Shown here: positions 1 through 64,000 of the stretch, one piece after another | How positions within the stretch are numbered: the stretch's first letter is position 1 | How the letters are laid out: every line of letters starts with the position of its first letter | DNA from: an uncultured Roseovarius sp. | Lineage (GTDB): Bacteria; Pseudomonadota; Alphaproteobacteria; Rhodobacterales; Rhodobacteraceae | Reading direction: 5' to 3' | NCBI GenBank assembly: GCA_951812895.1 | Contig: OX638333.1 | Location: forward strand, 2,770,001-2,834,000 | DNA length: 64,000 nt | Made by a program: the position numbers and the translations under genes | The notes under the pieces: generated by a model | Databases searched by the model: none | Seen by the model: the letters and a program-made list of their open reading frames with translations, nothing else | What the model was told of the DNA's origin: nothing

Positions 1-593
1 TCAAGTGTCGGGTCGGCTTCGAGATAGCCAAGTTGGTTGGCCTCTTCAAAGACATCTTCATAGGGCAGGCCGGCAGACTGCATGCGGGTCAGGATGTAAT
101 TGCAGGTGCCATTCATAACCCCCATCACACGGGAAATTTCGTTGCCGGCCAATCCCTCTGTCAGTGCTTTGATCACGGGAATTCCGCCAGCGACCGCAGC
201 TTCAAACCGGATGACACGACCAGCGTCCTCTGCGGCAAGGGCAAGCGCCTGACCGTGGTGGGCCAGCATGGCCTTGTTGGCCGTTACAACATCTTTGCCC
301 GCTGCCAGCGCTGCTTCGGTTGCGGCTTTGGCAGGTCCATCACTGCCACCAACAAGTTCGACAAAGACGTCCACATCGTCGCGTTTTGCAAGTGCTACGG
401 GATCATCTTCCCAAGCGTAAGAGGAAATATTGATCCCGCGGTCCTTGTCGCGCGTACGGGCAGAGACAGCGGTGATCGTTACAGGCCGGCCAGCACGCTC
501 TGCCAGCAGGTTCGCCTTTTGACGAACGATTTTAACAACTCCGGTTCCGACCGTGCCTAATCCGGCAATGCCAAGACGCAGGGGGGTGCTCAT
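1..593 (-). CDS. hom: homoserine dehydrogenase, 5' part (runs off the window)
   Basis: Reduces aspartate-semialdehyde to homoserine with NAD(P)H, on the route to threonine and methionine. The minus-strand frame opens with an ATG at 593-591. Its N-terminus has a Rossmann glycine pattern (GIAGLGTVGTGVV), followed by a VDVFVELVGG stretch and, near the window edge, MNGTCNYILTRM and LGYLEADPT, which are hallmark segments of the family's catalytic domain. About 197 codons are visible; the rest of the catalytic domain and any C-terminal ACT domain lie outside. Identity is secure, completeness cannot be judged. Confidence 0.93.
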   Translation of the reverse strand, partial: MSTPLRLGIAGLGTVGTGVVKIVRQKANLLAERAGRPVTITAVSARTRDKDRGINISSYAWEDDPVALAKRDDVDVFVELVGGSDGPAKAATEAALAAGKDVVTANKAMLAHHGQALALAAEDAGRVIRFEAAVAGGIPVIKALTEGLAGNEISRVMGVMNGTCNYILTRMQSAGLPYEDVFEEANQLGYLEADPTL

Positions 594-685
594 AGATATC
601 TCCGATTTACGCTGCCGCGGGTTATGGGTGCGGGGTGTAGCGATTCAAACGCAGGCATGCAACGCGGGTTTTTCCGAAGGCGGAC

Positions 686-985
686 TTAACCTTCGGTGTT
701 CTCAACCTCGTTCTGTAACCTTGCCTCTTCAGCCGGGCTAATCACGTCCTTTTTCAAGCCGGAAGCGCGTGATTTAAGGCGTTTGGCACGGGCGTCGAGG
801 TTTTTGGCGGTATCTTCCTGGATAATCGTGTCAGGTGTTGCGGCACGCAGAACTTCTACGGGGACCAGGTCAGGGTAGGGCGCATTCCATGCGTCATCGC
901 TGACGGCATCCTCCAGCATAGGAAAGGGTCCGCAACCGGCAAGCAGGCCAGCGGTGGCGAGAATGATCACGTGGCGCATTGCCAT
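686..985 (-). CDS. small predicted lipoprotein, unknown function
   Basis: A 99-residue protein starting MAMRHVIILATAG with a lipobox LLAGC near residue 18, so probably lipid-anchored in the cell envelope. The mature part is charged and includes a basic stretch (DARAKRLKSRASGLKKD) that could form a helix. I chose the ATG at 985 because an AGGA ribosome site lies about eight bases upstream; a longer frame adds 28 residues with no signal character. It is divergent from the TetR gene at 1089 with about 100 bases between them. I do not recognise the family beyond lipoprotein. Confidence 0.7.
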   Translation of the reverse strand: MAMRHVIILATAGLLAGCGPFPMLEDAVSDDAWNAPYPDLVPVEVLRAATPDTIIQEDTAKNLDARAKRLKSRASGLKKDVISPAEEARLQNEVENTEG

Positions 986-1060
986 GTTGGTGTTCCTGAA
1001 TTCGTACGCTGTTTCACTAATGCCACTTTTTGGCCCCCCGCGGCAAGTCAGGCTTTGATT

Positions 1061-1074
1061 TGAACACATGTTCA
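1061..1074. promoter_or_regulatory. inverted repeat, candidate TetR operator
   Basis: TGAACA-CA-TGTTCA is a perfect six-base inverted repeat with a two-base spacer, 15 bases before the TetR start codon and inside the divergent promoter region. TetR-family repressors commonly bind such palindromes next to their own gene. Autoregulation is inferred. Confidence 0.45.
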
Positions 1075-1088
1075 GTTAAGTCTGGCCT

Positions 1089-1676
1089 ATGGCAAGAACC
1101 CAGGGATCTCATTCTGATATCACCGGTCCGCGCGTGCGCGAAGCGGCGTTGTCATTGTTCGCGAGGCATGGTTATGCCGCTGTTTCGATGAGGAAAATAG
1201 CCGCTGAGGTTGGAGTGCAAGCGGGCGCGCTATATAATTACACGCCAGACAAGCAGAGCCTTTTGTTTGATTTGATGAACACCCATATGCAGGAGCTGCT
1301 TGCGTCATGGAAAGCACAGCCTAAGCGGCCTGACCCACTGGATCAGCTGGAAGATTTTACGCGGTTTCATATCCGGTTTCATTCAAAGCGGCCGGATGAA
1401 GTGTTTATTGCTTATATGGAGCTGCGCAATCTGTCAGAGGAAAACTATCGTAAAATCAGTGCCTTGCGTGATCTGTACGAAACTCAGATCGAGGATGTTT
1501 TTCGCGAAGGCATTCGAAGCGGTGTGTTCGACGTGGTCGACCCAAAAGTCGCCTCTATGGCAGTTATTGCGATGCTGACGGGCGTAAATACCTGGTTTCG
1601 CGAGGGCGGGCGTTTAAGTTTGCCTGACGTTGAAAATCTTTATTGTGACATGGTGCGCAGGTCGGTATCCGCGTGA
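1089..1676 (+). CDS. TetR/AcrR family transcriptional regulator
   Basis: A 195-residue one-component regulator. The N-terminal helix-turn-helix lies in residues 12-60 (REAALSLFARHGYAAVSM, then IAAEVGVQAGALYNYTPDK), the standard TetR DNA-binding motif. The rest is the variable ligand-binding and dimerisation domain, so the inducer cannot be read from the sequence. It is divergent from the small lipoprotein gene, and a TGAACA/TGTTCA inverted repeat sits just upstream of its start, consistent with control of both promoters. The ATG at 1089 gives the normal family length. Confidence 0.9.
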   Translation: MARTQGSHSDITGPRVREAALSLFARHGYAAVSMRKIAAEVGVQAGALYNYTPDKQSLLFDLMNTHMQELLASWKAQPKRPDPLDQLEDFTRFHIRFHSKRPDEVFIAYMELRNLSEENYRKISALRDLYETQIEDVFREGIRSGVFDVVDPKVASMAVIAMLTGVNTWFREGGRLSLPDVENLYCDMVRRSVSA

Positions 1677-1821
1677 AATGACATGCCTAAATTACCTGAG
1701 TTTTGTGGCCTCGCGATTAGCCGCAATGTGCAAATACTCTGCATGTTTTTGCACATCCGCCTGAATTTGCGTAGGCAGTACCAAAGGCGGTCATTTGAGA
1801 GCGGATTTGAGGAGAGACGGA

Positions 1822-2304
1822 ATGGAGCAGGAGGTTCTTGCACGGGCAAGGGCATCAGCCGGACGGAGAGGCCTTGGGGTCGGTACGTTGGGTTGTTTGG
1901 GGGCGCTGTTGATCTACCTTGCCTTTGCTCATCCGCCAGCCGAGATCGCCGGGAAAGCAATATTGGTTGTAATAGGTGTTCTGGCATTGTGGGCCGCAAA
2001 CCGGATGCGGCTGGCGACGCGCTACGTGATCGAACTTACACATACCGAAATCAGATGCAGCAACGGGGAGCGGATCGCGGCAATCGCCGATATTCAGGCT
2101 GTGGACCGGGGGACGTTTGCATTCAAACCGTCGAACGGATTTATCATTAAGCTGAAATCCACAGGGAAAGCGCGTTGGCAACCCGGTCTTTGGTGGCAAG
2201 TGGGCAAGCGTATCGGAATTGGCGGCGTGATGCCTGGATCACAGACCAAATCAATGGCCGAGATCATCTCGGCCCTGAAGATGGAAAATAGTGAAAACCG
2301 CTAG
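1822..2304 (+). CDS. hypothetical membrane protein with PH-like C-terminal region
   Basis: A 160-residue protein starting MEQEVLARARAS. The ATG at 1822 follows a GAGGAGAGACGG ribosome site; a start 27 bases upstream is possible but less well placed. Two adjacent hydrophobic segments (about residues 18-60) form a membrane hairpin. The rest resembles a small bacterial PH-type beta domain (YVIELTHTEIRC, then FIIKLKSTGKARWQPGLWW). No function can be named. Its stop codon overlaps that of the convergent Tad gene: the two stops share a CTAG at 2301-2304. Confidence 0.65.
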   Translation: MEQEVLARARASAGRRGLGVGTLGCLGALLIYLAFAHPPAEIAGKAILVVIGVLALWAANRMRLATRYVIELTHTEIRCSNGERIAAIADIQAVDRGTFAFKPSNGFIIKLKSTGKARWQPGLWWQVGKRIGIGGVMPGSQTKSMAEIISALKMENSENR

Positions 2305-2860
2305 CTCTGGAATGTGATCTGAGGCGCAAACCGGATGCTGGTAAAGACACGGGTATCAATGCTGATACCGTCGCTCAGACCAACATCGAACAAAGGTTCA
2401 TAAGTCGAAATGGATTCGACCAAAATGACCTCTTCTCCGTCGCCCATGATGGGTAACGTGTTGTGCGCGCTTGTCACGTCGGAATCGACCATAGCACTTA
2501 GGCTTCCGACGCCGCGCACTTCGGACCAGCTGACAACATATTCATCACTGGCTTCGACATAGGAGATGATGGAAATACGGATTTGACTGATGCCATCATC
2601 ATTGGTGATTTCGTCGAACAGGATTTTGTATTGTCGACATAGACGTCGGTTACAACCGACTGCTCACGCGAGAGCATGTCGGCAACGGTGTAGGACGCTT
2701 TTTCCCGAACGCTTTTGTAGCGGTGAACTTCGAAAAATTCGTAAGTGGCAGCAATCGTCCACACAAGCAGTGGCAAGCTGATCACGGTTTCAACCATAAT
2801 GGTACCGCTGTCATCGTCGCGGAAGCGTTTTAGAAGATCTTTGAAGCGCGTAAAGTACAT
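2301..2860 (-). pseudogene. TadE-like minor pilin, interrupted by a one-base frameshift
   Basis: Third gene of the Tad operon. The first part (start ATG at 2860, GGAGC ribosome site) gives MYFTRFKDLLKRF, then DDDSGTIMVETVISLPLL with one membrane segment, typical of TadE-like proteins, and runs well to NTKS. The C-terminal part (SISTYEPLFDVGL to FAPQITFQS) is in the other frame. If the four-T run at 2624-2627 had one more base, the two halves would join as DNTK-ILFDEITNDDG. The cause is either a real inactivating mutation or a homopolymer base-calling error. I call the intact product a TadE-like envelope pseudopilin of about 186 residues. Confidence 0.75.
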
Positions 2861-2861
2861 A

Positions 2862-3398
2862 TCAGAGCGGCTCCTGTACAAAGGCGGTAATTGAAACAAT
2901 AGAGGCCTGTCCGTTCGCATCTTTTTCCAGGGCACTACCCAGAAAATCATCCGGGAAGAGAGGATCATACTGAAGACAGGCGCGCAGCAGCATCAGCTCG
3001 TTTTGTAATCCGGGTGTGAATTCTCTGACCGGCTTGGTTGGCTCAGAACTGTCTGTGCAGTCTGCAGTAGTATCCAGAGAATTATAGGTACGAACATCGG
3101 CAGAGCGCATTTCGAGCTGTAAGTTGGATGTACAGTCAAGGATCATCAAAGAATTTTCACAGATCATTTCCTTGATGTCGTCATGCTGTGGCGATGTGCC
3201 CGTGCCAAGGCGAATTTCACGAACCGCCATATCTAAACCACGCTCCAGCAGGGAATGGCGAAGTGTCACAAATCCCAGTTCGATCGACATGAGAATGAGC
3301 GCGAGATAAGCCGGGAACACGAGTACAAATTCGACAGATGCAGAACCGCCCTCGTCACGAATATACCGGCGCAGAAATGTTGGTAACATCCGGGTCAT
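2862..3398 (-). CDS. TadE-like minor pilin / pilus assembly protein
   Basis: A 178-residue protein of the TadE family, pseudopilins of tight-adherence (Flp) pilus systems. After a short basic N-terminus comes the family signature DEGGSASVEFVLVFPAYLALILMS-type segment (residues 14-40), which is both prepilin-like processing region and membrane anchor. The rest is periplasmic and includes Cys residues that could pair. The start overlaps the stop of the upstream VWA protein by four bases (ATGA) and its stop is one base from the next gene, so the three form one operon. No core tad genes (tadABC, rcpAC, flp) are in view. Confidence 0.82.
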   Translation of the reverse strand: MTRMLPTFLRRYIRDEGGSASVEFVLVFPAYLALILMSIELGFVTLRHSLLERGLDMAVREIRLGTGTSPQHDDIKEMICENSLMILDCTSNLQLEMRSADVRTYNSLDTTADCTDSSEPTKPVREFTPGLQNELMLLRACLQYDPLFPDDFLGSALEKDANGQASIVSITAFVQEPL

Positions 3399-5143
3399 TG
3401 TGTCAACCTCAGGTTTTGTACATTTGAAGCGATCGAGTTAAAGGCCGAGCTGATGCCGCTGCCATTCGTAGGATAGTAGTGATTGGCCGAAGATGCGCAT
3501 GCCTTGAGCTGGGTTTCAGCGTTGCCGCCAGCAGAGATGGAGTAGCCGATTGTGTAGACAATCACGCCAGCGGTTTTGGTTGCAGTACAGGATGCGCTCA
3601 TCCGTGAATCTTTGGTCGATCCGCCGACAGTTCCCGAACCGACGTAGTCGTTCCATGGACCCCAGTCACCGGTGATATCACCAAAGTAATCCGGTGACAT
3701 CAGACCCCAGGCCTGTTCCCAGTCAAGGCGGGTTTCACCGATGAAGCCTGCGGACGCTTTGATGTCGGCATAATCTCCGTCGTCGATCCACTCGTATTCT
3801 TCGATGTCGAAATAGTCGCTGCCATCACGCAGATAGTAGGCCGAGACGACATCGCCCGTAGCTTCGTAAACACATTCCCATTTTGGGTCGCTGCATTTGC
3901 TTTCGCTATAGGAAATCTTGACGCCCTTCTTTCTTTCTTTGAAGGCGTATTGGAATTCCATCTCCTGGTATTCGAGGAGGTAGAGATCAGAGTTGGGTCC
4001 ACGGTAGCTGCTGCTGTCGGTGAACTGATAGGTCGTCGTGTTCGACCCGTCGCCCATCATTACGATGATCTTAAGCGTTTCAGATTCACCATAGACAGAT
4101 GGGACGTTTTCCAGTGTGGCGTCCACTTCTCCGGTGCCCTGCAAAGCAGTGGCAACAGATTGGAAGGCAGGGTCCAGCAGTGCAGCACCCCATTTTATTC
4201 CCAGATGTCCCGACGTTTGGCCATCGGCGCTGAGCGCGTTGATAGCTGCGTGAAGATCGGTTTCGCTGGTTGAGTAAGGCAGGATTTCGTGCCTGTCATC
4301 AGTGTAGCAGGACCGGTACCAGTCATCCAGATTGTCGAAAGTGCCGTAAACCGATGTAAAGATGCGCTGGTTATAAGCAACACTCGGATCGATGGCAGCA
4401 GAGCTGAAATCGCTCGAATCGAAACGAAGACAAGTTGAATAGTTATGTGTTTCGTTGACCGTAAGAGCGTCATACATTGTTGCAGGAGGTGTCACACCAA
4501 AGCTGAAGGGCACGATGGAGATCACGGAATCACCCGGGTCCGAACTGTCGAGAATTGTGGTGACGAATTCGGATGCTGCCGTTTTCAGATTGGTGAGTTT
4601 AGTGCCGGACATCGATCCGGATACGTCAAGGATAAGCGACACTTCCAGTTTAGGTGTACGTACTTCGGCCGCGGCCGCACCTGTTGTGCTCATGGTGTCA
4701 ACGCCAGAGATTTTCATCAGGTATGTGTCGATCTCAAGGCTGGCCTCGGCATAAACGCTGGTTGCATTGAGCGAGGTTGAAATATCGTCGGCGCCTTCGC
4801 CGTCAATGTCCATTGCGTGCAGATAGTCGGACATTTCGGCCTTGGCAAAATAGTCTTCGACGATGGCCTTGATATCCGCTGCATCGGACCCCGCCGGAGC
4901 GCCTGCACCTGCGAGAACCGCACTATCGAGCGTGGCCTGCAAATGGGTGCGTTCCATTTCGAAACGCATCAGATCAATCCCCAAGCCGGCCATGACCAGC
5001 ATGAATATGAATACAAACAAGGTCAGGACAACAGTGGAGCCTTCTTCGTCATCAGCGAAGCGGCAAAGCGCGCTATCAGTGCAGGAGATATCATCTTCAG
5101 GCTCAGGAATCTGAGAGCGGAACTGTAACAACTTTGTTTTCAT
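3395..5143 (-). CDS. TadG-like pilus protein with von Willebrand factor A domain
   Basis: A 582-residue protein: a short cytoplasmic head, a TadE/G-type segment (EEGSTVVLTLFVFIFMLVMAG) near residues 34-54, a TadG-like helical region, then a VWA domain starting near residue 168 with an intact metal-ion site DVSGSMSG. The C-terminal part contains a long acidic and Tyr-rich insert and ends ...ASNVQNLRLTQ. TadG proteins help assemble or anchor Flp pili at the envelope. First gene of the operon with the two TadE-like genes downstream. Its promoter must lie in the 320-base region shared with gdh. Confidence 0.85.
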   Translation of the reverse strand: MKTKLLQFRSQIPEPEDDISCTDSALCRFADDEEGSTVVLTLFVFIFMLVMAGLGIDLMRFEMERTHLQATLDSAVLAGAGAPAGSDAADIKAIVEDYFAKAEMSDYLHAMDIDGEGADDISTSLNATSVYAEASLEIDTYLMKISGVDTMSTTGAAAAEVRTPKLEVSLILDVSGSMSGTKLTNLKTAASEFVTTILDSSDPGDSVISIVPFSFGVTPPATMYDALTVNETHNYSTCLRFDSSDFSSAAIDPSVAYNQRIFTSVYGTFDNLDDWYRSCYTDDRHEILPYSTSETDLHAAINALSADGQTSGHLGIKWGAALLDPAFQSVATALQGTGEVDATLENVPSVYGESETLKIIVMMGDGSNTTTYQFTDSSSYRGPNSDLYLLEYQEMEFQYAFKERKKGVKISYSESKCSDPKWECVYEATGDVVSAYYLRDGSDYFDIEEYEWIDDGDYADIKASAGFIGETRLDWEQAWGLMSPDYFGDITGDWGPWNDYVGSGTVGGSTKDSRMSASCTATKTAGVIVYTIGYSISAGGNAETQLKACASSANHYYPTNGSGISSAFNSIASNVQNLRLTQ

Positions 5144-5462
5144 AACAATACCTCATCGGGCAGATTACGCCCCCCAGCACGCACTTTGCGCCATCTGTCT
5201 TGATGCGTAATCAAGGTGACGAAATTGTGGCGAATTTGGGAAGAAATGTGTCGGATTATCTATATATTATTCAACAATTTCAAAGATCTGAGCCTATTGT
5301 TTCCGATTAGCGGAATTGGGCCTCTGATCCACCTAATATGTGGTTAATTGAGGCCCCGGTTCAAACCTTGGGTGGACAAAATTGCCGCATGCTTTAACCA
5401 TAAGAACATACCATTGCGAATAAAGCGTTTTGGACAGAATTAGAATAATAGGGAGAACAGAT
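5144..5462. other. divergent intergenic region between tad operon and gdh
   Basis: About 320 bases, AT-rich towards the tad side, between two divergent genes. It must hold promoters for both. I could not pick out a confident -35/-10 pair, operator or small gene. A GGGAG ribosome site for gdh lies at its right end. Confidence 0.4.
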
Positions 5463-6893
5463 ATGAGCGTTCCAAACGAACCGAGCTTTCGCGAAAGCGT
5501 TGACCTGATGTTCAATCGCGCTGTCGCGCTGATGGATCTTCCGCCGGGTCTTGAGGAAAAGATCCGCGTTTGTAACGCAACATACACGGTTCGTTTCGGG
5601 GTTCGTCTGCGGGGACAGATTCATACGTTTACCGGCTATCGCAGTGTCCATTCCGAGCATATGGAACCGGTTAAAGGCGGGATCCGCTTTGCCATGGGGG
5701 TCAACCAGGATGAGGTTGAGGCCCTGGCCGCGCTGATGACGTATAAATGTGCACTGGTCGAGGCTCCGTTTGGTGGCTCTAAGGGTGGCTTGCGCATTGA
5801 TCCACGTGAATGGGATGAGCATGAGCTGGAGCAAATCACCCGGCGGTTTGCCTATGAACTGATCAAGCGTGATCTGATTAATCCGTCCCAGAACGTGCCT
5901 GCGCCCGATATGGGCACTGGCGAGCGCGAGATGGCCTGGATCGCAGATCAGTACAAACGCATGAACACCACCGACATAAATGGCCGGGCCTGTGTCACCG
6001 GTAAGCCAATCAACGGAGGCGGCATTCAGGGCCGGACAGAGGCCACGGGCCGCGGCGTGCAATATGCGTTGCAAGAGTTTTTCCGTCATCCGGAGGATAT
6101 CAAGGCTGCCGGAATGAGCGGGTCGCTGGATGGCAAACGCGTGGTTGTGCAGGGACTGGGGAACGTGGGCTATCACGGCGCCAAATTCCTGCAGGAAGAA
6201 GATGGTTGTCTGATCACAGGTATCATTGAACGTGACGGTGCACTGGTTAGTGATACCGGATTGGACGTTGAATCGGTTCGCAACTGGATCGGTAAGCATG
6301 GCGGTGTCGCGGGATATCCTGATGCGACGTATGTTGAAGACGGCGCTTCTGTTCTGGAAAAGGATTGCGATATCCTTGTTCCAGCCGCACTGGAAGGCGT
6401 GATCAACCTGTCAAATGCAGAACGTGTGACAGCACCTCTTATCATCGAGGCCGCGAACGGACCGGTCACGGCGGGTGCGAACGAGATTCTGCGCGAGAAG
6501 GGTTGTGTGATCATTCCGGATATGTACGCCAACGCCGGTGGTGTGACAGTGTCCTACTTTGAGTGGGTCAAGAATCTTAGCCATATCCGCTTTGGTCGTC
6601 TGGGTCGCCGTCAGGAAGAAGCACGGCACCAACTGATCGTGGACGAGCTGGAGCGGCTGGATGAATATTCCGGTTCAACCTGGTCGATGACACCGGACTT
6701 CAAGAAAAAATATCTGCGTGGTGCCGGTGAGCTTGAACTGGTGCGCTCGGGGCTCGATGACACAATGCGGACCGCATATCAGCAGATCCGCGATGTCTGG
6801 CATGCGCGTGAAGACGTTACCGATCTGCGGACAGCGGCCTATCTGGTGTCGATTGGCAAGGTTGCGGACAGCTATAGGGCGTTGGGACTCTGA
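5463..6893 (+). CDS. Glu/Leu/Phe/Val family dehydrogenase, probably glutamate dehydrogenase
   Basis: A 476-residue cytoplasmic enzyme that interconverts glutamate with 2-oxoglutarate and ammonia using NAD(P). Motifs in order: PVKGGIRF, the catalytic-lysine segment APFGGSKGGLRIDP, NVPAPDMGTGEREM, then the Rossmann segment VVVQGLGNVGYHGA, and ANGPVTAGANEIL. These are the normal residues for a glutamate dehydrogenase. The ATG at 5463 follows GGGAG at the right distance; an in-frame start 33 bases upstream lacks such a site. Followed by a strong hairpin, so probably a single-gene unit. Cofactor choice (NAD or NADP) is not settled by eye. Confidence 0.92.
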   Translation: MSVPNEPSFRESVDLMFNRAVALMDLPPGLEEKIRVCNATYTVRFGVRLRGQIHTFTGYRSVHSEHMEPVKGGIRFAMGVNQDEVEALAALMTYKCALVEAPFGGSKGGLRIDPREWDEHELEQITRRFAYELIKRDLINPSQNVPAPDMGTGEREMAWIADQYKRMNTTDINGRACVTGKPINGGGIQGRTEATGRGVQYALQEFFRHPEDIKAAGMSGSLDGKRVVVQGLGNVGYHGAKFLQEEDGCLITGIIERDGALVSDTGLDVESVRNWIGKHGGVAGYPDATYVEDGASVLEKDCDILVPAALEGVINLSNAERVTAPLIIEAANGPVTAGANEILREKGCVIIPDMYANAGGVTVSYFEWVKNLSHIRFGRLGRRQEEARHQLIVDELERLDEYSGSTWSMTPDFKKKYLRGAGELELVRSGLDDTMRTAYQQIRDVWHAREDVTDLRTAAYLVSIGKVADSYRALGL

Positions 6894-6929
6894 CAACCAG
6901 TCGCTGTCTGACCTGATTATGCCGAAATC

Positions 6930-6954
6930 AATGGGGGGCTATTGGCCCCCCATT
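6930..6954 (+). terminator. hairpin after glutamate dehydrogenase
   Basis: AATGGGGGGC and GCCCCCCATT form a perfect ten-base stem around a five-base loop, 36 bases after the gdh stop. There is no long T-run after it, so it may be a terminator or an mRNA-stabilising hairpin. Confidence 0.6.
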
Positions 6955-7010
6955 GCTATTGAGACCAGAAGTTGATTGACTTCGATTTGAAAGATTGAAG
7001 GGGGGGATGC

Positions 7011-8264
7011 ATGGGCTTTTCTGGATGGCGTGTTGTCCGAGAAGGACTAAGCGGCAACAAGGGCTGGACCCCGCATTGGCGTGATGCCAGCCCCAAATCC
7101 GACTACGACGTGGTCATCATCGGTGGTGGTGGACATGGATTGAGCACGGCCTATTACCTTGCCAAAAATCACGGCGTCACAAATGTTGCGATCCTTGAAA
7201 AGGGCTATCTGGGCGGCGGGAATGTCGGGCGAAACACCACCATCGTGCGGGCCAACTATATGCTGCCGGGCAATTCGGAATTCTACAGTCATTCGCTCAA
7301 ACTGTGGGAGGGATTAGAGCAGGAGCTGAACTATAACGTGATGATGTCGCAGCGTGGTCAGATCGTGCTGTTTCACTCAGACGGAGAGCGCGATGCCGCG
7401 ATCCGACGCGGCAATGCGATGCGCAATCAGGGCGATGATGCAGAGTTTCTGGACCGTGAAGGCGTGCGCAAACATCTGCCTTATCTGGACTTCGGCAATG
7501 CCCGTTACCCGATTTACGGCGGTATCCTGCAACGCCGTGCAGGGACTGCACGTCACGATGCGGTGGCCTGGGGTTTTGCAAGGGGTGCCAGTGAGCGCGG
7601 TGTTGATCTGATCCAGAACTGTGAGGTGACGGGGATCGACATTGAGGGTGGTGTTGTGAAAGGCGTCCAGACCAGCCGCGGAGCGATCCGGGCAAAGAAA
7701 GTTGTGATGATCACGGCGGGCCGTTCAGGTCAGGTGGCGGCGATGGCCGGGATGCGTATCCCAATAGAGAGCCATGTTTTGCAGGCTTTTGTCAGCGAGG
7801 GACTGAAGCCATGCGTTGATCACGTGATTAGCTTCGGTGCCGGACATTTCTATATAAGTCAGTCAGACAAGGGTGGGCTGGTCTTTGGCAGCTATCTCGA
7901 TCTCTACGCCTCATACGCTGCGCGCGGCAACCTGCCGGCGGCAGAGCATGTGATGGAAGCCGCGATGGCAATCATGCCGATGATCGGCAAAGCGCGGTTG
8001 CTGCGTAGTTGGGGCGGGATCATGGATATGTCGCCCGATGGATCACCCATCATCGATAAGACACCGACCGAGGGGCTGTATCTCAATTGCGGCTGGAACT
8101 ACGGCGGGTTCAAGGCGGTGCCAGCCTCTGGATGGGCAACTGCGCATCTGGTGGCGACGGGCAACCCGCATGAAACCAGTGCCCGGTTCCGGCTGGACCG
8201 GTTCAGCACAGGGTATGGATTAATGGATGAGGAGGCGACCGGTGCGCAACATAATCTGCATTAG
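7011..8264 (+). CDS. soxB: sarcosine oxidase, beta subunit
   Basis: Catalytic flavoprotein subunit of heterotetrameric sarcosine oxidase, which demethylates sarcosine to glycine in the cytoplasm. At 417 residues it has the family length. The FAD-binding motif VVIIGGGGHGLSTAYYL lies at residues 34-50. GTARHDAVAW places a His at about 182 where the family binds FMN covalently. Near the C-terminus GWNYGGFKAVPASG is the usual substrate/flavin segment. A G-rich ribosome site precedes the ATG at 7011. First gene of the operon continuing to soxG; the next gene begins before its stop. Confidence 0.95.
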   Translation: MGFSGWRVVREGLSGNKGWTPHWRDASPKSDYDVVIIGGGGHGLSTAYYLAKNHGVTNVAILEKGYLGGGNVGRNTTIVRANYMLPGNSEFYSHSLKLWEGLEQELNYNVMMSQRGQIVLFHSDGERDAAIRRGNAMRNQGDDAEFLDREGVRKHLPYLDFGNARYPIYGGILQRRAGTARHDAVAWGFARGASERGVDLIQNCEVTGIDIEGGVVKGVQTSRGAIRAKKVVMITAGRSGQVAAMAGMRIPIESHVLQAFVSEGLKPCVDHVISFGAGHFYISQSDKGGLVFGSYLDLYASYAARGNLPAAEHVMEAAMAIMPMIGKARLLRSWGGIMDMSPDGSPIIDKTPTEGLYLNCGWNYGGFKAVPASGWATAHLVATGNPHETSARFRLDRFSTGYGLMDEEATGAQHNLH

Positions 8265-8733
8265 TTTAGCCGCGGCAGGACTTGCCGAAGCAAGTGTCGC
8301 AGAGGAAGGGCCCAGGACCGGCTGTTATACACGGACCTACACGGAGGCGCATTTGGCGGCGCGTCCGTCACAAGTGGTCTCTATCATACGGATGAAAGTC
8401 TATGACGCCACCGGCGGGCGGTTTGCCAACATGGATGTACTGTTTGCCAATCAAGGTCATTCCGGGCGTGCGGGGTTTGGCGGACAGTGGTTGAGCCAGT
8501 TTTTGCTGTGCTTCAATGGCAGTAACGGCAATCCGGGCTGTGCGGTGGAATGTGATGGTGGGTCGTTCACAGTTACGCGTCAGAATGAAAATGGTATGAC
8601 CTTTGCAACAGATTATCTGATGGTCGGCGATGTCGAGGGCTGTGGCGGTGCGGTTGATCTGGCCGAAGTGCCGGGCCAAACGGTGAAGTATAAGCTGAAC
8701 CGGGTGTCCGCCGGTGAATGCAGCGGGCTGTGA
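8242..8733 (+). CDS. secreted Cys-containing protein embedded in the sox operon
   Basis: A 163-residue protein of no family known to me. GTG at 8242 is preferred because GGAGG lies at 8231-8235, six bases before it; an ATG 15 bases upstream has no comparable site. The N-terminus MRNIICISLAAAGLAEASVAEE is a clean signal peptide. The mature part has about six Cys residues (for example GNPGCAVECDGG and GDVEGCGGAVD) that could form disulfides in the periplasm. The start lies inside the end of soxB and the stop is ten bases before soxD, so it is co-transcribed with a cytoplasmic enzyme it has no obvious link to. Confidence 0.75.
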   Translation: MRNIICISLAAAGLAEASVAEEGPRTGCYTRTYTEAHLAARPSQVVSIIRMKVYDATGGRFANMDVLFANQGHSGRAGFGGQWLSQFLLCFNGSNGNPGCAVECDGGSFTVTRQNENGMTFATDYLMVGDVEGCGGAVDLAEVPGQTVKYKLNRVSAGECSGL

Positions 8734-8743
8734 GGGGAAAAAA

Positions 8744-9022
8744 ATGCGGATAGATTGCCCGATCTGTGGATCCCGTGACCGGCGTGAATTTTATTATGCC
8801 GGAGCAGCGATAGCGCTGGGCCGTCCGGCAGAGAACTCTGAACCGGATGCATGGGATGATTACATCCACAACCGTGATAATCCCTGTGGTGTGACGCGTG
8901 ACCTTTGGTACCACGAAACAGGTTGTTCCGCCTGGGTGGTGGTGACGCGCAATACAGCGACACATGAGATTTTGAATTGTGAGTTGGCCAGTAAGGTAAA
9001 GGAACACGCGCATGAGGATTGA
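8744..9022 (+). CDS. soxD: sarcosine oxidase, delta subunit
   Basis: The 92-residue small zinc subunit of heterotetrameric sarcosine oxidase. It starts MRIDCPICGSRDRREFYYAG, with the CxxC of the zinc site, and has further Cys/His residues in NPCGVTRDLWYHETGC, the standard family pattern. The ATG at 8744 follows GAGGGGA; a start ten codons upstream would run back into the previous gene. The soxA start codon lies inside the end of this gene, an 11-base overlap that suggests coupled translation. Confidence 0.93.
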   Translation: MRIDCPICGSRDRREFYYAGAAIALGRPAENSEPDAWDDYIHNRDNPCGVTRDLWYHETGCSAWVVVTRNTATHEILNCELASKVKEHAHED

Positions 9023-11942
9023 TGGTGAAGGCCTGATTGTGCGCAAACGCAAGATCGGGTTCAGTTTTGACGGCCATTCCTACCAGGGGGTCGAGGGCGA
9101 TACGCTGGCCTCGGCCCTGCTGGCCAATGATATCCGGCTGGTTGGCCGGTCGTTCAAATATCATCGGCCGCGCGGCATTCTGACTGCGGGGAGCGAAGAA
9201 CCTAACGCGCTGGTCACCACCGGCCGCGGTGCCGGACAGGAACCCAATGTGCGGGCGACCACGCAGGAGCTGTTTGAGGGATTGGAGGCACGCAGCCAGA
9301 ACAACTGGCCCTCGCTTGGGTTTGACCTGATGTCGGTGAATGATCTGGCAGCGCCTTTTCTGGGGGCGGGGTTCTATTATAAAACATTCATGTGGCCCAA
9401 AGCCTTTTGGGAGAGGGTGTATGAGCCGATCATTCGGCGGGCGGCAGGACTGGGCACCTTGTCAGGTGAGGCCGATAGTGACGTTTATGAAAAGGCCTAT
9501 GCCCATTGTGATCTGCTGGTGATCGGGGCCGGGCCTGCGGGCCTTATGGCGGCACTGACGGCGGCACGGGCCGGGGCGGATGTGATACTGGCTGATGAGG
9601 ATGTTCGCACCGGGGGGCGGCTTAATGCCGAGACGTTTGAGGTGGCTGGCATTCCGGGTCGGGTCTGGGCCGAAGAAATTACGCGCGACCTGAGCCAGAT
9701 GGACAATGTCCGGATCATGACACGGACCACGGTGACCGGAGCCTATGATCAGGGCACCTATGGCGCGCTGGAAAAGCTGGCACCTGAGATCGCGGCGCGG
9801 GCAGGGGGCCCGCGGGAATGTTTCTGGCGGATCGTGGCCAAACACGCGGTGCTGGCGGCAGGCGCGTTGGAACGGCCTGTGGCGTTTCAGAATAATGACC
9901 GGCCAGGGATCATGACCGCAGGCGCGGTGCGCACCTATATCAACCGCTGGCGGGTCAGCCCGGGGCGCAGCGTAGCGGTATTTGGCAATACTGATGATGC
10001 CCATCGAACGGCGGCTGATTTGTTGGATGCCGGTGTGCATGTCAGCGCGCTGATTGATGCGCGCCATCATGCGAAATGCGATCTGGACGTTCCGTTTTAT
10101 GTCGGGGCGCAGGTGAGCAACGCCGAAGGTCGTAAGAGCCTTGAGGCGATATCGGTGGCGAGCACATCAGGTATCGACAAGATTCAGGCCGATTGTCTGG
10201 CGATGTCCGGCGGCTGGAATCCGTCGTTGCATCTGGCCTGTCATATGAGCGGTCGACCGGTCTGGAACACGGATATTGCGGCCTTTGTGCCTGTACCCGA
10301 CATGGTTCCGGGGATGGGTACTGCAGGGGCGTGTCAGGGCGATTTTTCGACCCGTGCCTGTCTGAGCGGTGGGGTTGAGGCGGCGCAGGACGCGTTGGAT
10401 GATCTGGGACGCAAGCGGCCCAAGATGGATATTCCGGCGGCTGAGGACAGCGCCTATGACATCGGCCCGCTTTGGGCGGTGCCTGGAAAAGGGCGCGCTT
10501 GGCTGGATTTTCAGAACGATGTGACCGTTAAGGATGTCAAACAGGCGGCTACGGAAAACTTCCGCAGTGTCGAGCATATGAAGCGCTACACGACGCAGGG
10601 AATGGCCACCGATCAGGGTAAGAATTCCAACGTTGCCGCACTGGCGGTGCTGGCCGATGCCACCGGGCAGGGTATCCCCGAGACAGGCACCACAACGTTT
10701 CGCCCGCCCTACAGCCCCGTTGCGATTGCGGCAATGGGTGCCGGTGCGCGCGGAAAGGGGTTTGCGCCTGAGAGGTTCACCACCTCGCACGAGGCAACCA
10801 TAGCGCGGGGCGCGCCGATGATCGAGGCGGGGCTGTGGTTCCGGCCCAGTTTTTTCCCCAAACCCGGCGAGACCCATTGGCGGCAATCCTGTGACCGCGA
10901 GGTTGCGATGGTGCGCGAAGCTGTGGGCATCTGTGATGTCTCGACTTTGGGTAAGATCGACATTCAGGGCCCGGATGCCGGGGTTTTCCTGGATTTCGTT
11001 TATACCAACATGTTCTCCACGCTTAAACCGGGACGCGTGCGCTATGGGTTGATGCTGCGCGAGGATGGGCATGTGATGGATGACGGCACCAGTGCGCGGC
11101 TGGGGGATCATCACTATGTAATGACCACCACAACGGCTGCTGCGGGTCAGGTGATGCGGCATCTGGAATTTGTACATCAATGTCTGGTGCCGCAGTTGGA
11201 TGTGCGGTTTATCTCTGTCACCGAGCAATGGGCGCAGTTCGCTGTGGCCGGGCCAAAATCCCGCGAGTTGCTCAACGGTGTGCTGAATGATCCGGTTGAT
11301 GATGAAAGCTGGCCTTATATGTCCTGTGGCGAGATCGGCATCGGTGACGTTGGCGGGCGGTTGTTCCGCATCTCATTTTCAGGAGAGCATGCTTATGAAA
11401 TCGCCGTGCCGGCGCGGTATGGTGAGAGCCTGTTTAACCTTTTGCTTGAACGTGCCGAGAAGAGGGATGGCGGTGCATATGGCATGGAAGCGTTGAATGT
11501 GCTGCGTGTCGAGAAAGGGTTTATCACCCATTCGGAGATTCACGGTCGCGTCACCGCTTTTGACATCGGAATGGAGCGGATGATCAGCGCCAAGAAAGAC
11601 TGTATTGGCAAAGCGTCTGCAGCCCGCCCCGGCCTGATGGATGAAGAACGCGAGCAGTTGGTTGGCCTGCGTCCTGTTGGGGCCGCTAAGGAGCTGGTCG
11701 CTGGCGCGCATTTGTTTGATGAAACCGATGAGGCCGTAAGTGTGAATGACAAGGGCTATATTACCTCGGTCGCATTTTCCCCGACCTTCGGGCATTTTCT
11801 GGGGCTTGGGTTTCTGCGCAATGGTCGCGCACGGATCGGGGATCGTGTGCGCATGGTTGATCACCTGCAAGAGAGCGAGACTATATGCGAGGTGCTGAAC
11901 CCGGTCCAGTTTGATCCCGAAGGAGGGCGTGTCCGTGGTTGA
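9012..11942 (+). CDS. soxA: sarcosine oxidase, alpha subunit
   Basis: The 976-residue large subunit, which carries NAD and the tetrahydrofolate site where the sarcosine methyl group becomes 5,10-methylene-THF. Order of domains: a 2Fe-2S-like N-terminal fold (EGDTLASALLAND, FKYHRPRG, residues 20-60); a Rossmann FAD/NAD region with LLVIGAGPAGLMAAL near residue 170; a central linker; then an aminomethyltransferase (GcvT-like) half from about residue 590 to the end, including the YGMEALNVLRVEKG segment. Overlaps soxD at its start and soxG at its end. Confidence 0.95.
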   Translation: MRIDGEGLIVRKRKIGFSFDGHSYQGVEGDTLASALLANDIRLVGRSFKYHRPRGILTAGSEEPNALVTTGRGAGQEPNVRATTQELFEGLEARSQNNWPSLGFDLMSVNDLAAPFLGAGFYYKTFMWPKAFWERVYEPIIRRAAGLGTLSGEADSDVYEKAYAHCDLLVIGAGPAGLMAALTAARAGADVILADEDVRTGGRLNAETFEVAGIPGRVWAEEITRDLSQMDNVRIMTRTTVTGAYDQGTYGALEKLAPEIAARAGGPRECFWRIVAKHAVLAAGALERPVAFQNNDRPGIMTAGAVRTYINRWRVSPGRSVAVFGNTDDAHRTAADLLDAGVHVSALIDARHHAKCDLDVPFYVGAQVSNAEGRKSLEAISVASTSGIDKIQADCLAMSGGWNPSLHLACHMSGRPVWNTDIAAFVPVPDMVPGMGTAGACQGDFSTRACLSGGVEAAQDALDDLGRKRPKMDIPAAEDSAYDIGPLWAVPGKGRAWLDFQNDVTVKDVKQAATENFRSVEHMKRYTTQGMATDQGKNSNVAALAVLADATGQGIPETGTTTFRPPYSPVAIAAMGAGARGKGFAPERFTTSHEATIARGAPMIEAGLWFRPSFFPKPGETHWRQSCDREVAMVREAVGICDVSTLGKIDIQGPDAGVFLDFVYTNMFSTLKPGRVRYGLMLREDGHVMDDGTSARLGDHHYVMTTTTAAAGQVMRHLEFVHQCLVPQLDVRFISVTEQWAQFAVAGPKSRELLNGVLNDPVDDESWPYMSCGEIGIGDVGGRLFRISFSGEHAYEIAVPARYGESLFNLLLERAEKRDGGAYGMEALNVLRVEKGFITHSEIHGRVTAFDIGMERMISAKKDCIGKASAARPGLMDEEREQLVGLRPVGAAKELVAGAHLFDETDEAVSVNDKGYITSVAFSPTFGHFLGLGFLRNGRARIGDRVRMVDHLQESETICEVLNPVQFDPEGGRVRG

Positions 11943-12486
11943 TCTTGCAATAATATCAGCGATCGACGGGCTGTTGCCACTTACCATCGGCACAACAAAT
12001 TTGACCGAGGCCACCGTCGGGGCGATGACCTCGCTTGCGCCATATCGGGGGCAGACTGAATCCCTCTCAAGCGCCCTGAAATCCGCGCATGGTATGGCCG
12101 CGCCTGCCAACAATCGGACAACGGGGAAAGAAGGCGCGCGCGCGATCTGGTTTGGCAGAGATATGTTTTTGCTGGTGGGACCGGATCCGGATCCGGCGCT
12201 GGCAGAATACGCTGCCCTGAGTGATCAATCCGATGCCTGGTGTGTCGTTCGGTTGACAGGCGAGCATGCAGCCGATGTGCTGGCGCGGTTGACGCCGGTT
12301 GATTTGCGCACGGCTGTGTTTAAACGGGGGCATACGGCGCGCACGGAGCTCAAGCATATGATGGCGTCGATCACGCGCATCGGTGACCAGAATTACCAGA
12401 TCATGGTGTTCCGCGGATTTGGTAAAACTTTGCTGCATGATCTGCAACTGGCCATGGAAGGGGTTGCAGCGCGCGGCGGGGCCTGA
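11935..12486 (+). CDS. soxG: sarcosine oxidase, gamma subunit
   Basis: The 183-residue gamma subunit, distantly GcvT-like, completing the alpha-beta-gamma-delta enzyme. GTG at 11935 is chosen because AGGAGG lies about eight bases upstream; another GTG at 11929 is too close. The start overlaps the soxA stop. Recognisable segments are ARAIWFGRDMFLLVGP, LTGEHAADVLARLTPVDLR and the MASITRIGDQNYQIMVFRGF strand. The gamma subunit is the least conserved, so the call leans on position and these segments. Confidence 0.9.
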   Translation: MVDLAIISAIDGLLPLTIGTTNLTEATVGAMTSLAPYRGQTESLSSALKSAHGMAAPANNRTTGKEGARAIWFGRDMFLLVGPDPDPALAEYAALSDQSDAWCVVRLTGEHAADVLARLTPVDLRTAVFKRGHTARTELKHMMASITRIGDQNYQIMVFRGFGKTLLHDLQLAMEGVAARGGA

Positions 12487-12525
12487 CAGGTTTGCACCGC
12501 TTTGGTTCCGCGTTGTGAAAGGCAG

Positions 12526-12846
12526 ATGATGAAACGTTTTGTATTGGTCCTTCCGTTGATGGCGGCTGTTGTCCTGCCCGGCTCAATCAGCCGCGCACAG
12601 ACTATGAACGACGAGCAATGTAAAGCCACAGCCGATATTGTTGCCGTGGCTGTCGAGCAGCGTACAGATGGTAAGAAAGCCAAGAAGGTCAAGCGCGGTC
12701 TGACCAAGGGTAATACCGCCGTTGATGAGGTTTTTCACCCCGCTGTTGGTCCGTTGGTGGATTGGGTGTTCACATTGGATGAGGCGGACCTGACCCCGGA
12801 TGTGGCTGTTGCCTACGAAAAGCAATGCATGGAAGCCCAGCAGTAA
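12526..12846 (+). CDS. small periplasmic protein, unknown function
   Basis: A 106-residue protein with a signal peptide (MMKRFVLVLPLMAAVVLPG, cleavage likely after SRA). Two adjacent ATGs at 12526 and 12529 are both possible. The mature part has two Cys residues (DEQCKATAD and EKQCMEAQ), a lysine-rich turn and a helical look. I recognise no domain. It lies 40 bases after soxG and 72 bases before dnaG and could belong to either transcript. Confidence 0.65.
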   Translation: MMKRFVLVLPLMAAVVLPGSISRAQTMNDEQCKATADIVAVAVEQRTDGKKAKKVKRGLTKGNTAVDEVFHPAVGPLVDWVFTLDEADLTPDVAVAYEKQCMEAQQ

Positions 12847-12918
12847 ACTACAGCTTTGCAGCGGGTGAGAACGATAATCGCCCTTGGCGCGGGCCGCACC
12901 TTGGCCCATATATAGAGC

Positions 12919-14868
12919 ATGAGCCTGCCCCCTGGATTTCTTGATGAGCTGAGATCGCGCACCTCGATGTCGCAGGTGGCCGGGCGCAAGGTGATCTGGG
13001 ACAATCGGAAATCCAATCAGGGCCGCGGCGACATGTGGGCGCCATGCCCGTTTCATCAGGAAAAAACCGCCAGTTTCCACGTCGATGACCGCAAGGGGTA
13101 TTACTACTGCTTTGGCTGTCACGCCAAGGGGGATGCGATCAGTTTTGTCCGCGAGACCGAGAATGTTGAATTTATCGAGGCCGTTCGCATTTTGGCGCAA
13201 GAGGCCGGAATGCCGATGCCCGAACGGGACCCGCAGGCGCAGCAAAAGGCCGACCGGCGCGGTCAGTTGATCGAGGTCATGGAAATGGCCGTGCGCCATT
13301 TCCGTTTGCAGCTGAAAACCGGCGGGGGGGCTGCAGCGCGTGACTATCTGGCTGGTCGGGGGCTGGATGAGGCAGCACAGGACCGGTTTGACATCGGGTT
13401 TGCACCAGATGCGTGGCAGGGGCTGTGGGACCATCTGAAGGACAAAGGGGTTGAGGATGACCTGATCCTTGGCTGCGGGTTAGCGCGGCCCAGTCAGAAG
13501 GGGGGCAAGCCCTATGACACGTTCCGGGGGCGCATAATATTCCCGATCCGCGATCCAAGGGGGCGATGTATCGCCTTTGGCGGTCGGGCGATGGACCCCA
13601 ATGACAATGCCAAATATCTGAATTCGCCAGAAACAGAGCTGTTTGATAAATCCCGTACGCTCTACAACCACGGGCCCGCGCGCGAGGCGGCGGGCAAAGG
13701 TCAGCCATTGATCGTGGCCGAAGGGTACATGGATGTGATCGCGCTGGCCGAGGCCGGGTTTGGCGCGTCTGTTGCCCCGCTGGGCACGGCCGTGACAGAG
13801 CATCAGTTGCAAATGTTGTGGCGGATTGCGGATGAGCCGATCATCGCACTGGATGGCGATACGGCGGGCCTGCGGGCCGCGCACCGGGTGATCGATCTGG
13901 CCTTGCCGATGCTGGAGGCGGGCAAATCCCTGCGCTTTGCGGTTATGCCGGAAGGGCAGGATCCGGACGATTTGCTGCGGGCCGAGGGGCGCGAGGCGGT
14001 GCAAAAGCTGCTGGATAATGCACTGCCCATGGTGCAGCTGCTGTGGCAGCGCGAGACCGAAGGAATGGTCTATGACAGCCCTGAGCGTAAGGCGGCGTTG
14101 GACAAGGCGTTGCGGGAAAAGGTCAAACTGATCCGCGATCCGTCTATCCGAAGCCATTATGGGCAAAGCCTGAATGATATGCGAAAGGCGCTGTTTCGGC
14201 CCGAAAGGAAAAGCGATTGGTCGCCGGGGCGCGGATCGGGCTGGCAGAAAAGACCGGCACCGGCGCGGTCGACAACACGATCATCTTACCTTGCTTCATC
14301 GGGAGATGAGGCACAGACCCATCTGCGCGAGGCAGTTGTATTGGCCACATTGATCCGCACGCCATCTGTGTTGGATGAATTTGCCTCTGCTTTGGAAGAA
14401 ATGCCGTGCAGGTCACCCGAACATGGCAGGTTGCGCGACATGATCCTGCGACATGGATCGGCCGGTGTGGAAACGCTTGAAGCTCATATTGAGGAAACTC
14501 TTGGAGCTGGCGCGCTTGAAAAATTGTTCGCACTTCCCCATGTGGCATTGATCCCAGCGGTGCGCCGTCCGGGCGATGATGAGGTCGCGCGGCTGACCAT
14601 CTCCGGGGAACTAGGCAAATTAGAAGCAGAAAGCGGGCTGCGCGCTGAGATCAGCGAAGCGACGGAAGATATTGTTGGCGTAGCCGACGAATCCGTGACC
14701 TGGCGTCTGAGTGAGGCGGCCCAGGCCCGAAATCGGGCGGTGCGCAGCCAGCAAGACGACTACACGGACTATGAAAGAAGCGATAACGGCGCACAGATCA
14801 GCCGCTCTGAAAAAGAACGGTTTGACGCGCTTTTGGAACGAATCGGTTTCTCCAATTCCGAAGAATGA
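12919..14868 (+). CDS. dnaG: DNA primase
   Basis: A 649-residue primase that makes RNA primers at the replication fork. The N-terminal CHC2 zinc-binding domain uses Cys43, His46, Cys64 and Cys67 (APCPFHQEK and YYYCFGCHAKGD). A catalytic core follows (GRIIFPIRDPRGRCIAFGGR), then the TOPRIM domain with VAEGYMDVIAL and ALDGDTAG for metal binding. The C-terminal part is the helicase-binding region, preceded by a basic Arg/Ser-rich linker. It is directly upstream of rpoD, the conserved macromolecular-synthesis arrangement. Confidence 0.96.
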   Translation: MSLPPGFLDELRSRTSMSQVAGRKVIWDNRKSNQGRGDMWAPCPFHQEKTASFHVDDRKGYYYCFGCHAKGDAISFVRETENVEFIEAVRILAQEAGMPMPERDPQAQQKADRRGQLIEVMEMAVRHFRLQLKTGGGAAARDYLAGRGLDEAAQDRFDIGFAPDAWQGLWDHLKDKGVEDDLILGCGLARPSQKGGKPYDTFRGRIIFPIRDPRGRCIAFGGRAMDPNDNAKYLNSPETELFDKSRTLYNHGPAREAAGKGQPLIVAEGYMDVIALAEAGFGASVAPLGTAVTEHQLQMLWRIADEPIIALDGDTAGLRAAHRVIDLALPMLEAGKSLRFAVMPEGQDPDDLLRAEGREAVQKLLDNALPMVQLLWQRETEGMVYDSPERKAALDKALREKVKLIRDPSIRSHYGQSLNDMRKALFRPERKSDWSPGRGSGWQKRPAPARSTTRSSYLASSGDEAQTHLREAVVLATLIRTPSVLDEFASALEEMPCRSPEHGRLRDMILRHGSAGVETLEAHIEETLGAGALEKLFALPHVALIPAVRRPGDDEVARLTISGELGKLEAESGLRAEISEATEDIVGVADESVTWRLSEAAQARNRAVRSQQDDYTDYERSDNGAQISRSEKERFDALLERIGFSNSEE

Positions 14869-14934
14869 AGATTTTGGAGAGGCGAAGGTAAGAAAAAAGG
14901 GGTAAAGAAGGTGCGAATCACCCGTTCGCGCTAC

Positions 14935-14955
14935 TGATTCGTTTCAAACGAATCA
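14935..14955. promoter_or_regulatory. inverted repeat in the dnaG-rpoD spacer
   Basis: TGATTCGTTT and AAACGAATCA form a perfect ten-base inverted repeat around one central base, ending 25 bases before the rpoD start. A second short GCGAA/TTCGC repeat lies just upstream. No T-run follows, so an operator or a leader-RNA hairpin is more likely than a terminator. Function unproven. Confidence 0.4.
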
Positions 14956-14980
14956 CTTGCCCACTGTTCAGGAGAGCTTG

Positions 14981-16966
14981 ATGGCCGCCAAAGATACCGA
15001 CGACCAGAAACCCGAAGATCAGGAGGCCGAACATTCTCTTGATATGAGCCAGACCGCAGTCAAGAAGATGATTGCCGACGCGCGTGAGAAAGGCTTTATC
15101 ACCTACGATCAGCTCAACAAGGTTTTGCCGCCTGATCAGGCAAACTCTGAGCAGATCGAGGATGTGATGTCGATGCTGTCAGAGATGGGCATCAACATTA
15201 TCGAAGATGATGATGTCGAAGAAGAAGAGCTGAAATCTACCGCTGTGGCCGAGATAGGCCGCAAAGGGGAGATTACTCTTGGGTCCGGTAAGGAAGAAAA
15301 GCTCGACCGGACAGATGATCCGGTGCGCATGTATTTGCGTGAGATGGGCAGCGTTGAACTGCTGAGCCGTGAAGGTGAGATTGCGATCGCCAAACGGATC
15401 GAGGCGGGGCGCAACACGATGATTGCGGGGCTTTGTGAAAGCCCGCTGACCTTTCAGGCGATCACCATCTGGCGCGACGAATTGTTGGGTGAGGACATCC
15501 TGCTGCGCGATGTGATCGACCTTGAAACTACATTTGGCAATCAAATGGGCGAGGAAGAAGACGGCGCAGAGCCCGTTGTTGCAGCCGCCAACATCGCGTC
15601 TGCCCCGACGGAAACAGCGGCGGCCCAACCCGAGCTTGATGCTGATGGCAATCCGATTGCCAATGACGACGACGACGATGAAGACGAACAGGCCAATATG
15701 AGCCTTGCAGCCATGGAAGCCGCACTTAAACCGCGCGTTCTGGAAACACTGGACCGGATCGCAGATGACTATGAAATGCTGGCCGAAATGCAGGATAGCC
15801 GGATTTCGGCCACCCTGAACGAAGACGATTCATTCTCGGACAAGCAGGAAAAAACCTATCAGAAACTGCGGGCCGAGATTGTTGAACTGGTGAATGAGCT
15901 TCACCTGCATAACAATCGGATCGAAGCACTGATAGACCAGCTGTATGGCATCAACCGCCGGATCATGCAGATCGACAGCGCGATGGTGAAGCTGGCCGAC
16001 CAAGCGCGGATCAACCGCCGCGAGTTTATCGACGAATACCGTGGTCGTGAACTTGATCCCAACTGGCTGGAAGATATGGCGCAGAAATCTGGCCGGGGCT
16101 GGCAGATGTTCATGGAACGCTCGCCTGAGAAGGTTGAAGAACTACGCGCCGATATGGCCCAGGTTGGGCAATATGTGGGTCTGGATATCCCTGAATTCCG
16201 GCGCATCGTCCAGCAGGTTCAAAAGGGCGAAAAAGAGGCCCGCACTGCCAAGAAAGAGATGGTCGAAGCCAACCTGCGTCTGGTGATTTCCATCGCCAAG
16301 AAATACACGAACCGCGGCCTGCAATTCCTTGATCTTATTCAGGAAGGTAATATCGGCCTGATGAAGGCCGTGGACAAGTTTGAATACCGTCGAGGCTATA
16401 AATTCTCGACCTATGCCACATGGTGGATCCGTCAGGCGATCACGCGATCGATTGCGGATCAGGCGCGGACCATTCGTATTCCGGTGCATATGATCGAAAC
16501 GATCAACAAGCTGGTGCGTACGGGTCGTCAGATGCTGCATGAAATCGGCCGCGAACCGACGCCAGAGGAATTGGCCGCAAAACTGCAAATGCCGCTGGAA
16601 AAAGTGCGCAAGGTGATGAAAATCGCCAAAGAGCCGATCAGCCTTGAGACGCCGATTGGCGACGAGGAAGACAGTCAGCTTGGCGATTTCATCGAAGACA
16701 AGAACGTGATCCTGCCGCTGGATTCGGCCATTCAGGACAACCTGAAAGAAACCACGACACGGGTTCTGAGCTCACTCACACCACGCGAAGAGCGTGTGCT
16801 GCGGATGCGGTTTGGCATCGGCATGAACACCGATCACACGCTGGAAGAAGTTGGCCAACAGTTCAGCGTGACCCGCGAACGTATCCGCCAGATCGAGGCT
16901 AAGGCATTGAGAAAGCTGAAACATCCTAGCAGGTCGCGTAAACTCAGGTCGTTCCTGGATCAGTAA
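14981..16966 (+). CDS. rpoD: RNA polymerase primary sigma factor (sigma-70)
   Basis: A 661-residue housekeeping sigma factor. Region 1.1 lies at the N-terminus, followed by region 1.2 ([12 protein letters not shown]). A long non-conserved insert carries an acidic run of Asp/Glu near residue 230. Regions 2.1-2.4 ([26 protein letters not shown] and [15 protein letters not shown]) recognise the -10 element. Region 4.2 ([24 protein letters not shown]) is the -35-binding helix-turn-helix. The ATG at 14981 follows GGAGAG. Length and order match alphaproteobacterial RpoD. Confidence 0.97.
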
Positions 16967-16969
16967 GCC

Positions 16970-17317
16970 ATGAAGAAACTCAGCTGGCCAGCGATTGCGA
17001 CGATCCTGTCAATCCTGGCCTGCTACGGCACGCTTGCCTTTATCGCGGCGTTGGGTGCGATGGGCGTTGCGGTGTCCCTGAATGAGGGGATCTGGGCCGG
17101 TGTTATTGTGGCCTTTGCGATGTTGGCGACGGCATTGTTTTTGCGCTGCGCGCAACACCGATTTCGCTGGATCACGGTGATTTTGGCGGCCGTGGGGACA
17201 GCGGCGATCACATATGCCATGTTTGTGAGTTATTCTCTGGCGATGGAACTGAGTGGGTTTGCACTGTTGGTCGGGGCGGTCTGGTTGGACCGGCGGGCCG
17301 CAGAGAATGGCGTTTGA
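16970..17317 (+). CDS. small integral membrane protein
   Basis: A 115-residue protein with four predicted membrane segments (ATILSILACYGTLAFIAALG, WAGVIVAFAMLATALFL, ITVILAAVGTAAITYAMF, and ELSGFALLVGAVWL) and short loops. It starts three bases after the rpoD stop, so it is probably co-transcribed and translationally coupled. No family recognised. A run of TGTACA-type sites follows it. Confidence 0.7.
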   Translation: MKKLSWPAIATILSILACYGTLAFIAALGAMGVAVSLNEGIWAGVIVAFAMLATALFLRCAQHRFRWITVILAAVGTAAITYAMFVSYSLAMELSGFALLVGAVWLDRRAAENGV

Positions 17318-17339
17318 CGCATTAGCCAAACAGTACAGT

Positions 17340-17410
17340 TTGTACAATTTGTACGTGGGTATTGTACAGAATTCGACCGTATGGGCGGCAATTGTGTACG
17401 CATTGTACAA
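17340..17410. promoter_or_regulatory. cluster of TTGTACAA-type palindromes
   Basis: TTGTACAA occurs at 17340-17347 and 17403-17410, TTGTAC at 17349-17354, TTGTACA at 17362-17368 and TTGTGTAC at 17392-17399, all within 71 bases between the membrane protein and the SRPBCC gene. The density of one palindromic core suggests a multi-site regulator binding region. A similar cluster lies at 48656-48717. Confidence 0.45.
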
Positions 17411-17525
17411 TCAAGCGATAAAACTGGCTTCAAGTCGCTGACCGCTGCTTGTATGTCAGGAATTTCTTTTCCCGCTCCGGGGACTGGCGGTAAGCTGTTT
17501 TCAGGTTACAACAGGAGGTAAGTTC

Positions 17526-18062
17526 ATGCGGCTTCTGAAACGGGTTATCTTTGGCATTGTGGCGCTGATTGCGGTTCTGGCGGTCGTTGGTATGTTCCTT
17601 CCGCGAGAGATCGCCGTATCACGCAGTATTGAGATCAATGCACCGGCGGCGGATATCTTTCCACATGTCAACAACCTGAAAGCCACGATTCCCTGGTCGC
17701 CCTGGCTGGGTCTTGATCCAGAGGCCACGCTGACCTTCAACGATGTACCGGAAGGGACCGGCGCGGTTATGGAATGGGCTTCAGAACATCCCAATGTTGG
17801 CTCTGGTCGGATGGAAGTAACGACGTCCACGCCGGATACACATCTTGATGTGGCACTGGATTTTGGTGACATGGGTACAGCCGATGCATTTTGGGATTTT
17901 GTCGAGGCGGATGGCAAAACCACAACCACTTGGGGCTTTACCACCGATATGGGATTTGGGCCTGCCGGTCGTTGGATGGGATTGATGATGGACAGTTGGG
18001 TGGGTGCGGATTACCAGCGCGGACTTGAAAACCTCAAGGCGCTTGTCGAAGGGCAGGGATAG
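17526..18062 (+). CDS. SRPBCC-fold protein with N-terminal membrane anchor
   Basis: A 178-residue protein preceded by an excellent AGGAGGT ribosome site. One hydrophobic helix (VIFGIVALIAVLAVVGMF, residues 6-23) anchors it. The rest begins with the polyketide cyclase/dehydrase pattern (ISRSIEINAPAADIFPHVNNL-type strand and helix, then TIPWSPWLGLDPEA) of the SRPBCC hydrophobic-pocket fold. The fold call is fairly firm; the ligand and role are unknown. Preceded by the TTGTACAA cluster. Confidence 0.8.
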   Translation: MRLLKRVIFGIVALIAVLAVVGMFLPREIAVSRSIEINAPAADIFPHVNNLKATIPWSPWLGLDPEATLTFNDVPEGTGAVMEWASEHPNVGSGRMEVTTSTPDTHLDVALDFGDMGTADAFWDFVEADGKTTTTWGFTTDMGFGPAGRWMGLMMDSWVGADYQRGLENLKALVEGQG

Positions 18063-18271
18063 GCTGCCGAACAAGACCGAACGCTGCGTTAAGGATTGAG
18101 TTTGCGCCCATCGTCGTGCGTGGCAAGGACACAGCAGGCTTAAGCCTTTGCCAACGGAACGCGCGCGGGATCAGAGGGGCGCCCTCATTCCCAACCGATG
18201 ATTACTGGCACCGGGGGATGGACGTGTTAGGCTGACACGGAATGAATGCTGAGCAATAGGGAGGTGGGGCC

Positions 18272-18787
18272 ATGCGCATCGGGGTGTTGACCGCTGTGTT
18301 CACAATATTACCATGGCATGTCTTTGCCGCTGAGGGGTGTTTTGGCAATGGTACGCCACTGTTTCACTGCACGGTCAAGGGTGGGGCAAAGGCGGTTGAT
18401 GTTTGCCTGCAGAGTGATGTGTTGATCTATCGTTTTGGTGCGCCCAGGGGTGCGGCAGAGTTGTTGCTGGCAAAGCGGGTTGAGAATGTCAGGATGCAAC
18501 CCTGGAACGGTGTTGGCCGGTCGATTTGGGAAGAGCTGATCGTGGATAATTCCGGTTACAGCTACAACATAAGCTATTCGATTGACCGTATGATTGAGGA
18601 TGGTGCAGATGATCATGTGGCTGTTCCGCTGGGGGATGTGATCATCGCAAAGGGGGCGAAGATTCTGAACGTGCTGAAATGTGATTCCGGGTCTGTTGCG
18701 GTTGCGGATTTTTATCCTTTGTTCGAGGCCAAGGAGGCATCGGGCCAGTGCTGGAGTCATGGGAACTCTCGGTGGGAGCGCTGCTAG
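18272..18787 (+). CDS. secreted Cys-rich protein, unknown function
   Basis: A 171-residue protein with a signal peptide (MRIGVLTAVFTILPWHVFAAEG) and at least six Cys in the mature part, starting with EGCFGNG and FHCTVKGG and ending SGQCWSHGNSRWERC. An AGGGAGGTGGGG ribosome site precedes the ATG. The spacing suggests disulfides and a periplasmic location. Its stop is five bases before yjbQ, so the two are probably one transcript. No family assigned. Confidence 0.72.
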   Translation: MRIGVLTAVFTILPWHVFAAEGCFGNGTPLFHCTVKGGAKAVDVCLQSDVLIYRFGAPRGAAELLLAKRVENVRMQPWNGVGRSIWEELIVDNSGYSYNISYSIDRMIEDGADDHVAVPLGDVIIAKGAKILNVLKCDSGSVAVADFYPLFEAKEASGQCWSHGNSRWERC

Positions 18788-18792
18788 AGGCC

Positions 18793-19218
18793 ATGGCACA
18801 GACGGTTCTGACAGTTCAGACCCGGGGGCAGGGTCTTTATGAGTTTACGCGCGACGTTTTAAGCTGGGTGCAGGGACAGGGCGTTCAGGACGGATTGCTT
18901 ACGCTTTTCATCCGTCATACCTCGGCCAGTCTGCTGATACAGGAGAATGCCGATCCTGAGGTTCAGACCGATTTGCGCAGTTATTTTCACCGGTTGGTGC
19001 CGCCTACAACGGACCCGTCGATGGGATATCTGACCCATACCTATGAGGGCCCTGACGATATGCCCGCACATATCAAGGCGGCGATGATGCCAGTGAGCTT
19101 GTCGCTTCCGGTCCGTGGCGGCCAGCCGGTTTTGGGGACATGGCAGGGCATATATGTATTTGAGCATCGTGACGCGCCGCATCAGCGGCAGGTCGCGCTG
19201 CATCTGGCGCAAGGATGA
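18793..19218 (+). CDS. YjbQ (UPF0047) family protein
   Basis: A 141-residue protein of the YjbQ family, in which some members have weak thiamine-phosphate synthase activity in vivo. The conserved stretch IRHTSASLLIQENADPEV lies in the middle and GTWQGIYVFEHRDAPHQR near the end, both family hallmarks with the His residues intact. The ATG at 18793 has a short AGAGG site; an upstream in-frame start would overlap the previous gene deeply. A cytoplasmic trimer is expected for the family. The M20 hydrolase gene starts six bases after the stop. Confidence 0.88.
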   Translation: MAQTVLTVQTRGQGLYEFTRDVLSWVQGQGVQDGLLTLFIRHTSASLLIQENADPEVQTDLRSYFHRLVPPTTDPSMGYLTHTYEGPDDMPAHIKAAMMPVSLSLPVRGGQPVLGTWQGIYVFEHRDAPHQRQVALHLAQG

Positions 19219-19224
19219 ACGGAT

Positions 19225-20775
19225 ATGTTTGAAACTGCAGAGGCATGGGTTGATGCCCACCGGCAGGATCTGTCGGACTGGTGTGCGACGATCTTTGAAT
19301 TTGGCGAGCCCGCCTGGCGTGAGTATCAGTCAGCCGAGTGGTACGTGGCGCGGCTGCGGGCCGAGGGGTTTTCAGTTGAGGAAGGATCAGGCGGAATGCC
19401 CACGGCGTTTTGCGCAGAATGGGCCAATGGTGATGGGCCGGTTGTGGGCATGTATGCCGAATATGACGCGGTGCCCGGAAATTGCCAGGCCGCCAAACCC
19501 GTAAAAGGGCCTCGTGATGGATTGAACGCATTGGCCGCGGGCCATACGGACCCGCATTCGGGGCTGGGCATTGGGGCGCTGGGCGGGTTGCTGGCGACCA
19601 AGGCCGCGATGGAACAGCACGGGATCAAAGGCGGATTGCGCTTTACCGGGGAACCGGCAGAGAAAGTGCGCGGGTCAAAGCCTATTCATGCCGCCAAGGG
19701 CTATTACGACGGTCTGGCGGGGATGTTTTCATTCCATCCGTTCTACATGCTGCCGCTTTGCAACACGGTCCGTTGGGATACGCAGTGCGGTGCTGCCTAT
19801 TCGATGATCTACCGGTTCCGCTGTGACGCGCCCGAGGCATGGGGGGCAAAAGATGGCGCGCCCATTCCGCAATCGCATAGTGATATCCGTGCGCCGGGTG
19901 CCAATGATGCGCTGATGCTGATGTATCAGATGGGGCGGAACCTGCGTGATGCGATGTTGCCGCATCGGGGTGGCTGGTCGATTTCCGAGGCGATATTGGG
20001 GGCAGGGCAGGCAACGGCGGACAACCTGCCGGCGTTGCAGACCGATCTGCAATATATGATCCGGGTGGCGGATGTGCAGATGGCCGAGCAGGTGAGTGCA
20101 CAGCTGGACCGGATTGCTGATCAGGTGGCGGGGCTGACAGGGTGCAGGGTTGAGCGGCACTGGGTCTGCAAATCGCGACCCGGGCTGACGAACCACGCCA
20201 TGGCGCGGCTGGTCTGGGACGAGATACAGGGCGTTGGGGCGCCAAGCTGGGACGAAGAGGCGCTTGAAGTGGCGCGGCAGGTTCAGCGCGCCTGTGGCGG
20301 AGCGGGGGATGACAATCCGCTGATCGATGCCTGCACCGCGCTGGTCTCACCGCAGGAGGCTGAGGCAGTGCTGCGTCAGTCACTACCGCCGGAGCAGATG
20401 AATTCAACCTCCGACGACTATACCGATATGAGCTGGCACGCGCCGACCGCGCGTTTCTACATAGCGCGCCCGGCGCTGCGGGATGGGCCCTATCCGGCCT
20501 GGGCGATGAATGCGTTGGGCGGAATTCCGGCAACGATTGATCCTATGGTGCAAACGGCAGCAAAGGTTCTGAGCCGGTCTGCGCTGCGCCTGTTGAGCGA
20601 TGAAGAACTGCGCCAGGAGGCGTGGGATGAGTTTGAACAGCGTACAGGTGGAGGAGTGGGCGGCAGCAACTGGATCGCACCGCTTTGTGACTATGACGCG
20701 CCGCTTGATTTTTCATGGCCGGAATATGTGGAAACAGTACGCGGACGCGGGTGGCATTTGCCGGGGGGAGGCTAG
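19225..20775 (+). CDS. M20 family amidohydrolase (AbgB-like)
   Basis: A 516-residue metallohydrolase of the M20D branch, closest in pattern to p-aminobenzoyl-glutamate hydrolase subunit B. Seen: FGEPAWREYQSAEWY at the N-terminus, GMYAEYDAVPGNCQ, AAGHTDPHSGLGIGALGG for metal ligands, and LRFTGEPAEKVRGSKP in the catalytic region. A dimerisation domain occupies the middle third. The natural substrate is not evident. It follows yjbQ closely in an apparent three-gene unit starting at 18272. Confidence 0.85.
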   Translation: MFETAEAWVDAHRQDLSDWCATIFEFGEPAWREYQSAEWYVARLRAEGFSVEEGSGGMPTAFCAEWANGDGPVVGMYAEYDAVPGNCQAAKPVKGPRDGLNALAAGHTDPHSGLGIGALGGLLATKAAMEQHGIKGGLRFTGEPAEKVRGSKPIHAAKGYYDGLAGMFSFHPFYMLPLCNTVRWDTQCGAAYSMIYRFRCDAPEAWGAKDGAPIPQSHSDIRAPGANDALMLMYQMGRNLRDAMLPHRGGWSISEAILGAGQATADNLPALQTDLQYMIRVADVQMAEQVSAQLDRIADQVAGLTGCRVERHWVCKSRPGLTNHAMARLVWDEIQGVGAPSWDEEALEVARQVQRACGGAGDDNPLIDACTALVSPQEAEAVLRQSLPPEQMNSTSDDYTDMSWHAPTARFYIARPALRDGPYPAWAMNALGGIPATIDPMVQTAAKVLSRSALRLLSDEELRQEAWDEFEQRTGGGVGGSNWIAPLCDYDAPLDFSWPEYVETVRGRGWHLPGGG

Positions 20776-21206
20776 GTGCAAACGCTGCCGTGCTGACCTC
20801 GCCGTAATTGGGCAAACGCCGAAAGTTACGCGGACTTGATCAGAGCTCCAAACTAGCTTGGAAGGTCTGAACGTGGGTACTCGGTGGTTCCCATGCCTGG
20901 ACTTGTCCCTCGATCTGCGTCTGCAAGGGACACGCCGCCGGAGTTGAGAAATGCCATGATCCTAAAACCGGGCCGCCAAGTACCTTCGCATGCATTTGGT
21001 TTCTTGCACTTCCCGTCTGATGCTCTTTCGCAACTAACCGCTCGCCGAGCCGTCTTGGGGGCAGAAAGCGCCGCAGGGATGCAACATGTTGTACTAGTGA
21101 ATATAGCGCCGATAGATGTTGGAATAGAAACGTGATTATGAAAAAATAGCGTGAAATCGAATTGTACGAATTCACGCTATTTACCCGTCATGCCAGAAAT
21201 TCGGGG
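20776..21206. other. intergenic region with no supported gene
   Basis: About 430 bases between convergent genes. Short open frames exist on both strands but show no ribosome site, motif or family resemblance. The only clear structure is the minus-strand terminator at its right end. It could be remnant DNA of a lost gene. Confidence 0.5.
21138..21182 (-). terminator. rho-independent terminator of the outer-membrane protein gene
   Basis: Twelve-base stem AAATAGCGTGAA (21144-21155) with TTCACGCTATTT (21171-21182); read on the minus strand the hairpin is followed by a run of T. It lies 25 bases beyond the stop of the gene ending at 21207. Confidence 0.8.
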
Positions 21207-21965
21207 CTATTCGATTGGGACAATGAGTTTGAAGCCGAAGATTGTATCTTCCAATTTCACACGCGATTGATCGAAGTGCCGGTAAGAGAGTGTCGGTCCG
21301 AACAATACTCCGCCTAGATCAAAATACACTCCGGTACCGACTTCGAAGAAAAGACCACTGTCGCCGCGTCTGAAACTGCCGTTAAAGACATCGACATCAG
21401 CGCGCCCATAACCCACATTAAAGAAAGCATCCCAAAGGATCGCAGCGACGCTGCTGCTGATTGCAGCGTTACGGGCCCGGCTGCCGATGATATCTGCGGT
21501 GAGACCTACATAAACACCTTGAAAATCTGTGTTGCCGTTGGTCTGAAATGTGGAAAAAGTATTGGAAATTGTTCTGTTTTGTTGGGACGAATAAATCAAC
21601 CCGCCAACGAAATAAGGTGTAAATCCGCTGAACACACTTGAAGAAGCTGCAGAGGAAGCGGCCTCTGCAATAGACCAACCTAGCTCAACACGAATATCGT
21701 TGAACCCATGGCTGTTGCCAACCGGCTCCATATACCCGCCGGAGCCGAAAATTTTGGTATCGTGATTTACGATTGTACCAAAACCAAACGCAACCCAAGC
21801 TGGAAACCAAAACGGCGCAGACGAGGACGCCGCTGACGAACCCTGAGTCGACACATTCGAGAATCGAAGTGGCTCTCTTTCGGTGGTTTCTTCTGCGGTG
21901 GCAGCTGCACCTGACAATGCAACACTGGTAATCAGTGCGGTGGCAAATTTAAAAATCGGACGCAT
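21207..21965 (-). CDS. outer-membrane beta-barrel protein
   Basis: A 252-residue protein with signal peptide MRPIFKFATALITSVALSGAAATAEE. The ATG at 21965 follows GAGGGG; a start 13 codons upstream adds no signal character. The mature chain alternates short amphipathic strands (VYVGLTADIIGS, FFEVGTGVYFDLGGVLFGPTLSYRHF) typical of an outer-membrane barrel. Several Ala/Ser-rich stretches (SSAASSSAPF, AEAASSAASSSVF) are unusual. It ends IFGFKLIVPIE without the usual terminal Phe. Family not identified. Confidence 0.65.
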   Translation of the reverse strand: MRPIFKFATALITSVALSGAAATAEETTEREPLRFSNVSTQGSSAASSSAPFWFPAWVAFGFGTIVNHDTKIFGSGGYMEPVGNSHGFNDIRVELGWSIAEAASSAASSSVFSGFTPYFVGGLIYSSQQNRTISNTFSTFQTNGNTDFQGVYVGLTADIIGSRARNAAISSSVAAILWDAFFNVGYGRADVDVFNGSFRRGDSGLFFEVGTGVYFDLGGVLFGPTLSYRHFDQSRVKLEDTIFGFKLIVPIE

Positions 21966-22156
21966 TTTTTCCCCTCGTTTGTCAATTGCCCGGGTATTTT
22001 GCACCGGATCGTTTGATAATTATCTTACTGGTGCAACGGTGCTGCCAGTATGCTGCTCTGCCCGAAACACAAATGCCAGCCTGTGAGTCTGGCGGTACAA
22101 TTGTTTAAAAGGAACATAGAATCAGACAAGCCACAAGCCCGTCGGGATTGAATTTT

Positions 22157-22185
22157 CCGGCGGTCGGGGATGTCCGAGCCGCCGG
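22157..22185 (-). terminator. possible hairpin after the sulfate-activation gene
   Basis: CCGGCGG (22157-22163) can pair with CCGCCGG (22179-22185), 20 bases beyond the stop at 22205. No T-run follows on the minus strand, so it is a weak terminator candidate. Confidence 0.35.
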
Positions 22186-22204
22186 AGTTGTCACCATTTC
22201 GTGA

Positions 22205-24280
22205 TCAGCCTGCGATCAGGCCCATTTGTTCCAGTTTGAGGATCACCTGATGGGCGCAGTTATCTACTTCGACATTTTCGGTCTCGACGCTGAGCTCAGG
22301 CTTTTCAGGCACGTCGTAGGGGTCTGAAATCCCGGTGAATTCTTTGATCTTGCCCTCGCGTGCCAGTTTGTAGAGACCCTTGCGGTCGCGGCGTTCGCAT
22401 TCTGCGATCGTGGTGGCAACGTGGACTTCGACGAAGGCGCCGAAGGCTTCTACATCCTCGCGGACCGCGCGCCGGGTGGTAGCATAGGGGGCGATTGGTG
22501 CGCAGATCGCGATGCCGCCATTCTTGGTGATCTCGGATGCAACATAGCCGATTCGGCGAATGTTAAGGTCGCGGTGTTCTTTGGAAAAGCCCAGCTCGGA
22601 CGACAGGTTTTTCCGAACAATGTCGCCATCCAAAAGGGTAACAGGACGCCCGCCCATTTCCATCAGCTTGACCATAAGGGCATTGGCAATTGTCGATTTG
22701 CCTGAACCGGAAAAGCCGGTGAAGAAGACAGTGAAGCCTTGTTTCGACCGCGGCGGGCGGGTTTTACGAAGTTCTTTGACCACTTCAGGGAATGAGAACC
22801 ACTCAGGAATTTCCAGACCCTCTGCCAGACGGCGTCGCAGTTCGGTGCCCGAAATGTTCAGGATGGTGACACTGTCCTTGTCTGCAATTTCATCCATCGG
22901 TTCGTATTGTGCACGTTCCTGCACATAGACCATGTGTTTGAAGTCCAGCATTTCAATGCCGATTTCTTCCTGATGCGCGCGGAACAGGTCCTGCGCATCG
23001 TAAGGTCCGTAGAAATCTTCGCCCTGGCTGTTCTTACCGGGTCCGGCGTGGTCGCGGCCGACGATGAAGTGGGTGCAGCCGTGGTTGGCGCGGATCAGGC
23101 CGTGCCAGACAGCCTCGCGCGGGCCGGCCATGCGCATTGCCAGATTGAGCAGGCTCATTGTGGTTGTGGAGCCGGGGTATTTGTCCAGAACAGCCTCGTA
23201 ACAACGCACACGCGTGAAGTGATCCACATCTCCGGGTTTGGTCATGCCGACGACCGGGTGGATCATCAGGTTGGCCTGCGCCTCCTTGGCGGCACGGAAC
23301 GTCAACTCTTGGTGCGCGCGGTGCAGGGGGTTGCGGGTTTGGAAGGCAACCACCTTGCGCCAACCCAGCTTGCGGAAGTAGGCGCGCAGTTCGTTCGGTG
23401 TGTCGCGACGACCTCGGAAATCGTAATGTACCGGTTGCTGAATGCCGGTGACCGGTCCGCCCAGATAGACGTTTCCGGCGGTGTTGTGCAGGTAGTTGAC
23501 CGCAGGGTGTGCGTCATCATCGGCCCCAAAGACCTTTTCGGCTTCGTTGGATTTGTTCGGGGTCCAGCGGTCGGTGACGGTCATCGTAGCAAGGATCACG
23601 CCTTCCTGATCACGCAGTGCAATGTCCTGGCCCAGCTCGATGCTGTCGGCAAAGCCTTTGGTTACGTCCAGCGTGATAGGCATTGGCCAAAGCGTGCCGT
23701 TGGTCAAACGCATGTTTTCAACAACACCGTTGTAATCTTCTTCGCTGAGGAAGCCTTTGAGCGGGTTGAACCCGCCGTTCATCAATAGCTCCAGGTCGCA
23801 AATCTGACGTGGTGTCAGATCGTGGCTCACCAGATCGGCGGCTTCGACCTTTAGCTTTTGGGCGCTTTCGTAAGAGACGAAAAGCTCTGGGATAGGGGCG
23901 AGGTTGTTTTGCACGAGTTTTGTCCTGTGTTTAAAGGGTTCTAGGCCACTGGTGGTACCGGTGAGTTCGGCATGAAGCGCGTCATATTCCGCGAATTTTC
24001 GGGTCAGAAACTGATCTGTGAGCCGTATCTTTTCCGCCGCGCCGCGGGATGTGAGGGCATAGGCAAAGCGTTGCCGTTTGTCCGGGCCGTCGCGTTCGCT
24101 GATCTTGATAAAACCGGCCTCAGATGCGCGCCGCAGCAAAGCATTCAGATGGCCAAGGGAAACTCCGATCGCGGCGGCGGTTGCGCGCTGCGACGCATCC
24201 GGCGCCAGATCCAGCTGACGCAGGAGGCGGAAGAGCTGATCTTCTTCCTGAAGGTTTGGTTTTGTATCAAGCGTGGTCAA
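22205..24280 (-). CDS. winged-helix domain fused to ATP sulfurylase and APS kinase
   Basis: A 691-residue reading frame. Residues 10-107 resemble the EPS-associated MarR-type winged helix (LFRLLRQLDLAPDASQRATA, AIGVSLGHLNALL, ALTSRGAAEKIRLTDQFL). Residues 123-691 (569 residues) are a complete bifunctional enzyme: ATP sulfurylase with QTRNPLHRAH (314-323) and GRDHAG (408-413), then APS kinase with the P-loop GFSGSGKS (522-529) and a DGD motif. It makes APS and then PAPS. The fused form needs the TTG at 24280, since an in-frame TGA lies just upstream. A GTG at 23914 with AGGAC eight bases before it would start the enzyme alone. No stop separates the halves. Confidence 0.85.
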   Translation of the reverse strand: MTTLDTKPNLQEEDQLFRLLRQLDLAPDASQRATAAAIGVSLGHLNALLRRASEAGFIKISERDGPDKRQRFAYALTSRGAAEKIRLTDQFLTRKFAEYDALHAELTGTTSGLEPFKHRTKLVQNNLAPIPELFVSYESAQKLKVEAADLVSHDLTPRQICDLELLMNGGFNPLKGFLSEEDYNGVVENMRLTNGTLWPMPITLDVTKGFADSIELGQDIALRDQEGVILATMTVTDRWTPNKSNEAEKVFGADDDAHPAVNYLHNTAGNVYLGGPVTGIQQPVHYDFRGRRDTPNELRAYFRKLGWRKVVAFQTRNPLHRAHQELTFRAAKEAQANLMIHPVVGMTKPGDVDHFTRVRCYEAVLDKYPGSTTTMSLLNLAMRMAGPREAVWHGLIRANHGCTHFIVGRDHAGPGKNSQGEDFYGPYDAQDLFRAHQEEIGIEMLDFKHMVYVQERAQYEPMDEIADKDSVTILNISGTELRRRLAEGLEIPEWFSFPEVVKELRKTRPPRSKQGFTVFFTGFSGSGKSTIANALMVKLMEMGGRPVTLLDGDIVRKNLSSELGFSKEHRDLNIRRIGYVASEITKNGGIAICAPIAPYATTRRAVREDVEAFGAFVEVHVATTIAECERRDRKGLYKLAREGKIKEFTGISDPYDVPEKPELSVETENVEVDNCAHQVILKLEQMGLIAG

Positions 24281-24297
24281 GGGTGCGACTCAATATA

Positions 24298-24313
24298 TGT
24301 TCACGCGTGAACA
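24298..24313. promoter_or_regulatory. perfect 16-base palindrome upstream of the sulfate-activation fusion
   Basis: TGTTCACGCGTGAACA, 17 bases before the TTG start at 24280. Its position suggests an operator, most simply for the gene's own winged-helix domain. The right half continues as TGAACACATGTCA, sharing the 11-base TGAACACATGT with the TetR-gene inverted repeat at 1061. Confidence 0.55.
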
Positions 24314-24444
24314 CATGTCATAATCTGCCCGTTTGGAAAAGAGAAAATTCCCTGTGTGATGCTCGGCCGGAAAACTGTTGCCTACGAGTCACTTTGTAAT
24401 ACACAAACCTGTTTATGGGCCCGAAAAGGTTTTACGGTTTGAGA

Positions 24445-25020
24445 ATGGAAGATCGGGTATTAATACGGCCAGCTACCGCGCAGGATGCCAAGGCCGTCGC
24501 GGAATTTAACGTCATTGCGGATGAAGGCCTGCCGCTTATTTATTGGGGGCAAGAAGCTCCGGCAGGTGTTGATCCGCTTGAATACGGTGCAAGTCTTGCA
24601 GCGAGGCCAGAATATAAGAATGGTTTTTCCAACAGCGACATCGCCGAAATTGACGGTGAAGTTGTTGGAGGAGCTTGTAGCTATGCCGTGGGCCCGCATA
24701 GAGCGGGTCAGGATTACATGGCTCCATTCCACCGGCTTAAATCCCTGTTTTCCGGGGCTTGGTACCTAGACTTTATTTCTGTTTTGCCAGAGGCGCGCGG
24801 GCAAGGCGTTGCAACGCTGCTGATCGACGCTGCCGCCAAACGCGGCGCACGCGCTGGAGTTGGTACTTTGTGTCTGTTGATGCTCGACACGAATACCGCG
24901 GCGCACCGAGCGTATCAACGCGCCGGGTTCAAAATCGCAGCGCGTGAAACTCTGCCGCAAGATCGACCTTGGCCTCCGCCTGAAGTTCAGGAGGTCATAG
25001 CCTTTTCGCGCAAGATCTAG
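24445..25020 (+). CDS. GNAT family N-acetyltransferase
   Basis: A 191-residue acetyl-CoA-dependent acyltransferase. The N-terminus VLIRPATAQDAKAVAEF is a typical GNAT opening. Motif A, ISVLPEARGQGVATLLIDAA, carries the RGQGVA pyrophosphate-binding loop, and HRAYQRAGFKIAARE is motif B. The substrate is unknown. The start is uncertain: ATG at 24445 is preferred on homology grounds, and an ATG at 24415 is also open; neither has a good ribosome site. It diverges from the sulfate-activation gene and converges on trxB. Confidence 0.85.
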   Translation: MEDRVLIRPATAQDAKAVAEFNVIADEGLPLIYWGQEAPAGVDPLEYGASLAARPEYKNGFSNSDIAEIDGEVVGGACSYAVGPHRAGQDYMAPFHRLKSLFSGAWYLDFISVLPEARGQGVATLLIDAAAKRGARAGVGTLCLLMLDTNTAAHRAYQRAGFKIAARETLPQDRPWPPPEVQEVIAFSRKI

Positions 25021-25043
25021 CGAAGGAAAAGCGAAGACGATGA

Positions 25044-25988
25044 TCAGCCTTCCAACTCTGCCAAAAACTTCTCAGCATCCAGTGCGGCCATACATCCCAT
25101 TCCGGCGCTGGTGACGGCCTGGCGGTAAACGTGGTCTGTCAGGTCGCCCGCGGCGAACAGGCCGGGCACGGAGGTGCGGGTGCTGCCCGCCTCGACCCTG
25201 ACATAATCGCCATGATGCATGTCGACCTTGCCCTTCACCAGCTCATTGGCGGGGGCGTGGCCGATTGCGATGAACACACCTTTGCAGGGAACTTCGGTAA
25301 TCTCGCCGGTCTGGTTGTTCTTAACCTTCACGCCGGTCACACCTTTGGGATTGTCATCTCCGACCACTTCTTGCAATTCATGAAACCAGAGCGGTTCGAT
25401 CTTGGGATGTTTAAGAAGGCGGTTCTGAAGGATCTTTTCGCCACGAAGCTCGTCACGGCGGTGAATCAGGGTGACCTTGCTCGCAAAATTAGTTAGAAAA
25501 AGCGCCTCTTCGATGGCAGTGTTGCCGCCGCCGATTACGACAATCTCTTGCCCGCGGTAAAAGAACCCGTCGCAAGTGGCACAGGCGCTTACGCCAAAAC
25601 CCTTGAATGCCTCTTCGCTTTCCAGTCCAAGCCATTTTGCCCGTGCTCCGGTGGCAAGTATTACGGCATCGGCTGTGTAAACCGTGCCGCTGTCCCCTTT
25701 GGCCACAAAGGGGCGGCTTTCTGTGTCGAGCTCGGTGATGATATCGCCAATGATCTCACATCCCATCGCTTTGGCATGCGCTTCCATCCGGACCATCAGG
25801 TCGGGGCCCTGTACCTCTGTATCGCCCGGCCAGTTTTCAACTTCGGTTGTTGTGGTCAGCTGCCCACCGGGTTCAATCCCCTGAACCAGAATTGGCTGCA
25901 GCATTGCGCGGCTGGCATAAACGCCGGCAGTGTAACCTGCAGGTCCGGACCCGATGATCAGAGTTTTGGTGTGACGGGTTTCTGCCAT
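25044..25988 (-). CDS. trxB: thioredoxin reductase
   Basis: A 314-residue FAD enzyme that reduces thioredoxin with NADPH. GSGPAGYTAGVYASRA near the N-terminus binds FAD, the redox pair is in SACATCDGFFY (CATC), VIGGGNTAIEEALFL binds NADPH, and the C-terminal GLFAAGDLTDHVYRQAVTSAG segment is also typical. Length is exactly that of bacterial TrxB. It is divergent from the Lrp-type regulator at 26264 across about 275 bases, an arrangement I associate with Rhodobacteraceae. Confidence 0.95.
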   Translation of the reverse strand: MAETRHTKTLIIGSGPAGYTAGVYASRAMLQPILVQGIEPGGQLTTTTEVENWPGDTEVQGPDLMVRMEAHAKAMGCEIIGDIITELDTESRPFVAKGDSGTVYTADAVILATGARAKWLGLESEEAFKGFGVSACATCDGFFYRGQEIVVIGGGNTAIEEALFLTNFASKVTLIHRRDELRGEKILQNRLLKHPKIEPLWFHELQEVVGDDNPKGVTGVKVKNNQTGEITEVPCKGVFIAIGHAPANELVKGKVDMHHGDYVRVEAGSTRTSVPGLFAAGDLTDHVYRQAVTSAGMGCMAALDAEKFLAELEG

Positions 25989-26263
25989 TTTGAGCCTCGT
26001 ACAATATGCGGTTCACAACCGTGAAATTTCTCGGGTCTGATATAGCGATGCCGGTTGGAACTTGTAACCCCTCGGATAAAGGTGAAAGGGCTTCTTTCTG
26101 GTCGAATATTTCTGCGAACGCGGGCGCTGCTGCCCCGGTTGTCAGGTTCCGGTTTTTCGCCTGTGACATGAATATTCGCGAAATGATCTTGCGTGTGCGT
26201 GAAATATTATTGCGCGCAGGATGGACGGTGGTATAACAATCGCGAATTTTCAGGAGATTTGCC

Positions 26264-26764
26264 ATGCCCGCAACCCGTCTGGACGAGATTGACCGCAAGA
26301 TACTTGCGGAATTGCAGGCGGATGGGCGCATGACGAACGTGGAACTGGCCCGCAGGGTAGGCATCTCGGCGCCGCCCTGTTTGCGCCGCGTGCGGACGCT
26401 TGAAGAATCAGGTTATATCCGTGGCTATCATGCCAATGTCGATGCCCGCGAGCTAGGGTTCGAAGTACAGGTTTTTGCGATGGTTGGTCTGGTCAGTCAG
26501 GCAGAGGCCGATCTGAGCGCATTCGAACACCGCTGCCGTGCCTGGCCGCTGGTTCGAGAATGTCACATGCTGAATGGCGAAGTGGATTTTGTCCTCAAAT
26601 GCGTGGCGCCGGATCTGTCTACGTTTCAGCGGTTTTTAACCGAAGAGCTTACGGCCGCGGACAATGTTGCCAGCGTCAAGACTTCATTGGTCATCCGGGG
26701 TGCCAAGGACGAACCTGGAGTCCCCTTCGACATTCTGGAAGAGCGTTTGAACCAAACAGCCTGA
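26264..26764 (+). CDS. Lrp/AsnC family transcriptional regulator
   Basis: A 166-residue regulator. The N-terminal helix-turn-helix (LDEIDRKILAELQADGRMTNVELA, then RVGISAPPCLRRVRTLEESG) is followed by the RAM ligand-sensing domain (about residues 65-150). Amino acids are the usual effectors of the family; nothing in the sequence fixes which. A CAGGAG ribosome site precedes the ATG. It is divergent from trxB and convergent with the Hint protein gene, only six bases from its stop. Confidence 0.92.
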   Translation: MPATRLDEIDRKILAELQADGRMTNVELARRVGISAPPCLRRVRTLEESGYIRGYHANVDARELGFEVQVFAMVGLVSQAEADLSAFEHRCRAWPLVRECHMLNGEVDFVLKCVAPDLSTFQRFLTEELTAADNVASVKTSLVIRGAKDEPGVPFDILEERLNQTA

Positions 26765-26769
26765 AAATA

Positions 26770-27564
26770 TCAGGCCGGGATAGCGTCCGGCAGATCGCTT
26801 GGCGGGATACGAGCGTGGGACAATGAGCCAAAATCACGTGGCTCACGGATATGCGGGAAGAACGACAAGAACAGCGTCAGCATGTTGTGGCCCATATTCC
26901 GTTCGAACCCGGGACCTGGGTGAAAGCTTTCGGTTTCCAGTCCGGCGGCGTTGATGATTGCGTGGCGCGGCAGGCCGATATGATACACACTGACCGGACG
27001 AGGGGGCTCAATATCAAAAACGTTAAGCCCGTCTGTCAGGTTTGTCACAGGTGTAAATACTCGCTCGTTTGAGTAACCTTCAAATCGGCCTGTGCGCCGC
27101 ATCAGCAAGCGCGCACCAGGGCCTGCCATCAGATCGCTTTGCGGCCGGCCGACGCCGAAACTATCCGTCATCACGCGGGTCAGGCGGCGCGATTGCGGGC
27201 TGAGTTGTTCGGCATTGGGGACAAGGGACATAGAGCCAATCCATTGGACCGGCATCTGTTTGCGGCCGTTGGCGAGGATCTTCATGCCGGGCACCAGATC
27301 TTCGACAGCGACCTGACCACGGGACGTGGCAATGAGTGTGCCCCGCGCAAACGCTGAGAAAGCAGATTCAAAAACCGGCAGAGCAGGACCGATTTGATCA
27401 GAATAATTTGCCTGACCATCTGGAAGCAGAGAGGCAATCTGATATTTGCGCATCGCCAGTGATGCCCGCCCGGACCGAGGGACCGTGGTCTGGCCGGGCA
27501 TCACTGAATTCTTTGCAGCAAGGGGTGCCGCCGAGAGGCGGGCGACAGAATTGGGCGTAGCCAT
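26770..27564 (-). CDS. Hint-domain protein
   Basis: A 264-residue protein of the Hedgehog/intein-type (Hint) group common in roseobacters. The Hint block begins around residue 72 with FARGTLIATSRGQVAVEDLVPGM, followed by PVQWIGSMSL and later VYHIGLPRHAIINAAGL. The position where splicing members carry the nucleophilic Cys reads Ala-Arg-Gly-Thr, so self-cleavage is doubtful. No signal peptide or other domain is clear. Known relatives are often in or near large extracellular proteins; here it stands alone, convergent with the Lrp gene. Confidence 0.75.
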   Translation of the reverse strand: MATPNSVARLSAAPLAAKNSVMPGQTTVPRSGRASLAMRKYQIASLLPDGQANYSDQIGPALPVFESAFSAFARGTLIATSRGQVAVEDLVPGMKILANGRKQMPVQWIGSMSLVPNAEQLSPQSRRLTRVMTDSFGVGRPQSDLMAGPGARLLMRRTGRFEGYSNERVFTPVTNLTDGLNVFDIEPPRPVSVYHIGLPRHAIINAAGLETESFHPGPGFERNMGHNMLTLFLSFFPHIREPRDFGSLSHARIPPSDLPDAIPA

Positions 27565-27864
27565 GTTGTGTTACCTTTTCAGGTCGTCACAACCGCGTCG
27601 GCCCCCACCGACAACGACAGAAGGACGGAATTGGGTCATTCACGTTGTTGATGGAAAACAATAACCCGATCTAACCAAGTTTAGTCAAATTTATCCGACT
27701 ATTGTCGATGCTTCCATGACAATTCGGTCGGTAACATGGGATTGTATCTAGGATTGGGTGGTGTTCTGCCACAATTCAAAATTCTGCATCCGAATCAAAA
27801 CGGGCCGCGCGAGAGTTCGGCGGCCCGTAGAATATCCGGATCAGATCAGGTGTGACGCCTGTGA
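27565..27864. other. intergenic region upstream of the Hint gene
   Basis: About 300 bases with the Hint gene promoter on the left side and the terminator of the 43-residue protein gene on the right. No further gene is evident. Confidence 0.4.
27797..27827 (-). terminator. rho-independent terminator of the 43-residue protein gene
   Basis: CGGGCCGC (27801-27808) pairs with GCGGCCCG (27820-27827) around an 11-base loop. On the minus strand the hairpin is followed by TTTTG. It lies 37 bases after the stop at 27865. Confidence 0.75.
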
Positions 27865-27996
27865 TCAGGCGATCTTGATCTTGCGGAGAGACAGCGAAGC
27901 TGGCTTTGCCGCGTTACGAGCGCTGCGCTGAAATGGCAGGGCAGGCGTAGGCTGTTTGCTGGTTTCGATGATTGATTTCATCCAACGCTTTTTCAT
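27865..27996 (-). CDS. 43-residue basic protein
   Basis: A short frame, MKKRWMKSIIETSKQPTPAL then PFQRSARNAAKPASLSLRKI and KIA, with GAGGA six bases before the ATG at 27996 and a strong hairpin terminator after the stop. It is strongly basic, with a Trp near the start and a Pro-rich middle. I have the impression that short proteins beginning with a W-M/L-K-S motif followed by a TPALPF-like segment recur in Rhodobacteraceae, but that is from memory. Function unknown; it could bind nucleic acid. An in-frame ATG at 28002 is too close to the ribosome site. Confidence 0.65.
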   Translation of the reverse strand: MKKRWMKSIIETSKQPTPALPFQRSARNAAKPASLSLRKIKIA

Positions 27997-28264
27997 AATC
28001 ATTCCTCGTTTTACTTGCACCCGTTTGCCGGGGCTTTCCCTTTGTCTGACATCAGTATCGCGCCGGTTTGCGGCAGTGATTTGACCCGAGAAAAATTAAT
28101 TTCGTCTTTCTTTTGAGCGGGTGCAGGGAATTGAGGAGATTTTGTCAGAATTGATTTGCGCCCTTATTTTTCAGAAGAAATGCAAAGATTTTTGTGCTGG
28201 TTTAGGGAGTGGAGCTTCAAATTGAGGCAAACAAATGCGCGGATCCGCCACGGCTTCGCCGCAT

Positions 28265-29020
28265 TCACAATCGGATAGCAGAAATAAGCCGGCCATAATC
28301 GGCTTCTTTTGCATGGGTCGCGCGGCGGTAGGAGTAGAACCGTTCTGCATCGCTATAGGTGCAGTGACCTGTCCAACTCGCATTGCCTATGCCGGCGCGA
28401 CGCAGAAGGTGTAAACCAAATCCCGGGAGATCGAATTGATATCGGTCATCTTTTCCCTGGGCGAAGAAACGGGTGTTCTCGGTGTCTTCGGCTATGAATT
28501 CATCCAGGAAATCGGGGCCAACTTCGTAGGCAGGCTGGCTGATCGATGGGCCGATCACGGCATTGATCCGGCCACGTTTTGCGCCAAGGCGCACCATCGC
28601 CTCGATTGTCTCCTCAAGCACGCCGTCCAATGCGCCACGCCATCCAGCATGTGCACCGCCGATCACGCCGGCATCTGGTTCTGAAAACAAAACTGGCTGA
28701 CAGTCTGCAGTCAAAATTCCAAGAGCAATGCCCGGTACATTGGTAACCATCGCGTCCGCCTTTGGTCTTTCTGTCAACGGAGCTTTGATGATTTCTACTT
28801 TCGGGGAATGCACCTGATGTACTGTGACAAGGTGATCGAACTCTACGTGCATCGCATCGGCCACGCGTTTGCGATTGATGGTGACTATCTCATCCTGATC
28901 CGATGATCCCTGACCGCAATTCAAACCGCCAAACACCCCGGACGACGCGCCGCCCTTGCGGGTGAAGAACCCGTGGCGCACCGGGGACAGAGCATCAGAG
29001 GTGAGAATTTCAAGTGTCAT
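28265..29020 (-). CDS. pgeF: peptidoglycan editing factor (YfiH/DUF152 family)
   Basis: A 251-residue cytoplasmic protein of the PgeF family, which removes wrongly built muropeptide precursors; older annotations call it polyphenol oxidase. Signature segments: HGFFTRKGGASSGVFGGLNC near the N-terminus, VHSPKVEII-type strand, LGILTADCQPVLF with the catalytic Cys, and GGAHAGWRGALDGV with the catalytic His. All are intact. The start overlaps the end of the upstream methyltransferase gene by four bases, so lgt, the methyltransferase and pgeF form one operon. Confidence 0.92.
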   Translation of the reverse strand: MTLEILTSDALSPVRHGFFTRKGGASSGVFGGLNCGQGSSDQDEIVTINRKRVADAMHVEFDHLVTVHQVHSPKVEIIKAPLTERPKADAMVTNVPGIALGILTADCQPVLFSEPDAGVIGGAHAGWRGALDGVLEETIEAMVRLGAKRGRINAVIGPSISQPAYEVGPDFLDEFIAEDTENTRFFAQGKDDRYQFDLPGFGLHLLRRAGIGNASWTGHCTYSDAERFYSYRRATHAKEADYGRLISAIRL

Positions 29021-30078
29021 GGATCCAGTCCGGGCGGTGGGGTGGCACCTTTGGGGTAAAACGCGATCACCTTGAACAGCGTCCCCATTTCCAGTGGATG
29101 GGTCAAGCGCCGATGTGCTGCGATATGCAATTGTAACGCGTCTCCGCCAAGATTGCTGGCCAATACCTGGGCCCGGTCGGTGATGCCGAGCCGTTCAAGA
29201 AAAACGCCCTGGGGAGTTAGCCGACTATATAGGCTGGGGGTGGCTCGTGCCAGAGCCTCAAAATCCACGTGAGCCGTCAGATCCGCCATGCCGGGTTCGG
29301 CAAGGGGGTCGGTAGCGGCGTGACCTTTGAGAGCCTGAAAAGTGTCGCCCTGAGACCGCCAGTCGCCATAGTCAATGATCAGTGCTGCACCACCAGATCG
29401 CGCGATGTGTGTGCCAATGTCTGCAGCCAGATGCTCTGCAACAGGTGAGAATTCGACCACATCGCCGTCTTTGGTATCTTCAAGCCGATGGTCCAGGTGG
29501 GGCAGGGGTTTTGCTTTACTCAATCCAAGCCGAAGCGTATCGCCCTGCAGCCCGACGATGCGTTCCTGCCACATCGGACCGGCGCGATCTGCCTGACGGA
29601 TTGGAAGCGCATCAAAAAACTCATTGGCCACAAGAAAGAGAGGCAGCTCAGGCAAGTCTTCAAACCTGTCAGTCCAACTTGGCTGATAGACTCCCAGTTT
29701 TTTTGCCTGAATGTCCTTTAACGCCGGCGATGCCTCAATCAGATGAAGTTGGGCCGCATCATGCAATCCCGGAACCGACTTTGTCGCGCGTAGCATGTCC
29801 GCCATGAGTGTTCCACGACCCGGGCCAAGCTCCACGAGTAAGAATTCAGGTGGCGCGCCCTGATCCAGCCAGCTTTGCGCCAGTGACAGCCCCAATAACT
29901 CTCCGAACATCTGGCTGATTTCCGGCGCGGTAATGAAGTCCCCGGCTGCTCCGAGCGGATCACGTGTCGTGTAATACCCGTGCTGTGGATGCAGCAGGCA
30001 CTGGGTCATATAACTGGCCAGCGTGATCGGGCCGTCAGAGCGGATTTGTGTCTTCAGAATCTCGCAGAGAGAATTCAC
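29017..30078 (-). CDS. MidA/NDUFAF7-type SAM-dependent methyltransferase
   Basis: A 353-residue protein of the family whose mitochondrial member NDUFAF7 dimethylates an arginine of complex I. GTG at 30078 is chosen because it overlaps the lgt stop (GTGA) and gives the family N-terminus [22 protein letters not shown]; a longer upstream frame is just lgt read in another phase. Visible motifs: [36 protein letters not shown] for SAM binding, and [11 protein letters not shown]. Middle gene of the lgt-pgeF operon. Confidence 0.9.
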
Positions 30079-30965
30079 GCGGTCTGCCTTTGTGCACGAA
30101 ACACCATGAACAAGCCAAATGCGATCATTGGAAGTGACAACAATTGCCCCATACTGAGACCTGCACCACCCATTTGGATCACGTATCCCAAGGGGTTGGT
30201 CTCGGTAATAAACTGGGCATCTGCCTGCCGTGCAAATTCGACTACAAACCGCGCTGCGCCATATCCGACAAAAAATACACCCGTCACTTTGCCAACATGT
30301 TTCAACGCGCCACGCCGCCAAACCAGATAAAGCAGCACAAGTCCGAGAATCAGACCTTCAAGCAGGGCCTCATAAAGCTGCGAAGGATGCCGCGCACATA
30401 GCCCGGCCAGCACATCGCCACAGTCTTGCGCTGCCCTGCCGGGAAATATCACACCCCAGGGCACATCAGTAGGGCGCCCCCAAAGCTCTGCATTGATAAA
30501 ATTTGCGATCCGCCCAAGCAACAACCCAACGGGGGTTGCCATACATAGAATGTCAGCAACTGACAGCCAGGCAATGCCTTGCCGCCAGGAATATAAGACA
30601 CAAGCTGTGACCACGCCTAAAAGGCCGCCATGGAATGACATGCCACCCTGCCATAGCAGCAAAATTTCCTGTGGGTTGTTCAGAAAGTGGAGGGGTTGAT
30701 AGAACAGCACAAACCCCAAACGCCCCCCCAGGATGACCCCCAGAATAACCCAGGTCAGCAGATCCTCGACCTGCTTTTCGGTCATAACGGGAGAATCATT
30801 CTGCCAAAGATGAGCCCGGTTCACCGCCATCACGACCAGCCGCCAGCCAATCAGAATGCCCACGATATAGGCCAATGCGTACCACCGCAGCGAAAACTCT
30901 GTTCCGAAGATCGGAATGGTGAAAATTTCCGGAGAAATTTCGGGGAATCTGATTGCGGCTTGCAT
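30075..30965 (-). CDS. lgt: prolipoprotein diacylglyceryl transferase
   Basis: A 296-residue inner-membrane enzyme that transfers diacylglycerol from phosphatidylglycerol to the lipobox Cys of prolipoproteins. About seven membrane segments are predicted. Signature residues: [28 protein letters not shown] with the essential His, and [19 protein letters not shown] with the essential Arg and Asn. It starts [15 protein letters not shown], the usual N-terminus. First gene of the operon with the methyltransferase and pgeF. Confidence 0.96.
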
Positions 30966-31062
30966 ATGCGTCTCTCTGCCTCTGGTGGTTGGGGCAAGTC
31001 AACCTTGCCCTCGTGATCTCTGACCCCCATATAGGGATCAAATTTCTGGACGGAGCAATCCC

Positions 31063-31308
31063 ATGCAAACTCGTAACAAAGTTCTCGACGATCTGTCGCA
31101 GCTGATGACCAACGCAATGGGCGTAGCCCAGGGCGCGCGGACCGAGGCAGAAACCGCGATGAAATCCCTGATCGACCGCTGGCTGGCGGATCGTGATTTT
31201 GTCACGAGAGAGGAATTCGACGCGGTTCGCGCGATGGCCCAGAAGGCCCGGGAAGAAAACGAGGCGCTGAAGGCCCGGATTGATGCGCTGGAACAGGGCG
31301 GCAAGTGA
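31063..31308 (+). CDS. ubiK: UbiK-type accessory factor (BMFP domain)
   Basis: An 81-residue protein of the YqiC/BMFP family. UbiK is a known accessory factor for ubiquinone synthesis in proteobacteria. The N-terminal half (DLSQLMTNAMGVAQGARTEA, MKSLIDRWLADRDFVTREEF) is the amphipathic family core; the C-terminal half (REENEALKARIDALEQ) is a coiled coil for trimerisation. It is divergent from lgt. Last core gene before the island, 95 bases from the tRNA-Cys fragment. Confidence 0.88.
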   Translation: MQTRNKVLDDLSQLMTNAMGVAQGARTEAETAMKSLIDRWLADRDFVTREEFDAVRAMAQKAREENEALKARIDALEQGGK

Positions 31309-31403
31309 ATACAGTTTCTGAACAGGGGGCGGTACCAGTTCAGAGAGCGCTTATGCCAGACCGATTTAAAGGCATCTAATATACAGTTTGGGGTAATTTT
31401 ACC

Positions 31404-31450
31404 TGGAGGCGAGTACCGGAATCGAACCGGTGTACACGGATTTGCAATCC
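31404..31450 (-). other. 3' half of a tRNA-Cys gene (attachment-site-like remnant)
   Basis: Read on the minus strand, GGATTGCAAATCC (anticodon GCA in its loop) is followed by an intact T-arm (CCGGTTCGATTCCGG), the acceptor strand ACTCGCC and TCCA. The 5' part (acceptor 5' strand, D-arm, left anticodon stem) is missing, so it cannot make a tRNA. A bare 3' fragment of this kind is the usual far-end duplicate left by a tyrosine-integrase island inserted in a tRNA gene. Confidence 0.85.
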
Positions 31451-31567
31451 TCAACGTTTCCACGCCAGATCAAAGCGATAGGTCCTGAAAGGTATCAGGA
31501 CAAAGCCGGAACAGCAGGTGAACCTGATACCTCTCATTCTGAGAGCGCTGGGCGCTTCCAACCTCCC

Positions 31568-31615
31568 CCAAAAAAACGAAAAACCGCCGCTCGCGTGGCC
31601 TGCGAAGCGGCGGTT
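31568..31615 (-). terminator. strong terminator facing left, without a matching gene
   Basis: AACCGCCGCT (31582-31591) pairs with AGCGGCGGTT (31606-31615), extended by CGC/GCG in the loop. On the minus strand it is followed by TTTTTCGTTTTTTT. No minus-strand gene ends nearby, so it is probably left over from a deleted gene. Confidence 0.75.
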
Positions 31616-31709
31616 CAAAGGATCTCGAAAAACCCCGATTGGTGTATCCTGGATAGCACGTTTTGCACCCGCACTGCAATGCCAACGGCAAGTAACGGGG
31701 GGATGAGCC

Positions 31710-32606
31710 ATGGGTAACGTCGCGCCAATCGAGCGAGAAAAAATAGCGCGAGAGAGCAATCCAAATGAAAGGCAAACAGCTGGCTGGCGTTGGTTGAATT
31801 GGGCATGGGATCAGCGCCTGGGGAATACGACGCTCAAATCAGTTCTCATTGCTTTGGCTGGACATGCAAATTTAAAAGGCGAGTGTTGGCCCTCCGTGTC
31901 TCGCCTTTGCGACCGCTCAGACGCCAAGGTCCGAGCCGTTCAGAACGCGCTACGAGAACTCGAGCGTAGAGATCTGATCTGCACAGTTCATCGCGATGGG
32001 ACATCCAGCTTATATCGACTAACCCCCGCACAAGATGCACCCCCGCAGGAGATGCACCCCGCAAGAGATGCGTCACCCCCACGCACCAAATGCACCGCAC
32101 CCCCGCAAGATGTGCATCGGACCCCCGCAGGAGATGCACCCAAACTTCCAAGAACTCCCAATGAAATGCCAAAGGAACCTGTTTGCGCGGCAAACGCCGC
32201 AAACACGAGCTTTTCAGAATTCTTTGAAAAGTATCCCCGCCCTGGCAATCTAGAAGCAACCGAAGATGCTTATGAGGCTGTTCTTGCCGACGGCGTTTCG
32301 CATTCTGATCTGATGGCCGCGCTCAAACGCTATTGCGAAGAGAACCGCGAGAACCTTGCAGGCAACAAGCGCCAGTATTTGAAGTACTCAGATTCTTGGC
32401 TGACTGATCGGTACTTCGAGCGTTACCGTTGTCGGAACACCAAGAAGCGGGTGAACACGGAAGTGATCCTTGAGCAACGCGCCAAATCAATCCGCGAGGG
32501 GCACTCGTGGGTTGGGCGTCATGTTTCGGCAGCGTGTGCGCGAGAGCTTGTCTCGCGTGGGCTTGTGACCGTCGAGCAGTGTCGGGCAGCAGGGGTGGCG
32601 CTATGA
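31710..32606 (+). CDS. helix-turn-helix replication-initiator-like protein
   Basis: A 298-residue protein. The N-terminal part (TTLKSVLIALAGHANLKGEC, SVSRLCDRSDAKVRAVQNAL, RELERRDLI) is a winged helix of the HTH_36 type found in phage and plasmid replication proteins. A low-complexity linker (residues 105-145, repeating PPQEMH/PAGDAP-like units) is encoded by an 18-base tandem repeat. The C-terminal half (FEKYPRPGNLEATEDAYEAV, LKRYCEENRENLAGNKRQYL) resembles the domain that follows in such proteins. GGGGGG lies just before the ATG. It suggests the island once replicated or excised; whether it is active is unknown. Confidence 0.7.
   Translation: MGNVAPIEREKIARESNPNERQTAGWRWLNWAWDQRLGNTTLKSVLIALAGHANLKGECWPSVSRLCDRSDAKVRAVQNALRELERRDLICTVHRDGTSSLYRLTPAQDAPPQEMHPARDASPPRTKCTAPPQDVHRTPAGDAPKLPRTPNEMPKEPVCAANAANTSFSEFFEKYPRPGNLEATEDAYEAVLADGVSHSDLMAALKRYCEENRENLAGNKRQYLKYSDSWLTDRYFERYRCRNTKKRVNTEVILEQRAKSIREGHSWVGRHVSAACARELVSRGLVTVEQCRAAGVAL
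32023..32139 (+). repeat. six iteron-like 18-base direct repeats inside the initiator gene
   Basis: Units begin at about 32023, 32040, 32057, 32076, 32100 and 32122 with consensus CCCCCGCARGAGATGCAC. The second and sixth are identical over 18 bases; others differ by one to several. Several replication proteins carry their origin iterons inside their own gene (lambda O is the classical case). The 18-base period is also six codons, so expansion of a protein repeat is an alternative. Confidence 0.6.
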
Positions 32607-32680
32607 GACGTGGTTTGCTTGTTACATAGATCGGAAGAAGGCCCTATGCTGTCTTCAATTGCTAATTCGTTAGGAATGTC

Positions 32681-33466
32681 ATGATGGGCAAACCCGAACA
32701 GACTGATTTGGGATTCCGCGGGCTGGTAGAAACACACGGGATTGCCCGAGTTATATTGGCATTGGGAGCAATTCCGGTTGCTTTTGCCCTCGGCTTCAAA
32801 AGTTGGTTGGGCGACCTCGGATTTTTGATGCTTAAACCCGAGGCACTGTTCACTTTGTCCGTCGATCTTGGACAGGTTGTTGTTTGGGTGGTGATGCTTC
32901 GTATCGTAATGCTTTTGGCAGTTGACGGAATCGGCCTGATTATTGCTCGAGTTAAGGCGGCAATCAAAAAAACTGAAGTTCAGCCGCATGAGGAGCCCCT
33001 TTCAAAGTCGGAGGAGTTTTGGATCAACACAGTTGGCACCATACTTTTCGTCTTATTCCTCTATGCGCCATCGGCTTCGATTTATCTGGTGGTTGGTCTT
33101 TTGGTCTGGATTTTATGCAGGAAGTTCGGAGGGCTTGGCTTCGTGGACCCTAGCGGGATTGGCCTCAGTCCGAAGGCTGCGGAGTGGAACCGAAAGATGA
33201 TTATAATGAGCGCTCTAGCCGTGATTTACGGCGGGGCTTACGCGGTAGGACTTGGGCGCGCGGAAAAGCTCTCGAATGGTGAACAGGTTGGCGTTGCCAT
33301 CAATGGCGACCTGAAGCCCTTCGTTGTCGTCCTACAAGTTGGCGATGGTTCGATACTTTTTGATCGCGCCTCCGGTGAACCTTTGTTCATAGCCAAACCA
33401 GCGATAACCGGTTTTCAGAAGTGGGAGATCGGAGAAGAAGAACCAAAAAAATCTAGTGCCCACTAG
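32681..33466 (+). CDS. hypothetical multi-pass membrane protein
   Basis: A 261-residue protein with about five hydrophobic segments (ILALGAIPVAFALGF, LGQVVVWVVMLRIVMLLAV, TILFVLFLYAPSASIYLVVG, IMSALAVIYGGAYAVGLG among them) and a soluble C-terminal tail. AGGA precedes a double ATG at 32681/32684. No family is recognised. It follows the initiator-like gene by 74 bases and is followed by a terminator, so it may be a stand-alone cargo gene of the island. Confidence 0.6.
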   Translation: MMGKPEQTDLGFRGLVETHGIARVILALGAIPVAFALGFKSWLGDLGFLMLKPEALFTLSVDLGQVVVWVVMLRIVMLLAVDGIGLIIARVKAAIKKTEVQPHEEPLSKSEEFWINTVGTILFVLFLYAPSASIYLVVGLLVWILCRKFGGLGFVDPSGIGLSPKAAEWNRKMIIMSALAVIYGGAYAVGLGRAEKLSNGEQVGVAINGDLKPFVVVLQVGDGSILFDRASGEPLFIAKPAITGFQKWEIGEEEPKKSSAH

Positions 33467-33522
33467 AGATTTTGGGTCCTTTCCCAACGGGGAGGCCTAG
33501 TGGGTGTGCAATGGCGCAAAAA

Positions 33523-33547
33523 ACCACTTGTGTGTGGTCTTTTTTTT
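33523..33547 (+). terminator. terminator after the membrane protein gene
   Basis: ACCAC (33523-33527) pairs with GTGGT (33534-33538), flanked by A-rich and T-rich runs that extend the stem, then a run of eight T. It lies 57 bases after the stop at 33466. Confidence 0.65.
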
Positions 33548-33782
33548 CCATTTCGTTTCGGTTGCCAACTGCGCAGCTTTAATATTATGATTGCAATCAA
33601 TAACTTGAGGTGATTTTTGTACCCAAACGGCTATTCGGATTGCGAAATAGAAGTGTTCTGTCTCAAAACAAATCGGAGCGCCGGGCTTGATCTAAGTGTA
33701 CTGGCTCCCCCAACCAATTGTCGATTTTTTGCACTATAATTGCGTTGCTATTTGACACGACGGGCGGAAAGTGTGCATTCGC

Positions 33783-33806
33783 TGCATCTGCGACGTCGCA
33801 GATGCA
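33783..33806. repeat. perfect 24-base palindrome
   Basis: TGCATCTGCGAC followed at once by its exact reverse complement. No loop, no T-run and no adjacent gene start, so neither a terminator nor an obvious operator. It could be a dimeric protein site or a cruciform. Confidence 0.6.
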
Positions 33807-34239
33807 TACAGACGAAAGCGGTCATTCAAGGCCCAAACTCAATAGCCATAATGCCGCAAACGTCATCAACGGCAGCTGTGTGCAGTAAGCGGAGTTTGCA
33901 AAGTGCTTCGGTTACTTATGCCTCACGGCCTGAAGATGCTGCACTGCCGCGAGAAAACCGGTCATTGGTGAGCACAGCTGTGATATTTCGGGTCGGAGGA
34001 CAGTAAAGCGGAAAACTCTGCCGCTGTTTGTCGTCCTCAAATCCAGCGCCAAACTCCTCTGATCGTATTAGCCTAACTTTGTCTGATTCTTCTGTTCAGT
34101 TGGGCAGTATCTCAGATTTTCAATGCAATCAGAGTACGCGAAATCCTGAAGGATCAGGCCAGCTCTCATTAAAGGCTCCCCAAATTCTTGGATCGGACGG
34201 TATACTGTAGCAACAGCACACATCGTTACAAGGATTTGA

Positions 34240-35760
34240 ATGGCTCCGATGATACGACTGACCTCAGTGTTTACCCGAAAATTAACCCGGGTTGCTTATG
34301 CTGCTCTGTGTAGCACCTTGTTGTCCCTGCCAGTCGCGCTGATCATGACCAGCCTAACGGCGACAGTAGGCGCCGCACAAAGCATTGATGCGGGAACATG
34401 TCGGGACTTATTCCAATCAGAGTTGGAAGAGCTGCAAGCCATTCGAAATGACCTGCGTGCAGAAACTCTTGATCGCGAAATGCTCTTACGATTGTTCAAC
34501 TGGAAAAATGATCTTGAATTACACGTAAAGGATCCGGAAATTTCTGACTTTGTGGGCGAAACAGCAGTTGGTGCTGGCTCGAGCGCGTTGGCGACGCTGA
34601 TGCTTGGCGGTCCACCGGGCTGGGCTGCAGCTACACTTGGCGCTGCAATTTCCTCTGTGACATCAGACAGCTGGACACGTATTGACAACGCAGTTGCGGT
34701 GTGGACCCGTGTTGACGAAGACACAGCATTTTATCAATTTATCCTCGACTATGCAGAGTACGGACGGGTCGGGGATGTTTCGGATCCGCATTTGCAAAGC
34801 TTTCTCAGCGCGCACGCAGACCTGATCGCACAAGTAACAGGCAGACCTCTTCCAACGTCTCCAGGCCAACAAAGCCTCTATCTTCAGGCATATTCCAGCC
34901 AGCTGTTGTTATTTGTCGGAATGTTAGAAGAAGCATCAGATGGCGATGCGTTTCCCAGAATGCGTTGGCCGGAAACTCAGGGCCGCTATGGATTCAATCG
35001 GCTTGCAATCGGATACTATCGTGAGGTTATTGCCGCAAAGCTCGATACCGAACTTTCTCGGATCAGTCGGGAACTCGAACTATTGAACGAAACACGGTGC
35101 GATGGAAGTTTTGGCCGCACTGGTCAACGACCATACTATGAAGCTTGCCAACGCCCACCCGCCACGGGTCAGACGATCACCTGCTCCTGCGACATCATCG
35201 TACCAGGAGTGTTTTTTGGGACTGATCTCTACTACGGCGCTCGAGGTTCAGTTTGCTCTGCAGCAGTACATTCCGGTGCCATTGGGCCGGCAGTGGCTGA
35301 AAATGGCCGCATCTCATATCGCGGAATAGTAGAAGTCACTGGCACCCTCGGCTGCCCGTTTTATGTAAGCACCTCTCGCAATGGCTTTCGCTCAGATGCA
35401 CAAAGCCAACGGGGACGCTCTTTCTTTTTTCCGATGACTCAACGAGGTTACTGTGACCAAAGGTACCGTCCACCAGAGGGGCAGTGGTATTGCCCAAGCC
35501 ATTTTTCTGATCTCGAAGGCTCTGATGCCTGTTATTGCGCGCCTATTGCTACAGAGAGTGGTGAAATTTTCGGGACTGATCTTTATACAGCCGATTCGAC
35601 AATCTGTCGCGCGGCTCGACACGCAGGCGTGGTGAACCATCGCGGAGGTTCTGTGACAATTATCGAAGCGGCGGTCAGGGATGAATTTTCCTCGAGCAGG
35701 CAAAACGACATTTCGTCACTTCAATGGTCACGAATGACCAGGACTTTCGGTTTTAGATAG
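34240..35760 (+). CDS. secreted protein with two C-terminal LCCL domains
   Basis: A 506-residue protein with an N-terminal signal/anchor (LLSLPVALIMTSLTATVGAA, about residues 27-46), a helical central part with a Gly/Ala-rich hydrophobic patch (105-140), and two C-terminal copies of an LCCL-like domain. Copy 1 (about 313-398) has CSCDIIVPGVFFGTDLYYG, SVCSAAVHSGAI and NGFRSDAQ...RSFFF. Copy 2 (about 431-506) has CYCAP, IFGTDLYTADSTICRAARHAG and ends RTFGFR. The GTD-Y...C-AA-HAG pattern defines LCCL, best known from animal extracellular proteins. AAGGA precedes the ATG. Probably exported; binding role inferred. Confidence 0.72.
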   Translation: MAPMIRLTSVFTRKLTRVAYAALCSTLLSLPVALIMTSLTATVGAAQSIDAGTCRDLFQSELEELQAIRNDLRAETLDREMLLRLFNWKNDLELHVKDPEISDFVGETAVGAGSSALATLMLGGPPGWAAATLGAAISSVTSDSWTRIDNAVAVWTRVDEDTAFYQFILDYAEYGRVGDVSDPHLQSFLSAHADLIAQVTGRPLPTSPGQQSLYLQAYSSQLLLFVGMLEEASDGDAFPRMRWPETQGRYGFNRLAIGYYREVIAAKLDTELSRISRELELLNETRCDGSFGRTGQRPYYEACQRPPATGQTITCSCDIIVPGVFFGTDLYYGARGSVCSAAVHSGAIGPAVAENGRISYRGIVEVTGTLGCPFYVSTSRNGFRSDAQSQRGRSFFFPMTQRGYCDQRYRPPEGQWYCPSHFSDLEGSDACYCAPIATESGEIFGTDLYTADSTICRAARHAGVVNHRGGSVTIIEAAVRDEFSSSRQNDISSLQWSRMTRTFGFR

Positions 35761-36685
35761 GGTCAATCTTTAAACACTTTCTGCCACGCGACCTACGCGC
35801 CCCACAACTGTATTGAACCTGATGACACAGCGCGACACTAGTGACCGATTTCCACTTCGCGTCGACCCGCTTGTAATTGCAGGCGGTCGGCGGGACTCGT
35901 TACGGTCATCTGACCATTCTTGGCAGGCTTTCACCACCTGAGAGGCGCCCACCGGCGGCAGACCAGAACAACGTTGCCAATGAAGCTCGTCTAATCAATC
36001 AGTCGAGAACCAATTGTTGAGCGAACCAATATGCAGGGCAATCCTCTCCCCTCAAGCTGGTACTGGTTTCAATGTAGTAACAGTATTGGTGTTGGAATTT
36101 ATGCCACTCCACTCGCAGTATTAACCTTACCTTTTCAGGCCGTTGCTCAAGTCGAACTTTCGCTCCCACAGAAAGTTCTGGTTTCGCGCCAGAAGGTTCA
36201 GCCTTCAGTTTTCTTGATTGGACAGGATAAAGCTGCCACCAAGGCAACGGTTTATTGCACTTGTGATGTATCGTGCTGGTGACGTTCCTACGAGGCCATT
36301 TTCGAAACAACGCAAACTCCCGGCTTAGTCACTTCACGTCACTCAGATTGCTGGATAGGTGAAAAACTGGCACGGACATCGAAATTTTTCAAGGAGCACA
36401 AAAGTCTCTACACCCACCATCGATGATCAAAACCTGGATTTGACAGCTTGAGGGCCCGCTCTAGGGAATTCGAGCCATACCACTTGCATCTGCAGCATGC
36501 GCTGCCGCCAGCGCTGCACTTTGGTCCGCTTCGGGCTGACTGCCGTCATCAACCGGCCTAATGTGATGCTCCAGCGCGGCGATCCACGCGCTGCACCACC
36601 GCAAGGCGGCTTCGAGCCCACTTTGTCGAATGCTGCGCAACTAACGAATGGCAGCTATCGTCGCAAGTTCGTTTGTGCGGATCGC
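35761..36685. other. gene-poor stretch with a possible broken small gene
   Basis: About 925 bases. Apart from the 36031-36423 candidate, frames are short and without motifs. The right part (36430-36680) resembles non-coding, repeat-like roseobacter DNA. No insertion-sequence ends were recognised. Confidence 0.45.
36031..36423 (+). pseudogene. possible small secreted protein interrupted by an in-frame TGA
   Basis: A frame of 83 residues has an export-like hydrophobic segment (IGVGIYATPLAVLTLPFQAVAQ-type) and ends VYCTCDVSCW at a TGA (36280-36282). The same frame then continues for 47 more codons of plausible protein (SYEAIFETTQTPGLVTSRHS, DCWIGEKLARTSKFF) to a TGA at 36421-36423. The CTCD segment resembles the CSCD at the start of the first LCCL domain of the neighbour. 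No good ribosome site. Most likely a decayed gene, but the evidence is thin. Confidence 0.3.
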
Positions 36686-37630
36686 TCACGCTGCAGCCAA
36701 CAGGGCTCGCCCGATTTTCTCGACATGGACATAATCGGTGCCGCAACACCCGCCAAAAACATTCATTGTCGGATGTGCCGCCCTGATATTAACGTATTGG
36801 CACGCCAATTCATCGGGGTCACCCTCTTCAAGATGCCCCAACTGGCACAAGGTACCATGATCCAAGGACGACGCGTTGGCCCGAAGCCCACGGATACGGT
36901 TCGCCCAAGGCTCGCTGGCCAGTGCAGGGCCAAAATCGACCGGATGCGAGCAGTTGATCATGTAATAGGCTGGCGCGTTTGACGTTGCGGCATCAACCAT
37001 TTCAATCGCTTGTTTAAGCGTTTCACCGCTACGAAGTTTGCGGTCTTTCTCAATCGTAAAGGAAATAACCGACGGGATGCCTGCTTGGGCTGAAGCCTTG
37101 GCAATACCAATCGCCTCGTTTGTTGTGTTCAGGGTTAGTGCTGTGACGATATCTGCCCCGGCGGCTTTGAAGGTATCAATCTGTTCACTATGGTAGGCTT
37201 GTGCACCCTCTGGAGTTAGGTCTTGGTTCGTTTGATAGGCGTCACCCTTCGGCCCGATGCAGCCACTGATAACGGAGTTTTCCGCTGTCAAACCAGAGAC
37301 TGCGGCGCACTCGCGGTAAAGCTCGAAGCATTTGTGGTTCATTTCATCCCGGGCATTAGCAGAGTATCCAAGCAACGCACCCCAATCCCGACTTGCGCGA
37401 TAAGTCAGGCTGTCGAAGATGAAGGGCGTTCCGAGTTTCACGGCGATATTGGCGAAGGCCAGGTAGTATTCCCGCAGCGCTGCGGCTGATCGTTGGTCGT
37501 TCAGCAGATGAAATGCGCTAAATTCAGGAAGCTCAAAGCCACGCTTATACAAAAGCCAAGTCTCGGTTCCGCCATCGGTTAAGAAAATGTCGTCCGTCTG
37601 ATGTGGCAATCGGGGTGTAGGTTGGGTCAT
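36686..37630 (-). CDS. homocysteine S-methyltransferase family protein
   Basis: A 314-residue TIM-barrel methyltransferase. The N-terminus ILFLTDGGTETWLLY-like segment (here DIFLTDGGTETWLLYKRG) and the zinc-binding Cys residues, one in YYMINCSHP and two in FGGCCGTD near the C-terminus, are intact. Family members move a methyl group from a donor such as S-methylmethionine, betaine or dimethylsulfonio compounds to homocysteine. The donor here is unknown. It is the second gene of an operon with the FAD oxidase upstream, divergent from a GlxA-type regulator. Confidence 0.88.
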   Translation of the reverse strand: MTQPTPRLPHQTDDIFLTDGGTETWLLYKRGFELPEFSAFHLLNDQRSAAALREYYLAFANIAVKLGTPFIFDSLTYRASRDWGALLGYSANARDEMNHKCFELYRECAAVSGLTAENSVISGCIGPKGDAYQTNQDLTPEGAQAYHSEQIDTFKAAGADIVTALTLNTTNEAIGIAKASAQAGIPSVISFTIEKDRKLRSGETLKQAIEMVDAATSNAPAYYMINCSHPVDFGPALASEPWANRIRGLRANASSLDHGTLCQLGHLEEGDPDELACQYVNIRAAHPTMNVFGGCCGTDYVHVEKIGRALLAAA

Positions 37631-37661
37631 ATCGTGCTCCTATCAATATGCTGCGCTATTC

Positions 37662-39065
37662 CTATGCCTCAGGTGCAATGTTTTGATTGAAGCGGAACCG
37701 GTTTTGCGGGTCGTATTTGGTCTTTATCTCGACAAGTCGCTTATAGTTCGTGCCGAAACTTGTCTGCGTCAGTTCCGCGTTGTCCTCGCCATGACCCGCA
37801 AAGTTAAGGTAGGCACGCCCATGATGGCCAAAGCGTTCGGAATTGGACCAGCCGTCACGTGACCAGGCGATGTTGGCGGCATCGTCTGCCGGGTCTGACC
37901 AAATTCCATCAAGCGAATACATCCAGCCAAACGAACGATCGCCAAATGCGGTGGTGTCGGCGGCGACCCTTGCTGTTGCGCCGCCAAAATTCCAAAGCGA
38001 TGAAATCGAATTGTCTGATGGGGCCGCCAATGCATTGGAAATCGCCAGATCGATCATTTCGTCTGACAATTCGCTGAGATATCGCGCCTTCCAATAACAC
38101 CGGAAATCTCCGGCGGGGACCAGAGTATCAAACAACTGCTGCACATCGCAGTAGTTCATCCGTCCGGAAAAATCCGTCGACAATTCGCCAAGTTCACGAA
38201 GGGGTTGGGTCAGCGCTTCGCCCTCGGCGGCGTCTCCGTTGTAAATGCATGCAAGGGTAAAGACCCGTTTGCCCCAGTGTTCCTCAGGAAAATCTTCGCC
38301 GCCTGCGGTTGAAAATTCGCACAGTGAACCAACCTTGTCCCCGTGTTTAGCTAAAAAATCTCGCCAGGCCCGGATTGGTTCTGGACCGTTTTCCACCAAG
38401 TATATTGGGGCGGTAAACATAACTTCTGGGCCTATAGGATGAAGAGAAAATTCAAAATTAACAACGACGCCAAAATTGCCGCCGCCACCTTGGAGCGCCC
38501 ACAATAGATCTGGGTTTTCGTCAGTGCTGGCGCGCACCAATGACCCGTCAGCCGTCACCACATCAGCCGCGACCAGGTTATCGATGGAAAGCCCGTGTTT
38601 GGCACGCAGCCAGCCAATGCCGCCAGACAACGTAAGTCCAGCCACACCGGTATCAGAAATCAAACCACCCGGCGTGGCGAGCCCATGTTCTTGTGTTGCC
38701 GAATCTACATCGCGCCACAATGCGCCGCCTTGAACATTGGCTAAACGAGCGGTTGCGTCGACTTCTACACCGCGCATCCCAGAAAGGTTGATCATCACGC
38801 CGCCGTCACACACCGCGTGCCCTGCTACGTTGTGACCGCCGCCCTTAATCGCAATCGGCAAATCTTGGGCAACGGCGAGCTTCACAGCCGCTTGGACATC
38901 GGATGCCGATTTGCATTGGGCAATGACAGCAGGGCGGCGATCTATCATCGCATTCCAAACCGCACGCGCGCCATCAAACCGGTTATCATCCGGGCCTATC
39001 AGATTACCACTAAACTCAAGTGAGAGCGCATCTAACATGTTGGAAAAGTCGTTCATCGTAGTCAC
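37662..39065 (-). CDS. FAD-linked oxidase (berberine-bridge-type)
   Basis: A 467-residue flavoprotein. The PCMH-type FAD domain shows DLPIAIKGGGHNVAGHAVCDGG, where the GGGHN His is the usual covalent FAD attachment, then LATPGGLISDTGVAGLTLSG. The second site where bicovalent members have Cys is not Cys here. The C-terminal BBE segment (YKRLVEIKTKYDPQNRFRFNQNI) is present. The substrate is unknown; relatives oxidise sugars, alkaloids or other alcohols and amines. It is 31 bases upstream of the methyltransferase gene, in one operon. Confidence 0.88.
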   Translation of the reverse strand: MTTMNDFSNMLDALSLEFSGNLIGPDDNRFDGARAVWNAMIDRRPAVIAQCKSASDVQAAVKLAVAQDLPIAIKGGGHNVAGHAVCDGGVMINLSGMRGVEVDATARLANVQGGALWRDVDSATQEHGLATPGGLISDTGVAGLTLSGGIGWLRAKHGLSIDNLVAADVVTADGSLVRASTDENPDLLWALQGGGGNFGVVVNFEFSLHPIGPEVMFTAPIYLVENGPEPIRAWRDFLAKHGDKVGSLCEFSTAGGEDFPEEHWGKRVFTLACIYNGDAAEGEALTQPLRELGELSTDFSGRMNYCDVQQLFDTLVPAGDFRCYWKARYLSELSDEMIDLAISNALAAPSDNSISSLWNFGGATARVAADTTAFGDRSFGWMYSLDGIWSDPADDAANIAWSRDGWSNSERFGHHGRAYLNFAGHGEDNAELTQTSFGTNYKRLVEIKTKYDPQNRFRFNQNIAPEA

Positions 39066-39200
39066 CCCTTTTGATTTCTTTTCAGGCTAACCCAACGCCT
39101 CATATCGCAAGAAGTGGCAATATGGACGCCGCCAAGGCATACTGGACATATGACCACGGCAAACGTGTCAAAACCGTGCTGAAATAGACAGGAGGCCCTG

Positions 39201-40241
39201 ATGAGCCGCGAAAAGAACCCCCTGATTGTGTTGCTGGCAGCGCCAGAAACCTCGGCCTCAGTATTATACGGGTTGTACGATGTGCTGGCCTCGGTTGGGG
39301 CTGTCTATTCTGACATGTTGGCCGGAACACCGGGAAATGAAGTTTTGGATATCAAGATTGCCTCTGCGGACGGAAAACCATTTCACTGTCTGGGCAATAT
39401 TCCAGTTGAGCCGCATATGGCGACCGACGACGAGGCCACGCCTGACGCTGTTGTTGTTTGCGATATGTATACCTCGATTTATGACGTCCCAAAGGGGCGC
39501 TATCCGCGCGAAATTGCGTGGCTGCGGAAAGTTCATGACAAGGGCGCGCTTGTAACTTCTGTCTGTTCAGGTTCGCTCTTGCTTGCCGAAGGTGGAATGC
39601 TGGATGGCCGAGAGGCAACAGCCCATTGGGCATATCGTGACATGTTTCAGCGCCACTATCCCCAAATTTCCTTTCGCAACGAAAGCATCTTGTGCTTAAC
39701 AGAAGAAGCTGACGGGATTGTAACAGCGGGAGGCGTAAGCGCGTGGCATGATCTTACTGTTTATCTGATTGCCAAGCTTTGCGGATACCAGCACGCTATT
39801 GAAACCGCGAAAGTGTTCTTGATAAGCGGGCATTCTGAAGGACAATCCCCCTATGCCGTGATGACCCGACCAATGGAAACCTCCGATGCGCAAATATCCG
39901 ACTGCCAGACATGGATTGCCGAAAACTACGAGGTTGCCAAGCCGGTCGAACAAATGGTGGCGCGTTCTGGCCTGAATGCCCGAACATTTTCCCGCCGGTT
40001 CAAGGCGGCGACGGGATTTGCACCGATAGAGTATGTGCAAGCCCTTCGGATTGAAGAGGCCAAGCAGATGTTAGAAACTGATGCGCACTTGGTCGATGAG
40101 GTTGGCGTATTGGTTGGTTATGAAGATCCCGCATCGTTCAGAAGAGTGTTCAAACGTGGAGTTGGCCTGTCTCCTGCCGCTTATAGGAAAAAATTTCAGC
40201 GTATTTCACAGATAGCCAAACCTATGACCGTAAATGCCTAG
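39201..40241 (+). CDS. GlxA-type transcriptional regulator (DJ-1/PfpI plus AraC)
   Basis: A 346-residue regulator. Residues 8-190 form a DJ-1/PfpI-like sensor with the conserved Cys elbow (LVTSVCSGSLLLAEGGMLDG and ATAHW). The C-terminal AraC/XylS domain has two helix-turn-helices (VEQMVARSGLNARTFSRRFK and VDEVGVLVGYEDPASFRRVF). GlxA-like regulators often activate quaternary-amine or amino-acid catabolic genes. It is divergent from the FAD oxidase/methyltransferase operon over 135 bases, so control of that operon is the natural inference. Confidence 0.9.
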   Translation: MSREKNPLIVLLAAPETSASVLYGLYDVLASVGAVYSDMLAGTPGNEVLDIKIASADGKPFHCLGNIPVEPHMATDDEATPDAVVVCDMYTSIYDVPKGRYPREIAWLRKVHDKGALVTSVCSGSLLLAEGGMLDGREATAHWAYRDMFQRHYPQISFRNESILCLTEEADGIVTAGGVSAWHDLTVYLIAKLCGYQHAIETAKVFLISGHSEGQSPYAVMTRPMETSDAQISDCQTWIAENYEVAKPVEQMVARSGLNARTFSRRFKAATGFAPIEYVQALRIEEAKQMLETDAHLVDEVGVLVGYEDPASFRRVFKRGVGLSPAAYRKKFQRISQIAKPMTVNA

Positions 40242-40502
40242 ACAAATTCAGGATCTATCTTGAGAAATCTTGTAACCAGCTCATGAAAAGGTCGTTCACT
40301 GGAGCGGACATTCACGTAACTGCAGCGAAAGCTCACTTCGTCCCGCAGACCGTGAGTTCGACTGGCTCTCGTTTTCGCGCTCGCAGCGAATGTCTCCTCT
40401 GACGGGCCGCAGCGCAGCGAACGACTGACCTGCTCAAGGTCGGTATGGGCCGTTCGAAAACAAAAGTTGTGTGATAAAGGCATTAGAATTCGCGCTAACT
40501 CG

Positions 40503-40814
40503 TCAAGATGTCGTAACTTCGTAAAAACTGACAATGAAATCATCTGTGTAGTTGTCGCAAAACTCGACAAATTCTAGGTGCATCGGATTGACGCGATACG
40601 CGTTCATATTGGGCACGTTGTCGAAGACGGCGAGCAAAACCCAATTGTAACCGCCGTCGGTCGTGGCCATGTTCGCGGCAAATTGGTAGTCGCGGACTTC
40701 TGTGATCTCCTCTCGAATCCGATCGACATATTGCATGATTTTCTGAATGGCCTCGTCATCAGCGGCCTGATTCAGTTTGAAAAGAACGTTCCGGTAGATC
40801 ATTGATTGGCTCAT
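40503..40814 (-). CDS. Dabb-domain (stress-responsive A/B barrel) protein
   Basis: A 103-residue protein of the dimeric alpha-beta barrel (Dabb) type: MIYRNVLFKLNQAADDEAI, helix, VRDYQFAANMATTDGGYNWV, LLAVFDNVPNMNAYRVNPMH, LEFVEFCDNYTDDFIVSFYE. Such small proteins include enzymes and ligand binders; the role is not readable. It lies 36 bases after the reductase-like gene on the same strand, so likely in one operon with it and under the divergent LysR regulator. Confidence 0.75.
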   Translation of the reverse strand: MSQSMIYRNVLFKLNQAADDEAIQKIMQYVDRIREEITEVRDYQFAANMATTDGGYNWVLLAVFDNVPNMNAYRVNPMHLEFVEFCDNYTDDFIVSFYEVTTS

Positions 40815-40850
40815 TGTTTCGAATTCCCCGAGATCATTGCCTCTCGAAAG

Positions 40851-41870
40851 TCAAAAGGATTTCGCAGGCAGCATTGGCGGCATCTGATCGGTTGTGATCA
40901 ACCCTGCAGGCGCAGCGAGTACGTAGGGAATGCGGTTAACAACGCTCGAGGCGGTCGCATGGCCTGTGTCAATCCCCGACAGCACCATTTCCGCTTGCGG
41001 TTCGCCGTCTATCTGCCACTTCAACCCTTCAGCTTCTCCATCTGCCGCAAGACGGAGATCAATTTCGGCGGTTGCAGAAATACCTTCAGCGGTCTCAATG
41101 GAAATAACGGTGCGCATCCCGACACAAAGCCCGGGCTGGATGTCCCGCCCAAGCGCCCTGCTATGCATGACTTCGTCCGATTTCACTGGTTTCTGATGCT
41201 CGTTTAAGGACGTGATTGTAAGCCTGAGTGACTCAACCACCTGAACCAGAAAAATCCGATAGATCGACCGCCCGGTCTGCGCATCATCCACGGTTGCCGG
41301 ATCCTTGCCGATGTTGACCATCCCCGCGACTTCTGCACCGAACCTGTCGGCATTCGTCAGGCTGCTGTGGTACAGGCTACGCAGGCCGGTACAGGGGCCG
41401 ATCAAAGTTCTCAGCGTCCAGTTCCTGTAGGTATCCCACAACCCGCCTCCGGTTACGGTGACGCCATTTGCCTTGGCAATGGCATTCAATTCCTCTGCCT
41501 GTTTCGGATCGACAGCTTTGGGGTAGGAGCTTTCTGCACCAACGCAGATCAAGTTGTACCCCGCTTCCATCAGCCGGCGGTGATATGGTAAGTTGTGTGC
41601 CAGGCGATCATTGATCGCCAGCACCGCTACATCAGCAAATACAGACGAAAGATCAGTCTCTTCCGCCTCTCGGATCAAGCACCCATCCAAGGCCCTTGTC
41701 CCGGTTAGGGCGCCGAGGTCCTGACCGACCTTACCACCGGCGCGATTGACGGCGATGACGGGCCAGCCATATCCGGCAACGATGCGAGCAACAGTCTGTC
41801 CGACATTGCCAACCCCGTAGATAAGGACACCTTTGGGGTTATTGGAGGGTCGCTGAATCATCAATTCCAT
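40851..41870 (-). CDS. DapB-like NAD(P)-dependent dehydrogenase
   Basis: A 339-residue protein with a Rossmann motif GVLIYGVGNVGQTVARIV at residues 14-31 and the layout of dihydrodipicolinate-reductase-like proteins such as 2,4-diaminopentanoate dehydrogenase (ADVAVLAINDRLAHNLPYH, YNLICVGAESSYP, NGVTVTGGGLWDTYRN). An oxidative deamination or imine reduction is plausible, but the substrate is unknown. ATG at 41870 or the third codon downstream at 41861 could be used; GAGG lies before the latter. Divergent from the LysR gene. Confidence 0.75.
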   Translation of the reverse strand: MELMIQRPSNNPKGVLIYGVGNVGQTVARIVAGYGWPVIAVNRAGGKVGQDLGALTGTRALDGCLIREAEETDLSSVFADVAVLAINDRLAHNLPYHRRLMEAGYNLICVGAESSYPKAVDPKQAEELNAIAKANGVTVTGGGLWDTYRNWTLRTLIGPCTGLRSLYHSSLTNADRFGAEVAGMVNIGKDPATVDDAQTGRSIYRIFLVQVVESLRLTITSLNEHQKPVKSDEVMHSRALGRDIQPGLCVGMRTVISIETAEGISATAEIDLRLAADGEAEGLKWQIDGEPQAEMVLSGIDTGHATASSVVNRIPYVLAAPAGLITTDQMPPMLPAKSF

Positions 41871-41980
41871 ACCTCAACTTCACCTTCTTCACTTCCATTT
41901 GATGGTTAGTCAGCGCTGGAGGTGTTGCAACGCAAATGATCTCAGGGTTAGCATCAGGAAATATAAGCCTAAGGGGACGG

Positions 41981-42868
41981 ATGAAGTTACCACCTTTAAA
42001 TGCTCTGCGCGCGTTCGAGGCCGCGGCTCGGCTCGGTAGTTTTGCCGCAGCAGCAAGCGAATTAAACGTGTCCGCCGGGGCCGTCAGCAGACATATTAAG
42101 CTGTTGGAGGCAAATCTGGGTGTAGGGTTATTTATTCGGCTTCCCCAAGGTGTTCACATAACCGATGCCGGTTTGCACCTGGCGAAAGACCTGTCGTCTG
42201 CATTCGAAGCCATTTCAGAAGCAGCGCAGGCGTGCCAGCAGCTGCCGACAAAACTCAGGCTGATCGCATCGCCCACTTTTGCCAACAGGCGCCTGATCCC
42301 CCGGCTGAGAGACTTTACAAGCGCACATCCCGAAATTGATGTCTCGGTGGGCGTCTTTCTTTGCGACCTCAATGAGATTACCAGCAGGGACTACGATTGT
42401 GGTGTTGTGACCATCGGCGACAGCGAATGGCCAGTAGGGTGGGTTGCTGTCAAAGTGTCCAGTGAAGAATTGGTACCGGTCTGTTCGCCCTCAGTGCTGG
42501 AGGGTCGCGCATCTCCGCATCATCCAACAATCCTGCACGAATTGCCTTTGCTTCCCCTGGCCAATTGCCCGCAGGACTGGCCACTGTGGATAGAAGCCAA
42601 TGCCGTTGACGCGAAACTCGCTCTCATGAGTGAAACAGCGCTGGAAACAGGCGAAATGGCAATTCGAGCGGCAGTAGAGGGCCTCGGTGTCATCATCATG
42701 GACCGTTATCTAATAGAACCGGAGCTCCAAAACGGCACTCTTGTCGAGTTGTTCCCGAATGCCGTTCCCGTCGAAAATGGCTACTATTTTATCTGTGACG
42801 AAAAGCACAACGATGAGCATGCTGTAGCCGCGTTCCGCGATTGGGTAGTATCAACTTTCGGAATATAG
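41981..42868 (+). CDS. LysR family transcriptional regulator (GcvA-like)
   Basis: A 295-residue regulator starting MKLPPLNALRAFEAAARLGS with the helix-turn-helix SELNVSAGAVSRHIKLLEAN in residues 30-55, typical of GcvA/AmpR-like LysR proteins. The rest is the two-lobed effector-binding domain. The ATG at 41981 is preceded by AAGGGG; an upstream in-frame start adds 15 residues of no family character. Divergent from the dehydrogenase/Dabb operon by 110 bases, which it probably controls. Confidence 0.9.
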   Translation: MKLPPLNALRAFEAAARLGSFAAAASELNVSAGAVSRHIKLLEANLGVGLFIRLPQGVHITDAGLHLAKDLSSAFEAISEAAQACQQLPTKLRLIASPTFANRRLIPRLRDFTSAHPEIDVSVGVFLCDLNEITSRDYDCGVVTIGDSEWPVGWVAVKVSSEELVPVCSPSVLEGRASPHHPTILHELPLLPLANCPQDWPLWIEANAVDAKLALMSETALETGEMAIRAAVEGLGVIIMDRYLIEPELQNGTLVELFPNAVPVENGYYFICDEKHNDEHAVAAFRDWVVSTFGI

Positions 42869-43261
42869 ATTAAGGCAAGTTGTCTGAAGACAAGTTAACC
42901 TTCCAACTGAGGGCTCACTAAATTGCTGATTTGTACGGTCAATTCACCGAAGTAGTGCGCTCCGTGAATGTCCGGTTTGGCGCATGCAGCGCGGCGCTAC
43001 TATTGTCAATCGAATGTCCGCAATGGGCCGTCTTCGATAGCCGCTGGCGTGGCTCAGCACAGGAATGCTGCGTGTGCTCCGATGGCGGCAGTGAGCCCTT
43101 TTCTACCAATGCTGCACGATGTTAGAAATGACGCTGTTTGACGCAAAGCTGTCATTGAACCTCAAAAGATTATGTTCAAAAGCATGGAGTTACTCGGGCA
43201 TTTCTTTAAGGTTCGGGCCAACAAGTGTGAACTGGCTTGGAAACTGGAAGTGCCAACAAAC
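42869..43261. other. intergenic, decayed sequence
   Basis: About 390 bases between LysR and pelF. It contains repeated AATGTCCG words (42968, 43014) that I associate with non-coding roseobacter islands. No gene supported. The pelF frame is open further upstream, so its start could lie inside this stretch. Confidence 0.4.
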
Positions 43262-44794
43262 ATGGAATTACCTCAAACAATTCCAAATCAAACAGAAACC
43301 GATATTTGTTTGATTCTCGAAGGGAGCTATCCGTACGTGTTCGGAGGTGTGTCGAGCTGGACGCAAGATTTGATCCTTGCGTGCTCTGAGTTTAAGTTCA
43401 GCCTGATCTCGATTCATCCCGCAGACGAGCGAGCGGAATGGCGTTATGAGCGGCCCGCAAACCTGTGTCAATTTGTCGACGCCAGCCTAGTGATCGGTGG
43501 CGAGACGAGTTGGGTGCTAAACGCCAAAGCTCAAGCCGAATTCACTGACTTGTTGTGCGATCTGGTCGTTCTGGGCCGGTCTGGGACTGTATCGGAACTT
43601 ATGCAGTTTCTTGATCGCCATGCCGGTCAACGCGACGTTGCCTCTTTGATTTCTGGCCCCTCCGTGTGGGGTGTGATCACCAGCATGTATGAACGTTTGA
43701 CGCCCGATGCTTCGTTTATTCAGTTTTTCTGGGGTTGGAGATCCTTTTTTACCGGGGTTTTCAACGCGTTGCGCACCCCGCTTCCAAGGGCAGAAACCTA
43801 TCATGCCATAACCACTGGCTTTGCGGGGCTAATGGCCGCCCGAGCGACGATTGAGACTGGTCGTCCGTCCCTTCTGACAGAGCATGGCATTTACACGAAT
43901 GAGCGTCGAATAGAGTTAATGCAGGCAGATTGGGTTTATGACCGCCATGCCGTTGCGCTGGAGGGATCGCAATCGGGACTGCCTGGTGACATCAGAGACT
44001 TTTGGATCAGTGGTTTCGAGAGCCTGGCGGGTATTTGCTATGACACGGTGTCGGAAGTGATTTCGCTCAGTGATGCAGGACGCAATGAACAGATCGCTTT
44101 GGGCGCCGATCCGGTACGCTGCCGGATCATCCCAAACGGCATCGATGCGACCAAGTTTGCAGATATTTCGCGCCACAGCGGGCCGCCCTGCGTGGCACTA
44201 ATCGGCCGGGTGGTATCAATAAAGGACATCGTTACCTTCCTCAAAGCAGTTGCCATACTCAAGAGGGACATACCGGATGTTTCCGCTCTCGTTGTGGGGC
44301 CTCAAGATGAAGAACCCGGTTATGCAGCTAAGTGTCACAAGGTTTGTCTTCAATTGGGCCTTAAGCAAAGCGTAAACTTCACCGGGCTGCAGCCAATTAA
44401 AGAAGTATTGGGCCGAATCGACCTTGCCGTATTGACCAGTACGAGCGAGTCTTTACCTCTTGTTTTGTTGGAGGCGGGCGCCGCCGGGATCGCCTGTATC
44501 GCAACGGATGTGGGGGCGTGCCGCGAGGTGATCGACGGGCGAGCGGATGAAGTTCCTGTGCTTGGTTCCGGCGGGCGCATAACCCGCCTCGCTGCACCGG
44601 AAGATACCGCAGCCGCGATGGTTGAGCTTTTGCAAAATCCCGAACTGCGTCTGGCTTGCGGCGCTGCGTTGCGGTCTCGCGTCAGCCAATATTATCAGGC
44701 TGGTGTGCTGCGCTCAGCGTATCTTGATCTTTATTCGAGCGTTCAAAGCCCTATTGTGGCGCAACCGGACAGGAAGACGATTTGGCAGGAATAG
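43262..44794 (+). CDS. pelF: PelF-like glycosyltransferase (GT4)
   Basis: A 510-residue cytoplasmic glycosyltransferase resembling PelF, which polymerises the Pel polysaccharide from UDP-sugars. The N-terminal hallmark is DICLILEGSYPYVFGGVSSW, then LLTEHGIYTNERRIEL in the middle. The GT4 C-terminal half has VALIGRVVSIKDIVTFLKAV and a nucleotide-sugar site TSTSESLPLVLLEAGAAG with the expected E-x7-E type spacing. The start is uncertain: ATG at 43262 fits the family, but the frame is open from 43172. It overlaps pelG by 13 bases. No other pel genes are present. Confidence 0.85.
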   Translation: MELPQTIPNQTETDICLILEGSYPYVFGGVSSWTQDLILACSEFKFSLISIHPADERAEWRYERPANLCQFVDASLVIGGETSWVLNAKAQAEFTDLLCDLVVLGRSGTVSELMQFLDRHAGQRDVASLISGPSVWGVITSMYERLTPDASFIQFFWGWRSFFTGVFNALRTPLPRAETYHAITTGFAGLMAARATIETGRPSLLTEHGIYTNERRIELMQADWVYDRHAVALEGSQSGLPGDIRDFWISGFESLAGICYDTVSEVISLSDAGRNEQIALGADPVRCRIIPNGIDATKFADISRHSGPPCVALIGRVVSIKDIVTFLKAVAILKRDIPDVSALVVGPQDEEPGYAAKCHKVCLQLGLKQSVNFTGLQPIKEVLGRIDLAVLTSTSESLPLVLLEAGAAGIACIATDVGACREVIDGRADEVPVLGSGGRITRLAAPEDTAAAMVELLQNPELRLACGAALRSRVSQYYQAGVLRSAYLDLYSSVQSPIVAQPDRKTIWQE

Positions 44795-45519
44795 GATTCA
44801 AGCTGGAGCGCATCATGCGTTCCAATCGTCTAAGTGACGCAGCAACCGCGCTTGGCTATGGCGTTTTGCTTGCCGCCGGACAGTGGCTGATTGCCGTTAT
44901 CGGCATCGCCATAATCAGCGTAATCGCAGCCGGGCGTTTAGACCTGGCTGTCATCATCGATTTCAGGATGGTCATCGTATTTGCCATGATGATTGCCATG
45001 ATTTCGGTAGCGCCAATTGCCTTGGTTGCAACACGACTCGTCTCGGATGCGCTGCATGCCCATGCTCCGCAAAACGTCCCTGGGCTGTGCTTGGGGCCTT
45101 TAGTAGCCGCATCAATTCTAGCGATCTGTCTGGGCACTTTCGTGTTCTTCGGGGTCATGAAGTTGGAATTGGAACAGGGCCTGGCCACATTGGTCATTCT
45201 TGTTCTTTTCGCACAGCTTTGGGTGCTTGCGGGATTTGCAGGCACGCTGCAGCAGATGGGATGGGTCATCTTTGCTTATCTGCTGGGCGGCATGGTCAGC
45301 ATCATCGGGGCCATCTGGGCGGGATTTGCTGACGGAAGCGCGACGCATATGGTTTTTGGGTACGCCACGGGGATAGCGATAACTGTCGCGCTGCTGCTCT
45401 GGCGTGTGATGCGGAGTTTCCCTTTTCCAGTCCCAATTCCACGCACTTCCGTATCCGACAAGCAGCTGACGGATGCTGTCACGATTATCTGCCCACCTTT
45501 GAAGTTACGGCGAAAGTAA
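44782..45519 (+). pseudogene. pelG: pelG, truncated after about 220 residues
   Basis: Starts MAGIGFKLERIMRSNRL (TTG at 44782, overlapping pelF), the PelG opening. PelG is a membrane transporter-like partner of PelF, normally about 450 residues with around 12 membrane segments. Here about six segments remain and the frame ends ...KQLTDAVTIICPPLKLRRK, a tail that is the antisense reading of a DUF3768 fragment on the other strand. The homologous part stops near 45440-45460, so the gene was cut by a recombination junction. Probably not functional. Confidence 0.75.
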
Positions 45520-45566
45520 TCATTGTGCTGCGCAATGATAGCTGCGCGTTCTTGGTCAAAATTCAT
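45455..45566 (-). pseudogene. DUF3768 protein, N-terminal fragment
   Basis: On the minus strand from ATG at 45566: MNFDQERAAIIAQHNDYFRR then NFKGGQIIVTASVSCLSDTE. This matches the opening of DUF3768 proteins common on alphaproteobacterial plasmids and islands (IRALND-FR---GGR---T-GV--L). After about 37 residues the similarity stops and the frame enters antisense pelG. Only the first third of the domain is left. Confidence 0.6.
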
Positions 45567-45860
45567 AGAATTTGTTGCGTTATTTGATAACGCCCAAGCT
45601 GACTGGATTGCCTGCTGGGCAACGCCTGCGGGACTGGAAGAGGAGGCTCGCTGTCAAGCCTGAAGCGCAGCGCAAAGGCTTTACAGAAGAGGGCGTCCAG
45701 TACAATGGCGAAGACCCGCGGCAAGACAGAACCACTTCTTGAATGCCACCCCTTGGGTGGGGGTGGCACCTTCAGAACCACAAAAACTCCGACGTCTGCC
45801 GGAGCTTTGTGGGTGCGCACATTTCGTGCTACACTATGGGTGTTGAGAAAGCGTGGGCTG
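45520..45860. other. spacer with hairpins
   Basis: About 340 bases. Holds the DUF3768 start region, a GCCACCCC/GGGGTGGC hairpin (45745-45767) and the terminator at 45782-45804. No other gene supported. Confidence 0.4.
45782..45804 (-). terminator. terminator of the 52-residue protein gene
   Basis: CTCCG (45787-45791) pairs with CGGAG (45800-45804); on the minus strand TTTTT follows. It lies 57 bases beyond the stop at 45861. Outer bases CCACAAA/TTTGTGG can extend the stem. Confidence 0.6.
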
Positions 45861-46019
45861 TTAGCTCGCGCTTTTGCCTTTCTTGCTCTGCTCAAGACCT
45901 TTGTAGAAAGCGCGACCGATGGTGCGCGCCAACAAGGTGACGGCATCGTCACGGGTCATCTTGCCCGCGTCCACTGCGTCAAGAACTTTGCTAACTTTGG
46001 TTATGTTGTGATTGGTCAT
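45861..46019 (-). CDS. 52-residue protein, unknown function
   Basis: MTNHNITKVSKVLDAVDAGK followed by MTRDDAVTLLARTIGRAFYK and a lysine-rich end GLEQSKKGKSAS. It reads as a compact helical protein: two amphipathic helices and a basic tail. There is no clear ribosome site before the ATG at 46019, but a terminator follows in the right place. I have seen similar short proteins only as hypotheticals on plasmids and islands, which is memory and not a search. Confidence 0.5.
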   Translation of the reverse strand: MTNHNITKVSKVLDAVDAGKMTRDDAVTLLARTIGRAFYKGLEQSKKGKSAS

Positions 46020-46472
46020 AAGTAAGAATTTAGGTTGATAAGTGCGACGCCCTTTTAGCGACGCGGGTACTGCGCTCCGTGGGTATCCCAGTCCAGCCCG
46101 CTTCTGACGATGCGGTTGAGAAAGGTCATCGCAATCTTGTCGCTCATGACACCTCGACGGTGCGCTTTGAGGACGGATCGTACGGATGCCAGTGTATTGT
46201 GGATTTCCATAATGTTGAGTGGTTAGAGCTGATAAACTCGACCCCGAACGTAAGCCGTCCGGTACTGACCGTGAACCGGCCAAGAGGCTCACGGGTCAAG
46301 GGGAGCGGAGCGGACTTGACGCGGGAGTTTGGCTGGTATCATGGGAAGACCGACGGCGACTTCATTTTTTGGTTCTGAGGGTGCTTAAATCAGGACGAGC
46401 CGCAGCGAGTTCCTTTGGGTGGGGGGTGGCTAAAAAACTTCCTTGTTTGACCCTTCAAACAAACATCCTTGC

Positions 46473-46494
46473 AGCCCCACTTTGATGTGGGGCT
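46473..46494. terminator. hairpin with eight-base stem
   Basis: AGCCCCAC and GTGGGGCT around a six-base loop. It has a weak T-rich tail on the plus strand (TCCGTTTG). No neighbouring gene identifies its use. Confidence 0.4.
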
Positions 46495-46525
46495 TCCGTT
46501 TGCGCGAAGGTGGCAACCGCAGCGC

Positions 46526-46748
46526 ATAATATTCCGCCGAATTGTTGCCCGCCGATCTGGCTCATTAAATACGAGGAGGGACGACGAAGGATTTTATGAA
46601 GGCCAGACCGAGCGAGGCGACCCAACAGCAAGCGTGTCGGTGCGCCTCTCCGTGCGCAAACAAGACGTAATCCCCTTGTGGGTGAGGATATGTTAGGCCG
46701 GTTGCTGTTGGGTCGCCTCGCAAGAGGCGGCAATAATTCGGCGGATAT
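46526..46748. repeat. nested inverted repeats, possible MITE or structured RNA
   Basis: Inner arms GCGAGGCGACCCAACAGCAA (46612-46631) and its exact reverse complement (46702-46721), 70 bases apart. Outer arms at 46529-46553 and 46726-46748 share ATAT-CCGCCGAATT-TTGC-CGCC with a few mismatches and gaps. A 24-codon frame (ATG 46596, AAGG site) encodes the left inner arm. The unit is about 223 bases and carries no transposase. Confidence 0.55.
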
Positions 46749-47160
46749 CTTTTGTTTTCAATGCTTTTTGAAAACAGGAGGGGTTTCCACTAAAGAAAAC
46801 CCCTCAGAAACCCCTTGTTTCGTGTTGTTTATGCTTTCAAACACACCCGAAAATACGCCAGTCGATACGACTGGGGCCGATTAAACAGCGATATTAGTCG
46901 TTAATGGTTATGTATAGATCGCTGCGAGTACTTGATGAGCATAGCTTGATTTGCCACTGTCAGTGCAAGGGTCACATGCGCCATTCTCCGAGCTACGCAG
47001 ACCGTGTTGGTGATTTCGGCGCTTCCGGTCGAGTATCAGCGTATAAAGCTGACTAGGACTCTTCTAACGACAATCAGTAACTTACACAAATTCTTACACA
47101 TTTTAAAAATAAACATTCTTAAATATATGAAAATAATCAATAATAATAAAAGATAGATAA

Positions 47161-47206
47161 ACTGAAAATCCTCGTGTCGGTGGTTCGATTCCGCCCCCGG
47201 GCACCA
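47161..47206 (+). other. 3' half of a tRNA-Phe gene (attachment-site-like remnant)
   Basis: ACTGAAAATCCTC (anticodon GAA) is followed by the variable loop, an intact T-arm (GGTTCGATTCC) and the acceptor strand ending GGGCACCA. Upstream is AT-rich DNA in place of the acceptor 5' strand, D-arm and left anticodon stem. The break in the anticodon loop is a common tyrosine-integrase crossover point. It marks the right edge of the island. Confidence 0.85.
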
Positions 47207-47474
47207 TTTTAACTTCCTTAAGACCGTCCTATTATACGAGAATTGTTGGGTTTTCTGACGCTTGGGTTGACCTATTCTCAAAGTATGTGCTTCGGATTGG
47301 AATACAGAAAATTCACTTCTGTCGGGAGAGCCGGTCTCTTACCTCAGGCGGGACCTAGCTCCTGTGTATTTTAGTAGTTGCGAAGGATTGTTTATGTGAT
47401 GATGTTGCAGGCGGTAAACGAAATGCTACGGGCTGAGTTTTGCCAACTGGGAAATCTGCAATCGGCTGAGCATC

Positions 47475-48626
47475 ATGTCGCAAACACTTCGCATATTAGA
47501 GAAACTGATCAGCTTTGACACTGTCAGTCAAAACTCAAATCTTGAACTGGTCGCGTATATTAACGATTTTCTGATCGGCCTTGGCTTTGCCGTTACCCAT
47601 ATTCCTGATGAAAGCGGAGAAAAGGCGGGGCTTTATGCAACGTTGGGTCCCGCCGAAAAAGCGGGAATTATGCTTTCTGCTCATACCGATGTCGTTCCGG
47701 TGAAAGGGCAGAACTGGACGCGGGATCCTTTCAGGATGACGCAGGACGGTGCGCGGGTTTTTGGCCGGGGCACAACCGATATGAAAGGGTATGTGGCGTC
47801 CGTTATGGCATTGGCGGATCGTGCGGCGGGGCAGGAATTGAAAGAGCCTTTGAAGATCGCCTTTTCATATGACGAGGAAATTGGCTGTGTCGGCATAAAG
47901 CACATGCTGGACAAGCTAGAGCCGTCGATTGGATTGCCGAGGGCCTGCTTTGTCGGCGAGCCGACAGAGATGCAGGTCGCGGTTGGGCATAAGGGTAAGG
48001 CGGCGTTGCGCGCAGTTTGCCGTGGTCAGGCGGGGCATTCAGCGCTGGCACCGAAGTTTACCAATGCGTTGCATCTGGCGTCTGAATTTGTTCAGGAATT
48101 ACAAAAGCTTCAGAGAGATTTTGCGCTGAATGGCGCGCGCGATTCCGCCTATGCCATCCCGTATTCTACAATACATGTGGGAAAGCTGTCTGGTGGCACT
48201 GCTTTGAATATGGTCCCGGATCAGGCGGAGCTTGTTTTTGAATATCGTCATCTGGTGGCGGACCGTCCAGAGGACATCGAAGCGCGGATTGAAACGGTCG
48301 CCGACAAAGTCGCCAGCAAACATCAGGCAATTTTCCCTGAAGCTGAAATAGAAGTAGAAAAATACAATGACTATCCGGGTTTAGACGTCTCGGAAGGCGC
48401 TGAGATTGCCCAACTCGCCCTGCGTCTGGCGCAGACAAACAACGTTACAAAAGTGGCCTTTGGCACAGAGGCCGGTTATTTTGACGGGCTTGGCATTCCG
48501 ACGGTGGTCTGCGGTCCGGGGTCAATGGAAGGGCAGGGGCACAAGCCGGATGAGTTCATAACTCTGGATCAGCTGGCAGCTTGTGACGCCATGATGGACC
48601 GTGTTTTAGACGAACTGACCGCTTAG
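47475..48626 (+). CDS. argE: acetylornithine deacetylase (ArgE) or related M20 deacetylase
   Basis: A 383-residue M20A metallohydrolase; ArgE frees ornithine from N-acetylornithine in arginine synthesis. Metal and catalytic motifs are intact: MLSAHTDVVPVKGQNW, FGRGTTDMKGYVA, SYDEEIGCVGIKHM, CFVGEPTEM, and AFGTEAGYFDGLGIP near the end. In this group of bacteria ArgJ may already do the deacetylation, so the natural substrate could be another N-acyl amino acid. First core gene right of the island. A TTGTACAA cluster follows. Confidence 0.87.
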   Translation: MSQTLRILEKLISFDTVSQNSNLELVAYINDFLIGLGFAVTHIPDESGEKAGLYATLGPAEKAGIMLSAHTDVVPVKGQNWTRDPFRMTQDGARVFGRGTTDMKGYVASVMALADRAAGQELKEPLKIAFSYDEEIGCVGIKHMLDKLEPSIGLPRACFVGEPTEMQVAVGHKGKAALRAVCRGQAGHSALAPKFTNALHLASEFVQELQKLQRDFALNGARDSAYAIPYSTIHVGKLSGGTALNMVPDQAELVFEYRHLVADRPEDIEARIETVADKVASKHQAIFPEAEIEVEKYNDYPGLDVSEGAEIAQLALRLAQTNNVTKVAFGTEAGYFDGLGIPTVVCGPGSMEGQGHKPDEFITLDQLAACDAMMDRVLDELTA

Positions 48627-48655
48627 GTTCTGACAGCGTTCAAAGCCGAAATACT

Positions 48656-48717
48656 TTGTACAATTTTTGCATGTGCTTTGTACAAAGATACGCGGTTTCG
48701 AAAAGTTTTGTGTACAC
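48656..48717. promoter_or_regulatory. second cluster of TTGTACAA-type palindromes
   Basis: TTGTACAA at 48656-48663 and 48678-48685 and TTGTGTACAC at 48708-48717, in the gap between the deacetylase and the DUF2478-nnrS pair. The same mix of words occurs at 17340-17410. A shared regulator is inferred. Confidence 0.45.
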
Positions 48718-48888
48718 TATGCCGGAATTCCCCAATCCGTTGCATTGGTCACGTTGCACTCATTCTCAGAAGCCGCGGCAAATGGACGTCTGGACGGCAG
48801 GGCAAGATTGACCGAATGATTTTGCAGGTGACTGCAATGTTGAAATGAGACGGACAACATTGCCTGCATGACATCGGAAAGGGCATTC

Positions 48889-49419
48889 ATGAAAATAGCA
48901 TGCATCAGCTCTGCGCAACGGGGTGAGACAGACAGAATTCTGTCGGATATTGCAGATCGCCTGCAATCGTCCGGGCTTTCCTTGGCCGGTATTGTGAAAC
49001 AGCAAAACTACTCCGGCAGCTATGAAAATGGTTGCGATATGAAAGTCCGCGTTTTGCCCGATGGCCCGGTGATCAAGATTACCCAGGACCTGGGCGCAGG
49101 ATCAGATGCCTGCCGGCTGGATCCGGGGGCAATTGCGGATACTGTGGCGAGTGTTGAGAAACAAGCGATGGAGCATGCCGATTTGTTTATATTGAACAAG
49201 TTCGGTCCCCAGGAATGTGCTGGCCGTGGATTTGTATCTGCCATCGGTCAGGCTCTTGAGCATGATGTGCCTGTTCTGGTTGGCGTAGGGCGCGCAAATA
49301 TTTCGGCGTTCGAAACCTTTACCGGTGGCCTTGCCGAGGTTTTGCCTGCAGATACGAGCGCAATCCTGAGCTGGAGCCAAACGTTCAGGCCCAAAGCCTC
49401 GACCAAGTCGAGCGCCTGA
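48889..49419 (+). CDS. DUF2478 family protein
   Basis: A 176-residue cytoplasmic protein starting MKIACISSAQRGETDRILSD. The N-terminus has a P-loop-like opening but no good Walker A; VEKQAMEHADLFILNKFGPQ, ECAGRGFVSAIGQALEHDVP and VLVGVGRANISAFETFTGG are family segments. DUF2478 genes tend to accompany nnrS or molybdate-transport genes. The ATG at 48889 follows GGAAAGGG. It lies 13 bases upstream of nnrS in the same operon. Function unknown. Confidence 0.78.
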   Translation: MKIACISSAQRGETDRILSDIADRLQSSGLSLAGIVKQQNYSGSYENGCDMKVRVLPDGPVIKITQDLGAGSDACRLDPGAIADTVASVEKQAMEHADLFILNKFGPQECAGRGFVSAIGQALEHDVPVLVGVGRANISAFETFTGGLAEVLPADTSAILSWSQTFRPKASTKSSA

Positions 49420-49432
49420 TGGTCAGAAATTA

Positions 49433-50641
49433 ATGACGGAGCAAAACCCAAAGCCCGGCAATACCGCTGATCCGGCAGCCACTCTCGCAAGTATTGGGAT
49501 CCTGTCTTACGGGTACAGGCCTTTCTTCCTGTTTGCGGGTGCCTGGGCAGCGATCGCATTGGCAGTTTGGATTGCAACGCTAACCGGGCGGGTTGATCTG
49601 CCGACCCGGTTTGATCCGGTGTCCTGGCATGCCCATGAAATGTTGTTTGGGTATTTGAGTGCTGTCATTGCGGGGTTTTTGCTGACCGCGGTGCCCAACT
49701 GGACCGGAAGGCCGCCAATCATAGGTCTTCCGTTGGCAGTTTTGACTGCGCTGTGGTTCTGTGGCCGGGTTGCCATTGCCCTGTCAGAGCATATTAACCC
49801 GGTTTTGGTGGCTGGTCTGGATCTGGTTTTCCCCGTTGTTTTGGCTTTGGTCATCGGCAGAGAGATTCTGGCGGCGAACAATCGGCGCAATTTGATCGTG
49901 CTTGGCATGCTAGTTCTGTTCGCAACTGCCAATGGTTGGTTCCATGTGAGCGCTTTCTATGGGGAGTATGCGGCAGGCGAAATTGGATTTCGGATGGGGC
50001 TTGCGGTAGCTGTCATGATGATCTGCGTAATCGGCGGGCGCATCATTCCTAATTTCACGCGCAACTGGTTGGTAGCGCAGGGGGCAGAACCGCGAATTTC
50101 CCAATTTGGATGGGTCGACCAAGCTGTCCTGATTGCCACTCTGATCTGCCTTGTGGGCTGGACAATCTGGCCAGAGCATAAGGGTGTCGCTGCTGTCTGT
50201 TTTGTTGCCGGTGCACTAAACCTTGTGCGGCTTGCGCGGTGGCGCGGCTGGCAGGCGAGGTCTGAATCTCTTCTGTGGATATTACATGTTGGGTTTGGGT
50301 TTATTCCCTTAGGTTTCCTGGCGATTGCTCTATCGGGGTGGGGCGTCAGCGCAAGCACGCAAATCGGTGCCCAGCATATCTGGACCGCAGGCGCAATTGG
50401 GGTGACCACGCTGGCGGTAATGTCACGCGCAAGTCTGGGCCACGCTGGTCGGCCTTTGGTGGCGACTTCAGGTGTAACGCGGGTCTATCTGTTGGTTATC
50501 GCGGCGGTATTGCTGAGATTTGTATCGGCCACCGCTTCAGGCCCGGTTTGGGTGCTTTATACAGCTTTTGTCGCCTGGGTCGCCGGGTTCACTGGCTTTG
50601 TCATTCTGTTCTGGCCGATTCTGACAAAAAGGCGTGGGTGA
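49433..50641 (+). CDS. nnrS: NnrS family membrane protein
   Basis: A 402-residue haem-and-copper membrane protein with about 12 membrane segments. NnrS is linked to nitric-oxide tolerance in denitrifying proteobacteria. Markers: GILSYGYRPFFLFAGAWAAI at the start, WHAHEMLFGYLSAVIAGFLL with the conserved His, GGRIIPNFTRNWL and VMSRASLGHAGRPL. No nitrite or NO reductase genes are in view. It is probably transcribed with the DUF2478 gene and converges on glyA. Confidence 0.92.
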   Translation: MTEQNPKPGNTADPAATLASIGILSYGYRPFFLFAGAWAAIALAVWIATLTGRVDLPTRFDPVSWHAHEMLFGYLSAVIAGFLLTAVPNWTGRPPIIGLPLAVLTALWFCGRVAIALSEHINPVLVAGLDLVFPVVLALVIGREILAANNRRNLIVLGMLVLFATANGWFHVSAFYGEYAAGEIGFRMGLAVAVMMICVIGGRIIPNFTRNWLVAQGAEPRISQFGWVDQAVLIATLICLVGWTIWPEHKGVAAVCFVAGALNLVRLARWRGWQARSESLLWILHVGFGFIPLGFLAIALSGWGVSASTQIGAQHIWTAGAIGVTTLAVMSRASLGHAGRPLVATSGVTRVYLLVIAAVLLRFVSATASGPVWVLYTAFVAWVAGFTGFVILFWPILTKRRG

Positions 50642-50682
50642 AAAACGGAGTTTGGCTTCGGGCTAGCTGCCATGCACCAAAG

Positions 50683-50710
50683 AAAAACGGCGCCGGAAAA
50701 TCCGGCGCCG
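50683..50710 (-). terminator. rho-independent terminator of glyA
   Basis: CGGCGCCGGA (50688-50697) and TCCGGCGCCG (50701-50710) form a perfect ten-base stem around AAA; on the minus strand TTTTT follows. It may serve both glyA and the convergent nnrS. Confidence 0.88.
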
Positions 50711-50739
50711 CAACAGGTTCTCAGACAACCCTGATGACT

Positions 50740-52023
50740 TTAATGATTGGGATAGAGCGGGAAGCGCGCGCAGAGCTCTGCGACTTCGCCACGCACCTTC
50801 GCCTCTACTTCGCCGTTGCCGTCGGGGCCATTGGCAGCCAGACCGTCAACCACTTCAACAATCCAATCAGCAATCTGGCGGAACTCGGCCTCGCCAAAGC
50901 CGCGGGTGGTGCCGGCAGGTGTACCCAGACGCAGGCCCGAGGTTACCGTTGGTTTTTCTGGGTCAAACGGGATGCCGTTTTTGTTGGTTGTGATATGTGC
51001 ACGACCCAGTGCGGCGTCGGCGATGTTGCCGGTCACTTTCTTGGGGCGCAGGTCTACCAGCATCACGTGGGTGTCGGTGCCGCCGGTGACGATATCAAGA
51101 CCGCCTTTGATCAGCTGATCAGCCAATGCGTTGGCGTTTGATTTGACCTGTTTGATGTACTCTTTGAACTCGGGGCGTAGGGCCTCGCCAAATGCGACGG
51201 CCTTGCCCGCGATCACGTGCATCAGTGGGCCGCCCTGGATACCAGGGAAGATGGCCGAATTGACCTTTTTGGCGATGGCTTCGTCATTGGTGACGATCAT
51301 ACCGCCGCGTGGGCCGCGCAGGGTTTTATGGGTGGTCGTGGTGGCAACATGCGCATGCGGGAACGGCGAGGGGTGCTCGCCTGCAGCGACGAGGCCGGCA
51401 AAGTGGGCCATGTCGACATGCAGATAGGCACCAACGCTGTCGGCAATCTCGCGCATTTTAGCAAAATCGATGACGCGCGGAATGGCCGAGCCACCGGCGA
51501 TGATCATCTTAGGCTGATGTTCAGTGGCTAGTTCCTGGATCTGGTCATAGTCGATCAGGTTGTCCTGTTGACGCACGCCGTATTGTACTGCGTTGAACCA
51601 TTTGCCGGATTGGTTGGGGGCGGCACCATGGGTCAGGTGACCACCCGACGCAAGGTTCATGCCCAGAATGGTATCGCCGGGCTGCAACAACGCCTGAAAC
51701 ACACCCTGGTTTGCCTGAGAACCTGAGTTCGGCTGAACGTTGGCAAATTCACAGCCAAAAAGCTGTTTGGCGCGTTCGATCGCCAGGTTTTCAGCCACGT
51801 CAACATATTGGCAGCCACCATAGTAGCGACGACCTGGATAGCCTTCGGCATACTTGTTGGTCATGACAGAGCCCTGGGCCTCCATCACGGCGGCGGAAAC
51901 GATGTTTTCAGAGGCGATCAATTCGATCTCGTCGCGTTGACGACCAAGCTCTGAAGTGATCGAGCCAAAGATTTCGGGGTCGCGCGAGGCGAGGGATTCG
52001 GTGAAGAAGCCAGAATCAGACAT
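50740..52023 (-). CDS. glyA: serine hydroxymethyltransferase
   Basis: A 427-residue PLP enzyme that exchanges serine and glycine with tetrahydrofolate, linking to sarcosine oxidase's one-carbon output. Key segments: [54 protein letters not shown], and the PLP-lysine block [17 protein letters not shown]. The ATG at 52023 (start [14 protein letters not shown] site) gives the family length; an open extension of 48 codons upstream has no family character. Confidence 0.96.
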
Positions 52024-52191
52024 AGGGTTATGCTCCGTCAGAGGTTGGATTTGAGGATTTCCTATAGGAAACACACCTGCTGCGAAAGCCTGTAAAGCGA
52101 CAATTACGTCAGCAGGACCGTCACGACTGGCGCCGGGTGGAAAGTTGTGGTTGTTTCGGAACAGCATGACGTGTTTGGGAAACGCCTTCGG

Positions 52192-52959
52192 ATGGTAAAA
52201 GAATCAAAGATCGCATTCGTGGCCAGCGATATGCCCGTGGCCCAGACCGCGCGTGCCGCTTTGATCAGTCGTTTCGGGAATGTGTCCGAAGCAGAGGCCG
52301 ATGTCATTGTTGCCCTCGGCGGTGATGGGTTCATGTTGCAGACGCTTCACCGGACGCATGATTTGCGTGCGGCTGTGTATGGCATGAATCGGGGTACGGT
52401 TGGGTTCCTGATGAATGAATACAGTGAGACCGATCTGTTGGACCGGCTGGGTGAGGCGCATGAGGAGGTGATCAACCCGCTGTCGATGAAGGCGCAATGT
52501 GTTGACGGATCCATGCACCAAGGGTTGGCCATCAACGAGGTGTCTTTGCTGCGGGCAGGTCCGCAGGCCGCCAAGCTTAAGATAACAATCGACGGGCGTT
52601 TGCGCTTGCAGGAACTGGTTTGCGATGGGGCGATTGTGGCGACACCGGCCGGATCAACCGCCTATAACTATAGTGCGCATGGTCCGATATTGCCGATTGG
52701 TTCGGATGTGCTGGCCCTCACCGCGGTTGCGGCATTCCGTCCAAGGCGCTGGCGCGGGGCGTTGCTTCCGAAAACGGCGAATGTACGGTTTGATGTGCTT
52801 GATGCGGAAAAGCGGCCCGTACGGGCGGATGCGGACAGCCGGTGGGCGGAAAATGTACTGTGGGTTGAAATCATGTCGGAACCCAGCATCGCGCATCGCA
52901 TTCTGTTTGATCCCGGTCATGGGCTGGAAGAGCGGTTGATCCGCGAGCAGTTTGAGTAG
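52192..52959 (+). CDS. nadK: NAD kinase
   Basis: A 255-residue ATP-dependent enzyme that phosphorylates NAD to NADP. Signature: [16 protein letters not shown] with the GGDG motif, [15 protein letters not shown], the conserved NEVSLLRAG, and [21 protein letters not shown]. The ATG at 52192 gives the family start [17 protein letters not shown]; an earlier in-frame GTG or ATG is open but lacks a ribosome site. Divergent from glyA. Confidence 0.93.
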
Positions 52960-52993
52960 GTTGATGGATTTGGACCGCGAATTGGCGTTTTTG

Positions 52994-53557
52994 CTATTCG
53001 TCTGAAAGGTACTTTTCGGCCAGTTCCACCACCCGTTCCGATGACAGGATGGGCGGGAATAGTGTCAGCACATTACCCTCGGCATCGAGAAGGTAGACAA
53101 AGCTGCCATGGCTGTAGACCGGGCCATATTCCGGGTCGACATAGGCAAGCTCTTTTTCAACCGAATAGGCGTCGTAGGCGACCTGTAGGGCGGTTTCGCT
53201 TCCGGTTAGGCCGACAAAATCGGGGTGGTATTTTTCAAGTGGTGCATTCATGTCGCCCACTTTGTCGCGGTCGGGATCAATGGTGATCATCACCGGGGTT
53301 ACGCCGATGCCTGCATCCTTCAGGGCGTCAACGGAGTCAGCGATCATCGGCATGGCAGAGGAACAGATGCCGGGGCAGAGGGCGTAGCCGAAAAACAAAA
53401 GCTGCCCGTTGCCTTCCGGGTCAATCTGGGTGCGGGGGTTGCCATGCTGGTCTGTCAGTTCAAAATCACCGCCAACATCAAAAGGCAGGGGCAGGCTGGT
53501 TGCCCCTGCGGATGTGGTTGTGAACAGCGCTGCACAGAACAGCGCGGTTCGCATCAT
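52994..53557 (-). CDS. SCO1/SenC-like copper chaperone
   Basis: A 187-residue thioredoxin-fold protein that delivers copper to, or reduces, the Cu(A) site of cytochrome oxidase in the periplasm. Signal peptide: MRTALFCAALFTTTSAGA. The copper ligands are intact: CPGIC in YALCPGICSSAMP and the distal His in PVYSHGSFVYLLDAEG. The ATG at 53557 overlaps the stop of the upstream gene (ATGA) with AAGGA nine bases before it. Last gene of the three-gene operon that starts at 54572. Confidence 0.9.
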   Translation of the reverse strand: MMRTALFCAALFTTTSAGATSLPLPFDVGGDFELTDQHGNPRTQIDPEGNGQLLFFGYALCPGICSSAMPMIADSVDALKDAGIGVTPVMITIDPDRDKVGDMNAPLEKYHPDFVGLTGSETALQVAYDAYSVEKELAYVDPEYGPVYSHGSFVYLLDAEGNVLTLFPPILSSERVVELAEKYLSDE

Positions 53558-54123
53558 TCGTACCATTCCTTGATAAAGGCCTTCTCGGCCTCGGGGTCGA
53601 TTCCGAAATATCCGTGCTCTTCGATCTCTGCCTTGATGGCAGGGTCGCGGCGGAACCAGGGGCCCTTGCCTTTGGCATCGGGATGTTCCTTGGCCCAGAT
53701 CTTGGTGAACTGGTTGGCCTTTTTCCATTCGCCCCCGTCGACGCGAATTTTCTGAACCATGTACATGTTTTTGGCCCCAAGATCAGGGTCATCCAGCAGG
53801 AGGCCGTCAACCTCGACCGTCTGATTGCAGTAGGGGGCAAGATCGGCTGCTGCACCGCTAAACGCTGCCTGGCTGTTTTTGAACGCCATGACCAGCACAT
53901 CATCGGCCGTTCTCAACAAGCCTATCTGGCGTTTTCCTGCGCCGCAATCGGTAGGGCAGTCGCCGGTAAAGTGGCAGAGCAGGTCAACAACTTTGGCCTC
54001 GAATAACGCGGGCTGTTCGGCGTAAAGGTTCCATTCTTTTGCGGTGGACCCTTCCGAGAAGTCCTGGGCAAAGGCGAGGGCGGGAGCGGCACAAAGTGCC
54101 AGTGCTGATATAATTGTCTTCAT
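53554..54123 (-). CDS. periplasmic Cys-motif protein, paralogue of the next
   Basis: A 189-residue protein with signal peptide MKTIISALALCAAPALAFAQ. The first half has DLLCHFTGDCPTDCGAGKRQ followed by IGLLRTADDVLVMAFKN and later DGLLLDDPDLGAKNMYMVQK. The Cys-containing block and the IGLL...MAFK strand parallel those of the neighbour at 54120, so the two are related. The second half is a charged helical tail ending KAFIKEWYE. The position before a Sco protein suggests a role in copper or redox handling in the periplasm, which is inference. Confidence 0.75.
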   Translation of the reverse strand: MKTIISALALCAAPALAFAQDFSEGSTAKEWNLYAEQPALFEAKVVDLLCHFTGDCPTDCGAGKRQIGLLRTADDVLVMAFKNSQAAFSGAAADLAPYCNQTVEVDGLLLDDPDLGAKNMYMVQKIRVDGGEWKKANQFTKIWAKEHPDAKGKGPWFRRDPAIKAEIEEHGYFGIDPEAEKAFIKEWYE

Positions 54124-54572
54124 TTTCTTGCCGATTTTGGAATGGCGAAGCCGGGGACCGGGCCGTAATCTTCGTGATTGAGGTTGGTGATGTCGAGATC
54201 ACTGATGACCTGATCCACGACCAGATAGTTGATGCCATCACGTTCGTAGTGCATCCCATCGGCCTCGATCGTGTGTGACGCAAGACGTAGTGCTGTGTCT
54301 CCGCCGGCCAGATTGTCGTCCTGATCAATCTTCAGCACCATGTAGGTGGTGCCATCATCGCCCAAAAGGCCCACTGGAATCCCGCCTGCGGAACACCAGA
54401 GCGCGCAAGTGTGGTGTGCCGAGCCGACAACGGCATCCGGGCCGCCCATCACGCCGGAATAATAACACCAGGTGTCGATAAGTTCTCCGGTGACCTGAAT
54501 TCGGTTGCCTTCTTCTGAGGCAAGTGCCGGTGAGGCAGCAAGACAGGCCAGCGCTGCAGCTAATATGCGCAT
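54120..54572 (-). CDS. periplasmic Cys/His-motif protein
   Basis: A 150-residue protein with signal peptide MRILAAALACLAASPALASE. The core is LIDTWCYYSGVMGGPD, then AVVGSAHHTCALWCSAGGIP and VGLLGDDGTTYMVLKID, a Cys-x-n-HHTCxxxC arrangement that could bind a metal. The next gene carries a simpler version of the same block. The genes overlap by four bases, giving the operon 54572 to 52994. I know similar proteins only as roseobacter hypotheticals near sco-like genes. Confidence 0.75.
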   Translation of the reverse strand: MRILAAALACLAASPALASEEGNRIQVTGELIDTWCYYSGVMGGPDAVVGSAHHTCALWCSAGGIPVGLLGDDGTTYMVLKIDQDDNLAGGDTALRLASHTIEADGMHYERDGINYLVVDQVISDLDITNLNHEDYGPVPGFAIPKSARK

Positions 54573-54681
54573 GGCAATTTCCCTTGTTCTTCGTGGATCA
54601 TGCCACGATAGCTAGAGCCAAAACCGGCGTCAGGCAACGCAGGTATTGGCCCATTTCGATCACAATGTGATCGCGATTTCG

Positions 54682-56574
54682 TTAGCTTTGGGCGTATCCG
54701 ATGGTTTTCAGGGCCTCGCGAACTTCATCTAGGATTGCCGGATCGTCGATGGTTGCGGGCATTTTGAAATCTTCACCGTCTGCTATTTTAACCATGGTTC
54801 CGCGTAGAATTTTGCCAGAACGGGTTTTCGGCAAACGATCGATCACAACGGCCAGTTTGAATGCGGCCACGGGGCCGATTTTTTCGCGCACCAGTTTGAC
54901 AACTTCGGTAACAACTTCCGCACTATCGCGGTTCGCACCGGAGTTGAGGCACAGGAAGCCTACAGGAATTTGACCTTTGAGCTGATCGGTAATGCCGATG
55001 ACAGCGCATTCCGCAACATCAGGATGTGCGGCGAGCACCTCTTCGATGCCGCCGGTCGACAGGCGATGGCCAGCCACATTAATCACGTCATCCGTGCGCG
55101 CCATGATGTAGAGATAGCCATCTTCGTCGATCATGCCCGCATCACCGGTTTCGTAAAACCCAGGGAATTGCTGGAGATAAGATTTCCTAAAACGCGCCTC
55201 GGCGTTCCAGAGATTTGGCAATGTACCCGGAGGCAGCGGCAGTTTAACCGCAATCGCACCAAGCTCGCCGGGTTTCATCGGGTGCCCGCCCTCATCAAGG
55301 ATCTGCACGTCATAGCCCGGCATGGGCTTGGCGGGAGAGCCCAACTTGACCGGTAAATACTCTATCCCCATCGGGTTGCCGGCAATGGTCCAGCCGGTTT
55401 CAGTCTGCCACCAGTGGTCGATCACCGGCACTTTGAGTTGGTCCTGGGCCCAGATTATGGTGTCCGGGTCTGCGCGTTCGCCCGCAAGAAAGATCGTTTC
55501 CAGACAGCTTAGATCATAGTTTTTTACCAATTCACCCTTGGGGTCTTCACGCTTTACAGCACGAAAGGCGGTGGGGGCGGTGAAAAAGCTTTTGACCTTG
55601 TGCTCTGATATGACCCGCCAGAAAGTCCCGGCATCCGGTGTGCCCACGGGTTTTCCTTCGAACACAATAGTTGTGTTGCCATGGATCAAAGGCGCGTAGC
55701 AGATATAGGAATGCCCCACGACCCAACCGACATCTGACGCTGCCCAGAACACATCACCGGGATCGACATTATAGATGTTTTTCATGGTCCAGTTCAGCGC
55801 CACCAGATGACCGCCGGTTGGGCGAAGCACGCCTTTGGGGGCGCCGGTGGTGCCGGAGGTATAGAGGATATAGGCCGGGTGGTTGCCTTCTACCGGTACA
55901 CAATCGGCTGGCGTGGTCCCATCCTGAAAACCGTACCAATCGACATCGCGCCCGTCGATAAGCTGTGCAGGATGTTCTTTGCGTTGCAGGATCACGCACA
56001 AACCTGGTTTATGCGTGGCGGTTTCGATTGCGCCATCGAGTAGGGGTTTGTATTCAACCACGCGGCCCGGCTCCAGCCCGCAAGAGGCGGCGATGATGGC
56101 CTTGGGCTTGGAGTCATCAATTCGGACAGCCAGTTCATTGGCGGCGAAACCGCCAAAGACAACCGAATGGATGGCCCCCAATCGGGCGCATGCGAGCATT
56201 GCTTCGAGTGCCTGTGGGACCATCGGCATATAGATAATGACGCGGTCGCCCTTTTCGATGCCCTTGGCGCGCAGTGCACCGGCCAGACTGGCCACGCGTG
56301 TTTGTAATTCTTCGTAGCTGACCTTGTCCTTTGTTCCGGTTATCGGGCTGTCATAGATGATCGCTGTACGATCACCATTTCCGGCCTGAACATGGCGATC
56401 AACTGCATTCCAGCAGGTGTTGACCATTCCGTCACTGAACCATTCATAAAGAGGTGCGTTTTCATCAAACAATGCCTTGGTCGGCTTTAGATCCCAGTCG
56501 ATTGCTTCGGCGGCCTGCATCCAGAAACCTTCGGGGTCTTGCTGCCAGTTTTCATAGACATCCTGGTATGTCAT
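54682..56574 (-). CDS. prpE: propionyl-CoA synthetase (acyl-CoA synthetase family)
   Basis: A 630-residue AMP-forming ligase that activates propionate (and often acetate) to the CoA ester. ANL-superfamily motifs are intact: ILYTSGTTGAPKGVLRPTGG (phosphate loop), WWQTETGWTIAGNP, YETGDAGMIDEDGYLYIMAR, and the C-terminal KTRSGKILRGTM with the catalytic, acetylatable Lys. It starts MTYQDVYENWQQDPEGFWMQ, typical of PrpE-type. Upstream lie TTTGCAAA-type boxes used by propionate/short-chain acyl regulators. Confidence 0.92.
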   Translation of the reverse strand: MTYQDVYENWQQDPEGFWMQAAEAIDWDLKPTKALFDENAPLYEWFSDGMVNTCWNAVDRHVQAGNGDRTAIIYDSPITGTKDKVSYEELQTRVASLAGALRAKGIEKGDRVIIYMPMVPQALEAMLACARLGAIHSVVFGGFAANELAVRIDDSKPKAIIAASCGLEPGRVVEYKPLLDGAIETATHKPGLCVILQRKEHPAQLIDGRDVDWYGFQDGTTPADCVPVEGNHPAYILYTSGTTGAPKGVLRPTGGHLVALNWTMKNIYNVDPGDVFWAASDVGWVVGHSYICYAPLIHGNTTIVFEGKPVGTPDAGTFWRVISEHKVKSFFTAPTAFRAVKREDPKGELVKNYDLSCLETIFLAGERADPDTIIWAQDQLKVPVIDHWWQTETGWTIAGNPMGIEYLPVKLGSPAKPMPGYDVQILDEGGHPMKPGELGAIAVKLPLPPGTLPNLWNAEARFRKSYLQQFPGFYETGDAGMIDEDGYLYIMARTDDVINVAGHRLSTGGIEEVLAAHPDVAECAVIGITDQLKGQIPVGFLCLNSGANRDSAEVVTEVVKLVREKIGPVAAFKLAVVIDRLPKTRSGKILRGTMVKIADGEDFKMPATIDDPAILDEVREALKTIGYAQS

Positions 56575-56887
56575 CGCATTCTCCTCTTATCCGTCGGTCA
56601 AGTGTTACGGGACCAAAGACCAATGCGGCAAGAGAACAGATGAGGCCTGTGTCAGATTATCGCGAAATATTTGCAGAACCTGTAACAATTAGATGCAAAT
56701 TTTTGCAAATGCCCTTATTTCGAGTGTTTATCCATCACTTCGAGCGTGTTTTGCAAAATTGCAAAGTTTTTACTGCAAATACGGGCGGATCAGATTCGGG
56801 CGAGGTGGGGTGCCATCGCGACTTGCCGGATTGAATTGAAGAAGGACGTGAATTTGACCCGTGGTTCAATTCAACTGGCCTGTAACG
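56575..56887. other. prpE upstream region
   Basis: About 310 bases between prpE and the end of maeB. It holds the GCAAA boxes noted separately and no gene. The strong A/T runs fit a promoter region. Confidence 0.45.
56694..56780. promoter_or_regulatory. TTTGCAAA-type boxes upstream of prpE
   Basis: Five GCAAA-centred words: ATGCAAAT (56693-56700), TTTGCAAA (56702-56709), TTTTGCAAAA (56749-56758), TTGCAAA (56759-56765) and TGCAAAT (56774-56780). TTTGCAAA half-sites are known for the RamB/PccR/ScfR-type regulators of propionate and acetate metabolism, which fits prpE. The regulator is not encoded in the window. Confidence 0.5.
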
Positions 56888-59167
56888 TCAACCGTATTGT
56901 GCCACTGGTGTTCCGGCAATTGCCGCCATGTTCAACAGCCCGCGCGCCGTAACACCCGGAGTTACAATATGCGCCCGGTTGCCCATCCCCATGAGGATAG
57001 GCCCAACTTCCAGACCGCCTGCTTTCATCTTGAGAATATTGCGCACCCCTGATGCAGCATCTGCATTTGCAAAGATGAGGACATTAGCTGCACCGGTCAT
57101 TCTGTTTCCGGGCAACAACCTTTCGCGCAGTTCAGGATCCAGTGCGGCGTCTACGTTCATTTCGCCTTCGTAGCTGAAGTCGCGGGGTTTGCTGTCGAGC
57201 AGGGCAAGCGCCGCGCGCAGGCGTTTGCCGGAATCGTTGCCCTGATTGCCAAATTGAGACTGAGAGCAAAATGCGATTTTCGGGTCGAGGCCAAAACGCC
57301 GAATGTGTCGTGCGGCACCGATTGCCGTTTCTGCAAGGTTTTCAGGGCTGGGGAATACGCGCACGTGGGTATCGGCGATAAAGAGCGGACCATCTTCGAG
57401 GATCATCAAGGAAAGCGCGCCGATCGGTTTGTGGCTGTCATTGCCCAGAACTTGAGTGACGTAATTCAGGTGCCAGCGGTATTCACCAAAGGTGCCGCAG
57501 ATCATGCTGTCGGCCTCGTCCCGGTGGACCATGACGGCACCAATTGCGCTGGTGTTGGTGCGCATGATCGCCTTGGCCAGGTCCGGTGTAACACCGCGGC
57601 GTTGCATGATTTCGTGGTAGCTGCCCCAGTAATCGCGATATCGTGGGTCGTTTTCCGGGTTAACGATGTGAAAATCGTCGTCCGGTCTGATTTCCAGACC
57701 GAGACGCTCGCACCGTGCGTTGATCACTCCTGGACGTCCGATCAAAATGGGCTGTTCGGTTGTTTCCTCAAGAATTGCCTGCGCGGCACGCAGGACACGC
57801 TCATCTTCACCTTCGGTAAAAACAATGCGGCGTGAGGCGGTTGAGGCTGCTTCAAACACCGGGCGCATAATCAGGGCGGATTTGTAGACAGAGGCATCGA
57901 GCTTGTCCTTGTAAGCCTCTAGATCAGCGACCGGGCGTGTTGCGACGCCGGTTTCCATCGCGGCCTTGGCGACAGCAGTTGAGACGATGCCAGAGAGGCG
58001 CGGATCAAAGGGTTTGGGGATGAGGTAGTCGGCCCCGAATGTGAGCTGTTCGCCCTTGTAGGCGGCGGCGGCTTCGGCGGAAGTGGTGGCAAGGGCCAGT
58101 TCGGAAATCCCTTCGACGCAGGCGATCTGCATCTCGTCGTTGATCACGGTGGCGCCGACGTCCAGTGCGCCGCGGAAGATAAAGGGAAAGCACAGGACGT
58201 TGTTCACCTGATTGGGGAAATCACTGCGGCCTGTGGCGATGATCGCGTTTGGTGCAACTTTGCGGGCCTCTTCGGGCATGATTTCCGGGGTCGGGTTGGC
58301 GAGGGCGAATATGATCGGGTCCTGCGCCATTTTGGCGACCATTTCAGGTTTCAGCACATTTGGCCCGGACAGGCCGAGAAACAGATCGGCCCCATCAATC
58401 ACGTCATCCAATGTCCGCAGGTCGCTGTTTTGCCCAAAGGCCGCTTTTTGCGGGTTCATATCTTCGGTGCGGCCCTCGTAGACAAGGCCGTGGATATCGC
58501 AAAGCCAGACATTTTCGCGCTTAACACCCAGCTTCAGCAGAAGGTTGAGGCAGGCGATGCCTGCGGCGCCACCGCCGGTTGAGACGATTTTGATGTCGCT
58601 GAATTTTTTGCCGGTGACGTGCAACGCGTTCTTCGCAGCGGCGCCAACAACAATGGCAGTGCCATGCTGATCGTCATGAAAAACAGGGATATTCATGCGC
58701 TCACGGCAAATGCGTTCAACGGTAAAGCAGTCGGGCGCTTTGATGTCTTCAAGGTTGATGGCACCAAAGGTGGGTTCCAGAGCACAAACAATATCGGCCA
58801 GTTTTTCGGGGTCTAATTCGTCTACTTCGATGTCAAAACAATCGATATTTGCGAATTTCTTGAACAGGACGGCCTTGCCCTCCATAACCGGTTTTGATGC
58901 AAGGGCACCTATATTTCCAAGGCCCAGAACGGCCGTGCCATTGCTGACAACAGCCACAAGATTTCCGCGCGCGGTGTAGCGGCTGGCATTGGCAGCGTCA
59001 TCTTTGATTTCGAGACAGGCCTCTGCAACGCCCGGTGAATATGCGCGGCTAAGATCCCGGCTGTTCGCCAGCGGCTTGGTCGCGCGGATTTCGAGTTTCC
59101 CGGGTTTTGGATTTTCGTGATAAAGCAAGGCAGCCTGACGTAACGTTTCCTTGTGATTGTCAGTCAT
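56888..59167 (-). CDS. maeB: NADP-type malic enzyme with phosphotransacetylase-like domain
   Basis: A 759-residue fused protein. Residues 1-about 430 are malic enzyme: [56 protein letters not shown] for NAD(P), and [14 protein letters not shown]. The rest is a phosphotransacetylase-like domain ([33 protein letters not shown]), which in this family usually regulates by binding acetyl-CoA and is not catalytic. It converts malate to pyruvate with CO2 release, draining the C4 pool. Confidence 0.93.
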
Positions 59168-59321
59168 ATTAATCCCCTCGCTGAATTTAGTTTAACACTA
59201 AACTATTTTTTTTGCATTGCAATGAGCGCTTAGTCTGATTGATCGCAGCCCACTTGCAGCTTGCATATCAGAAACCGCGGACGCAATCTGAAATAAGTTC
59301 AATTTATGCTGAGACTTGTTG

Positions 59322-59738
59322 ATGCCCGCCGAAGAGACAAACCAAGACGATCTGGTGGAACAGGCCCGTCGCGTGCGTGCCAACGCGCATGCGCCTTATT
59401 CCGGTTTCAAGGTTGGCGCTGCCATTCGTGCCGCATCCGGGCAGGTCTATGTCGGGTGTAATGTGGAAAATGTTGCTTACCCCGAAGGCACCTGTGCCGA
59501 AGCGGGGGCGATTTCGGCAATGGTCGCTGCCGGTGAAACGGGGTTAACAGACGTTGCCGTGGTGGCAAGTGGGCCGGAGCCGGTGACGCCTTGTGGCGGA
59601 TGCCGTCAGAAACTGGCCGAGTTTGGCCGCGGTGAAACCAATATCACGATGGCAACAATGGATGGGCAATTCCGAACGGCTACACTGTCCGAACTATTGC
59701 CCGGCGCATTTGGTGCGGGCCATATGGCAGAAAGCTAG
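59322..59738 (+). CDS. cdd: cytidine deaminase
   Basis: A 138-residue zinc enzyme that turns (deoxy)cytidine into (deoxy)uridine. Substrate and catalytic residues: YSGFKVGAAIRAASG, VGCNVENVAYPEGTCAEAGA (Cys-Ala-Glu, zinc and proton shuttle) and TPCGGCRQKLAEFG (PCxxC zinc ligands). ATG at 59322 is chosen; two TTG codons stand just upstream in frame and no strong ribosome site favours them. First gene of the cdd-deoA-upp salvage operon. Confidence 0.94.
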   Translation: MPAEETNQDDLVEQARRVRANAHAPYSGFKVGAAIRAASGQVYVGCNVENVAYPEGTCAEAGAISAMVAAGETGLTDVAVVASGPEPVTPCGGCRQKLAEFGRGETNITMATMDGQFRTATLSELLPGAFGAGHMAES

Positions 59739-59741
59739 TTG

Positions 59742-61046
59742 ATGGACGCGCGCGCGATCATCACGTCGATCCGCGAGGGGCAAGGTGCCAGCCAAGAGCA
59801 ATTACAATGGTTTGCCAATGGTCTGGCCAGCGGCGCGGTTACAGATGCGCAAGCGGGCGCATTTGCGATGGCAGTACTGTTGCGTGGGTTGGGGGACGAA
59901 GGGCGCACGGCGCTGACCAGAGCGATGTGCAACAGTGGAAAAACGTTGCAGTGGTCTCTGGGTGGTCCGGTCATCGACAAGCATTCCACGGGCGGGATCG
60001 GGGATTGCCTGAGCCTGGTTCTGGCGCCCGCGCTGGCCGCATGCGGCGCCTACGTGCCGATGATATCGGGGCGCGGTCTGGGCCACACTGGTGGTACATT
60101 GGACAAACTGGAGGCGATACCCGGGGTTTCCGTGGAGCTGGGCGAGGACCAATTTCGTCACGTGGTGTCAGAAATCGGATGCGCCATTGTGGCAGCAACC
60201 GATCAGATCGCCCCGGCTGACCGGCGTCTTTATGCGGTGCGGGACGTGACCGCGACCGTGGAAAGCATGGACCTGATTACGGCGTCGATCCTGAGCAAGA
60301 AGCTTGCGGCGGGTCTGGACGGGCTGGTGCTGGATGTAAAGCTTGGCAGCGGGGCGCTGATGAAGGACCCGGTTCAGGCGCTGGCACTGGCAAATTCTTT
60401 GGTCGACACCGCGAATGCCGCAGGATGCAGAACCAGTGCAGTGATTTCTGACATGAACCAGCCATTAGCGCCCGCGGTTGGAAACGCTCTTGAGGTTGCG
60501 GCGGCTATTCGGGTGTTGACCGGCGAGACAAAAGGCACGCTGGCACAGCTCGCCGCAGCGCTTGGCGGGGTGGCGTTGTGCAATGCGGGGCTGTGTTCCG
60601 AAGTCGAAAAAGGAGCGGCACAGATTTTGGCCAGTTTGAGCGATGGTCGTGCGGCTGAAACGTTTGGGCAGATGGTTTCGGCACAGGGCGGGCCGGTGAA
60701 TTTTGTAGAAAGCTGGGGCAGCTTGTTGCCGGAGGCGCCAGTTATTCGCGAAGTTGCCTGCGAAAAATCCGGCTATGTTTGCGCGATGGATGGTGCGGTT
60801 TTGGGGCAGGCCGGTATCGAGCTTGGCGGCGGTCGCAAAAGGGATGGCGATATCATTGATCCCGCTGTCGGATTGTCTGAAATTACGCCACTCGGGGCGA
60901 AAGTCTCTGAAGGACAACCATTGCTGCGCATACATGCAAACCGGGTTGAGCATGCAGATCATGTCGAGGCGATGTTGCGTGAAGCTATTGAGATCGGTGG
61001 CACAGCAGAGCCGGTGCCGCCGTTACTGTATGACAGGATTGGGTGA
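59742..61046 (+). CDS. deoA: thymidine/pyrimidine-nucleoside phosphorylase
   Basis: A 434-residue enzyme that splits (deoxy)thymidine with phosphate into base and sugar-1-phosphate. Motifs: VIDKHSTGGIGDCLSLVLAP (phosphate-binding loop), MISGRGLGHTGGTLDKLEAI and LVLDVKLGSGALMK. It starts MDARAIITSIREGQ, three bases after the cdd stop. Member of the pyrimidine salvage operon; upp follows after about 165 bases. Confidence 0.94.
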   Translation: MDARAIITSIREGQGASQEQLQWFANGLASGAVTDAQAGAFAMAVLLRGLGDEGRTALTRAMCNSGKTLQWSLGGPVIDKHSTGGIGDCLSLVLAPALAACGAYVPMISGRGLGHTGGTLDKLEAIPGVSVELGEDQFRHVVSEIGCAIVAATDQIAPADRRLYAVRDVTATVESMDLITASILSKKLAAGLDGLVLDVKLGSGALMKDPVQALALANSLVDTANAAGCRTSAVISDMNQPLAPAVGNALEVAAAIRVLTGETKGTLAQLAAALGGVALCNAGLCSEVEKGAAQILASLSDGRAAETFGQMVSAQGGPVNFVESWGSLLPEAPVIREVACEKSGYVCAMDGAVLGQAGIELGGGRKRDGDIIDPAVGLSEITPLGAKVSEGQPLLRIHANRVEHADHVEAMLREAIEIGGTAEPVPPLLYDRIG

Positions 61047-61212
61047 ATTCTGGCGGGCCTCTTAATTGTTGTCGATTGGGAAATGGCTCTGCGCGTGCCT
61101 GCCGTGCGCGGCTTACAAATAGGCCAACAAAGATCATGAACATTGCCCTTTGGCGGGCATTCTGAAAAAAGAAGTAAGCCAAACTGAATTCAAATTCCCG
61201 ACCGGAGCCGAC

Positions 61213-61845
61213 ATGAAACAGCATCTGACAGTCGTTAATCACCCGCTTGTTCAGCACAAGCTAACCCTGATGCGTGAAAATTCGACGTCGACGGCAGTTT
61301 TTCGCCAGTTGCTGCGCGAGATAAGTCAGCTGCTTGCTTATGAGGTGACCTATGAGTTGCCGATGACGACACGGGAAATAGACACGCCGCTCAGAAAGAT
61401 GGATGCGCCGGTATTGGCCGGGCGAAAGTTGGCCTTGATTTCCATTCTGCGGGCGGGAAATGGGTTGCTTGATGGTATGCTGGAGCTCATTCCATCGGCA
61501 CGTGTCGGGTTTGTTGGGCTATATCGGGATGAGGAAACTCTAAAGCCGGTTCAGTATTATTTTAAGGTGCCGGAACAACTTAGCGAGCGTTTGTCGATTG
61601 TGGTTGACCCTATGCTGGCCACCGGAAACTCATCCGCTGCTGCGGTTGATCTGGTCAAACAGGCAGGGGCCAAGAATATCCGGTTCTTGTGTCTGCTGGC
61701 GGCCCCTGAAGGGGTGGCGAGAATGAAAGAAGCCCACCCCGATGTTCCCATAGTCACCGCGTCGCTTGATGAGCGTTTGAACGACATTGGATACATTCTA
61801 CCGGGACTAGGGGATGCGGGTGATCGAATGTTTGGCACAAAATAA
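61213..61845 (+). CDS. upp: uracil phosphoribosyltransferase
   Basis: A 210-residue enzyme making UMP from uracil and PRPP. It starts [20 protein letters not shown], the typical N-terminus; an open extension of 21 codons upstream is not family-like. [20 protein letters not shown] and the PRPP loop [19 protein letters not shown] are intact, and the C-terminus [13 protein letters not shown] fits. Third salvage gene with cdd and deoA. Confidence 0.95.
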
Positions 61846-61884
61846 GCTATAAACTGTTTACTCATCCGCAATAATGCGGCAATC

Positions 61885-61908
61885 TTGCCCCAACTGTTTT
61901 GGGGGCAA
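61885..61908 (+). promoter_or_regulatory. hairpin overlapping the ribosome site of the SPOR gene
   Basis: TTGCCCC (61885-61891) can pair with GGGGCAA (61902-61908), whose G-run is the apparent ribosome site two bases before the ATG at 61910. It could be the upp terminator, or it could limit translation of the SPOR protein. Confidence 0.4.
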
Positions 61909-61909
61909 A

Positions 61910-63370
61910 ATGAGACTTACAAGAGTCCTGGCGATAGCTGTTATTGTCGCGTCATGCGGTCTTGGATATGTGCAGGCACAAACTTTATCCAATGCGCAGG
62001 TACCGGCGGAGTTTCCGCCTTCATCTTACACCGCTCGTCAATATGTCGATAGCAATGGGTGCGTGTTTGTCCGGGCCGGTATTGACGGCCAGGTGACATG
62101 GATTCCGCGGGTAAACCGCAAGCGGTCTGCGATTTGCGGGTTTAAGCCGTCGCTGTCGGCAACTGCCCGGGCAAGCGCGCCAAAGGCAACTCAGACGACG
62201 GCAGCAGCTGAGCCGACCATTATCACCGTGCCAGAGGCTGCGCCGAAGAAAGTTACAAAACGCAAGGTCGTTAAGAAAACCACAACGCCCAAGCCTGTTG
62301 TGGTCAAGCGCCCGAAAACAGTGGCTGCGACAACAGTGGCCGCAACAACTGCTGCCCCTGCCGTGGCCGAGCCTGTTAAGGTCGTGAAGGCCCCGGATCC
62401 GGTGAAAAGAGTGCGCAGATCCAAGACTGGCCGTCAGGTTTGCCCAGGGGCAAGCGCGTTATCGGATCGGTATCTTCAGGTGAAGGTGGGGCGCGTTCGC
62501 TGTGGGCCGCAGACAATGCCGCATGTGACCTATGCCGAAGGTCGCGGTGCGACGCCAACCTATATTGCGCCAAGCGCTGTGCAGCCTTTGCCACAAACAC
62601 AGACGGTTCAGCCAATAACCATCGTTCGCCAGCAACCAACGCAGATTACGGTTTCTCCGGCACCGCGTAGTGTCGTGGCGACCGCACCCACGCGGATTGT
62701 TCCGGCGCATGTCTACAAAGGTCAGATCTCCAGCCAGGAAGGCATTTATGTTCCTGAAGGGTACAAGCCGATTTGGACCGATGACCGTCTGAACCCGTAT
62801 CGGGCACATCAGACCTACGCAGGCAAGGCGCAGATGGAGGTCGTGTGGACCAAAACGGTTCCGCGCTATTTGGTAGAGCGTTCGACGGGGCGTGATGTCA
62901 CCTATAAATATCCGGGGCTGCAGTACCCTTATACAAGTTTTGAAGACCAAAGCGCAGCAGGGGTTCTGACCGTTACTCGCGGCGCGGTGGTGCAAGATCC
63001 GATCTCTGTGGCGTCACTGTCCGACAAAGGTAGCCGCAGAGTGACGCGTAAGGTACCTACGACGGCCGTTGCATCCGAAAGTGTTGATGTCCTGACAATC
63101 ACCACCCGTTCGACAGCACCGCTAGAGCCCGCCCGCGCGGCAAGCCACCGCTACGTTCGCGCGGCTGTCTACCGTGACCAGGCTGATGCACGGCGTGCGG
63201 CGCAGAAGATTGCCAACTCTGGCCTTCCGACGCGTATGGGAAAAATCAAGCGTAAGGGTGAAGTGTTCACGATGGTTCTGGCAGGACCGTTCAAGACCCA
63301 GTCACAAATGAACACCGGATTGCAGCGCGTTCGTGGTATGGGCTTTTCGAACGCAACTCTGCGCAAGTAA
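61910..63370 (+). CDS. SPOR-domain periplasmic protein
   Basis: A 486-residue exported protein. Signal peptide: MRLTRVLAIAVIVASCGLGY. Residues 95-190 are a Lys/Pro/Thr/Ala-rich linker (KRKVVKKTTTPKP and similar). The C-terminal 75 residues (RYVRAAVYRDQADARRAAQK, ANSGLPTRMGKIKRKGEVF, TMVLAGPFKTQSQMNTGLQR) form a SPOR domain, which binds septal peptidoglycan stripped of stem peptides. The central part is not recognised. It is placed after upp on the same strand, with its own hairpin-masked ribosome site. Confidence 0.85.
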   Translation: MRLTRVLAIAVIVASCGLGYVQAQTLSNAQVPAEFPPSSYTARQYVDSNGCVFVRAGIDGQVTWIPRVNRKRSAICGFKPSLSATARASAPKATQTTAAAEPTIITVPEAAPKKVTKRKVVKKTTTPKPVVVKRPKTVAATTVAATTAAPAVAEPVKVVKAPDPVKRVRRSKTGRQVCPGASALSDRYLQVKVGRVRCGPQTMPHVTYAEGRGATPTYIAPSAVQPLPQTQTVQPITIVRQQPTQITVSPAPRSVVATAPTRIVPAHVYKGQISSQEGIYVPEGYKPIWTDDRLNPYRAHQTYAGKAQMEVVWTKTVPRYLVERSTGRDVTYKYPGLQYPYTSFEDQSAAGVLTVTRGAVVQDPISVASLSDKGSRRVTRKVPTTAVASESVDVLTITTRSTAPLEPARAASHRYVRAAVYRDQADARRAAQKIANSGLPTRMGKIKRKGEVFTMVLAGPFKTQSQMNTGLQRVRGMGFSNATLRK

Positions 63371-63378
63371 GCGACAGT

Positions 63379-63416
63379 CGTTTCGACTATTCCCGTTTCA
63401 GGTTGAGGTCGAAACG
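63379..63416. terminator. hairpin between the SPOR gene and the convergent partial gene
   Basis: CGTTTCGAC (63379-63387) pairs with GTCGAAACG (63408-63416) around a 20-base loop, followed by CTTTAA. Placed between convergent genes, it could stop both. Confidence 0.55.
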
Positions 63417-63418
63417 CT

Positions 63419-64000
63419 TTAACCGCCGCAGATGCTTTGCAATTGAAGCCAGTCAGCATCGCTGAGAATTGCGGGCGGTGCTTCGTTTGAAAACGGATCC
63501 GCCTCGATCAGACCGAGCGTTGTTTCACCGGAGATATCTACCGCGTAAGCGTATGGGGTTGAGCGGACTGAACGCGCTTCAAATGCGTTTAACAGCTGTG
63601 TGTCGGGTAACGCCATCTGGGGTGAGGTCAGCAGGTTTTCCGCATATGACCGCAACGTTTCTTCATCCAGATCGCCCGTGGTCAGCAATTTGAAGCTGAC
63701 CCAGAGGTTTGCATTGTTCAACAGGTCTGCGAGCGGATCGCTATGTTCTGATCGCAATTGTTCGGCGATTAGAAAACCGGCAAGCACGTCTGGTTCTTCG
63801 TAATCCTCAACCAACGAACGGTTTATCAGGATCATGCCACCGGGCAGGTGCACCGTGGTCCGGACCCCGTCACGCATTACGGCCAACGCTTCGGCGCGCC
63901 CTGAGGTAGAAAGCCGGGCCGCCAAACGCGAAAGCGCAGTATTTCCAGCTGTATTTCGGCAAGGCGGGCCTGTCACGCGCTGAATTCGCACCAAAAGTTC
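63419..64000 (-). CDS. M48-like protein, C-terminal part (runs off the window)
   Basis: About 194 codons of a minus-strand gene whose start lies beyond the window. The segment VRTTVHLPGGMILINRSLVE then EPDVLAGFLIAEQLRSEHSD resembles M48 metallopeptidases (LPGG-I-V-RGL...E--LAGVLAHEIGH), but the HExxH site reads AEQLRSEH, so the zinc ligands are missing. A non-catalytic M48-like protein is the best guess. The downstream half (FEARSVRSTPYAYAVDISGE) has no known motif. Confidence 0.5.
   Translation of the reverse strand, partial: ELLVRIQRVTGPPCRNTAGNTALSRLAARLSTSGRAEALAVMRDGVRTTVHLPGGMILINRSLVEDYEEPDVLAGFLIAEQLRSEHSDPLADLLNNANLWVSFKLLTTGDLDEETLRSYAENLLTSPQMALPDTQLLNAFEARSVRSTPYAYAVDISGETTLGLIEADPFSNEAPPAILSDADWLQLQSICGG

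Follow-up and report, generated by a model that had tools for sequence, protein, structure and literature searches.

An ATP sulfurylase/APS kinase gene of an uncultured Roseovarius sp. probably encodes a trigger-enzyme autorepressor, and the same gene would also make the enzyme without its DNA-binding head from a second translation start. The gene lies on the minus strand of the window, by which we mean the whole 64,000-nucleotide stretch of DNA that was analyzed. When its sequence is compared with those of relatives, three features are evident: the fusion of a regulator head to the enzyme, the footprint of an operator, and an internal AGGA with a start codon behind it.

Results

The open reading frame and its profile matches predict a long product of 691 aa (22205..24280, minus strand) that joins a winged-helix head to an ATP sulfurylase/APS kinase. 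Residues 121-690 match NF004040 (bifunctional sulfate adenylyltransferase/adenylylsulfate kinase) with 1033.5 bits against a cut-off of 669, and Pfam assigns PUA-like, ATP-sulfurylase and APS-kinase domains to the enzyme part, each nearly full length. These matches confirm a complete enzyme of 569 residues from residue 123, as a first, sequence-only reading of this DNA had described. NF004040 enzymes (solved relatives 2gks and 3cr8; fungal ATP sulfurylases 1i2d and 1m8p) have the same three Pfam domains; the fusion adds 122 residues at the N-terminus, which include a winged helix.

The head and its linker occupy residues 1-122 (23915..24280, minus strand). Residues 12-107 align with 96 of the 105 positions of TIGR04176 (MarR_EPS), with a score of 84.9 bits when the head is searched by itself (E 3.4e-24) and 80.3 bits for the whole protein. 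Both scores fall under the curated cut-off of 88, which makes the head a relative of this family and not a member. The Pfam MarR profile PF01047 gives 12.2 bits, under its cut-off of 24.6, and PF13412 (HTH_24) gives 25.7 bits, over its cut-off of 21.9. AF2 models the head (14 sequences, pLDDT 83.7) as a MarR-type winged-helix fold with a long C-terminal helix; the predicted recognition helix spans residues 42-54 (24119..24157, minus strand), and the C-terminal helix is single. The top PDB matches of this model in Foldseek are MarR regulators, although the match is moderate (E 1.3e-4, TM 0.57 by query length). A search by sequence returned no solved relatives of the head at E 0.01. The proposal that the head is an EPS-associated MarR regulator thus stands as far as a winged-helix relative of TIGR04176 is concerned, but family membership does not follow from a score of 84.9 against 88. 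Codon comparisons indicate that the head is under purifying selection, with a median dN/dS (NG86, 25 pairs) of 0.11 for the head and 0.03 for the enzyme; the head dS exceeds 1 in some pairs. No other close relative of the head was found in the window's genome (next best match E 0.49), which leaves the fused protein as the only evident reader of the palindrome described below.

Head-bearing Sat/CysC homologs, whose frequency the sequence-only reading had left to a profile search, were found in the genus and in the wider family. Within the genus (36 genomes, including the window's), the fusion is present in 15, with one match incomplete; the other 21 have no head, and their enzyme alignment begins no earlier than residue 110. 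We also sampled 394 genomes of the family, close to one for each genus, and 135 of them have a head match at E 1e-6. Ninety of these heads are strong (E 8e-45 or better, counted by eye); 88 of them lie in open frames of 690 aa or more and two in shorter frames. The divergent fusion L200, described below, comes in addition to these, and most of the other matches lie in short, free-looking frames. Of the 394 genomes, 325 have an enzyme match at E 1e-150, 89 with and 236 without a strong head. Among the best 80 of 269 loci in a scan of named genomes, 79 carry the complete fusion and one runs off the end of its contig; the record titles (titles only) include Roseovarius, Phaeobacter, Shimia, Tateyamaria and Pelagimonas. 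Species with the fusion include Shimia marina and Roseovarius albus. Outside the family, no fusion was found among 385 genomes of the class at E 1e-10, and the head matches there lie in frames of 108-339 aa. Because the fusion recurs across many separate assemblies, it is neither a frameshift nor an assembly artefact, and the in-frame join is confirmed as no sequencing error. Its recurrence in other genomes also rules out a fusion private to the Roseovarius genome of the window.

In an enzyme tree (FastTree, conserved protein), the fused label needs 34 changes, at least 11 of which are forced by supported branches, and a single clean clade of fused enzymes is not supported. This number of changes argues that the head is often lost, regained or exchanged and is dispensable, a point against the autorepressor reading. 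In a head tree built from 42 of 116 fused heads, 23 free heads and one divergent head, a single branch splits fused from free heads, on a short alignment and with support that is not decisive (SH-aLRT 94). One locus, L200 (genome G354), carries a very divergent head on the same enzyme, together with two palindromes and a GAGGA before the internal ATG; its sequence suggests an independent or fast-evolving fusion.

The palindrome TGTTCACGCGTGAACA (24298..24313) is a putative operator that lies 17 bases before the TTG at 24280. The motif TGTTCAN4TGAACA occurs once in a scan of the window's genome. Allowing YGTTCAN4TGAACR adds one further copy, at 649580, an ambiguous site covered by open frames on both strands; a scan allowing two mismatches gave 230 matches and was too loose for use. 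For comparisons between loci, we used 111 fused and 59 unfused enzyme genes that remained after duplicate proteins were removed. A perfect.GTTCAN4TGAAC. is found upstream of 109 of the 110 distinct fused genes with upstream DNA (L207, which lacks it, was left out), and the remaining gene, L066, has one mismatch. The palindrome is also present at 80/80 named loci (the best 80 of 269) and in all 15 fused same-genus genomes. None of the 59 unfused enzyme genes has it within roughly 700-1500 nt upstream, and L019, one of the unfused loci, has a related but more widely spaced palindrome 961 nt upstream. In the fused genes, columns -24 to -16 and +29 to +37, counted from the first base of the palindrome, are low in information, so conservation of the palindrome does not merely reflect relatedness. 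Chance is ruled out by its uniqueness in the genome and its presence at 109/110 fused and 0/59 unfused genes. The palindrome that had been noted before the long start is therefore confirmed and is tied to the fused genes. At some loci another palindrome lies upstream of the first; it is imperfect in L174, L176 and L066 and perfect in L107 and L131, which suggests tandem operators in these genomes.

A wider regulon was considered and is not favoured. Across 20 same-genus genomes there are 18 extra YGTTCAN4TGAACR sites, and each of the 11 that we inspected overlaps an open frame of 110 codons or more, which is weak evidence where the DNA is GC-rich.

The position of the palindrome points to repression. 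A promoter scan of the window predicts a -35 element ATGACA (24316..24321, minus strand) and a -10 element TATATT (24292..24297, minus strand), separated by an 18-nt spacer that the palindrome fills. This predicted promoter (24321-24292) has 10/12 consensus matches, and one such promoter was found compared with 0.1 in shuffles. Both elements fall in columns conserved among fused genes, a GTGACA-like stretch (-8 to -3) and a yAyttT stretch (+16 to +21); in the latter the second-base A has a frequency of 0.96 and the sixth-base T of 0.81. A site inside the -35/-10 spacer is the position of a repressor, and repression is favoured. A T-rich block, TT....CTTT, is also conserved in the fused genes at -34 to -25 from the palindrome and is perhaps an UP element.

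The same comparison supports the long start. TTG 24280 follows an in-frame TGA by a few codons, with no other ATG, GTG or TTG between them, and the ATG of several relatives aligns with this TTG. It begins 33 nt after the first base of the palindrome; the corresponding distance, taken to the first ATG or, failing that, GTG/TTG, is 31-35 nt in 91/109 fused relatives and 31-40 nt in 103/109 fused genes. The match in distance makes TTG 24280 credible, and we retain it as the sole start of the long form, as first proposed. With a start this close to the palindrome, the mRNA leader would be just a few bases long.

Free relatives of the head appear to use the same class of operator. We drew 23 free MarR_EPS-like genes, located elsewhere in family genomes, from chosen genomes and left out 6 further free matches. 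A site matching at least 11/12 of YGYTCAN4TGARCR lies within 320 nt upstream of 20 of the 23, a score reached by 0.43% of simply shuffled stretches. The residue aligned with N46 of the recognition helix is N or H in the free proteins and N in all 111 fused heads. GTTC/GAAC is present in both halves of the site in 9 of 10 N-type free genes with a clear site (assigned partly by eye, with kinship uncorrected) and in 2 of 11 H-type genes, most of which carry GCTC or GAGC in one half or both; two further N-type genes lack a clear site in the 320 nt upstream. The sites of the fused genes have GTTC/GAAC halves, like those of most N-type free genes. The free genes also carry an upstream octamer: GCGGTAGC is found in 17 and GCGGYAGC in 20 of the 23 (L179-L199, L201, L202), about 30-90 nt upstream of the aligned head and mostly between palindrome and gene. 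We take GCGGTAGC to resemble the ops element. Such elements are typical of surface-polysaccharide operons. The fused genes thus share with MarR_EPS an alignable head and, through free family relatives, an operator class; they differ in that the head is just under the family cut-off and is joined to an enzyme, and the ops-like octamer occurs in only 2/111 fused upstreams.

We compared the fused gene with its sulfur-metabolism context. The best CysH-like protein of the genome has CC and CxxC cysteines, presumably the mark of an APS reductase. If this CysH is of the APS-reductase type, PAPS is unneeded for reduction and may instead serve sulfotransferase-like genes. PF13469 finds one such gene clearly over the cut-off and one marginal, and PF03567 finds three over the cut-off. 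One PF03567 gene (39.4 bits) lies at G000:C1:2836345-2836980, about 2.3 kb past the window end and near the PAPS-making locus. The relaxed site at 649580 is not at any sulfotransferase-like or CysH-like place found in the genome. The suggested tie between PAPS supply and polysaccharide sulfation thus stays weak: sulfotransferase-like genes and the CysH cysteines speak for it, but the one further site lies away from both kinds of gene. Near the fusion is a pyridine nucleotide-disulfide oxidoreductase gene (thioredoxin reductase-like by eye; window 25044-25988, minus strand), and a similar coding sequence, also judged by eye, is found just upstream of some unfused enzyme genes (L020, L021).

Both the ops-like elements in front of the free head relatives and the sulfotransferase-like genes in this genome would fit a head that is an activator, or that anchors the enzyme to DNA for another reason such as coupling to a sulfation or polysaccharide programme. 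We regard such a role as unlikely, since the site within the -35/-10 spacer favours repression and since the inspected extra sites all overlap open frames, with the caveat on GC-rich DNA given above.

The border between head and enzyme carries a second, putative translation signal. An AGGA (23923..23926, minus strand) lies 8 nt before an internal GTG at 23914, from which a short product of 569 aa (22205..23914, minus strand), the bifunctional enzyme alone, could be made. In all 111 fused genes the border arginine is encoded by AGG, a codon that none of the other 36 conserved Arg columns uses in more than 7/111. This is the only single-codon column among 241 conserved four- and six-fold columns. 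The next codon always begins with A (111/111) even though its residue is T, N or S, which makes the AGGA invariant. Eight bases on, the codon is ATG in 87 genes, GTG in 23 and TTG in one. The start for the enzyme alone that the sequence-only reading had pointed out is thus present, and its two elements are conserved in every fused gene. Such codon-level conservation is strong evidence that the internal start is under selection, and the idea that the fused gene also gives a head-less enzyme is strongly supported by these sequences. AGG is rare in these genes and sits in the linker, as would suit a translational pause that lets the head fold in place of a ribosome-binding site. A pause is nonetheless very improbable, as it explains neither the invariant A in the next codon nor the constant ATG/GTG/TTG 8 bases on, where the residue is M, V or L.

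Median anti-SD pairing is -4.0 kcal/mol at the internal start, -2.2 at the long start, -3.0 at unfused starts and -2.05 in random coding sequence. Because 24% of random coding stretches reach -4 kcal/mol, pairing strength proves little, and the case for the internal start rests on conservation of the AGGA. The stronger pairing at the internal start, together with the 236/325 enzyme-bearing family genomes that have no strong head match, could be taken to mean that only the short enzyme matters and that the long frame is what remains of an upstream regulator gene that was captured. We give this very little credence: the frame is kept open in 111 distinct fused genes, the head has a median dN/dS of 0.11 and an invariant N46, and the operator is retained in 109/110.

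Discussion

Trigger enzymes are described in an excerpt of PMC8249747 as metabolic enzymes with a DNA-binding part that controls transcription. The Roseovarius gene corresponds to this description, with an enzyme joined to a DNA-binding domain (by homology and model) and a conserved operator at its own promoter (by sequence). Together, the MarR_EPS-like head, the palindrome tied to it and the conserved internal start make autoregulation as a trigger enzyme likely. PutA, BirA and NadR of E. coli likewise combine a metabolic enzyme with a DNA-binding part; the fusion differs from them in its enzyme, an ATP sulfurylase/APS kinase, and in its MarR_EPS-like head. We know of no conserved internal start giving a head-less enzyme in PutA, BirA or NadR.

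We infer DNA binding, repression, the transcript start, the presence of both products in cells and any signal, and propose the following model. The head would have been captured from a MarR_EPS-type regulator with the same kind of operator. RNA polymerase would use the promoter whose 18-bp spacer holds the palindrome, yielding a near-leaderless mRNA whose first codon would start the long, DNA-binding enzyme, while the internal Shine-Dalgarno site on the same mRNA would give the plain enzyme. Two heads of one oligomer could then occupy both half-sites and block the promoter, so that the enzyme keeps its own synthesis in check. A model of the full-length protein (pLDDT 51.8) is too poor for judging whether an oligomer places two heads per site. 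Candidate signals are occupancy of the enzyme by APS, PAPS or ATP, or plain enzyme concentration.

The last of these corresponds to a sub-case of the autorepressor reading in which the enzyme part senses nothing and the head is only a concentration gauge for simple negative feedback. This is quite possible, if short of an even chance. In the AF2 model a winged helix and one long helix make up nearly all of the head, and the single TGTTCAN4TGAACA of this genome fits pure homeostasis. Nothing speaks directly against a gauge, but it does not explain why the regulator is joined to the enzyme, even though a fusion couples its dose to the amount of enzyme. A more tentative extension of autorepression is a two-start rheostat, in which head-less enzyme would join the oligomers as an anti-repressor and the long/short ratio, together with bound APS or PAPS, would set repression. 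One gene would then be sensor, repressor, anti-repressor and catalyst.

Published data touch on the system at a few points. In the excerpts of open-licence PMC papers that we covered, no earlier description of the fusion was found, and excerpts of the regulon survey PMC5343134 contain no mention of adenylyl- enzymes. A bifunctional enzyme of 64.39 kDa listed for Roseobacter litoralis (excerpt of PMC4103551) is uninformative on the fusion, and an excerpt of PMC3678758 mentions a Phaeobacter gallaeciensis knock-out of a sulfate adenylyltransferase/adenylylsulfate kinase gene, which may be fused or unfused. An excerpt of PMC3305630 places published N-termini in additional files. In part of a Ruegeria pomeroyi table (PMC9769926), cysJI and cysH drop far more than SAT in some columns, a difference that would fit separate control of SAT, whether the gene is fused there or not.

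Since regulator, site and only evident target share one locus, a single protein and a single promoter are enough to test the whole circuit. Selection for two proteins from one gene has left its trace at codon level in the conserved internal start, and the same kind of analysis could uncover other dual-start enzymes. If our model is true, a large and abundant marine group gains a regulator of sulfate activation, an enzyme that controls its own gene. On the evidence of their sequences, many marine Roseobacter-group bacteria seem to use one gene for both a plain and a head-bearing form of this enzyme, and the headed form probably shuts off its own gene.
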